Positions 1-64,000 of a stretch of 64,000 nt of DNA are shown here, in pieces; within the stretch, counting starts at the first letter, position 1; every line of letters begins with the position of its first letter. The notes below the pieces were generated by a model. That model worked only from the letters and a program-made list of their open reading frames with translations, ran no database searches and was not told the DNA's origin. Origin of the DNA: Branchiostoma floridae (Eukaryota; Chordata; Leptocardii; Amphioxiformes; Branchiostomatidae); the NCBI RefSeq assembly GCF_000003815.2, contig NC_049979.1:29182791-29246790 (forward strand), in the 5' to 3' direction. The translations under genes and the position numbers were made by a program.

Positions 1-896
1 TCTACAGAGACTCTCGACGTTTGGATGCGCGACAATTTTTCAATTCAGCGCTAAACAATGTTGTGCAAAGCGGGGGGAACAAAGACTGGAAAGGGCCGCC
101 TTTTGTGGGGGAAGGCGTCGGGGGGCAAGTTCCATGCCAGTTTGGCTTTACATGAGCGTTGGTATGTCGACGGGCGATTCTCTGTCGCAGGTGGTAGCTT
201 ATGTTTAAACTAGATGCCTTCCCTGATTGTGACTTCCGCCCAGGGCTTGTCAAAGGGTCCCCAGAAGTTAACGTAAGTGGACGGACAGCGCTAAAGTGTG
301 GAACTTTACTCCTGGGCAACTGCAAAACCCGAGGAAAGCGGCTCGGTCGCGGTTGACTGCACGGGGAATGAAGGGCGGGTAAATTAGCACATCGGCATTG
401 TTGATTCTGGGATGACGGCTAACACCGAACCCTTAATTCACAGCAGTGCTAGAAGCCCGCCTCTCTCTCCTCACTACACGGGGGCACACACAAGCCACCG
501 AATTACGCGCTCTTTCTAAAGCCAATTTTCTGGGCACGTAGGGAATATGATCTGGGAGTGAGGTGTGTATAGAAAACATCGGTGGGGGGAGAATTGGGCC
601 AATGCACTGTGCTGAAAGCTTTAGAGAAGGACTAGGAAGCAACACGACTCCGGCGTTTACAATGTTTACCTTGAAGATAACTCGCTGCAATTCTGTGCAG
701 CGTAGGAACTAGATTAGCTTCCCTACACCTCGGAGATCGGGTTGACAACGGGCTCAGAGTTTTAAGTACAAACACCACCATTTAAGACGTTGGGGATAGT
801 TTAAGTTGCTCTAAGAAATGTCTAAGACATGGAAGGGTTATGAAAATAAATAAAGAATATATTTGTTTTTCTTGAAATTCCGAGAATGCTACTCAC
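1..896. other. No supported gene; intron or flank of the membrane-protein gene
   Basis: This stretch lies downstream of the splice donor of the minus-strand exon at 897-1092 and is probably its first intron. Open frames of 85 and 107 codons on the minus strand have low-complexity composition, no recognisable domain and no clear acceptor joining them to the exon. I did not call them. Confidence 0.4.
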
Positions 897-1092
897 CTTT
901 TTTCCGAGTGACAAGAAAGTAGATGCCGAATGCGATGAGACACAGGGCTAGCGTCCCCAGTACGCACCCCGCTGCTAGCCCGGGGACACTCACACCGCAG
1001 CCCGCCGTCTGCGCCCGGGCGCCCGGTAGCCATCCGCCCGCCAGGTAAAGTCCCAACAACACCTGTCGCCTCGTCCCTGAGATCGCGTCCAT
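897..1092 (-). CDS. First coding exon of a small single-pass membrane protein (partial)
   Basis: I do not recognise this gene with certainty. The exon starts with ATG at 1092 and encodes about 65 residues. It ends at a good donor (AAAG|GTGAGT in minus-strand sense) in phase 1, so the gene continues below position 897 and probably outside the window. Residues 8-27 look like a signal peptide ending GARA before a Gln. A very short ectodomain with one Cys (QTAGCGVS) follows, then a 24-residue hydrophobic segment (VPGLAAGCVLGT to FGIYFLV) and the stop-transfer TRKK. The plan of signal peptide, tiny Cys-containing ectodomain, one TM helix and cytoplasmic tail resembles DAP12/DAP10-type signalling adaptors. 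The acidic TM residue that defines those adaptors is absent (GTLAL where DAP12 has GDLVL), so the resemblance may be convergent. The cytoplasmic exons, which would settle it, were not found. Confidence 0.55.
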
Positions 1093-4000
1093 CCTTCCTT
1101 CACTCTTCTCTGCTCATACTGGCGTCCACAGAATCCTTCCCATTGAGTATACGGTATATACGTATCTAGATACGGACGTACCAGAGCTTCCGTGCACGGC
1201 ACACACACACTACGTATACACCGCGCCAAGTTCCTCACTCACTCCCAGGTATTTGCATAGATTTGCATGCCGCATACTTTCCTGTCGGATGAGCGCTGAC
1301 ACTTTTGTAAATCTGAGGGCGGGACGCCGTTCGGGTGTGTGTTTTGCTCGGAGCGGTAAAGCAAGACCTCGTATTTAAATATCAATTGTACGCCACGGTA
1401 TGGTCGACAAGAGGTATGTGTCACGAGGGCAGCTAGCTAGGCCCCGCGGTAACTAAAGATCTGAGTCCGCTCCACTAGTGGACAGGTGTCCCTCTGCAGT
1501 TAGCCACTCTCGTTCAATAAAAAAAAATACAAGTTACTGTTTTCAAAAGCGCTCCTAGGTTTGTGTCTGTGTTTCATACACCCCTGGGGGTGCGGGGGGC
1601 CTCGTCACGGGAGCCAAATGACCCTGGGGACCTGGGGTAGGGGTGGTCTCGGTCAGCAACTCAGGAATTCTTCGGGCCCGGGTAGGGTGACATCCAGGCA
1701 TCAACATACCTCGTGAATTAATCATATGTAAGCATTCCGAAACATGCCTTTTAAGAAAGTATTACGGGTATTCTTAGATTATTTTCTTCTTCGCGGTATT
1801 CGGGAGGACTACACAGGTCAAAGAGAGCGTAACGGCAGTGGCTTGCTTTGGGACTTAGTCATCGAATTTATTTTTTTCTCCCTATATATACGGCAGGTTT
1901 CTTCAAGGCGTAGTCACTAAAATGCTGCGTGTCTTGAGACGACCGGTGCTTCTGAGATGGCATTCTTTAAGGATACGTGTCCCTACTTCTTGAGTACCTT
2001 ACTGTTAGACATACTGTACAAAAAAACACAATACAAATCTGGCAATTTACGCTGTTTATTAATGTTCATGAAGATATAATAGATAGTATATTTACTTTAG
2101 TCACATTTGAATAATCTTATACCAAATGCATTGCAATCAGTTTGTATTATTTCCCGTAGATCTGTCATACTCTTTTTTTTTTATAAATCTATCATATCTT
2201 TTTCATAAATTAAGGAGAACACATTTGCCATATCTACATTTATCGTACATCCCTACGTGAAATTATATAGCCATTGCCATTGGGAAAAATGTATTTTTCA
2301 TTTACCGTGTTTTACGCCTGATAAGTTGTATTCAATTAAATCCAGACAAAAAGACCCCGTGAACGATGTATCGCATTACACACAGGTTATTTTCCCTGTA
2401 CGGTAGCCCAGTTAATTGTGCGCTCGTGTCCACAGGATGTTTTGACACGTATCAATTACCCTGTGGTTTACTACTACAGGAGTGCCCAACTGTAGACCGG
2501 AACTCGGTAGTTTGTTTGGTTTGTCAAATTTCTCACCACGAGAAAAAATGTGTTTGAAAAAGAAAGTAGCAAACGTCCAAAGTTTTTATTTTTGTCTAGT
2601 CAAACTATCAGTATGTACCGATTCCATAGCCTCGTCTACTCTGTCAAAATGTAGAAATGCAAAATAAAACGTTTAAGCAATCTAGATATTTGACGGACAT
2701 GCAGCTACTCTCTCATTGGTCGAAGCGCTAATTACCGTGCTGTCATTGGTTGTACTGCTAATTGTGTTATAAAAGTCAGGTTCGGTCCATTGGTGTAGTG
2801 CCATATAGTGCATAAATGACAGTTTTATTATGTTCTGAAGAGTCCTTAAAGGATAGTAAAACTGTCATTTACACACGTCATTAACACGTATGTGACTGCT
2901 GTATTGTTCGTGTTGTTATAAGCTTTATGTGGATTACTACATTTCTCTAGTCACAGGGGCTTAATTTTCAAGGATAATTCGATTGAACGTAGAACGTGGT
3001 CAATATGTGTGCATTTCATTCCTTTAAAATCGTTGAATTTGTTGGCGTTTGTAGTGACAAAAATATGCACAAAACAAAAAGTATGGACAAAACTCAATGA
3101 GACCCATTCTTACTGCACAGACACCTGATATGACCTGTTATCAAAATCCAGATAACGATCTTTCACGGATTACTTGGATTATATGGAGATTACGGACTCC
3201 TTGACAAACGATTTGCTTCTGCAAGAATATGTATGGCAAAACTGGTATGAACAAGTCGTATCTTAGGGGTTTCCGGAAAAGATGGGCTAGGCTAGTGGAG
3301 TGGGCTGCCTAAGCGTGCTACCAGGGGTTTGGCATGTGCTTAAAAAAAGAAAACTCGTGTGCATAATTACCATCGCTGTTTACATGCCCTTCAAGTATGT
3401 CTGGTGTTTTGGGCTATGGATACATCCGCCCTAACAAAACAAAGACTAAAGAGAGATTTATATTCGGCTGAAGTTCCAAGGTCAAAAGTAATAGGTTTCA
3501 CCGAGGGCACTATGTAATGTCCTTGATTTGATCTAGTAGATACATGTACCAGTATCAGGGTAGAAATTGCATCTTCGTGACCTTTGACCCCAAGGTTATA
3601 AGAATATGTACCAAGACTGCAAAATAGTCTAAGTTCGCAATTCGATGAAGGTTAGACGGTCCAGGTAATAAGATACGCCAAAAAGCAGTTACTCAAGCTA
3701 CTGGATATGGTTTTGGAAACAGACATTTCAGACAACATCCCTTGTTTTCGTCAGTGACACTGGAGAGATCTTTTTGAGAGCAGTTTTTATATCCCGTATC
3801 CTCGCAATGGATTGATACGCAAAAGTGATATCCAGTTGCTTGATGAACTACTAGTACTTTTTGGCGTACGTTCTTTGGTGTATTGTATCCTATTCTGAAG
3901 TTAAATGATATAAGTATTACCTTGGAAGACCTACCGGTGGCCAGCATGTTGTCGTTTACAAACAGGAGGGTCTAGTTTGACATGGTGTTTCTCAAGTAGA

Positions 4001-4434
4001 CCTTGTGCAGCTTGTTTTTATACAGTTCACAAAACACCAGGAATATGTAAGTGATGATGCAAATATGCTAAACGTTGTATAGGCCATTCACAGAAATGTT
4101 TTGTTCTTTGCTCTTTTGGGGCCCTAATTGAAAATATAATCCTACATAGTGTATCTTTAACGAAAGGGGTTATATATAACCCCCTTAAGCTTGCTTTAAC
4201 ATATAGTTCTATTGATCTCCAAGCAGATGTAAGAAACCAGCTTAGTCTGAACGTTTTGCAATATTTAGAACTTCGTGTATTTGTCAGACGTAACAAAGGA
4301 TACCAAAGCACACGTAAAACGCTAAGTCTGGTCAGATAAACAAAGGAGGACCTATTGCCTATTACTTCTGAAGGAAGCCAAGTACAGAGTAGATCGCTGG
4401 AAAGCTTCCGACACTCTTCAACCAAATGAAGCTC
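1093..4434. other. Intergenic; no supported gene
   Basis: No coding exon is supported here. The stretch is AT-rich with short open frames only. Two small items stand out: an imperfect hairpin near 2814-2873 and a segment at 2700-2766 with two ATTGGT (inverted CCAAT) motifs that recurs at 38597-38664. Confidence 0.5.
2814..2873. repeat. Small inverted repeat (hairpin)
   Basis: AAATGACAGTTTTA is followed about 30 bases later by its complement TAAAACTGTCATTT. The 14-bp stem could be the remnant of a very short MITE. No target duplication is clear. Confidence 0.5.
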
Positions 4435-4740
4435 TCCAGACCCCGTGTGAGTCCCTTCCTCATGGCACTCACCTACCCAGAAGGGAATGGGTGGACCTGA
4501 ACAGAGCCAGGGTCGGAGTAGGTAGGACCAGAGACAACCTACTGAAATGGGGACGGGTGAACTCAGCTGAGTGTCGTTGTGGCCACCCTACCCAAACTAT
4601 GGGACACATTACAAAGGACTGCGTATTAGGCCCCAACATCTCCAACCAGGGCCTACTAGAAGCTAATGAGAAGGCCGTGGCCTGGCTGCAGTACTGGTAC
4701 GGAACGATATGATGATGATCTACTAGGAGATCACCGTCCT
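4435..4740 (+). mobile_element. Non-LTR retrotransposon ORF2 C-terminal remnant
   Basis: The frame at 4491-4712 reads as the end of a LINE polyprotein. It has the LNRARVGVGRTRDNLLKWG pattern followed by a CCHC knuckle (CRCG, then QTMGHI, then C) and a short tail ending in TGA. This arrangement after the reverse transcriptase domain is typical of many LINE clades. The reverse transcriptase itself is missing, so this is a 5'-truncated dead copy. The simple GATGATGATC that follows may be the 3' tail. The clade is not assigned. Confidence 0.7.
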
Positions 4741-5305
4741 GTATTAAAGATTGTTGGAGACGAAAGTTCGGCAAATGCAGATCTCGATGCTGATGCAACC
4801 TGCTTCATTCGATTGTAACATTTCATGTCACCTAAATGGCCCAAATCTTTTTCTTTTACCGTCGGGATCGAATCAGTTAGGAGGACAAGCAGATTTGAGA
4901 AATCGTGTAAGACTTTTTCATACTAGTCACAGAAAAGCTTGGCGACAGTGATTCTAGAAGCCATTCTCTTGACGCAGTTGAACTACTACCCGGGTATGTA
5001 AAGTGTGAATTGGAGTGGTTTGTATATATCTACCTATAGCAGGAATCTCACTGGCTCACCTTTGTTGCCAAATGTTTCCGATAGACATTTGCTAACCTTC
5101 ACCAACACGTCGCCATGTTTCCTTTATAATTTCAAATATCAAAATGTCGCAAACGAGCGCGAACTAGTCGCCAATCAATGCAAAATCCTGTTTTGATAAA
5201 TCTTAGCCATCGTAATTGTACACTGGTTTTTGATTGTACTTTTTCCTGTCTTATTTTATTAGCTTATTTCTAACTTTGGACCTAAAGGCTAAAGGAATAT
5301 GTTAT

Positions 5306-5816
5306 CTACTCTCCAAGCAGAGGTTGAGCCCTCCACATAAGACAGAGAGTGATCAAGAACTAACGTTATAATCCTTTTCATCGTACAATCACAAACGAGC
5401 ATTCGTGTGGTAGCCGTGTAGTTCCCAAAGTCTCTACCAGACTTACTACGCTGGCTGTTATAGGGAGAATAATTTGTCAGAGGAGTTTTGCTAACAGAGG
5501 AGTTGATCAGCCGACAATTTTCTAGCCAATTTTCCGATTTTTTTGCCCAATTATACTATCCCTGTACCCCCGTAGGACGGCCTGGGGGAGGCTACATTTC
5601 CCGTACANNNNNNNNNNNNNNNNNNNNNNNNNNNNNNNNNNNNNNNNNNNNNNNNNNNNNNNNNNNNNNNNNNNNNNNNNNNNNNNNNNNNNNNNNNNNN
5701 NNNNNNNTTGGAAAAATCGTGACCTTTCCTTGACCTTTGTTTGGTCGACGGTATCAATAAACATAAACACCGAATTCCGGCGCGATTTTTCCCACCAACC
5801 TCTGCTTGGAGAGTAG
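5306..5816. mobile_element. DNA transposon with ~21-bp terminal inverted repeats, spanning an assembly gap
   Basis: The left end CTACTCTCCAAGCAGAGG at 5306 is matched exactly by its reverse complement ending at 5816; the match runs 21 bases. The interior holds a 100-N gap (5608-5707), so its true length is unknown. The left half (about 5330-5607) recurs in inverted orientation at 11944-12240, without the terminal repeat. No transposase frame is visible, and the superfamily cannot be assigned because the target duplication is unclear. Confidence 0.8.
5608..5707. other. Assembly gap (100 N)
   Basis: A run of exactly 100 N inside the inverted-repeat element. The round length suggests a placeholder of unknown size. 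Open frames drawn across it are artefacts. Confidence 0.99.
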
Positions 5817-6916
5817 CCATTTAGTTTATAGAGGTCACGTATATTACATTATTTTGCGATCTTGTCACGTCAGTTTGACCGCAAGCAAAAGTTTGCGAAA
5901 AATCGCGAAGTCGCCGCAATAATTTGTCGCCAACAGGCGCGGCCCAGTGAGCTGAGATAACCGCTTATGATAAAAAAAAAGCACTGATTAGTCTCAATCG
6001 ACCTAACGCCTGTTAAGCCGATCTACAATTAATGAGATCAAAATAAGGGAATTACAAGTATTTTATTAGCGGTCTAGAGAGCAAGGGAACGCTTATCGGA
6101 TGAGACTGGAGAATTCTTGGAATAGCAGGGGTTGTGGGCGAAAATGGCCGGGAATTCAGTCCACAGAAAGGTTACATTTCTCTCTTCCATAGGTCGGAAT
6201 CTCTATTTCTCTGGTAAGTTATCTGTCTATTTTGCCAATTTCTTCTATTTTTTCAGCCACCTATGGAGTCTGGTGTAGACAATAGTAATAGCGTACATAT
6301 AGAACATGTAGTAGATAGACTGGACACGGACAAAGACGAACGATGTGGTTTATTACCATTTGATGGCATGTGTGTGCAACAGTGATCAGAGAACAGTGGA
6401 ATCTAACAACGACGGATGGCACATAAAACCCGCTGAATCGCTTGCAGAACTCATGCTTTCTGTGGTTTGCGACCAAATGACTTTTATAGCAGCACTATCA
6501 GTTTGAACAAGTGAGTGCCATCAAAAATTATCTTTTAATCTAGCAGCTTCTTTTGCCTGTGACTGAAATACCATCGGAAAGAAAGCACACTGTAAATCCC
6601 CAAAAATCCCATCTCGTGGAGAATACAAGTTGTGCAAGAGTCAAGTTCGTCCCATAACTTCTCAATTCCCTGTGCGTCACAGAGGCGACGCCTTGCGGTT
6701 CACTTCTGCACTGCTCTGCCAACCGCGCTCTATGCTCTGTTTGCAGGTGTGGAAAGAAGTTGTTTGCTCTGTGTAATTGATTTACTGCTCGCGTGAGTAT
6801 CCATAAAGAGAATGTTATCTAAACACAACACGTGTGGCTATGGGGGCAACTTGCTACTGATGTTAGCGTAGGAAAACATGCCCTTGTACTATTCATTTTT
6901 ATACGTACTTAGACCT
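5817..6916. other. Intergenic; one weak exon-like stretch
   Basis: No gene is established. The only exon-like signal is an ATG at 6145 opening 23 codons (MAGNSVHRKVTF...) that end at GTAAGT (6214). A pyrimidine-rich TTTTTTCAG follows at 6248-6256. The implied intron of 43 bp is shorter than usual for chordates and the joined product stops after 32 residues, so I list it only as a possibility. Confidence 0.25.
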
Positions 6917-7276
6917 TGTTGATTTGATTATATGGATTACATCCGCGCGCGCATCAATTTTCGCTCGGTTACGACCATACTGTAGATCAAACAAAGCTGC
7001 TGCAAAAATGATTAAATCTATGCCGTTAGCAGCCAGCAATAACGGAAACGGCTACTAATGTCGTAGAATGCCAAAGTTAACGTCAAAGAGCGAGATGTGA
7101 AAGAACAAAAGTTCGGTATACCATACTCTGTCACGTGTATAGTCATTTGTTCAACCTTCCTGATCACTTAGACTTTATAATGAAGGCAACCTTTTTCTGG
7201 CCAACTTTTCTTTCTTCACACGTTTGCATCAATTTTGGGGTTCCCAGAGGATTTCATCCATATAACCGAAGCAACA
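6917..7276. mobile_element. MITE family 'TGTTGATTTGAT', copy 1
   Basis: It begins TGTTGATTTGATTATATGGA and ends with a diverged complement (CATCCATATAACCGAAGCAACA). Interior landmarks shared with the other copies are 'AATGCCAAAGT', 'ACCTTCCTGATCACTTAGA' and 'GGGGTTCCCAGAGG'. It has no coding capacity. The other copies are at 17641-18033, about 31585-31876, about 38097-38250 and 43828-44187. Confidence 0.8.
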
Positions 7277-8564
7277 TGGCCTACCAGTCGTACCGTACAA
7301 CTTACAGCGACAAAATACAATGAAGAAATATATATCAAGGCGTCATAAGAATACCAAACCCAGACGTACTTCTTTCTCTCTTGCGAACAATGTGCATCAA
7401 ATGTTATGCAGTAGACTAACCTCCAAACGCATACAACACGGCAGTCTCTTTCACAGGCAGTTTAAGGCCTGTGACACCTGTAGATTCTCAGTCGAGCAGT
7501 TATATGGGCATAACTTTTGATGTAACCATCTGTTTTCAACAATTTTTGGCCAGTTAACGTAATTCACCCATATTCAAAATATGATGACAAGAAAATTGTG
7601 GATCCTCAATATTTTGGGTTTAAAAAATCATTTTTTAGTAAAAAATAGGGATGCTATTAAAATGGGTCTGTGCCCACTATGAAATGATTGTCTAACTGAG
7701 TCATATTTTCTGGAGTAATAGATTATATCTCTGTGATATCTAATATGCCTGGGGATCTTGCCGCTATACCTAGGTAAGGCTCAATTTTGGGGCAAAAACA
7801 GAATTTTTTTACAATTTTTTGGTATTTTTCGTACAAATATCAATACAGCCACGGAAATCAAAGACATTGCAAGAAGACCCGCTTGATTTCTGAAGGTCTA
7901 AGGCTTAATGAACCTAAATCTGCCCAAAACTCGTAATAAAACTGGTGCCCTGATGTGGGCAGGGGCCGACGAAACACTACTTACCCTACAAGAACTGCGC
8001 CCAAGTAAGACATGTTTGACTGTACGTAACATTAACCGATAGTAAAATATGAATGTTTTATGTCTGTATCTGTTAAATCGCTGTTGTATCAATGCGAAAT
8101 TTCGCAAGCAGTTAGCCTTATAAGGCATCAGTCAACTGCCATACAATCATTTTGGGCTAGAAATACCGATTTATAGCATTATTTTGCTGTTTCCTTGAAG
8201 TATGAGCACCTCGCTGTTTTCCCGCCACTCCACACCCCGGGAGGTCGGAACACATGTTCGGACTGTACCACTTGCAGCTCTCGCGGGGGTGCCCTTTTGT
8301 TAACCGCTTCTAGTTATGCCGATATTTGATAAAAACTAGATCAATATCTTTAGCATTCAACATTAATAAGTCTCAAGAAAAGTAGTTAGTGTGGCCCGTG
8401 CATCGTAAGTTCCTGTTTTCGCAATGTAACATTAGGTACTGACATTGGACCGTTCTAAAAACGCTCCGGCCCGGCGGGGTTACCTGAGGTCACGCAGTGG
8501 TTCGAATTTCATGTTCGACCAAAATTGTCACAGGCCTTAAAGTGCCCGTGTTCTGAAATATGTC
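7277..8564. other. Intergenic; no supported gene
   Basis: AT-rich DNA with no exon, clear repeat structure or RNA gene that I can support. It lies downstream of the 3' end of the gene at 8565-9755 and may contain its 3' UTR. Confidence 0.4.
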
Positions 8565-9755
8565 TTACGAAGAATGATATTCGTAGTTGTCCAGAGACCA
8601 GAGGCTCTCCCTTCTCAACTGTACAATGCTCTTCCTTCTCCGTCCTAGGGAAGGCTTCACGGGTTTCAGCTCCTGCTCTGTACCCAGTCCCAACCACGCG
8701 CGTATCCCTCCCCCGTCCTTCCCAGCTCGTATGAGAGCATCGGACCGCAAGCTGGCCGCCCTCAGTCTGGTATCAGGGTCCGGTTCGGGCCACAGCGGAG
8801 CCTTGTTGACTGTTGCCGGCCTGTACGTATACAGCACACCGTTTTGGAGCAGACGGGACATCATATCAGACGTGTATCCACTAGCGGGGAACATTTCTAT
8901 GGGCCCCTCTCCCGGCCAAGTGCGACATCTAGTCTTTGTCTCAGCTACGGTAGGTATGGGAGATTCAACATCGGTAGACTCCACGATAGCGGTGCGTTCG
9001 TCTCCATCATCACTCTCCTCGTTGACAGCACTCTCAGTTTCTTCGATCAGTGTATGCAGGGGTATCTGGTCCGGCTTGGACTGAGGTGCAAGCGATTTTT
9101 TCCTAACACTGCTCTTTGCACCTGAGGTGATGTCAGTGTGAGAAGCTAAGCTAGTAACAAAGACTTGCGAGTTCTTTCGTTTTCCTACTTGTGGGAAAGC
9201 TGTGGAGTTAGGTAGCTGAATGTGGCGTTCCGGCGTTAAAGCTGTTTCTGTGCATTTCTTCAGTATCGGAAGGGACCTGTCTTCCTTGGAGGGTTCCTCT
9301 TCTTCTACGGAGTCGATAGGCCGGCGGGGCGTTTCAACACCGACTACAGTAGGGAATTTTGTTTCCGTGTGGTCAGTACGCCCTGAAACACCGCTTTCAC
9401 TTGTGCGAGGCAGTTGTGGAAAGTGGACAAACTTCTTATGGCCTCTAGACCTACCCGACCTTTCGTCCGTCGTTGTTATTTTTGACAGACTCTCCCGTAT
9501 CAAAGCCATTGCTTTGCGCATGTCTTTCTTGAAGGTACGTCTTTCCCGGCGAATGTTCTGTAACGTTTTCTCGTGTTCTTTCTTCACAACGTTGTTTTGT
9601 TGTTGGTAGACTCTTTGTCTCTTTTCTGTGGCGACTCTTTCGGTCCAGGGTGTCGGGTAAGGTTGCTGGTCAGTGGAATGATCTTTGTCAGTTGGGGTGG
9701 GCACTCGACGTTTTTCTCGGCGGCGACGACCAAAGTTTTTCTTGACAGTTAACAT
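8565..9755 (-). CDS. Unrecognised 396-aa basic protein, paralogue of the 12756-14892 gene
   Basis: I do not recognise this family. A single open exon of 396 codons runs from ATG (9755) to a stop at 8565. There is no signal peptide or TM segment. The N-terminus is very basic (RRRREKRR), and residues about 45-100 are rich in Lys/Arg/Glu and look helical (QQQNNVVKKEHEKTLQNIRR). The middle is Ser/Thr/Pro-rich and probably disordered. The most structured part is near the C-terminus: SGYTSDMMSRLLQNGVLYTY, then P-rich sequence, then TRLRAASLRSD and IRAWLGLGTEQEL. The same motif order (SGYT, M, NVLYT, PL, T-LLRA, WLG-T, L) occurs near the C-terminus of the neighbour at 12756-14892, which supports common descent. 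Antisense open frames over this exon are shadows. Confidence 0.75.
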   Translation of the reverse strand: MLTVKKNFGRRRREKRRVPTPTDKDHSTDQQPYPTPWTERVATEKRQRVYQQQNNVVKKEHEKTLQNIRRERRTFKKDMRKAMALIRESLSKITTTDERSGRSRGHKKFVHFPQLPRTSESGVSGRTDHTETKFPTVVGVETPRRPIDSVEEEEPSKEDRSLPILKKCTETALTPERHIQLPNSTAFPQVGKRKNSQVFVTSLASHTDITSGAKSSVRKKSLAPQSKPDQIPLHTLIEETESAVNEESDDGDERTAIVESTDVESPIPTVAETKTRCRTWPGEGPIEMFPASGYTSDMMSRLLQNGVLYTYRPATVNKAPLWPEPDPDTRLRAASLRSDALIRAGKDGGGIRAWLGLGTEQELKPVKPSLGRRRKSIVQLRRESLWSLDNYEYHSS

Positions 9756-11042
9756 GTTGGTTGTTGTGCATGAGACACTGGTACTGGTACTGAGTTGCTA
9801 GTGTTGCAAGTGCTTTACAAACATCGCAGTGGTTTCAACTTATAACAACGACCAAAGTCCCGCGGCCGCCCCTGGTGATTTGTTGTCGCTGTCGTCAGAA
9901 GTTCTAGCTTGACATCTACCTATGTTTGAAACACAACAAAAGTTTAACTTCTCAAGCTTTAGACTGTAACTGTATCAGCTGGCAAACGTTAAACCAAGAC
10001 AACCACCCCTCCTCTTAGTGTTTGGACATCAACAAATACGCGTGAAGAAGACAGCTCAGAGATATCACGATGGCAGTTTAAAACTTTAAGCAACAGTTTT
10101 AACCTCCCTTGGATACAAACGTTGATCACATCCAAGATCGTCCGTTGGCATACGTGCCAAACAAGTTGAGAGTAACAGTCTGAAGATTGCATTAAAGCAT
10201 AGGTCGTAGCCCTAAAACCGTGATAACGAGTGCCGTCGCAACGTTCCGAGAAGATTATTACGTCAACTCAGAGAAATATCACGATGACAAAACAAGACAG
10301 CCCGACCTTTTGTTGTCCTATTAAAGCGTCATTAAAACTCCAAACTCTAAGTCACCTGCATGCTATAGACGGAAAGCCTGCTCACCTTTGGTTTGTATCT
10401 ATTGATGCCATAGTCGAATGACGATGAATTTACAGCAAGGAAAAGTTACATGTGAGGAACGCGAAAAATACACGCTCCCCCAAAAGCACACCGTTGCTGT
10501 TATGCGCCATAGATAACAATCAAAAAGATTTGTTGCCCGAGGTTTCCATGAGGGCAACCATTGGTATCGAAGGCCCGGGCTGTCTGAACTGTGAGCCGGG
10601 GGCTTAGGAACCTTTTTGTGTCCGTTACCCGGGTACACCCTTTATCCAGGTAATTAGGTTTTTATCCACACCTAGCCGGGAGGTAAAGAATCTGATACTT
10701 CAGTATAGTACACATCCATTGTCAGGTTGTAACAAAATTAGTTACTTTGTGTAAACAAACAGCTTTCCTGATTATTGAACATGAACCATTGACCGAAGAA
10801 GTGGCAAGTATCGTCTGATTGTGACGTAGGCAGCCGCCAGGTGCCGTTTTTCGGGTCGCTTCTCGGGGCAACTTTATTTGGACCGCTATTAGCAAAACAA
10901 ACAAAAATTACTGCTAGATAAACAAGACAAACTGTGGGAGGGATAAGAGTTGGTATGATAGTCAACAAAGTAGACGGTTGAATAGGTTATTAATGATATA
11001 TACAGAGGGAAATTTATGATAAGTAGCTCTAGAAAGCTTTCT
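9756..11042. other. Intergenic; no supported gene
   Basis: Upstream region of the 8565-9755 gene. A GTACTGGTACTG-type simple stretch lies near 9779. No exon, RNA gene or well-bounded repeat is visible. Confidence 0.4.
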
Positions 11043-11545
11043 ACGAGAGATGATCAGTAAGGTCTGGACCTCATCATGGAACTAACGCGCACAACTCACA
11101 TTTTGGGGCATACTTAAACAGTATGGAGTCTTTTATGGTCTTGATTTATAACCATTGACATCATTAGTTTGCACTTGACGTCGATTTGAAAATCAGTAGG
11201 TAAGGGGTTAGAAAAACAAGGGTGAACTGTGATCAGACCTGTGTGGGTCATGTTCCTGATGTCATAATCTTCGAAGACATTTTCCATATATTTGATAAGG
11301 ATTTCCTTCGTATTGCATCATTTCTTACCTGTCTTCAAGAAGAGCAAGTTGACCCGCAAATCTCAGGTCACAACTCAATTGTCCATGTTTTCCCATTTCT
11401 CTCGCCTATCGTTACTGGGTGTCGCCTGTAAAGTCATGATCACAAGTTGGTAGACATTCATAAAAAATTTTATACTACGTGCCCCAAAATTTGAGGTGTG
11501 TGCATTATTTCATGGTGAGGCCGAGAACTTCTTGAACTTTTTGAC
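11043..11545. mobile_element. Mariner-type MITE, diverged copy
   Basis: It starts TA-CGAGAGATGATCAGTAAGG and carries 'CGCACAACTCACATTTTGGGGCA' near the left end. Toward the right end it has the complement 'GGTGAGGCCGAGAACTTCTTG'. Interior phrases ('GTGATCAGACCTGTGTGGGTC', 'TTACTGGGTGTCGCCTG') match the better-preserved copy at 16292-17173. The right terminal repeat is decayed, so the right boundary is approximate. It is non-coding. Confidence 0.7.
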
Positions 11546-11943
11546 ATCACGTCTTATTTTCAAAAGTTTAACATATTACCTAGTCGTCGTTATACATTAA
11601 AATTTATCTGCACCTGCTGTTCACTGAATCAAAGCAGCAAATGAATCGACGAACAGGGTATTGACAATACTTTTTATAATGTCAATAGAGTATCAATGCC
11701 CTTCTTTGTGTTAAACTCTTTTTTAAGGAGCAAAGTATTCTTCAAACACTCCATATACTGAAGCCTTAAAGTGGATCGTGACTGGACTCAACATGTCCCA
11801 CTTCAAAGGTAAGAACTTGGCAACAGTGAAGGCACTGTGACATTCGTTGTAGGCCGATTTTGTTGATGTCGCAGGATTTTCACACAGGCTGTGACAGAAC
11901 CAACCACCTATAAGGATCTAGGACAGGTTCGACGGTAACAAGG

Positions 11944-12240
11944 CAACTGAAATTTGTACGGGAAATGTAGCCTCCACCAGGCCGTCCTACGGGGGTACAG
12001 GGATAGTATAATTGGGCAAAAAAATCGGAAAATTGGCTAGAAAATTGTCGGCTGATCAACTCCTCTGTTAGCAAAACTCCTCTGACAAATTATTCTCCCT
12101 ATAACAGCCAGCGTAGTAAGTCTGGTAGAGACTTTGGGAACTACACGGCTACCACACGAATGCTCGTTTGTGATTGTACGATGAAAAGGATTATAACGTT
12201 AGTTCTTGATCACTCTCTTTCTTATGTCGAGGGCTCGCCT
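11944..12240. repeat. Inverted partial copy of the element at 5306-5816
   Basis: Read on the minus strand, this segment matches about 5330-5607 nearly base for base, for example CAGCCGACAATTTTCTAGCC and GTAGGACGGCCTGG. The copy lacks the terminal inverted repeat, and its sequence beyond 11944 may show what lies in the N gap of the other copy. Confidence 0.85.
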
Positions 12241-12755
12241 CCACTCGCAAAGAAAACAGCTAAAAGTTACAATACAAATCAATGATGATGACAGTCTTTA
12301 TTGTACATTAATGCACTATCGGGCTAAGTACAGGTCACCTCACCTCGTCCCATGCTCATCAGATACAAGTGTCGTAATAAAGTACACATGGTGACATTGG
12401 GAAAACTTGTAATGCTAATCTAAAACATGAATTCTAAAACTACTCTTAACTATATACATTTGTTCGGCTTGAACTCGTCTCTTAGTGATGTTGCAAGTGT
12501 AGCTTAAGATGTGTTTGTGTAATATACTCGTAGTATGATCCAGAGGTGTGCGGTTGTGCAATAACAACGACACGGCAAATCTAACACAAAATATCTTCGC
12601 ATGAAGACGGTGTATGTTGTTCTCTATCTTTGCCCTGAAGGGAATCTTCATGTTTCTCTCTCTAACGCAAGGTCCTTTTGTGTTTCCTTCTAGAGGACTC
12701 GTTTGTCAATGAACATTTTACATTTTATTTCTGTGTTTCAGACATGTAGTTGTCC

Positions 12756-14892
12756 CTATACGTCTCTCCCTGTCGGTGGTTCTTTCTTGTCATCACCGAC
12801 GTTAGACTTATTAATGGTCTCGGGATCTCTTCCCTCCTGTCCTTGCTTGTCTTCTTCAACGTCGTAGGCTAAAAAGAAAAGTTGTAAACATGCGTTGACT
12901 AATGAATTGTAGCTATGATACGAAAACATTAATGTTATAAACTATTTTGTGTTGAAAAGATCATACGATAATATGGACATTGGTACGTCCATTTTTTGGT
13001 GTGTTACTGTGTCTGTTTTTACGGATATTTGTGATCATAGCTTAACCTCTGAATGGATTGTGATGATGTTTGGTATGTAGGTATATGTCGTTGACCCGAA
13101 GGTTTTGGATCCCCTAGTGTGTGACCTTGGTACTGCAGAGGAACTTTTGTTTCTGTATCTTTTGTCCTGAAAATGCTATGATGTTATTTTTTGGTTCCAT
13201 GCCACAAAGTTTTAATGTAGCTATTGTAGTGAAGAATTAGTGTAGGTTTGAGTTTCCTAGCAGCTTGCTTTGGAAATGAAAGATCAGTTTTATTAAAATT
13301 GAAAAATGAGGATAACTGAAGAAAGAAAAGACAGCTTTGCATGCTGATTAATGTGGAGCTAGCCTAGACAGAGATATACGAAGTGAGATGAAAATTATGC
13401 AAATTAGGGAATGATTTACATAATCAAAGAGAAAGGAATTGAGAAGCCTACCTTGCTCTATCTCTTCATCGGAATCGTCGTCATGCGATGGCAGCATATC
13501 GTGGCCATCCTCTTGTTTGCTTGGTATGCAGGTAGCTTAGAAGAAGATATATACACAATGAGATGAAAATTATGCAAATTAGGGCTTAATTTACCTAACT
13601 TATGAGAGATGGAAATTGAGAAGCCTACCTTGCTGTATCTCTTCATTCCCAGTCGGTTTATCGGAATCGTCGTCATCCGATGACATCACATCATCGCCAT
13701 CCTCCTCTTCTTCCACCTTCTCCCCATCGCCGTCGCACCGGAAGCTGCCGTGCAGGTGTTGCTGTCTCATGAGGAACAAGTCGTATGCCGTGTCCACCCC
13801 CAGCCACACGTGCAGCCTCCTGGCCTTGTGTGCGCGGAGCAACTCGGTCCCCGGGCCGACCGGAGGGAGGTGAAGCGGCCTATCCTTCCCCTCTTGCTCC
13901 TTCCTTGAGGTGTACAGAACATTACTGATCTTGTTCATCAGTCCGTTGGTGTAGCCACTCACCCCTTCTAGTTTTACGCTCTGGTCTCCTTCTGGCTTCT
14001 CCAAAGGAGGTAATTTTTGGATAATGCTCAGAATGCCTGATAAATTTCTCTTACTCTGCGACAGTGATCCCGAATCTCTGTCATCTAGAAGAACCGGGAA
14101 AGTCTGTGACGTATCCCGGTGACTCACTGCCATCGGACGCCGCTTCAATTGTAGGTTACTTGATGAAGTTATTGGTCGAGAAATGTCCGGTAGAGAACTC
14201 TTTGAGTTAGCTCCCTCTTTCCTACTCTGCGATGTTAAGGAATTCACTGACCTTAAAGGCTTTTTACCAGTAGCTTGAAGTTCCGGAGTCTGATTTTTCG
14301 GTCTAGCTGTAGAAGCTGTCTTATTGTCGTCTGAGCATTTTTCCTCTGCTGTGTTTTTCTCACCAGATATTTTGACACCTGTTACCGCTATGTCCCATTT
14401 TGAACTCTTTACTTGAGGCAGTTTTGTCGTCTGATATGTAAGGTCATCAAGACTCTGTCTACGCTGTTGATGTCGGTATGGCTTTAACGGAGGATAGCTC
14501 CCTCTTGCTCTCTTCTTTCGAGAACGCTGGAGTTTCTGAGATAACGCATCTAGTCTCCGAAGTAATGCCTTCTTCTCCACATTCGTGTCTCTCGACAGCA
14601 TTCTCTCCTCGTGCCTGATGATTCTCAGCCGTTCAACAAAGTCGATTTGAGCCACGTTGTTTCGGACGGCCAATAGGCGTTGTGCATGGTCCGGGTTGTT
14701 TGCGGTGGTGTAGAGCCTTCCCACAAGAGGGCGGTCAGCCAAGCTGAGGAAGTCAAAGTCAGAGCCGAGGTCTTCCTCAGTCGTGGATGAAGGTCTACCC
14801 TGGTCTTCTTCATGACGGAGGTGTACGTGATTGACGTCTGTCTTCCGCCGGTGCTCCTTAAGGGCAGCGTCATATTTAACTCCTGATGACAT
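12756..14892 (-). CDS. Unrecognised 486-aa protein, three exons with an internally duplicated exon
   Basis: I do not recognise this family. I traced exons 14892-13629, 13535-13452 and 12868-12756. Both introns are phase 1, obey GT-AG, and the joined frame of 487 codons including TAG is open. There is no signal peptide or TM segment. Residues about 70-150 are charged and helical with a basic run (RSRKKRARG). The middle is Ser/Thr/Lys-rich and likely disordered. Near the C-terminus are SGYTNGLMNKISNVLYTSR, TELLRAHKARR and HVWLGVDTAYDL, matching in order the motifs of the paralogue at 8565-9755. The tail is highly acidic (EEEEDGDDVMSSDDDDSD). Exon 2 (28 codons) repeats the acidic end of exon 1 (HDMLPSHDDDSDEEIEQ against DDVMSSDDDDSD-EEIQQ), and the flanking intron is copied with it. 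Confidence 0.8.
13365..13640. repeat. Tandem duplication (~177-bp unit) of exon end plus intron
   Basis: The segment ending with the exon-2 donor (about 13375-13500) and the segment ending with the exon-1 donor (about 13550-13700) share TGAGATGAAAATTATGCAAA, AATTGAGAAGCCTACCTTGC and the acidic codons next to the donor. This tandem copy created exon 2 of the gene. Confidence 0.8.
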
Positions 14893-14974
14893 CCTATCAC
14901 CTAGGTTAACTCAGGCTGTCGCCTTACAAATCGGTAGTTAAGACAACACGAAAAAATGATTACAACTTGGCGCA

Positions 14975-15360
14975 TGTCCCTGTAGCTCAATTGGTAGCGG
15001 CTTCACAGTTGAGCACATAGTTCCAAATAGTTAGTAACTGGGAGGCTCCGGTTCGAGTCCTAGGAATGGTATCCTGGTTGGAGCTGCACTGTCTTTCGGA
15101 AGGAATGTAAAATGTGTTCGAAGAGATGCCTGGATAATGGTATACATCACAACAGCCTCATTACTCAGATATGTACCTACCTACTGGCTGTAATGATACA
15201 ACTGGTCCAGAAGGAGAAGTTGAAACGAGCAAGCAAGATCTGGAACGCAACAACTGTGTAACACAAACTCTGCTGTCCGGGGCTGAAAATGGCCCCTCTA
15301 GGAGGCCGGTGGATTGAGTGGGCTGCTATAAGTGAGATTTTATCAGGCTACAGAACGCGT
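14975..15360 (+). mobile_element. tRNA-derived SINE-like repeat
   Basis: The left end resembles a tRNA gene with an A-box-like TAGCTCAATTGGTAGCGG and a B-box-like GGTTCGAGTCC about 60 bases later. The acceptor stem and anticodon arm do not fold well, so a working tRNA is unlikely. After the B box comes a CTGTCTTTCGGAAGG block of the kind seen in animal SINEs. The right part (GTGTAACACAAACTCTGCTG to GGGCTGCTATAAGTGAGAT) recurs in inverted orientation at about 47685-47778. The right boundary is approximate. Confidence 0.5.
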
Positions 15361-16289
15361 ACCTCTGCTGCGTTAATTACTGTCCTCGAAAATCTCCGAT
15401 GGAAAATCCTTCCTACGGAAAGTAGAGTTTGTCACCAATAGGCACAGCACACGGTATACACCATGACAAAAGAGAATGGTTGTGCCAGATACTTTTGCCA
15501 ACTGGATGTCTCCTTCTGTCGGAAGAATCACTCACAAGATACGTTTGCTGCTTAGCTGTGACCATGTTACACTTTGACTAGTGAAGTGTCACTAAATGTT
15601 TATGTAACACACCTTCTTTTCTTGTCAGCAACCGTAATCCATGTTCGATTCCCGATAATCGACATGGTAACATAACGATGTTTCCTCATCATGTCACCAT
15701 GATTACATGATCCATCAGATTACACACAAGGATAAGAGGACAATAAAAATATTATCTCGTATTGTTATTGTTATATAGATTCTTTTGATTAAAGCTCTCC
15801 CAATGATGATACTATTGTCTCTCATAGAGCATTCAGTTCCCACGGGGGTTACATTTTTATGCCCTTAGAATAAGAGATATCATCAGAAATGTGGGTTAAG
15901 TAGTATAGTTTTTGTGATTATTTTGTTACGGATGTCTTGGGCTATTCCTCATGCCAAGAGATATCTTGAAGCATTGTAAGAGCAAACTTTAGTCTGTCGT
16001 CGGAGGTTATAATCACCTTGGACTATCCCAAAGGGTGTCTCTCAAACAAATCTTTTTACGCTATGTGTGGTTTGCTGTTTTTTTAGTCATACTTGTAGGT
16101 CTTGTATGATAATCCCATTATAAAGTCAAGGGTAACGCAAAATTAATTCAATTTAGAACACAGTGACTTCGTAAACGTGTAGCAGGCCAGTAAGACAGCC
16201 CCGACAAACCATGTACTGCAAAAGTGTTCAAAAAGTCAATGGTTCTGATTGAACATAGATTTATTCAAAACAGTACACCAGTGTGAACA
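15361..16289. other. Intergenic; no supported gene
   Basis: No exon, RNA gene or bounded transposon is visible here. The sequence is AT-rich unique-looking DNA upstream of the 12756-14892 gene. Confidence 0.4.
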
Positions 16290-17175
16290 TACGAGGGGTG
16301 ATCAATAAGTTCTCGGCCCCACGTAGAAATAAGAAGCACAACTCAAATTTTGAGGCACAACTTCATAGTATGGAGCCTTTTATCCATATCCTCCAAATTT
16401 CAAATCATCGCAGTCATTACTTTACAGACATTCGTTTATTGCAAATCAGAAGGTAAGTGGCGAGAAAAAAGTGGTGTGAATTGTGATCAGACATGTGTGG
16501 GTCGAGTTCCCCATGCCGTAAATTAACAAAAGACATTGTCAAAATGTTTGACAATGATTCTCTTCCTATTTCAAGCAAAAAGAATTGGGTGTCTGACTTC
16601 CAGCAGCGCAAGTTGACCCGCCACATCAGGTCAGGTCAATTGTCCACGTTTTTTTCCTTCTCCCTTACCTAACATTACTGGGTGTCGCCTGCAAAGTAAT
16701 GATCACAATAATTTGAATTTTGGTACATATTCATATAAGACTTAAATACTTGACATCTATGCTTCGAAATCTGAGCTGTGGTTATTATTTCTCGGTACAG
16801 CTGAGGACTTATTGATAACTTCACGTACATGTATAAAGTCTTATATAAATGTGTACCAAAATTCAAATTATTATGATCATTACGTTGCAGGCGACACCCA
16901 GTAACGTTAGGTAAGGGATAACGAAAAAAGTTGAGAATTGATCTTCAACCTGAGGTGTGCGGGTCAAATTGTCTGATCACACTTCACCCTTCTTTTTCTC
17001 GCCACTTACCTTCTAATTTGAAAAAAAAAAACACGAATGCCTGGAAATTAATGACTCCAATGATTTGTAATTTGGAGGATATTGATAGGCTTCACACTAT
17101 GAAGTTGTGCCTCAAAATTTGAGTTGTGCTTATCATTTCTAGGTGGGGCCGAGAACTTATTGATCACCCCTCGTA
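16290..17175. mobile_element. Mariner-type MITE with long terminal inverted repeats (best copy)
   Basis: TA-CGAGGGGTGATCAATAAG at the left is mirrored by the exact complement ending CACCCCTCG-TA at 17175. The complementarity runs for well over 100 bases with small differences, including 'GCACAACTCAAATTTTGAGG'. An inner palindrome (about 16665-16925, around TTACTGGGTGTCGCCTGCAA) makes most of the element self-complementary. TA flanks and the CGAGGG end are typical of Tc1/mariner elements. There is no transposase. Related copies are at 11043, 42187 and 51573. Confidence 0.85.
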
Positions 17176-17640
17176 GAACCATCATTATGACAAATGTGAC
17201 ACTACTACAAATGTATCTCTTTTATAAGGATATTTGTAACCTTTCAAAATGTATCTGCATAGCTGGTAGAATAGCCATTGGTGTAACACACAAGCTTTCA
17301 ATAAAATTTGCAAATTAACCTTAAGGCTTCAGCATATCTTACACTTACAGTCGATGCCATACTTTTAACTTGGTATGGATAACTTCTCGGCCTCACCCAG
17401 AATCATCATGCTAAAGGTTTATCTGTATGATCATGACCTTAATAGATATCAAACATAGTACACAAAACAAATGAGCTGTTTGTTTTCAATGTACTTTTGT
17501 GTTTATCTGTACCTTCCTCATATTTTCTTGAATGAAGTCTCAAAAATTGTTTCTAAATTGGTCCATTGCTTTACTAATTTGTTAAAATTTCATCATACTA
17601 GTCCGATTTTTCAAATGTTGAGCGCTAAATTTCTTCTCCA

Positions 17641-18033
17641 TGTTGATTTGATCATATGGATGACATCCATATCAATTCATATCAGTTTCCCAAAAAAGAC
17701 CATATAGTAAATCATACAAAGCAGATGAAAAATGAGCAAATACATGTCATAAATTGCAACAAAATTTTTTTGAAAAACAGACTGATGCGTAACGTAGAAT
17801 GCTTTATAAGTGCAAAATCAATTCCTAAGTCAAAGAAGTAGATGTGAAAACAAAAAAATAATATAGAATCTATTGTTTGATATACCAGACTTTGTGTGTT
17901 TAGTCATTTTTTTACCTTCCTGACCACTTAGATTTCATAATGAAGGCAATTTTTTTGGCCAAACTTTTCTTTTTTTCAAACTTGCACCAGTTAGGGGTTC
18001 CCAGAAGGTGTCATCCATATAATCAAATCAACA
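17641..18033. mobile_element. MITE family 'TGTTGATTTGAT', copy 2 (best preserved)
   Basis: The left end TGTTGATTTGATCATATGGA and the right end GTGTCATCCATATAATCAAA-TCAACA are nearly perfect inverted repeats of about 28 bases. The interior carries the family landmarks 'CTTCCTGACCACTTAGATTT' and 'AGGGGTTCCCAGAAGG'. It lies just past the 3' end of IARS2 and has no coding capacity. Confidence 0.85.
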
Positions 18034-18066
18034 TGTCCTAACTACAAAAATAGGGGTTTGTTCATG

Positions 18067-32502
<14,436 letters not shown>

Positions 32503-32635
32503 AGTTGGATCCAGTATAGCTTATAAATAAATATCTTTCATAAACCTTTGGTTCATCAGTGCATTATAGCTGCAGTGTTCTGCTTCTTCTTCTTGCTCTT
32601 GATCTTGCTCCCTGCATTATGTCTGAAATAGATGA

Positions 32636-32991
32636 CCACTGATCAGGGCTCTAGCCAGCTCGAATTTTTTTTCCGTCAGCCAACTACAATCGTCGCGAAA
32701 ACCGCGAAAATTAATTAGAAGGACTGAACTGAGACCTTGAAAAACGGGTTTTAATGATATTATCGTATGCGAAAGGGCGCCGACACACATTGTCAACAAT
32801 CATAACAATAGCAAAACAAACAGTGTGTGGCATTTACGACCGTGGACGGCGTCCCCAAGCCGCCTGTAGCTTCCACCAAGAATTTTTGTCCGTCAAGGTT
32901 GACGGATTGGTTTTAAAATTTTTCCGTCAGACGCAGCAAATTTCCGTCAATTGACGGAAAAACGGACGCTGGCTAGACCCCTGCCACTGAT
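32636..32991. mobile_element. hAT-type MITE with perfect 8-bp target duplication
   Basis: The element proper is 32644-32983 (340 bp). It begins CAGGGCTCTAGCCAGC and ends with the near complement GCTGGCTAGACCCCTG. CCACTGAT flanks it exactly on both sides. TTCCGTCA motifs recur inside near both ends. The 8-bp duplication and CAGGG ends identify hAT. It is non-coding. Confidence 0.9.
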
Positions 32992-33525
32992 TATTGACAA
33001 GATGTTCCTGTATGCCGCCTATTGCCCCGCAGTGTCAACAGCATTTTTATGGCCCATTGGCATATACCCTGCAGGTGGTAAACGAGGACAATAAAAACAC
33101 CTCTCGTATGACACCATGGAACAAATTACCTGCAGCAACGAAAGGCGTTGTACATTGTACATACATATGAGTGCGGACGTATGACCTTGTACTACGCTGT
33201 TCTACGTACGTCAAGTAATTTCCCTCATGTAAATCGGGTATTTGTTGAGGAAAGCAATCAGCAAGCGAAAGGTCTGGTGTTAGTTATGTATGTTGTACAT
33301 ATTCGTGCTATTTGAAATAATAATTATGCTGTTTTATTGGTCAATATGGTAACAAGTTTATATGGCTTTTGTGTCATCACTACAGAAAGAGAATTGATTC
33401 TCGTTGCTTGAAAAAACAACCAAAAGCATCTATTTATCGCATCTACTATGAATTTTCTTAAACTTCCTTTATTGAATGGTATGACAGAACCAAAAGTTAA
33501 CGTTACCAACCAAAACCTCCCAGTC

Positions 33526-34053
33526 TTAAGGTAGCAGAACACAGTATTAATGGGCAAACCCCGGGGTGTATGACGCGGGTACATAAAATAGTACAGATAA
33601 ACTTGTTGAAGGAGAGGTAAAAAGCCTTATTTGAGGGGCAGCCAGATATAACCTTTGCTACGTGGTCACGGAAGGTGTCGACTCTGAGACTAAATGGTTT
33701 GGATTGTGAAAGTTTTCTATTTTGTGTATAAATGCGCCCCATTACGCAACTGCCTTTCTAGCGTGAGCCGGCTGCAGTTCTGTGACCTCCGCAGAGGGGC
33801 ATTTCAAAGAGGGCGTGAGAAGACGATACGCCGACAGTATTTTTTTTGTTTTTTAATATATTGTGGCTTGTACCTTCAACTCAAACATATCCGATTTTGG
33901 TATTCCAAAAGTGCACCCTACTATATTTTTCAATGTGTCGAAGCTAGTCACCTTGAGGCCCTTAACTATAGAAATCCCCATAGGCCGAAAACTGTGTTCT
34001 GCTACCTTCAACCGCAACGGGTATTGACCAAAAACTGTGTTCTGCTACCTTAA
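33526..34053. mobile_element. TTAA-flanked MITE (GGTAGCAGAACACAGT ends)
   Basis: TTAA-GGTAGCAGAACACAGT at 33526 is mirrored by ACTGTGTTCTGCTACC-TTAA at 34053. A second, inner copy of the ACTGTGTTCTGCTACCTT end lies about 45 bases inside the right terminus. TTAA targets are used by piggyBac, Kolobok and Sola3 elements; which of these is not decided. A decayed end of the same family is seen at about 18823-18840. The 119-codon frame across it is chance. Confidence 0.88.
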
Positions 34054-34583
34054 GTCTTGTATGTTGCCCCTCCCCCGCCCCCATGCGTTACAACCGGCAC
34101 ACTTGAATACTACAACTCTTTCGTCATCAAATTTCTTCCACACATGCATATAAAAGTACGCTACATCTATCTAGACAATAGTTATGCTTCATAAAGTCTC
34201 AATAACCCTTTGAAAAACAAAGAATACGAACAAACACGTGGACTTCACCTTTGCCGTGTGTTGATCTCGCAATTGAACTTTGACCTATGAAAGCCAACAA
34301 CCATAAGTAATATTCTGTGATATTAACAGCAAGGGACATTAATATCAGTACATTAACATTTTAAAATTCATTTTGTATTATTTTGTATCTACAAGCAATG
34401 TATAATATTTAAAATCTTTCTGATTGATTGTACTGCTGTTCTTTTATCTTTTACATTTTGCTGCGGTTGGAGGCAGGTGTCTTGTGACAAGTGAAAGTCG
34501 CTGGTTGGTAACGCAGGCCAGGAGGAAGTTTGGCCGTCCCTCATGTTTCCACAGGAATTCGGCATGTTTCGACCCGTTTAAAG

Positions 34584-37500
34584 ATGTCAGACGCGCACAG
34601 AGACTTCCCTAACGTCTTCCCAGACCACTTAGACGGGATGCTGGTCCGCTCAGCGCTAAGAGGGGCGGAGAAATTCGCTGTGGGTACGGCGGATTTCAGA
34701 TCCCCCACCCCCATCCCTGTCGGCCCCTCCTACCTTCCGAAGGCAACGTTTGGACTAACGGTGGCCTACATCGTACTCTATGCACTGTTATTTCTGTTCA
34801 TCTACGCGCAGTTGTGGCTCATACTGTACTACAAACACAAGAGGCTCAGTTACCAGACTGTTTTCTTGTTTTTGTGCCTGTTTTGGTCAGGACTGAGGAC
34901 TACTCTGTTTTCGTTCTACTTCCAAAATTGCGTGCTGGCTAACAACCTGTCGACTTTCCCCTATTGGCTGTTATATTGCTGCCCTGTATGTCTGCAGTTC
35001 ATCACTCTGTGTCTGCTCAACATGTATTTTGCACAGGTGAGACGGTCTTAACGTGCTTATGACACCGAAATACATTTTCAGATAAGATCAAGGAGGTTAA
35101 AAAAGGTCTTTTTTAACCTCCTTGATAAGATTAAATCATGATCAGCGGTTTCGAGACGACTCGGCACCTGAGACAACTCGGCCCTAGTCGGCACCATACT
35201 TACTCGGCACATAACTTTTATATTTTGCACTCGAAGAATGATAATCCTATCATTCCGGCAGCATAAGAAGTGACATAAGAATGTACAAATCAATCTCACC
35301 CCACGAGGTAACGTTTTGGATACAAATTTTTAGGATACAAGATCCCCAAAACATGTTGCGGGCCGCGCCGGCGACGCCATTTTTTAGTTGTTATATCGGC
35401 GTTCTTTCACGATGTCACTCTACTTCTCTTCTATATCACCGTGTTTGCAAGTTAGTATAAATGAAAATAGATGTAATAAGCAGTTCAATATATTTTGTTG
35501 GTCATAAATTACAACTGTTTGTAGGTTTCAAAAACGCGTTGAGATGACCGATCTGAGATAGACAGAGCTTAAAAAGTTAACGTACCTTGAAGTGACGTTC
35601 AGAGCCTCAAAATGTCCGTAAAATTGTGCCGACTGTATGACTTACAAGTTATTGCAGTGAGAGAAATGTTTTGCAGTTAAACATCTTGCATTTCTCACAA
35701 ACCTTCACAATTTTATGTCATATTCTTGGTGCCAAGTTTTCCCACTTGGCTAGGTGCCGAGTCGTCCCAGGTGCCGAGTTGTCCTGATACCTGATCAGCT
35801 ATCAGTGATAAAAGTTGTAACTCAAAGAAGTTTGTACAAAACATTATGATTAATCATACAGCTCAGAGTCTGATGTTGTTGAACATCAAATCTTACAAAT
35901 CATATTTCCAGTTCAGTAGAACCCAGTTAATTGCACAACGTATTACGATACACTTCTCTGTTAGTTGTACAGAATCCCCAAATCCCATGGTGGTGTGGTA
36001 CAGCTGGATAACTTTGCATTGTTGCATGACCCAGATAATTGCATGAAATATGCTGGCAAATAGGATGTGTAATTAAATGGCTTCTACTGTATTTAATGCT
36101 GAGTTCTGCCCGTTACATCATAATTAACTCGGAACTGGACACTGCAACTCATGAAAAAAATCTGAAAAACTTGAGACAGACAGAGGCGCGAGTCGTACAA
36201 TCACCTGACTCCTGGGATTCGAACCCTGGTCTCCAGCTTATCCCATAACCACTAAACCAAAAGGTCTGCACCAGTTGGCATGGTTAGTTGGTGGTTCTTG
36301 AATGCAACTGTTACAAGTCTTTTTAGAAGCAAACAGTGCATAATCATCATAAAATCACCAAAGTATTTCAGTAATATGGTACCATTGCTTTTTTGCTTCC
36401 CGAAGAGCGTACGCAACACCGGATTCCAAGTTGGCTACCATGTTTACTATAATGACGTCACGGGTGTAAATACTACAATTACTAGGGATCAAGAACTGGA
36501 AGTATTGATTTGTAAGATTTGAATTTGATGTTCAATAACATCAGAATTAAGAGTGTATACTTTGAACAATGTCTATGTTCATTGAATAATTTACAATTTA
36601 ATGTTGTAGTTAGGAAACATTGAATTTTGGAGATTACCCATTCTCACAGTGAAATTAATTCCTTATACTAATATATGTTGTGAAGCTCACCTCGGTCAGG
36701 CCAGCCAGTGTTTATGTACTAAGTATATATATGACCCCTGCAGTGTGTACAAAGAGCAAATAGCCTGACCAATCAGTACATGTCGACGGTTGAGTGACGT
36801 ATCAAGGATACGATCTAGACACGACTGAAAACAACAAGTATACCATAGCAGTGTCAACGTTGACTACCACACAGTATATATATATTATTATATACTACAT
36901 GTAGAAATCCAAACTTTACATGAAATATTTTTTGCAGCTTGATTCTAACCAAAATACTATTTGTTGACTTGTGAGCCATGTACACTGTGAAGGACTTGCT
37001 ATATTGATTGTGAGAAACCATTGTTAATAACCTGTTAAGTGCTGATGTGTCCTTAATGCTTGTTTTTGTTCCAGGTTAGGCTAAACAAATTCATGTTCCG
37101 TTCCTGGTTATGGTCCTTAAAAATTAGCAATAGTTGATACAGATTCCTTTCTTCTTCTTTTTTGCAGACAAAGTAATTCAACAAATACAGTTCAATGATA
37201 GAAAACTTGAATGCATCAGGTGCTGAACAGTTTAACAATGTGAAACTTAAATTCACCAGGCACTGGCATTTTCAACTTTGTATTATGATTATTCATCATA
37301 TACATTGTGCAAGCACAACTATATATAGATCAACTTCAACAAGGAAGTACAGTGTTTACTTCATATTCTTGCATCAACTGTACATGCAATCATTGGTTAA
37401 CAGAGTGTGATAGGATGTCTGTAACAGTTATGAATTTTATCACATAGATGTCAGATCGAAAATTTATGCCCTTTGCCAGCAGCATTTCTAGGCCTTGAAA

Positions 37501-40500
37501 TAGAATACAGTACTCAGTCTGAGTGTCGATTAGTTGTAAAAGCATTTGCAGCTGTTCTATCAAACAGAAATGTATTATGCCTTGGGTGAAGTGGGAAACA
37601 CAATGGCTTAAAAGCTAATGGACAAAAGTGAACAAATGAATCTCGTAATTTGTAAGGGCTTGGGTTTTCATTGTTACCTCCATGAAGAATTGAGGTACAA
37701 ATGTATAATTTTGGTTTGTGTGTTTGATCTACATAATGGATACTTATAATGGAAATCAGCTGATCTGATTTGAATGATTATGATAATTTATAAATCCACG
37801 GCATTCAATGATGGGTTCTTTAACATGGGATATGTGTAACTGAAAAAGAAAGGAATATCGATAGATATTTTGTTTTGAATTATCGTTTAAATGTGTCCAT
37901 ATTCTCCGTTTTTACAAGCTTTACTATTTTATTTAACAGGTGGTCTTCAAAGCAAAGGGCAAATATGCCTCAAATCCCAGCAGATATAAGTAAGTACTGT
38001 ATTGTATTTCTGCCAGAGCTATACTGTATAAAACACTGTCTGGTGAAGACATCATATTACTTATTGCTAATTTGTGCCAGAGGACTATAGCTATGACCCT
38101 GTTGATTCGGATGACATCTGTGCATGCATCAATTTTTGTTTGTTGCCACAAATTTTCAACCTTACTGGAAATTATACAAAAAAACTGCTGCAAAATGTCT
38201 CTGAATGATGCTGTTATAGCTGTATGTTATTGTTATTATAAAATGTTGAATCTTTGTGACATATAAGCAATTTATCAAGACTAAATTTTTTACTTGACCT
38301 ATAAGATGTTGAATCTGAGTACTTTTTTTCTGAAGTGAGCATGATATGAGAAATTCAATGTGTTTTTTCCTCCCAGACGACCACTGAAGATAACATTTGG
38401 GGTGGCTGTTCTAATCTTTGTGGCCACTAACATCACCTGTGCAGTCCTGATACGGCAGTACAACGGACAGGACATTCCTGAGGTAGGGCTTTGTTTGTTT
38501 GTTTGTTTGTATTGTCGACTCAGTTAACACACCTCTCAGGTTTATATTGAACAGTACAAGATGCAAACACATAAGGATGCAAATTTTTGATGGACTTGCA
38601 GCTACTCTCTCATTGGTCAAAATGCTAATTGCCATTCTCTTATTGGTTGAACTGCCAATTGTGATGGACCGTCAGGATTGGTCTTTTGGAAACAAAATTC
38701 CCATGTAATTGAAACACGATAATGCAGAACAATTTAGATATTGAAAACAAAACTTCTTAGAAATAAGTTTGCTAAATTTAAGTTTGCCAACATGTGTACC
38801 ATTGTCATAACAAAAACTACGTGGATTATTCTATGGTACATTTAATAACCCAATGGTTTATTTGTTTTCATTTCCACAGGCCATCATAGTAGGGCGGGTC
38901 ATTATCAACGACTCCCTGTTTGTGATTTCTGCTATTCTGCTGTCTGTCTGCATTTACAAGATTGCCAGAATGCCAACAGCAAATGTTTTACTGGAAGCAA
39001 AGGTAAGCTTTAAAGTATCAATGACATCAAAATGCAACATTTCTTCAATCATTCATTGAACATAGACATCTGTACCAAATATTGACCCTTCTATTCTAAT
39101 ATTATTGTTGAAATAAAACCGTCCAAGATCGTACTTCCAGCTGCATATTCCTATCGCCAGGTTTAAATTTTGAGCCTCAGCATTACTTTAATTTTGATGA
39201 TGTCACAGTGAAAATGGCATCTGATTCAGATCTGGACACCATGGCATGCTGTAAAGTATTTTTGAGGAGTGGACAGTACTAATTCATTGTGATACAGTAC
39301 CTGTTTTTTTTGCTGTCTTAAATTATGTTTTTGTAAGCTGCAATGCCAGGCTCCAAATTGCTACTAAATGTGACGGTAAAGTGATATTCATGATTTGACG
39401 TCTAATTACATGTACCTTGTGACAGGGTTCAAGAACTGAAAGTATGATCTTATAAGTTGGATGTTCAGTAACATTAGAAAGGTGTATATTAGAACAAGGG
39501 TCTGTGTCCAATTGATAAATATTGCTATGATTATTAATACTGTACCAACAGAAAATGTTGTACTGTCATAGACTCTTCTTTTTACTGTTTTTTCTGGTCA
39601 GAGTTAGCTATTTCTTGGGTTATATATTCTGTATCTGTGTCGCATTTTTGTCAGAATGACAGTACTGCTTTAAGTCCATTGGTTTAATCATCTCCATTTG
39701 CCTTCTTTAACCCTAGGGTTTTACAGTGGGCCAGTCCATTGCTGCATCAGTGGGGATCATCCTGCTGTATGTGTCCCGTGCCATGTACAACCTGATCGCA
39801 GTCTCACCCATCTCCACTCCTTCCCTCGGGTATAGCTGGCTCAATGTCTCTGATCAGGTAGGATAAATGTAAATACAAAACAGTCAGTAGCAATCAAATC
39901 CTTTGATGTATTGTCCGTTGTTTTGAGTTACTGATAGAGTGTCTTTGTATAGTTATTTTTGGACTTGAAAGTGCCTAGCATCTTGTACAGAGTTCCAGAA
40001 TATTTTCACAATCACTGAGTGTAGGGGGTATCTAAAGCAAGCTTAAGGCTATTTGTCAAGAGGCATACGTGTGAGCATTGTAGTTGTACATGTAGGCTAC
40101 CAGGGTCTGGGGGCATCCACCCCCTGAAAACGTATGAATTCAAATTTCAAAACCTGAGAAACAGTATTTTTATTTCCTTTATTTTGAGGTCCAAATTTCA
40201 TAGAATAACAATTTTTCTTCCCTTGTTTAAGTTGTTACAAAACAATAGAAAAGCCCCCTTTGCTAGTTGAAACACATTGTAAGGGCCTAAATCACAGTGT
40301 TACTTGTTACTTGAGGTTTCCTCAACTGTGGCCTGCGTCAATGTGTCATTGTCTTTTCAGTGAGAAATCACAGTGTAGGTGATACAAATCACAGCGTAGG
40401 GGCTCCCTGTTCTCAAATGCGCTTGTGAGAAACCTGCTATAGAAAGTACTAAGCTGCCTGGATGCCAAGGTTATGATTGTGTAGAATGTTGTCCTGAATG

Positions 40501-42155
40501 CTGTGCTATGTTTCTCCCAGGCTGACCTGTTGAACCTGGGTGCCAGTGATCTGAACTACATCGTGTTTGGGCTGGTTCTGTTTTTCTGGGAGCTCCTGCC
40601 CACCTCTATCGTGGTCATCCTGTACCGGGTCAGGCGCCCTCCACAAGATCTGGTAGGTTTCTCTCTATACAGTCGATTAAATCAAATCAAATCGGGTGGG
40701 TTATTCTCAAATGCTCCTTATTGCATTGTGACCATCTAACCTTAAGCCGATATCTCGGTGGATCTGTCGGCAACTATTTGCAACATTGCGACATTCCCTA
40801 ACAGTCACCAACACCTTACCAATTTGTTGCCAACAGGTGCTAATTTTTTGCCTGAAATAGCAAACTTTGGGAAATCTAAAAAAAATCATAGTTGGCAATA
40901 CATGTATGTCACAATTCTCACGAACTAGTTACTAACTAGTTGCCTAGAGGCGCATCTCCTTTTGATAAACCTTAATCATTGTACAATTCAGTGGTAACAC
41001 TGCTGGGTGACGTATTTTGCTCATGTGTTGCACATCTGTGTAACCGTCACAGAAAATCGTCGAAAAATTTGTGAAGTTGCCAGAATAGGTGAGGCCCAGT
41101 GACATACATGTACCTGCTTAGTGCTCTCAGAGATTCAACATCTTCCTGTGCTGCTGTATAAATATTTTACTGTTATGATGTTAGCTGTTGTTTCAACATT
41201 AAAGTACAGTATATTCTTGTTTCTCCAGATGTCATCAAGCATGTCCACCCAGAGCTATAAATACTTCTTTGACAACCCCAGGAGATACGACAGTGATGAT
41301 GATCTATCCAGGGTACACAGCAGAAGTGGCAGGTACACATGTACATTGTGTTGTTATTGTTGTTGTTGTTGACCTCAATGTAGTGCCTAGCTGTACATTA
41401 GCCAGCAAGTCTCCTGCAGCTGGCTGTTTCTGTAGCAGAGTATATTTTACAGGGAGGGTTTCTAGCCCCTTTAACATTCACGAGGCACCTCCTCAAACAT
41501 GGGGCCCCCATTTTACGTCCCTTCTGGAATACTGTAATTCCTGATTTTCTAACTGTTACTTTTATGTTTATTGTTTTTACAGTGATGCCTGTAACGTGAA
41601 GTTATCATTACTGATAACAAACAATTTGCCGACTTTTTTTACATGCACCTGCCGCCACAGTGAACATTTAGTTGTGAGAACAATTTGAAGTTTCTCAGAC
41701 CTTGAAAGTTTGGTACCAAGAAGACAAAGTGTCTTGAACTTGGGGCTTGAACTTTGGTCTTTCAGTAACCAACTAAATTCAAACCAGGCGCTCAAGTGCA
41801 AGGCCACTACCAGTTTAGCCACAGGGACATCCCTAGGTATATGTTGTGCTATAGCAGTATTCCTCTGGTTCACCTGGGGGTATAACCCCATACTACTTGC
41901 CATTTGTTTTTAGATGTTCATTATCTTCTCCTCCCATGTAGCCAATACGACATTCCGACCCTGCCAGTCACCCCCAGCTCCTACTCCATCAACAGCAGCA
42001 CCCCCACCCCCCGGGGGTACGGCACCATCATGAGGAGCAGCAGCGGGAGCTACCCCTCGGGGCAGTACGGCATGCCCGGCACCACCCCACCCCTCCTGTT
42101 CAGCACGGGGAATGTCAACCCTGGGGGCAGGTACCAGGCGTACGATGGGACATGA
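34584..42155 (+). CDS. GPR137: GPR137-family lysosomal multi-pass membrane protein, complete in 8 exons
   Basis: Family members (GPR137, GPR137B/TM7SF1, GPR137C) are seven-TM-like proteins of the lysosomal membrane; GPR137B is reported to act with Rag GTPases in mTORC1 control. Exons: 34584-35036, 37940-37989, 38377-38482, 38880-39002, 39717-39857, 40521-40652, 41229-41332, 41942-42155. All junctions are GT-AG and in phase, giving 440 aa. Diagnostic stretches are [79 protein letters not shown] and the [12 protein letters not shown] signature (about 350-361). The tail is Ser/Pro/Gly-rich and family-variable. I chose the ATG at 34584; an in-frame TTG further upstream is not a plausible start. 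Whether it is the single pre-duplication orthologue of the three vertebrate genes cannot be told from one locus. A MITE begins about 30 bp past the stop. Confidence 0.96.
35089..35126. repeat. Perfect 18-bp-arm palindrome in GPR137 intron 1
   Basis: TCAAGGAGGTTAAAAAAG, then GT, then the exact complement. A related, less perfect palindrome (ACCAAGGAGATTACA...CCTCCTTGGT) lies at about 26220-26258, so this may be a micro-MITE family. Confidence 0.85.
35140..35805. mobile_element. MITE with GACGACTCGGCACCTG subterminal repeats, in GPR137 intron 1
   Basis: The left side GATCAGCGGTTTCGAGACGA, with CTCGGCACCTGAGACAACTC next to it, is mirrored near 35755-35805 by GGTGCCGAGTCGTCCCAGGT and CTGATCAGCTATC. 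CTCGGCAC recurs several times near both ends. Boundaries are approximate and the superfamily is unknown. Confidence 0.65.
38097..38250. mobile_element. MITE family 'TGTTGATTTGAT', copy 4 (fragment)
   Basis: It begins CTGTTGATTCGGATGACATC and continues GCATCAATTTTTG like copy 1, then loses similarity after about 150 bp. It lies in GPR137 intron 2. Confidence 0.6.
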
Positions 42156-42184
42156 GGAAAGAAAAATGTCAGGGTAGTAGAATG

Positions 42185-42742
42185 TACAATAGGTGATCGA
42201 TAAGTGATGAGCCTCACCAAGACATAAGGTGCACAATTCGAATTTGGGGGCACAATTATAGTATTAAAGCCTTTTATAAAAACCAACCAAATTTCAAGTC
42301 ATTGTGGTCATTACTTTCCAGTTGACGTCCTTTTGAAATCAGTAGGTGTACATGTACATGTAAGTGGTAAGAAAAACAAGGTGCACTGTGATCAGAGCTG
42401 TGTTAGTCGAGTTCCTCATGCCATGAAATCTTCAAAAGCATTATCAAAATGTTTGATGAGGATTTTCTTCATATTTCAACTAGAAAGAAGTGGTTATCTG
42501 ATCATGACTCTTTCAGCAGAGCAAGTTGACCTACACACCTCAGGTCACAGCTTGATTGTCAAATTTTTTTTCTTTCTCTCTCAACTAACATTACTGGGTG
42601 TTGCCTGCAAAGTATTGATCATAATGATTTGAATTGAAGTAGGCATTCATAAAAGGTTTAATACTTTATAGTTATGCTTCGAAATTTGCATTGTGCACCT
42701 TGATTCTTGGTGAGGCTCAGAACTTATTAATCACCCCTTGTA
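42185..42742. mobile_element. Mariner-type MITE in the GPR137 3' region
   Basis: TA-CAATAGGTGATCGATAAGTG at the left and GAACTTATTAATCACCCCTTG-TA at the right are diverged ends of the 16292-17173 family. Shared interior phrases include 'ACTGTGATCAGAGCTGTG' and 'ATTACTGGGTGTTGCCTGCA'. It starts about 30 bp after the stop codon, so it is probably within the transcribed 3' UTR. Confidence 0.85.
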
Positions 42743-43827
42743 TGATGAGAAGACATGTTGAAGCAAAACTAAGAGGTTATTTTATGACTTGAGAGACAAC
42801 AAGGTTTGAAGTGTATGAAATAACTTTTAAATTCTGAATGCCTGCCCAGTAAAATTGTGATGTAAAGTAATTGAATTAAGTACTGGCTATACTATTCTCG
42901 TAAATGATAGAATGAAGAATACACATAAAATATCAAGATTTGCCATGCAAATGTGATAAATGCATAATACATGTAGAAAAATATACACGGAAGTACATGG
43001 AAGAACTGTAAATATAAAATGCTTGAATATAATAATGACCATCCCATCAGCTGCTCAAGATAAACATATCATGTTTAGAGGGAATAGCCTAGAACAAGGC
43101 CGTATTAAAATGACTCTTACTGTACTTGTAAATGCCATCTCCAGAAAATAATTATTGTAACAGGAGATGGAATTAACATTGCCTAAGTTTGGAATTTTGG
43201 CAGCATTGTAGCAATAAGGAGCATTTGAGGTAGTACATATAATTTCTTCACTTGCCAATTTGCTTGTAAATACCTCAGTTGCCTTTGTAATGTAGGAATT
43301 ATTATGAAGTTTTATTAAGTTTTCAAAAGTCACTGACTGAAGAATTACTTTTTTGCCAATATTACGTTTTTCTTTTCCTTGAATGAAAATTTGTGGCAAA
43401 GCACAAATTATGTATATTCATAGGCATTTTATTTTAGTTGTCACTGTCCTTCAAACAGGGTTTCCACATCATTTTGAGTTTTATAGAAATGGAATGGCTA
43501 TGACAAGGTTGTAGGTATGGAACTTACCTACTGAAATAAATGAAGATACTAGCTTAGAAAGCTGAGCTTTCTATTAGTAAGTAATTGCACTTTTGTGTGC
43601 CACAATGTAAAGAATGGGCATATCTGCTGAGCAGATGTACTAGAAATGATGGCGCTGTGTTGGCTGTGATATGGAATATTATAAAAACTGAACAGTGTGT
43701 ACGTGAGGAATTACATTTTGGAATTTGCAAATACTGTAGGATGAAATGGAATCATGTTGTAATACAATATTTTCAGCGCTTGAGGAACTTACATTTAGCA
43801 AACTGCTGTTATTCAATTAAAGGGTCA
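42743..43827. other. Probable GPR137 3' UTR or intergenic DNA; no gene seen
   Basis: AT-rich DNA without exons or clear repeats. Several AATAAA-like signals are present but I cannot say which is used. Confidence 0.4.
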
Positions 43828-44187
43828 TGTTGATTTGATTGTTTCAGCTGGATGATATGCATCAATTTTCAGCGATTTCCATGAAAGAAAAGTTTTCAAC
43901 CACACTGTAAAGCGGACAATCTTGCAGCCAAGTATTTTCAACTGTTCCCTACACCGATAGAAACCGATACAGAATGTTTTAGAATGCCAAAGTCTATTTC
44001 AATGTCAAAGATGAAAAGGTGAGAAGGAACAAAAATGAAGAATCTGTTTTTTGGTATACCATGTTTAGTCATTTGTTAAACCTTCCTGACCACTTAAATT
44101 TAATAATTAGGAGATTTTGTTTTCTTTGCACACTCACATCACTTTTGGAGTTCACAGTGGATGCATACATTTGTAATAGAATCAACT
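43828..44187. mobile_element. MITE family 'TGTTGATTTGAT', copy 5
   Basis: It begins TGTTGATTTGATTG and ends GTAATAGAATCAAC. It contains 'AGAATGCCAAAGTC', 'ACCTTCCTGACCACTTAAAT' and 'CACTTTTGGAGTTCACAGTG'. It is more diverged than copy 2. Confidence 0.75.
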
Positions 44188-44786
44188 GATGGCTTAATGA
44201 TTCTTGAAATCAAAATCCCAAAGACTGATATCTTGTGTATTGTTGTGAGATTGAGCTGCTGTTTCATTTTAATTCAATCATGTCGGCAATCTGGCCTATA
44301 GTTGTATCAGTATTAGTTATTTTTCTTAATTTCAAATGCCAGTATACCTGTCTGTGGCATGATATTATCATACCGTTATGGCTTTTAAGTTAACCTTCTC
44401 TATTATATTTCATGTGTTATGTATATATGATATAAGTTGAAGACTGTCAGCATGTACCGTGTTACTCTTGAACATTATACACTTGAAATGGAATTTCTAG
44501 CATGCTGATGTGTTTTTAAATAGATGTTGAAAACATTTAGTGAATGTAGGCTTGAACAAGGCTTGGGAAAGAATTTTGTGTTTCCAGTCACCGGCTGACA
44601 AAAACCTGCCAACCCTAGCCTTTTTGAAGGTCGACAACTGGCTTAAGGTATTTGATACCTGAGTGATGAATTTCAAAACAGACTTCCTGTATCTAACAGT
44701 TAACAATAAGGGCTTTCAACAGTTGAAGCAACAATAAATATGTAGACCATGTACATTGTTCCTTCTTTGTTCAGTATACTTTAAAT

Positions 44787-44900
44787 GCATTTAAGTTCGC
44801 GGGGATTTAATTTCGCGGTCGCGGGGAAAAGGACTTTTTTGCGGTGGATTTAAGTTCGCGGTGAAGTGGTCACCGCGAAAACCGCGAACATTAATCCAAC
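44787..44900. mobile_element. TTCGCGG palindromic repeat (MITE remnant)
   Basis: AAGTTCGCGG, TTTCGCGGTCGCGGGG and AAGTTCGCGGTG are followed by the complement CACCGCGAAAACCGCGAAC. The cluster folds back on itself. A fragment (GTCGCGAAAACCGCGAAAAT) is also inside the hAT element near 32692. Confidence 0.7.
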
Positions 44901-45359
44901 ACGAACATTTCTGCATTTACAGTATTATGATGTACAAGCACATAAAACTTGTGCTCGTACAACGTATATTTGTAATAGTGTGATTACAATATGGCGTTAA
45001 GAATACCAGTGTCCTTTGGATTACTTTGTCAGAAATCTATAAAGAAAGAGAACACCAGACTTGTTTGTGTAACACTGTGTGTTGCCATCACTGTAGAAGC
45101 TATGGAGTCTATGATAACTTAAATGTTTGAAACTTTGTGTCAATTTGAGTTAGCATGAAGTGAGAATGAAGCCTGCATATACAGTATCATAATGCTTGAA
45201 AAGAAGTTAGAGCAATAAAAGATGTCGACATCTTGTAACACATATTTACTTTTTTTATTGGCTAAAGAGCCTGAGCATAGTTGATATCAGGGCCATAGCA
45301 ATATATAGTGAAATTGTCAATTCGAGATCGAGAATACTTAAAAGTGCTCAAAGAACAGT

Positions 45360-47395
45360 CAGCAAGTTCTTTGTAATCTATATGCCAAAACGTTTGAAAG
45401 TTGAGAACTTTTAGCGTTAAAGGGGCATTCCATTCCAGAACGGTGCACACCCCAGTTCTTCCGCGACCGGGGTCCGTGGTAGTCCGCGACCAAAAAGTGA
45501 CGAAAGGCTTTCGAGGGCCCAAGTTTGAGTTGACATTTCTCATTATTTCCTGCGAAATGACATTAAACGGTTACATGGCTGAAAAGCGTAGGAAATGGTG
45601 TGTTTTTGGTGCAAATTGTGTTTTGGTCCGCGCGTTGCTTCCGCGATATCCCTACGCCTGAATGTAAAGAGGCCCGTGACCTAGATTTACCTCTGAAGCG
45701 CTGTGTCAAGCAAAGTTGCAATGCCGCGCGCCGTGGATGATTAAAAAAACTGTAGTACTAGAATTTTCTTTATAATTGGCTGGATTAGTCGTTAGATTTT
45801 CCTCTTTCTGGCAGTATCAGTCGTGCTTGCCGGAAAAATCTTCTTCATCTGTTTTATCCAATGCGAAAATGCCCGATTTTGTGCATCATTTTTGACATGA
45901 AAATAATGTTTTTTCCCTATAACTTTTGAAAATTAGAGAAGTTGAAGGATCGAAACTCAGTTGGTCTTGTAGCTGAAGGTATATCCTCTCACCCCATATA
46001 CAGTTATTTTTCTTCAGGATAATTCCCTGGAAGAGATGGTCGCTAGACTTGAGGGTGTGCCGCCTCCATTTGAACCCCCAAATAAACTGGTGTGTGCCCC
46101 CAGAAGGGAGTCTTGTTTTCCAATAGATAATGTGGCAATGAATACATAATCAGCCGAATTTTGTGGAATTCACCTTGGGATGAATTACGTGATGTGTACA
46201 ATAAGGACACTCACTAAACCCATGCAGACCCTACCCATGCATTCCCTATACGCACAGACACTGTGTTTATCGTACATATTTTCGGAATAAATGAGGTACG
46301 CTAAGCACACCGAGAAGGCAAATTGCTCATAAGATAGCAAAGAATACAAGAACAAGACGAGATTTCTTAGCGAACCTGAAATTAGTTTTGTAACCTTACC
46401 TAAAAGTTTTGCATTGTATTCAGCCATAGGATTAATTCAATTAGAGGGTACTTGGGGAGCTTAGTAGAAGACTGAATGCTTTTGAGGCATGTGAAGAAAC
46501 TGGGTACTTTATCGTATAATGTGAAGTAGTATGCAGTTATCACTTCCTAAAATTGATATCTATCGGAAAATAACACTCCCGTGTGGAGTGGAATGCCCCT
46601 TTAATGCTGACAAAGGAGCTTTCTGGGTCCCAGACTTTCGCAATAGTTTTCAAGCCTTGTAGAAAAGTAACGAAGTAATTTCTAGTACTCAGATGACTTT
46701 TTGCTTTCTGTCCACGGGTAGTGCTATGCAATTTAAGTGATTAAAGTAACGCACACTTTGTCATCTTGACTCCAAAACGTTTGAAAGTTGAGACTGTTCA
46801 GCGTCAACGGAGCTTTCCGGGTCCCCGACTTTCGCGGTTAATCCGAATAGTTTTCAAGCCTTTTAGAAAAGTAACAAAGTAATTTTTAGTGCTCAGATGA
46901 CCTTTTGCTTTCTGTCCACGGGTATTACTATGCAATTCAAGTGATTAAAGTAACGCACACTTTGTAATCTCGACGCCATAACGTTTGAAAGTTGAGAACG
47001 TTCCGCGTCAACGGAGCTTTCCGGGTCCCCGACTTTTGCGGTTAATCCGAATAGTTTTCAAGCCTTTTAGAAAAGTAACAAAGTAATTTTTAGTGTTCAG
47101 ATGACTTTCTGCTTTCTGTCCACGGGTAGTACTATGCAATTCAAGTGATTAAAGTAACGCACACTTTGTAATCTAGACGCCATAATGTTTTAAAAGTTGA
47201 GAACTTTCAGCGTTAATGCTGACAAAGAAACTTTCTCGGTCCCCGACTTTTGCAATAGTTTTCAATCCTTGTAGAAAAGCAACATTGTAATTTTTAGTAC
47301 TCAAATGACTTTTTGCTTTCTGTCCACGGGTAGTACTATGCAATTCAAGTAATTAGATTAAGCACACTTTGTAATCTTGACAAGGAATGGGATAT
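45360..47395. repeat. 204-bp tandem satellite, about four units, one interrupted by a transposon
   Basis: The landmark CGTTTGAAAGTTGAGA occurs at 45391, 46778 and 46982, with a diverged copy at 47186. The spacing is 204 bp once the 1184 bp inserted in the first unit are removed. Units also share GGGTCCCCGACTTT and TTTGCTTTCTGTCCACGGGT. It is non-coding. Confidence 0.92.
45417..46604. mobile_element. TTAA-flanked DNA transposon inside the satellite
   Basis: The element is 45421-46600 (1180 bp) with ends AGGGGCATTCCA and complement, and TTAA on both sides. The uninterrupted site (AGCGTTAATGCTGAC) is seen at about 47208 in another satellite unit, which proves the TTAA duplication. I see no transposase frame, so it is non-autonomous. 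Superfamily: piggyBac, Kolobok or Sola3. Confidence 0.93.
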
Positions 47396-47448
47396 GTAAG
47401 TGGCCCTGAAAAGGGCTGGGGTTGTCGATCATCTTCCGATCCTCCTTA

Positions 47449-48155
<707 letters not shown>

Positions 48156-48423
48156 CTATGGATGAATGGATCGATGCGCCAGTGTGCGTTCGTTCGAAAA
48201 GGCTTGGCGGCGATCCGCTCAAAATGAGTCTTTGACGAAGAGTTCAATAAAAACTGGTTTGGTATACTGTCAGAAATAGAACGTAAGAACTTGTCAGTAT
48301 TTTCCCTCCTCTTTTGGCCAATGGCCAAACTAGAACTTGATCAACTGGTCACGTGTGCGTAGTCACTGTACGTTTACTCCAGCCGAGAGAGGTCATGGTA
48401 GGTACGTAGGCAGACATTTTGCT

Positions 48424-48605
48424 GATTATTAAAGCAAAAATCATATATGCCTTCACGCTATGTACATCTAATTGTAACATCTTTTTCTAAAAGTAACCGA
48501 TAATTTACGTATCAAATCTCTATACAGGAGTGACGGATTTGGGAAAGCTAGTCTATGTGACCTATTTATTTGTCTCCTGAGAGGTATTCGGCAGGATTCC
48601 CGGCT
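48424..48605 (+). pseudogene. Decayed tandem duplicate of the HNMT-like first coding exon
   Basis: This segment matches 48622-48807 along its length, including the acceptor-like ATCTCTATACAG, GAGTGACGGATTTGGGAAAG and TCTCCTGAGAGGTATTCGGC. The start codon reads ACG instead of ATG, and an insertion after GGGAAAGCTA disrupts the frame. Confidence 0.8.
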
Positions 48606-48745
48606 TTGAATTATGTTCGGATGATTACTTAGTAATTTAAGCAGAAATCTTATACATGTATACCTTCAAGCTATGTACTGTCAATTGTAACATCTTCTTC
48701 TAAAATGAACCAACAATTGACATATCAAATCTCCATACAGGAGTG

Positions 48746-51412
48746 ATGGATCTGGGAAAGCTTATCCACGCGTCTCCTGAGCGGTATTCGGCAGGATTCG
48801 CGGCCATTAAAGCCGCGATTGGGAAGAACAACATAGTCAAAGACTATCTATTCTATGCAACAAAGGTCCCAGACTCTCTCCTGTGTGAGTCGGGGGCCGA
48901 GTTACGTGTGTTGGGGATAGGGAGTGGATCAGGTGAGACAGACATGACCACCTTTATAACTGGGGGCTGGATTTTGGGGGGAGGCAAATGGCACAAAAAG
49001 TACCGTCCCTTTTTGCTTGTCTTGTGATGTCTCTCAACAAGGGCGCTATCAATGGCACCAATGTTCAGAAAAAGAAGACAACAAAATTATAAACCAATTT
49101 GAGTCTGTGTGAAACAAGAAAGAGATAGTATCTTTTTACTGTCTGTAGTTCAGTTCAGTTCACCTTTATTTATGCTGGTAAGCCCTATCGGCCAACATGT
49201 AGGCCGTTCTTCCTAGAGGACCAGTTGAGGGGAGGTGTCACGGGAGAAAATAAATAAATTAACAAGTACATGTATACTTTCCTATACTGTCTCTTTACCC
49301 AGGTCACGTATAGCTCATGTCAACTTTAACACTGTCTTGTTAGGTCATGAAACTCTCGTTTGTTGTTAATTAGACTAATATGTAACTTATAATTATTTTT
49401 TCCGTTGTTGTTATTGTAACTTTTATACTATAATGTTGACTTAGTTCATTTTTATATCAAGCTGAGTTATATTTCTATTACTGTTGTAATCTTTAAAAGT
49501 CCCCTTTGTTAATTCTGACTGTCATGTTCTTTTGACCAGAAGACGTTCACAAGTAGAAGTGATTCCTGTCCAAATGGATGTGAATAGAAATAAATAAAAC
49601 ACTTTTAAAACTCTTGGATAAAACCACGATAATTTTGTGTCCTATCCCCAGGAGAGGTTGACAGCCTCTTTCTCAAGAAGCTTCTGAAACGTCACAGCAG
49701 TGTGTACAACAGGGTGGTGGAACCGTCGGGAGAAATGGTAGACCGATATAAGGTAATATTATTTATTAATTAATGATCATTCCTTATAGACTAAAAGTGT
49801 TTAGGTTCTTTTCTAGCCTTACATTTCTCATATATTGCTGATGCAATATTCCATATGCATGTTAGAGATGGTGACATTGATATCAATGAAGGTGGCACAA
49901 ACTATTCATGAAACGTAGGTCACTTGGGACTTATTTAGGGACATCAAGTCAACGGACTGCAATATTATGAAAACATTACAATTTTAAACCATCGCTCGTC
50001 GACTAGCCTGGAATCCAGCCGAGTTGTGCTTTGGTCTCTTCCCTAATAGAGCCTTCACACTGAAACCGAATCAGCAGGAATCAAGCAGAACCAGCCGGAA
50101 TGAAGTATTTGCAAAATAGGATTCGAAGTGGCTTGCCGTTTCGGTTCTCCATCGAATGAGATTAGAATGTTTCGAATAATGTTGGAATGCCGCAGAATGC
50201 GGTCCTAATGCAGTTAGAATAGTTGGAATACACTTAGAATACACTTTGAATGCCGTTCGATATTTCTCCACTTCGAATGCACCTCGACAGTTTTTAACAT
50301 GTCAAAAACTTTCGGGCCAGGCAAAAGAACGGGCATGAATAGCTGGAATGCAGTACGAATTTCTGGAACACACTACGAATTGCCAGGAATTGCCAGGAAT
50401 AGAAAAGAATTTTCATTCCGACGGCATTCCGGCTGATTCTTGCTATCGTGTGAAGGGGGCTTAAGGTACGCTTCCTGCCAACACGTCTCGCATAAAATCT
50501 CTGCGAATATGCAAATGCCGATCGTTCAAATGGTAACGAACACCTGATGTGTTGGCTGGATTCCAGGCTATCGTCGACTTCATGTCCCTAGACAACTTAT
50601 CAAAACAGCGGATATAGGTTGCCCCGCGGATAAAGGTCAATTAGCGTTAAAATTTCAGGCACTGGTGCAAGAAGACGCGAGTCTCGGTGCTGTGAAGTTT
50701 GACTGGCGCCAGCAGACAGCAGAGGAGTACTTCCAGACAAAGGACGACACCAAGTTCCATCTGATCCACGCGGTCAACATTCTGTATCACGTAGACCCAC
50801 TGCACGACACCTTGCGGAACATGTGGGAACAGCTGGCCGACGGTGTTTGCATGCTAGTAGTCGTCATGGGGTCAGGTAAATCAGTAATTTTGATGACTGT
50901 TGAGCTGACGCTATATATTCGCCATTTTTCTGAAGTTTCAAACTACACAGAAGAAAACTGGCAAACATGTCACACATATCAATTCATGGTTTTGTCCAGA
51001 AGGGTATTCTGATTCAAGTTGCACCTGTTGCATATCTACAGATAAGTGTGACTGGATGAAGCTGTGGTACAAGCTGTGGGAAGAGTTCGGCCAACCGGGT
51101 GACCGTTTGATGACGTCACTCCGCACATCCGATGACGTCACACAGTGGTTTGACACACAGGACATCGGTTACGTCACGGATTTGTGTGAAAACATCGTGG
51201 ACGTCACAGAGTGCTTTGAGGAGGGCTCGGAAACAGGAGCGATGCTTCTGGACTTTTTGGCACAAACACCTTACGTGTCCAGTAAACCAGGAATAAGAGC
51301 AATGGTTCTGGAGTATATCCGGCGTAATTCGTTGGTAGTTGATGATAAGATACTCTTCAAAAGTGCCACAGAAGTTATCATTGCTTTCAAAGAGGGCACA
51401 GAAGAAATGTAA
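48746..51412 (+). CDS. Histamine N-methyltransferase-like enzyme, complete in 4 coding exons
   Basis: Family members are SAM-dependent methyltransferases; human HNMT methylates histamine in the cytosol. Exons: 48746-48932, 49652-49752, 50659-50875, 51042-51412. Junctions are GT-AG and in phase, giving 291 aa (human HNMT 292). The Rossmann/SAM motif is VLGIGSGSGEVD (55-66), followed by VVEPSGEMVDRY with the SAM-contacting acidic residue at E86. Later family blocks are FHLIHAVNILYHVDP, WMKLWYKLWEEFG and TGAMLLDFL. The position aligned with human E28, which binds the histamine imidazole or amine, is Lys or Asn, and the C-terminal Asn of human HNMT is not obvious, so the substrate may not be histamine. 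The ATG sits six bases after an acceptor-like TCCATACAG, which suggests a 5' non-coding exon upstream. Intron 2 holds nested MITEs. Confidence 0.92.
49140..49255. repeat. LINE-tail-like interspersed repeat in HNMT-like intron 1
   Basis: GTTCAGTTCACCTTTATTTATGC-type sequence followed by GTAAGCCCTATCGGCCAACA resembles the 3' end of a non-LTR element in reverse. There is no coding part. Low certainty. Confidence 0.4.
49998..50580. mobile_element. Nested MITEs in HNMT-like intron 2
   Basis: The outer pair is GACTAGCCTGGAATCCAGCC at about 50000 and GGCTGGATTCCAGGCTATCG at about 50555, an inverted repeat. Inside it, GCCTTCACACTGAAACCGAA at about 50052 is mirrored by CGTGTGAAGGGGGC at about 50462. 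Between them GAATGC- and TTAGAAT-type motifs repeat many times. The inner element appears to have entered the outer one. Confidence 0.75.
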
Positions 51413-51570
51413 AGACATCGTTAGATAGATATAGAAAGACTTTATTTTTCACATCTAGATGGCTCTTAACATTACGTCAATGCAAGTTGATGTTGTATAT
51501 GTATGTAAGCCTTCTTTCTTAAAGATAAATTCTAAAGTTTTGAAGTATCAAATGTCATGTCCCATAGCCT

Positions 51571-52560
51571 TACGAAAGGTGTAAACAAGTTCTCTTCCTC
51601 ACCCCAAAAACAATGTTCACAACTCAAATGTCGGGGCATAATTATCAAAAATAAAGTGTCAAAATTCAAACCGTTTGTTATTTATTACAGTAACGTTAGG
51701 TGAGAGAGAAGGAAAATTGAGCTTCGACCTGAGGTGTGTGGGTCAACTTGCTCTGCCATGGTGAAAGTCAGACACCCACATCTGGCTAGTTGAAATATGA
51801 AAGGAATCATCATCAAACATTTGGCAATGCCAATTTAAACTCTTGCATAAGTTTCTAGCTACAAACAGAATGCTGTATATTTGGAACATCAAAAGTAGTT
51901 CGAAATGTTCTCTGTGGGGGGAGGATGACGAAACAGCGAAACAGTTATTTTGGAATTGTCACATTGTATTTTTATTTTGGAAAAGGTTCAAATTTGGTAT
52001 AATTCCATAACAGGACACTACCTAGATATAAACAACCCATTGAATGTATTACTAGGCGATTTATCAAGTGAAACACCAGTAATTGCTAATGTTATAATTC
52101 TATTGGGCAAAATATATATCTATAAAAACCGGGAGACATCGAATCTATCCATCCACATGTTTATTGCCTTCGTTAAATATGTGCATAAAATGAAAAAAAA
52201 TATCGCAACAGCTAAAAACAAAATTAGTAAACATAACAAAAATTGGGAACCCTTATACCTGTTTCTGTAATATCACTACCACAAGTACTCACCTGTCAGT
52301 GTATGTGCACTTGTATGTTCTTGTTTAAGTTTTCTTGTATTGTATGTTTTTTTTTGTTTATCTGAATAAAGTAAAAATTGAAAAAATAATTTAAAAAAAC
52401 ATTTGGCAATGTCTTTGAATGTTTCATATAATGGCGACCCACCAAGGCCACTCGACCCAAACAGCTCTGATCACAGTTCACCCTTTTATTTCTTACCACT
52501 TACCTTAACTGCTTTTCAAAAGGACGTCGTCTGGAATGTAATGCAATGAACGTCATCACC
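51571..52560. mobile_element. Mariner-type MITE, right end lost, split by a LINE
   Basis: It begins TACGAAAGGTGTAAACAAGT and shares 'GTTCACAACTCAAATGTCGG', 'TGAGGTGTGTGGGTCAACTT' and 'CTGATCACAGTTCACCC' with the 16292-17173 family. The element continues on both sides of the LINE at 51830-52396. Confidence 0.7.
51815..52411 (+). mobile_element. 5'-truncated LINE 3' end with 15-bp target duplication
   Basis: AAACATTTGGCAATG occurs on both sides. The insert (51830-52396) encodes a LINE C-terminus: a Cys-rich segment with CHIVFLFWKRF, then in a shifted frame NVIILLGKIYIYKNR and KMKKNIATAKNKISKHNKNW. It ends in an AATAAAG-containing A-rich tail. The order 'FW...AK-IY..' near the C-terminus resembles the L1/Tx1 group. 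Frameshifts make it inactive. Confidence 0.88.
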
Positions 52561-52964
52561 ACAATACACTTGCCCTGAGAACATACATGTACTCAGGAAA
52601 CAAATCATCAAGGGTATAACGAAAAGTATCCAACTGCTGATCTTTTTTTTTTTAATTTCTGTTGGGACATGATAGACAAACAATTGTTAAATGCAGCATC
52701 CTGTTATGCTTGCCATGGCAACGATGGTCCTACAGTTGTTCATCTCTCGTCTCACGTTGAAGGTACTCATTACGGACTCTTAGCTGACTCGCTAGATACC
52801 CCTTTCCAGACTTTTACAGGATTTCTGATGCTTCATATCTCTGCATGATCAGATATCAGTAGCTTTCAGTAGGTCACAGATGTCTATACCATACCTTAAT
52901 ATCAATCATCTTAGGGATTCATTCACAACTTCCTGAGTTGCAGTCTGCAAAAAAAAAAACAGCA

Positions 52965-53901
52965 TACGAGGGTGAGTCAGAAAGTAATGCAAGTGGTTTC
53001 ATAAGTTCATAACAGACTCGTTTTTAAATCAATTGAGTTGAAATTTGGCACAAAAGTAGAGGCATATGTCCTCTTGAGATTGAATTTTTTAAATTTGGTC
53101 TTTATCATTTTATGAGCAACTGAGTAGATTTCAAGATGAACACACCCTTGGTAGCTTGTCAGACTGTGAATTCCTCTAAATCTGACCCACTGAAAATCAC
53201 TGTAGGAGGTCAACATTACACATATATGATATCAAATGTCTCTATATGATGCATGCCGATTTTCATTTCTGAACTCTCAATGGTTTCTCATTTACAGCTG
53301 CTAGGATGGAGTAAGTTGTGATATAGAGTTGTTGGATTGATACACGAATTCGTGAGTTGTTGGTTAAAAGACTACTTTTCCATTAACCAAAAGAAACGAA
53401 ACTTTACACAGTTATTAACTGTTTAAAGGCCAAAAAGTGTACTAAGTTTTATTCCTCTTTGTTAATGGGGAAAGAAGGCTATAGAAGCTTTTAATCATAA
53501 CACCACAAATCTCATGACCCAGACGACCGCGTATACCTCACTCTACTCCAGCAACGAAAAAAGAAAAACTGATCGGATTTCAGAGTTGAAAATAAGCATG
53601 TGGCTTATAGAGAAATTCTGCTTATTACATGTGCAGGCTCAGTCTCCTACAATAGCAAAAATTGGTTTAGGGAAATCCTTAATTGTACGTTAATTGGACC
53701 TCACTTTTCTTCTGACGGGATTCCTAGAGTATGGTCATCTTGAAAGCTGGTCAGTCAATCACAAAATAATGAGCAACAAATTTAGATATTTTAATCTCAA
53801 GAGGACATATGCCTCTATCTTTGTGCCAAATTTGAACTCATTCGATCAAAAAACGAGTCTTTTATGAAACCACTTGCATTACTTTCTGACTCACCCTCGT
53901 A
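52965..53901. mobile_element. Mariner-type MITE with CGAGGGTGAGTCAGAAAGT ends
   Basis: TA-CGAGGGTGAGTCAGAAAGTA at 52965 is mirrored by TACTTTCTGACTCACCCTCG-TA ending at 53901. Pairing extends through GCAAGTGGTTTCATAA, ACTCG and the CTCTTGAGATT / AATCTCAAGAG blocks. These ends are classic for mariner. The 930-bp interior has no transposase frame. Confidence 0.9.
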
Positions 53902-54563
53902 CATGGCTCCGAATACGTGACTTTCTTGCCAAAGGTAACCTGTAGGGCATGCAGAGGTTAATAATTATTCTTTGTTCGACAACTGAACATGCGCCATTCA
54001 CCCATGCTGGACTTTGAACGTCACAAGACTGCCAAGAAAGTTGGACATTTCTGCTGTTCCACATAGGGGCGAACGGAATCTAGGGATCAGAGTGAGTGTC
54101 TTCACAATAAACCTGTCCTTCTTAGTTATTTTGCTGCTTTAAAGCTTTAATCATAACTAACATGTATAAAGGTACATAGCGGCAATTAATTGTGCCGTGT
54201 TTCGTTCTGCCGGTATCATTGCACCCCCTTCCAACCACGCGCCCGTTTTCCGTGCAATTCCGCGGTGTGTTCCAATTACGATATTATGTTTTTAGCAGGA
54301 CAAGAGAGACAAAAAAAAAGATACACGGAAGAAGTGGCAAAGGTAAGCTGTAACAGCAACATGTAACTGGAGAAAATGATGCGTTGATCATTTGCCAAAT
54401 TAGTATTGCTTGAGAAATTGCAGTAAACCTGCCGGTATTGTACATGTGCCAATGGATGTTAATTGTAATGTGTATTAGAATCAGAATGCCAGATTCACTT
54501 GTTTTTGGCTCTGCAGTGAACTGGATGTGTGCAATTTTTTATCAACCTATTCTGTCACTTTCA
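53902..54563. other. Upstream region of the SLC46-type gene, possible 5' exon
   Basis: A donor-like GGCAAAG|GTAAGC lies at 54343-54344 and an acceptor-like CTGTCACTTTCAG ends at 54563. A non-coding first exon ending at 54343 joined to the coding exon is plausible but unproven. Nothing else is recognisable here. Confidence 0.4.
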
Positions 54564-54609
54564 GCTTTAACCTTTCATCTTGGAAGTTCTAAAGCAAGAA
54601 GAAGAAAAA

Positions 54610-57600
54610 ATGGTGCATCCAGTAGCAGTCCGGATTCGGAAATATCTGACAGTGGAGCCAGTAATATTCATGTATATGACTGCCTCCTCTCTCTCTGCCT
54701 CTGTAACTCAGCAGCTCATGGGGGAGGGTCTTTTTAGCGAATGCCCACAAACGCCCACTCTAGAGAAGTCCGCGCTGCACGAATCTCATTTTTTTTGCTT
54801 GGAATATGTCCACGTTGTGCTCCCATGTATTAATCCTGAGTTTCAAGTCAATCCATTGACCCTAAGTGACATAAATCAAAGTGTTCGATTCTCGATGGTC
54901 TTTTTAGCGAACGCCCAGCAAAATGTCTTTTTAGCGAATGCCCACTATATCCACAAAAATATCGGCCGTCGCGCAACGACACCTAAACCTACCGCCACAA
55001 ACATGTTCAAGATGGTGTCCCATTGATGTGTACGGAGTTTCCGTGCTTTACAAGCATTATAAGTCCCTGTTTTTGGTCAAAATGTACGGCGACGATACTA
55101 CCATACTTTAACTATAGCAATTCAAAATGGCGGGCACTAGTCATGTGACCTCCTTGCGGGACTGTTCTATAAGTATCGCGGGAGGGACTGTTGTAGCATA
55201 GCTTCTCATACAACCATTTTAGAGTGAATTCTGAACAAGATTTTCATTTCATAGTGCTATCATCTGACTGATATTTACAATGTGGTCATTTTTTCTGTGC
55301 TATTATTACCCAGGTTTGAGGAACTTAGTGCAAATATGGATATTGATTCACCTCAGTGCCCAATTAATGTACAAAAGGCTCAGACACATAAGAGGGTCTG
55401 CATGGGGGGTCCTGGCAACGCTTTACGCTAAATTCAGGACGAAGGACAACGTTTTACGTTAAATTCCGAAGGCCGGCAACGTTTTACGCTAAATTCAGAA
55501 AGGCCGGCATGGTTTACGCTAAATTCTGGAAGGCTAGTAACACTCGACAGGGGCGGGGGCATGCTCCTCTGGGAAGATTTTGAAATTTTTACTCTTTGAA
55601 ACACTATTTCCTGCATTTTGAGGGGATATTTTCGCTGGTAGACAAAGCTAAATTAAATGGCATATCTAATTAAAGGTTCAGTGTAAGCCACCCAACAGAT
55701 TTTGACCATGTCGAGCGCCGAAGGGGCGAGGCGTCGCAAGAGAAGTCCGGGAAATTGACCCCCTGGAACGCGATTTCCTACGTTTTTCTGGCTATTATAT
55801 AAAGCTAAGTTAAATGAAATTTCTATCAGCAAAAAAGGGTGTTTGAGGTTGACACGTCACATCTCCCAACATCATTTTCAGCACTTCGAGCGCCGAAGGC
55901 GCGAGGCGGCGCAAGGGAGGACCATGAAAATTTTGAAATCTTGACCCTCTAAAATGATATTTCCTGCATTTTGATGGGCAGATTTTGTTGACAGACTAAG
56001 CTAACTTCAATAACATTCTATTAGCAAAAAGGTTTTCGAGGGCGAGGCCACCAAAACAATTTTTACCATGTCAATGACCGAAGGTGAAAAGAGTCGCAAG
56101 GAAGGTCCGGCAAAATTTTGAAATCTTGATCCTTTGAAACGCAATTTCCTTTGTTTTGAGGGGCTAAAATTTACTGGTAGACTATGCTTCGACTTACGAA
56201 ATTTTGGAAGCCAGACTACGATTTACGGGTATTTTTTAGGCTAGATTACGTTTTACGTAAAATGTTTGGACTAGATTACGCTTTACGTGAAATGCACTGG
56301 CTACGCTTTACGGTAAATTTTCCATCCTCACTACGAATTACGTGAAATAAAATAGCTTCCCTACGAATTACGGAAAATTAAAAGGCCTGCCTACGCCTTA
56401 CGGAAAAGAGCATGCAGACCCTCACATAAGTGTTATAAACCTGAATAGGGGCAGGTAACCAATACTAGAAAAACATAGCTATTTATTATTAACAATACTA
56501 TTTACATTATAATAATAACTCTTCACCAAACTGGACTTTTCTTATCTTTATTTATCACAGAAACATTGTTACAATGAGGATTTGATTAGATGAGTATCTG
56601 TTACAGTGTGTACAAACTTATTTCAAATACAAAAATGTATTTCGTTTCACTTCCTAAATATTTTTAAAGTATTGAAAGAAGTTGACACATAAACAATATT
56701 AATTGCATTATTTATGTGCAGTAAAATGTGACCACATGCTATCAATAGCCTAATAAAATGTTGGAACATGGCACAAGCGGGCTCCTCTTCTGAGTACAGA
56801 AAGGAAATGTTTTATAACATTTAGTTATGACGTAGAAAATTTCAATTGTAAAATGTACCTTTGTTAACATTTACAAACAAATTGTTTTTTCTCTTCTTAA
56901 TAAATGACAACAATACAGGTAAGTAAGGTGTGTTTCCTTTTATAACAGGCCAGGCACATTTGTAAGACGCCGTACAGGTAAGTAAGGTGTGTTTCCTTTT
57001 ATAGCAGACCAGGTAAGACACCCTACAGGTGAGTAAGGTGCGTTTCCTTGACTACAGACTAGGTAAGACACCTTACAAGTGAGCAACGTGTATTTCCTTT
57101 CATTACAGACCAGGTAAGACACCGTACAGGTGAGTAACGTGTATTTCCTTTCATTACAGACCAGGTAAGACACCGTACAGGTGAGTAACGTGTATTTCCT
57201 TTCATTACAGACCAGGTAAGACACCGCACAGGTGAGTAACGTGTATTTCCTTTCATTACAGACCAGGTAAGACACCGTACAGGTGAGTAAGGTGTGTTTC
57301 CTTGACTACAGACTAGGTAAGACACCGTACAGGTGAGTAACGTGTATTTCCTTTCATTACAGACCAGGTAAGACACCGTACAGGTGAGTAAGGTGTGTTT
57401 CCTTGACTACAGACCAGGTAAGACACCGTACAGGTGAATAACGTGTATTTCCTTTGATTACAGACCAGGTAAGACACCGTACAGGTGAGTAAGGTGTGTT
57501 TCCTTGACTACAGACTAGGTAAGACACCGTACAGGTGAGTAACGTGTATTTCCTTTGATTACAGACCAGGTAAGACACCATACAGGTGAGTAACGTGTAT

Positions 57601-60600
57601 ATCCTTTGTTCACAGACCAGGTAAGACACCGTACAGGTGAGTAACGTGTATTTCCTTTGTTTACAGACCAGGTAAGACAACATACAGGTGAGTAACGTGT
57701 ATTTCCTTTGATAACAGGCCAGGTAAGACACCATACAGGTAAGTAAGGTACGTTTCCTTTTATAATAGACCAGGTAAGACACCGTACAGGTGAGTAACGT
57801 GTATTTCCTTTGATTACAGACCAGGTAAGACACCGCACAGATGAGTAAGGCGTCTTTCCTTTGCCTATAGACCAGATAGGGCATTATACAGGTAAGTAAG
57901 TTGCTTTACTCACCTGTTTAATACCTATCTGGTCTATAGGCAAAGGAAAGACGCTTTACTCACCTGTATAATGGCCTATATGGTAGTATATAGGCAAAGG
58001 AAAGTTGCTTTACTCACCTGTATAATACCCTGTCTGGTCTATATGCAAAGTAAAGACATCTTACTTACCTGTATAATGGCCTATCTGGTCTATAGGCAAA
58101 GGAAAGACACCTTACTCACCTGTTTAATGGCCTATCTGGTCTATAGGCAAAGGAAAGACACCTTATTCACCTGTATAATGGCCTATCTGGTATATAGGCA
58201 AGGGAAAGACACCTTACTTACCTGTATAATGCCCCATCTGGTATATAGGCGAAGGAAAGACACCTAACTTACCTGTATAATACCCTATCTGGTCTACAGA
58301 CAAAGGAAAGTTGCTTTACTCACCTGCATAATACCCTATCTGGTCTATAGACAAAGGAAAGACGCCTTACTCACCTGTATAATGGCCTATATGGTATATA
58401 GGCAAAGGAAAGACCCCTTACTCACCTGTGTAATACCCTATCTGGTCTATAGACAAAGGAAACACACCTTACTCACCTGTGCGGTGTCTTACCTGGCCTG
58501 TAATGAAAGGAAATACACGTTACTCACCTGTATGGTGTCTTACCTGGTCTGTAATCAAAGGAAATACACGTTTCTCACATGCACGGTGTCATACCTGGTC
58601 TGTTATAAAAAGAAACACACCTTACTTACCTGTACGGCGTCTTACCTGGCCTGTTATAAAAGGAAACACACCTTACTTACCTGTATTGTTGTCATTTATT
58701 AAGAAGAGAAAAAAAACAATTTATTTGTAAATGTTAATAAAGGTACATTTTACAATTGAAATTTTCTACGTCATAACTAAATGTTATAAAACATTTCCTT
58801 TCTGTACTCAGAAGAGGAGCCCGCTTGTGCCATGTTCCAACATTTTATTAGGCTATTGATAGCATGTGGTCACATTTTACTGCACATAAATAATGCAATT
58901 AATATTGTTTATGTGTCAACTTCTTCCAATACTTTAAAAACATTTAGGAAGTGAAACGAAATACATTTTTGTATTTGAAATAAGTTTGTACACACTGTAA
59001 CAGATACTCATCTAATCAAATCCTCATTGTAACAATGTTTCTGTGATAAATAAAGATAAGAAAAGTCCAGTTTGGTGAAGAGTTATTATTATAATGTAAA
59101 TAGTATTGTTAATAATAAATAGCTATGTTTTTCTAGTATTGGTTACCTGCCCCTATTCAGGTTTATAACACTTATGTGTCTGAGCCTTTTGTACATTAAT
59201 TGGGCACTGAGGTGAATCAATATCCATATTTGCACTAAGTTCCTCAAACCTGGGTAATAATAGCACAGAAAAAATGACCACATTGTAAATATCAGTCAGA
59301 TGATAGCACTATGAAATGAAAATCTTGTTCAGAATTCACTCTAAAATGGTTGTATGAGAAGCTATGCTACAACAGTCCCTCCCGCGATACTTATAGAACA
59401 GTCCCGCAAGGAGGTCACATGACTAGTGCCCGCCATTTTGAATTGCTATAGTTAAAGTATGGTAGTATCGTCGCCGTACATTTTGACCAAAAACAGGGAC
59501 TTAAAATGCTTGTAAAGCACGGAAACTCCGTACACATCAATGGGACACCATCTTGAACATGTTTGTGGCGGTAGGTTTAGGTGTCGTTGCGCGACGGCCG
59601 ATATTTTTGTGGATATAGTGGGCATTCGCTAAAAAGACATTTTGCTGGGCGTTCGCTAAAAAGACCATCGAGAATCGAAAACTTTGATTTATGTCACTTA
59701 GGGTCAATGGATTGACTTGAAACTCAGGATTAATACATGGGAGCACAACATGGACATATTTCAAGCAAAAAAAATGAGATTCGTGCAGCGCGGACTTCTC
59801 TAGAGTGGGCGTTTGTGGGCATTCGCTAAAAAGACCATGCGCAGCTGATGTATAACAAAGTTTGTGTGCGGGCCTTCAACGACACCGAACTTTGTGCCAA
59901 TATCAGCGCGTATCACACCAAGGAAAAATTCGTACAAACGGAAACTGCGCAGTGGATTGTGTACATGAACATTGCAAATGTCGTGCCGTCAGTTCTGGTG
60001 TTACTCTTACTCGGGTCGTGGACAGATAAAGCTGGTCGTAAGAGTGCGATGATGATGCCATTCGTAGGCGCGGTTATGTCTGGAGGCAATCTTATCATCC
60101 AGTCAATGTACATGTACAGCGCGGTACCGTACCTGTTCATTGGTGCTGTAGTGAGCAGTCTGTGCGGGGGGTTTGGCTGTGTCATTATGACGACGTACAG
60201 CTACGTCACAGACATTACGGTCGGTAGCTCGCGAACATGGCGGATTGGAATATTAGATGCCATGTCGTCCCTTGGCGCGGCGCTAGGGGGAGCTCTTAGT
60301 GGAGTCATTGTGGACTATGCGGGATACATGCCTGTCTTCGCAACAGCTGTTGCTCTGAACGCCTCGATGATACTTTATATATTGCTGTGGCTAAAAGAGT
60401 CAGTTCAAAGGAATGAGGGCCATGTTCAAGAATCAGGGCACCAGTCAGTAAAACCTAAGGCTAGTGGGCTACTCAACATTGAGAACGTGAAGTCGTGGGG
60501 GAGAGTCATCGTGAGGTCCAGAGAAGGGAACGGTCGACTGCACGTCATTCTCCTGCTGGTGGCGTTTACTGTGACGATTGGGTCTCTGTCAGGTGAGTCA

Positions 60601-61381
60601 CATTGACTGTTGGGTGAGTCACATTGACTGTCAGGTGAGTCACGTTGTCGGGCGAGTCACACTGACTGCCAGGGGAGTCACATTGTCGGGCGAGTCACAC
60701 TGACTGCCAGGGGAGTCACATTGTCGGGAGAGTCACACTGACTGCCAGGGGGAGTCACATTGACTGTCATGTGAGTCACATCGACTGTTAGGTGAGTCAC
60801 ATTGACTGTCAGTAGAGTCACATTGCCCCACCAGGTGAGTCACATTGACTGTTAGGTGAGTCACATTGACTGTCGGGTGAGTCACATTGACTGTCAGGTG
60901 AGTCACATTGACTGTCAGGTGAGTCACATTGACTGCCAGGTGAGTCACATTGAATTACAGTAAATGCAGTCAGCCACATCAGAATGTTAACTTAAAAACT
61001 TAAAAACGACTACTTGAACTTTCCTTCAGAATTGTATCTTAAGAAAGCAAAGAACAATTTTGTTCGAGGTCTTACAATTGGTAAGGTGTAATACTCAAAG
61101 AACACGAAATCTTTCGAATGTCAAAATAAGCCTGCTTAACTGCCAATGGACACTAAGAATGTCGTCCATCCATTTTGAGATTGCATAGCGAGGGTATGTA
61201 ACCACACTATTGGTAAAAGGTAGAAATAAACTGAGATTGATTTCTACACTCAATAATGTTGTCGGTCTTTGTTCTTCAAGGTGACGAAGACCTTGGCTTC
61301 TTGTTCATCAAGCATCAACTCGGATCTAGTTGGACCAGTACTTTGTTTGGACTATATATAGCTGTTAAAGGAATCACGTTT
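54610..61381 (+). CDS. SLC46-type transporter, 5' part; first exon split by a foldback transposon
   Basis: SLC46 proteins (proton-coupled folate transporter and relatives) are 12-TM major facilitator carriers. Coding parts: 54610-54720, interrupted to 59850, then 59851-60592 and 61281-61381; together 318 residues of an expected 450-500. The ATG at 54610 opens MVHPVAVRIRKYL, then TM1 (VEPVIFMYMTASSLSASVTQ). After the insertion come a Cys- and NxS/T-rich loop (NDTELCANIS), WIVYMNIANVVPSVLVLLLL, the MFS loop GSWTDKAGRKSA, GGFGCVIMTTYSYVTDIT, MSSLGAALGGALSGVIVDYAG and a charged central loop. Exon 2 joins in phase 1 (GDEDLGFLF...) and ends at a phase-0 donor. No later exon was found before 64000, so the 3' half lies beyond the window or in the N gap. 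As assembled the exon is disrupted unless the insertion is spliced out. Confidence 0.85.
54712..54720 (+). repeat. Left target-site duplication of the foldback insertion
   Basis: CAGCTCATG (codons Q-L-M) here and CAGCTGATG at 59842-59850 are the duplicated 9 bp, differing at one synonymous base. Confidence 0.8.
55385..56430. mobile_element. hAT-like non-autonomous element (1030 bp) inside the left foldback arm
   Basis: The element is 55393-56422, with ends AGGGTCTGCATG and exact complement CATGCAGACCCT, flanked by CACATAAG on both sides (8 bp). The mirror position in the right arm (about 59169-59182) has the uninterrupted GACACATAAGTGTT. Subterminal zones carry 5-6 copies each of a TTTACG(C/T)TAAATT-like motif, direct at one end and inverted at the other. 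The middle consists of about four ~170-bp units with CGAGCGCCGAAGG and TTTGAAATCTTGACCCT. Confidence 0.93.
56920..57893. repeat. 51-bp minisatellite, left foldback arm
   Basis: About 19 units of ACCAGGTAAGACACCGTACA-GGTGAGTAACGTGTATTTCC-TTTCATTACAG (51 bp). Because 51 is a multiple of 3, open frames of 100-175 codons encode 17-residue repeats (VSYLVCNERKYTLLTCT type); these are by-products. Each unit contains CAG|GTGAGT and a pyrimidine-rich TTACAG. Confidence 0.95.
57894..58690. repeat. 51-bp minisatellite, right foldback arm (inverted)
   Basis: The same family in the opposite orientation, about 15 units, with more variants that read CTATAGACCAG... on the complementary strand. The unit number differs from the left arm, which accounts for the arm-length difference once the hAT insertion is removed. 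Confidence 0.93.
60593..60955 (+). repeat. 21-bp minisatellite made of the splice donor, SLC46-type intron
   Basis: The unit GTGAGTCACATTGACTGTCAG begins exactly at the exon's splice donor (CTGTCAG|GTGAGTCAC) and is repeated about 17 times, with some 18-bp units lacking three bases. Many units therefore rebuild CAG|GTGAGT. Antisense open frames of seven-residue repeats are by-products. Confidence 0.93.
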
Positions 61382-62557
61382 GTAAGTAAATATATCCAGG
61401 CCAGGGTCTGCCTAAACACCTCAAACGACCGCAAACAACTCTAATATGCAGTGTACGTGGGGTAACAGCCTAGTATGAAAATCGCGAGCAAGCCCAAACT
61501 ATCTACCAGTTATTTGGAGTTAGTCAGCTGGTTTCCTGAAAAACCATTTTATTATTAGTTGACATTGATAGAATTGTGCTGTGCTATAATCTATGATCCA
61601 CTTATGATTAATTACAGCATCTACAGTTTTATCTTACTGTTGTCTGTGGACTGAAGAAGGTATCAAAAACTTCTCAATGCAGACTCCTAAAACGACACAG
61701 ACGATTCAACAGGGTGACCAGAAATTGCTTGAAACCGGCGGATTACTTGAGTAACTTCGAAATAACTGGTAAATACTTTGGACTTTGTTGCATGTTTGAT
61801 TCATAAATGCATAAACAATGTATCCTAAGTGCCATACAAGCTTGTTGCCCCATGTAAACTACAGCCGTTTGAGGTCGTTAGACGTTGGGGTCGTTTGAGA
61901 TGTTTAGGCAGACTGTCCAGGACTTAGTGCCAGATTGTAATAGTTACACATCTGATATTTTGCCTATAAGAAGTAGTTGTCCTTATAATTGAACTCTTAC
62001 TGTCTGAGTTGTCTTGTTATGTTTCGATGCTTACACAGTGTGGAATATATTGCTTTTGTCGCGCTTCTTCTTCTTTTCCCTCAGTTCAGTTCTGAATCAG
62101 TCATCTATCTGGTGACACTGTGAAGTCCTTTCAAATGGATCTGTTGTGCATGACAGACATGAGGTCCCTTTCTTGGAGACCTCTTCATCTGCCAAATCTT
62201 CAAAAGGAGTCAACTTTTTCTTCGTTGGGCCAAAAAATAAATTGGGTGTTTAAGTGTGGATAACTGAAATAATGATGTCTACTATGACTTCTGTTGACAT
62301 TAGCAACATCAATGACGTCACGAGATGACGTCTTACATATCTAAGCTACTAGCTGGGGTTCAACGTCTCGGGTCCGCCATCTTGAATCTTCAAAAATTTA
62401 GTTTTTCAGAAAATAATCCCCCAAAGACAATAAAGATATTAAAAGATACCAGGTAATTAAGAACTTTAAGGGATGATGGGGGAGCTTTTTTGAAATCCAT
62501 TTTGAAGCGAGATAATGTTTTGTGATTGGTTAATTCTGCAAAAGGTTGAATAAAGGG
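61382..62557. other. Intron of the SLC46-type gene; no exon found
   Basis: I looked for the next MFS exon after the donor at 61381 and did not find one. No clear repeat is bounded here. Confidence 0.5.
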
Positions 62558-63034
62558 TTAATGCCCCGGCCCGAGGTGTATATGGTGAGATAATNNNNNN
62601 NNNNNNNNNNNNNNNNNNNNNNNNNNNNNNNNNNNNNNNNNNNNNNNNNNNNNNNNNNNNNNNNNNNNNNNNNNNNNNNNNNNNNNNNNNNNNNNNNNNN
62701 NNNNNNNNNNNNNNNNNNNNNNNNNNNNNNNNNNNNNNNNNNNNNNNNNNNNNNNNNNNNNNNNNNNNNNNNNNNNNNNNNNNNNNNNNNNNNNNNNNNN
62801 NNNNNNNNNNNNNNNNNNNNNNNNNNNNNNNNNNNNNNNNNNNNNNNNNNNNNNNNNNNNNNNNNNNNNNNNNNNNNNNNNNNNNNNNNNNNNNNNNNNN
62901 NNNNNNNNNNNNNNNNNNNNNNNNNNNNNNNNNNNNNNNNNCCACCGAATAAACCGCCGAGTGAGCGTAGGGGTTATCGCACCTGACCAGGGATTATCTC
63001 AACAATATACACCGAGGATAAGGCGGGGCATTAA
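62558..63034. mobile_element. TTAA-flanked transposon spanning an assembly gap
   Basis: TTAA-TGCCCCGGCCCGAGGTGTATA at the left is mirrored by TATACACCGAGGATAAGGCG-GGGCA-TTAA at the right. ATCTCACC/GAGATAAT-type sequence next to both ends also pairs. The interior is N from 62595 to 62941, so coding content is unknown. This is the third TTAA family in the window. Confidence 0.85.
62595..62941. other. Assembly gap (347 N)
   Basis: A run of 347 N inside the TTAA-flanked element. Frames drawn across it are artefacts. Confidence 0.99.
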
Positions 63035-63358
63035 AGTTATTATCATATAGCCTACGCAAACTTGCAAATTCCTGTATGACGCATAGATCCCTTGGTACTA
63101 TACGTGTGAATTCCTTTGTCGAATTTCTGAAAGTTCACATTTGGTACATACATATGTAAGGAGATTACAGATTGCATTTTGAATCCAAAATTTCCACAGA
63201 AAATATTCGAAACATTGCAGGCTTTTTAGAAAAACAAAACTCATTATCAATGTTAACAGAAGGAGCCATTTCCCCTTGCAGTCTGCTCCGGCATATGTTT
63301 TGCTCCTTTTTATTGGCCAATGCCTGCATATACCTTTCTTTCGTTCCTTTTGATTGGT

Positions 63359-63490
63359 CAAAATGAATTAACACCCGCACCGGTGTTAATTCAAAATGAA
63401 TTAACACCCGCACCGGGTGTTAATTCATTTTGAATTAACACCAATGGTGTTAATTCAAAATGAATTAACACCACTGGTGTTAATTTGCAC
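63359..63490. repeat. Array of palindromic TTAACACC/GGTGTTAA units
   Basis: ATTAACACC(N)GGTGTTAAT palindromes alternate with TTCAAAATGAA or TTCATTTTGAA linkers. There are four palindromes in about 130 bp. The spacers within the palindromes are CGCACC, CGCACCG, AAT and ACT. Confidence 0.9.
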
Positions 63491-64000
63491 CTGCCTGGCC
63501 GGAATCGAAGTGTTACGGCGTCATAACCAACGTGGAACGGGGCCTTCTGATTGGTCCGCGGCGCCTGGCTATATGATAATACAACATATTTGCATTGGGA
63601 TAGAGATGGATTGAAATATACTGTATTTACTCGTGAGCAAGTCGACCTTCCTAGTATGTGAATATATGCTTACTAGTACGTTGATGATAAGATTAATTGT
63701 AAAGGGGATGCTTTGGGATAATTTTATAATCCCGAATGTTTACGGCAAAGCCTCAGAAGCGGATGCCAAGAGTACAGTACTAACTTATATACTAGTAGCA
63801 AATAAACACAACCAGGGTTGTACTCACATCCAACGTGTTAATGCCTGTCAGACACCATCATCAGGGTTAGAATGGCTGGATCTGTTTCTCACTGCTACTT
63901 ATAGCCGATGTAGGTGGCGCTGCAGCAGCGAGAATGCCGTCTCAAACGTGACTTTGTATCCCCCCCTCATCTCTGTTCATGACCGGAGCTGACTCCTGAT
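63491..64000. other. No supported gene to the window end
   Basis: A 119-codon open frame at 63633-63992 has no recognisable domain and no splice context tying it to the SLC46-type gene. I do not call it. Confidence 0.4.

What the first reader, a model, noticed from the sequence alone, without database searches (positions are those of the whole stretch)
54712..59850. Foldback transposon sits inside a coding exon and may behave as a new intron
The SLC46-type exon reads ...TQQLM, stops, and resumes ...QLMYNKVC after 5.1 kb, with CAGCTCATG/CAGCTGATG as a 9-bp duplication. Removing the insert restores a gap-free family alignment across TM1. The element's inverted ends (GGTCTTTTTAG and complement) provide GT at 54728 and AG at 59832-59833. 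Splicing exactly there joins GAG-G to AC-CAT and keeps the frame, adding eight residues (GEDHAQLM). A palindromic end of this type always brings GT and AG in the right order whichever way the element inserts, as proposed for introner-type elements. Known: introner-type DNA transposons create introns. Inferred: that this one does.
Basis: partly seen in the sequence, partly recalled or inferred. Interest (0 to 1): 0.82.

Follow-up and report, generated by a model that had tools for sequence, protein, structure and literature searches.

The report
Foldback transposon interrupting a transporter gene
A recently inserted hairpin-shaped transposon splits the first coding exon of a transporter gene in what looks like a lancelet genome; it probably disrupts the gene rather than being cleanly spliced out, though the full-length copies examined carry a strange array of splice-site-like repeats.

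Summary
A 5.1-kb palindromic element (54722-59841, plus an extra G at 54721) splits the first coding exon of an SLC46-type gene between TQQLM and YNKVC; a genomic paralogue has the exon uninterrupted. Seventeen other full-length copies show asymmetric 5-nt tips and, in 16, 9-bp target duplications. It fits a non-autonomous, MULE-like foldback transposon; a nested hAT-like insert enlarges this copy.

The proposed intron through the inverted ends is not supported. GT 54728 and AG 59832-59833 score like average GT/AG of the window, below the gene's own sites that could be assigned. The family's standard geometry would add 23 nt (frameshift); only this copy's extra G makes 24. None of 50 other sampled insertions is a clear host coding exon, though 33 of these were tested on one side only, a weak test.

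Best reading: a young, gene-disrupting insertion allele.

Unexpected: all 18 full-length copies examined carry a central 51-bp array whose unit combines a strong donor and a good acceptor on one strand, resembling amphioxus "mirage" minisatellites. Whether that array is spliced is open. No RNA or population data were available.

The parts
54610..54720 (+). 5' part of the first coding exon of an SLC46-type gene (37 codons to TQQLM), ending with target duplication CAGCTCATG (54712-54720)
54721..54721 (+). extra G between the target duplication and the element tip; none of the 16 other copies with a recognisable duplication has it
54722..59841 (+). whole foldback element with tips GGGAG and ATGCG, 5120 bp including the nested insert
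54727..55392 (+). outer left arm (begins GGTCTTTTTAGCG)
54728..54729 (+). GT proposed as donor; score -4.8, 51st percentile of GT in the window
55393..56422 (.). nested hAT-like insert, ends AGGGTCTGCATG/CATGCAGACCCT, 8-bp duplication CACATAAG at 55385-55392 and 56423-56430
56919..57892 (+). 51-bp array in sense, with repeated strong donors (CAG|GTGAGT, 8.5) and acceptors (TTTCCTTTCATTACAG type, up to 8.9)
57906..58685 (-). the same kind of 51-bp array in inverted orientation
58707..59836 (-). right arm, complement of the left arm
59832..59833 (+). AG proposed as acceptor; score -5.7, 49th percentile of AG in the window
59842..59850 (+). right target duplication CAGCTGATG
59851..60592 (+). 3' part of the first coding exon (YNKVC...), donor at 60593
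61281..61381 (+). second coding exon of the same gene

Best explanation
A non-autonomous, MULE-like foldback transposon inserted with a 9-bp target duplication into the first coding exon of an SLC46-type transporter gene, and an unrelated hAT-like element is nested in it (shown by sequence; the superfamily names are inferred). The allele is most likely a young disrupting insertion (inferred). Transcripts would read from the exon into the left arm and meet an in-frame stop after about 100 element codons. Any splicing would more likely use the strong donors of the internal 51-bp array, for example to the acceptor of exon 2, than the weak GT/AG of the inverted ends. The terminal GT...AG follows from a GTCT-bearing inverted repeat and is not, on present evidence, a working intron boundary.
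For: Exon split exactly between residues that abut in the paralogue and align without a gap at the junction in the folate transporter 7bc6. Element ends and 9-bp duplications defined from 17 other full-length copies: 14 perfect, 2 with one mismatch, 1 without. TIR donor and acceptor scores at chance level. Best donor between 54610 and 55392 is only 0.4, and none reaches 5.5 between 54560 and 56900. In-frame read-through ends at 55026. The proposed pair is the weakest of 17 frame-keeping pairs listed, but the listing's cut-offs (donor -5, acceptor -6) were only just low enough to admit it, so that rank says little by itself. Three private changes in 1328 arm bases point to recent insertion.
Against: No RNA data. 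The host exons read so far are intact and conserved, which would also fit a gene that still works. The one extra G puts the proposed splice in frame. The nested insert, the 1-bp mismatch in the duplication and the extra G suggest the insertion has existed for some time.
Confidence: 0.75

Rival explanations
1. One reading: the element is spliced out at GT 54728 / AG 59832-59833, adding GEDHAQLM near the end of TM1.
For: Frame kept, 24 nt added. Precedent: Aureococcus introners carry both splice sites and add 12 nt (PMC9860276, section 4 part 1 read). A maize Ds intron is listed as a reference in PMC3443670 (passages seen).
Against: Both sites at about the median of GT/AG in the window. No polypyrimidine tract before the AG (sequence). 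Both sites would lie at the base of a 666-nt near-perfect stem (inference). The standard family geometry gives 23 nt, a frameshift. No clear host exon among 50 other insertions, 33 of them tested on one side only.
Confidence: 0.06
2. The internal 51-bp array is used by the spliceosome, so the insertion is partly intronised or turned into microexons from array sites, possibly with some full-length transporter.
For: 42 donors scoring at least 4 and repeated acceptors up to 8.9 between 56901 and 57920. 291 of 308 ungapped units in 18 elements carry a donor of at least 7 and an acceptor of at least 4. Amphioxus mirages were proposed as a source of new introns (PMC3087553, passages including part of the abstract).
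Against: An intron removing the whole element needs a donor near the left edge, and none scores above 0.4 in 54610-55392. The array lies in a long hairpin. PMC3087553 says mirages do not seem to disturb regular splicing.
Confidence: 0.14
3. Assembly artefact or a haplotype mosaic: the palindrome or the extra G does not exist in this form in any chromosome.
For: Long palindromes and arrays are hard to assemble (general knowledge). The extra G is in a homopolymer run and the duplication has one mismatch.
Against: Element ends, array and duplications agree with other copies. The exon pieces are unique in the assembly.
Confidence: 0.05

Closest known systems
MULE-related foldback elements (Tetris of Drosophila virilis; Rehavkus and Phantom MULEs)
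   Same: Long inverted repeats with internal tandem repeats, no conserved transposase frame, 8-10 bp duplications (Tetris, PMC4079207, abstract and section 17). Rehavkus: 9-bp duplication and a minisatellite before the 3' inverted repeat (PMC6446971, passages).
   Different: No transposase with these ends was found. The tandem unit here carries a splice donor and acceptor, which is not mentioned in the parts of those papers that I saw.
Introners (PMC9860276)
   Same: DNA element with inverted ends and target duplication inside a coding exon, with GT and AG within its ends.
   Different: No evidence of splicing; no other sampled copy clearly in a coding exon; 3.4-5.1 kb against reported family medians of 30-654 nt; frameshifting standard geometry.
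Amphioxus mirages (minisatellite duplications of exon-intron boundaries, PMC3087553)
   Same: Tandem units containing AG/GT splice signals; a donor-site minisatellite also starts intron 1 of this very gene (60586-60953).
   Different: The 51-bp array here is carried by a dispersed transposon and is not tied to one gene.
Ds-type transposon introns of maize
   Same: A DNA transposon in an exon can be removed from pre-mRNA (title in the reference list of PMC3443670; details recalled).
   Different: Splicing was demonstrated there (recalled); here no RNA is available.

Membership tests
Introner | Element boundaries act as splice sites (RNA evidence) | not testable with these tools
   no RNA data; the sites score at chance
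Introner | Family copies sit between pieces of coding exon | tested here: not met
   In the sample only: 0 of 17 other full-length insertions has a coding-size frame over the joined site (38-122 codons against 250 in the window). Of 33 one-sided flanks (13, one mostly N; 20) none is a clear host exon, but this one-sided test is weak: the window's own left flank would not pass it. 50 of at least 125 copies sampled.
Introner | Splicing leaves a usable frame | tested here: inconclusive
   family geometry 23 nt (frameshift); this copy 24 nt because of one extra G
Foldback / MULE-like DNA transposon | Long inverted repeats making up much of the element | tested here: met
Foldback / MULE-like DNA transposon | 8-11 bp target duplication (range from PMC6446971 passage) | tested here: met
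   9 bp: 14 of 17 perfect, 2 of 17 with one mismatch, 1 of 17 none; window copy 8 of 9 plus an extra G
Foldback / MULE-like DNA transposon | Mobilised by a MULE transposase sharing its ends | tested here: inconclusive
   27 MULE-domain matches in the genome. No shared end in loci of about 3.3 kb around 8 of them, nor in 9.9-kb loci around 4 of these. One FLYWCH-MULE (L074) has a 9-bp duplication and short asymmetric tips outside its inverted repeat.
Mirage | Tandem duplication of an exon-intron boundary of a gene | tested here: inconclusive
   51-bp unit carries donor and acceptor; a source gene was not looked for

The most novel reading that the evidence does not exclude
The family is a mobile mirage: a palindromic transposon that presents, in either orientation though unequally, a sense array of 51-bp modules each with a near-consensus donor, polypyrimidine tract and acceptor. 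It recruits the spliceosome wherever it lands, so it softens insertions and can seed new exons and introns; the SLC46 allele with its frame-restoring extra G would be such an insertion still producing transporter.
Probability: 0.12. Interest if true: 0.85.

Novelty: new variant of a known kind. Interest (0 to 1): 0.5.

Why it matters
It gives a clean case of a young foldback transposon splitting a conserved exon, with an uninterrupted paralogue in the same genome. It also shows why GT...AG at palindromic ends is weak evidence for an introner. The splice-site-like array inside all 18 full-length copies examined is the more testable lead: if used, it would link amphioxus mirages, foldback transposons and intron gain.

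Tried and rejected
Rejected: the element starting at GGTC with an adjoining 9-bp duplication (ATGGGGGAG/ATGCGCAGC), because the other copies place the tips 5 nt further out. Rejected for lack of support: a family-wide introner.

Tried without success: finding an autonomous partner with the same ends; plasmid collection search, no match; paper searches for foldback with amphioxus (none) and for transposon arrays with splice sites (none, five papers, listing only). Searches were otherwise used as listings, apart from the papers named in the report. The right-end pattern search did not complete, so left and right ends were not paired genome-wide.

Weak or limited results: conservation at splice-critical positions of the 51-bp unit was post hoc (1 of 19 against 10 of 32 variable, p = 0.037). 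The list of 17 frame-keeping splice pairs used cut-offs that only just admit the proposed pair. Splice scores use recalled human-like base frequencies, checked only on six donors and two acceptors, each taken as the best site at an exon edge placed by similarity; for the third exon the best acceptor was -1.5 in the paralogue and none was found in the gene, and these were not counted. The one-sided flank test would not have flagged the window's own left flank (102 codons, 95% level 144).

Dropped rows: 3 of 20 regions (L015, L017, L028) lacked a second end and were left out; L010 has no duplication and another left end but is counted among the 17; L014 has only 59 nt of right flank; L046 is mostly N; of 659 hits, 554 near full length, only 308 ungapped units were used. 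Pfam was run on 8 of the flank frames (L016, L018, L020, L026, L049, L050, L055, L056), not on all.
Full report
WHAT WAS CHECKED. The window lies in a 513,431,437-bp, 431-contig genome at C1:29182791-29246790. Size and mirage-type minisatellites fit a lancelet, probably Branchiostoma floridae; the species is my inference, no tool named it. From 54610 the sequence encodes MVHPVAVRIRKYLTVEPVIFMYMTASSLSASVTQQLM, and from 59851 YNKVCVRAFNDTELC... up to a donor at 60593. Joined, the protein matches a solved proton-coupled folate transporter (7bc6, E 3e-16) with no gap at the junction. The right part has an MFS_1 domain (E 1.2e-17); the short left part alone has no Pfam match. A paralogue on C2 (57% identity) has the same exon uninterrupted, QQQLVYQKVCV. 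Exon 2 (61281-61381), and a further exon at window-equivalent 65018-65134 read from the neighbouring DNA, match the paralogue at 54%. The exon was therefore split by insertion.

THE ELEMENT. Its arms are near-identical inverted repeats: 4 differences in 666 and 5 in 472. Of 20 genomic regions fetched, 17 hold another copy with both ends. They show tips GGGAG (left; 16 of 17) and ATGCG (right; 17 of 17) outside GGTCTTTTTAGCG, and a 9-bp duplication that is perfect in 14 of 17, one mismatch in 2 of 17, absent in 1 of 17. In the window copy the duplication is CAGCTCATG/CAGCTGATG with one extra G before the left tip. The genome holds 125 left ends with up to 2 mismatches, against 0 for the pattern read backwards. 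Three of 1328 arm bases (664 per arm) of the window copy are private to it among the 18 elements aligned, so it is probably young, though conversion between copies could hide changes. The nested 1030-bp element has an 8-bp duplication CACATAAG, which suggests hAT (superfamily by recalled features). It is repetitive, but of 40 scored among 881 candidates only the window place matches across the junction.

FAMILY. Long arms with tandem repeats and a 9-bp duplication fit MULE-like foldbacks: Tetris (PMC4079207, abstract and section 17) and Rehavkus/Phantom (PMC6446971, passages only). The genome has 27 MULE-domain matches, all above cut-off. A FLYWCH-MULE at L074 has a 9-bp duplication GTGTGTAGC and short unlike tips outside its inverted repeat, the same end plan, but its ends differ from those of the window element. 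No partner with the same ends was found in loci of about 3.3 kb around 8 of the 27, nor in 9.9-kb loci around 4 of these.

CAN IT BE AN INTRON? The proposed donor scores -4.8 (51st percentile of 8056 GT on both strands of the window) and the acceptor -5.7 (49th percentile of 7536 AG), with recalled human-like frequencies. Six donors assigned to this gene and its paralogue score 8.5, 4.7, 2.8, 2.0, 2.0 and 1.5, and two acceptors 4.5 and 4.0; each is the best-scoring site at an exon edge placed by similarity. For the third exon the best acceptor was -1.5 in the paralogue and none was found in the gene, so that edge is not placed. The proposed pair is the weakest of 17 frame-keeping pairs listed, but the cut-offs of that list only just admit it. 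In RNA both sites would sit at the foot of a 666-nt near-perfect stem (inference). Splicing at these sites would add 6 + 8 + 9 = 23 nt in the standard geometry; only the extra G here makes 24. That can be chance, a sequencing error in a G run, or selection; I cannot tell. Introners were recognised in PMC9860276 as similar introns whose similarity reaches close to both splice boundaries, with family median lengths of 30-654 nt, and some add codons (section 4 part 1 read; section 10 read). A term search of that paper's main text found no Branchiostoma or amphioxus.

DO OTHER COPIES HIT EXONS? For the 17 other full-length copies the longest frame across the joined site is 38-122 codons, against 250 at the window site, with up to 600 nt of flank per side (59 nt on one side of L014). 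Among 13 one-sided flanks, two have frames of 125 and 127 codons: L049 without a Pfam match, L056 resembling a LINE reverse transcriptase by recall, also without a Pfam match; L050 has a weak Coa3 match below its cut-off; L046 is mostly N. Pfam was run on 8 of the frames next to these 30 copies. Among 20 more left flanks none reaches the 95% level (144 codons) of random window pieces. The window's own left flank (102 codons) would not have reached it either, so the one-sided test is weak; the two-sided one carries the argument. So 0 of 50 others is a clear host coding exon; at least 75 more copies were not sampled, and insertions in introns were not assessed.

THE UNEXPECTED PART. The centre of the element is a 51-bp array: 56962-57875 in sense, and inverted from 57906. 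Its unit carries CAG|GTGAGT (8.5), ACCAG|GTAAGA (7.0) and an acceptor TGTATTTCCTTTCATTACAG (8.0) on the same strand. All 18 full-length elements have a 51-bp array. In 17 of 17 others the strong donors on the + strand are more numerous in the first half than in the second; in the window copy the count is 11 to 20 because the nested insert shifts the midpoint. Read from the other end, the palindrome also offers donors, but unequally: 2 to 34 strong donors on the - strand against 11 to 44 on the + strand. Of 308 ungapped units, scored as circles, 291 carry both a donor of at least 7 and an acceptor of at least 4. Random circularised 51-mers from window 1-54600 reached a donor of at least 8.4 together with an acceptor of at least 6.4 in 9 of 39,897 cases, and shuffles of the unit in 0 of 20,000. 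This is post hoc, and one unit is one event. Amphioxus genes carry mirages, tandem copies of exon-intron boundaries, for which a role in new introns was proposed (PMC3087553, passages including part of the abstract); the first intron of this gene itself starts with a donor minisatellite at 60586-60953. A transposon that spreads such an array did not turn up in my few searches (listings, with only PMC3087553 opened).

VERDICT. Insertion in the exon: firm. Introner behaviour through the inverted ends: unlikely. Most likely a young disruptive allele; PMC3087553 describes B. floridae as highly heterozygous, so an empty allele elsewhere is expected, but no second copy of the exon is in the assembly. 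Splicing through the internal array is open and worth testing.

Noticed in passing
60586-60953: Intron 1 of the SLC46 gene begins with about 18 copies of a 21-bp unit that contains the gene's own donor (CTGTCAG|GTGAGTCACATTGA), a mirage-type minisatellite; nine donors there score 6.2-8.5.
   Followed up: partly
55393-56422: Nested hAT-like insert with ends AGGGTCTGCATG/CATGCAGACCCT and duplication CACATAAG; a repetitive family genome-wide.
   Followed up: partly
L060-L067, L072-L075: Open MULE transposase frames in this genome, two of two tested (L072, L074) with a FLYWCH match, in L072 below its cut-off; PMC6446971 (passages) reports only limited evidence for MULEs in chordates and could not confirm them in B. 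floridae.
   Followed up: partly
24398-24754: 17-bp tandem array (21 copies, ACCTGGCACAGGCAACC), open in several frames.
   Followed up: no
46642-47381: 204-bp tandem repeat, 3.6 copies.
   Followed up: no
63358-63485: Short array of palindromic units (AATTAACACC...GGTGTTAATT).
   Followed up: no
L045, L046: Two left ends of the same element family about 2.6 kb apart on C221 with similar flanking bases, perhaps a local duplication after insertion.
   Followed up: no
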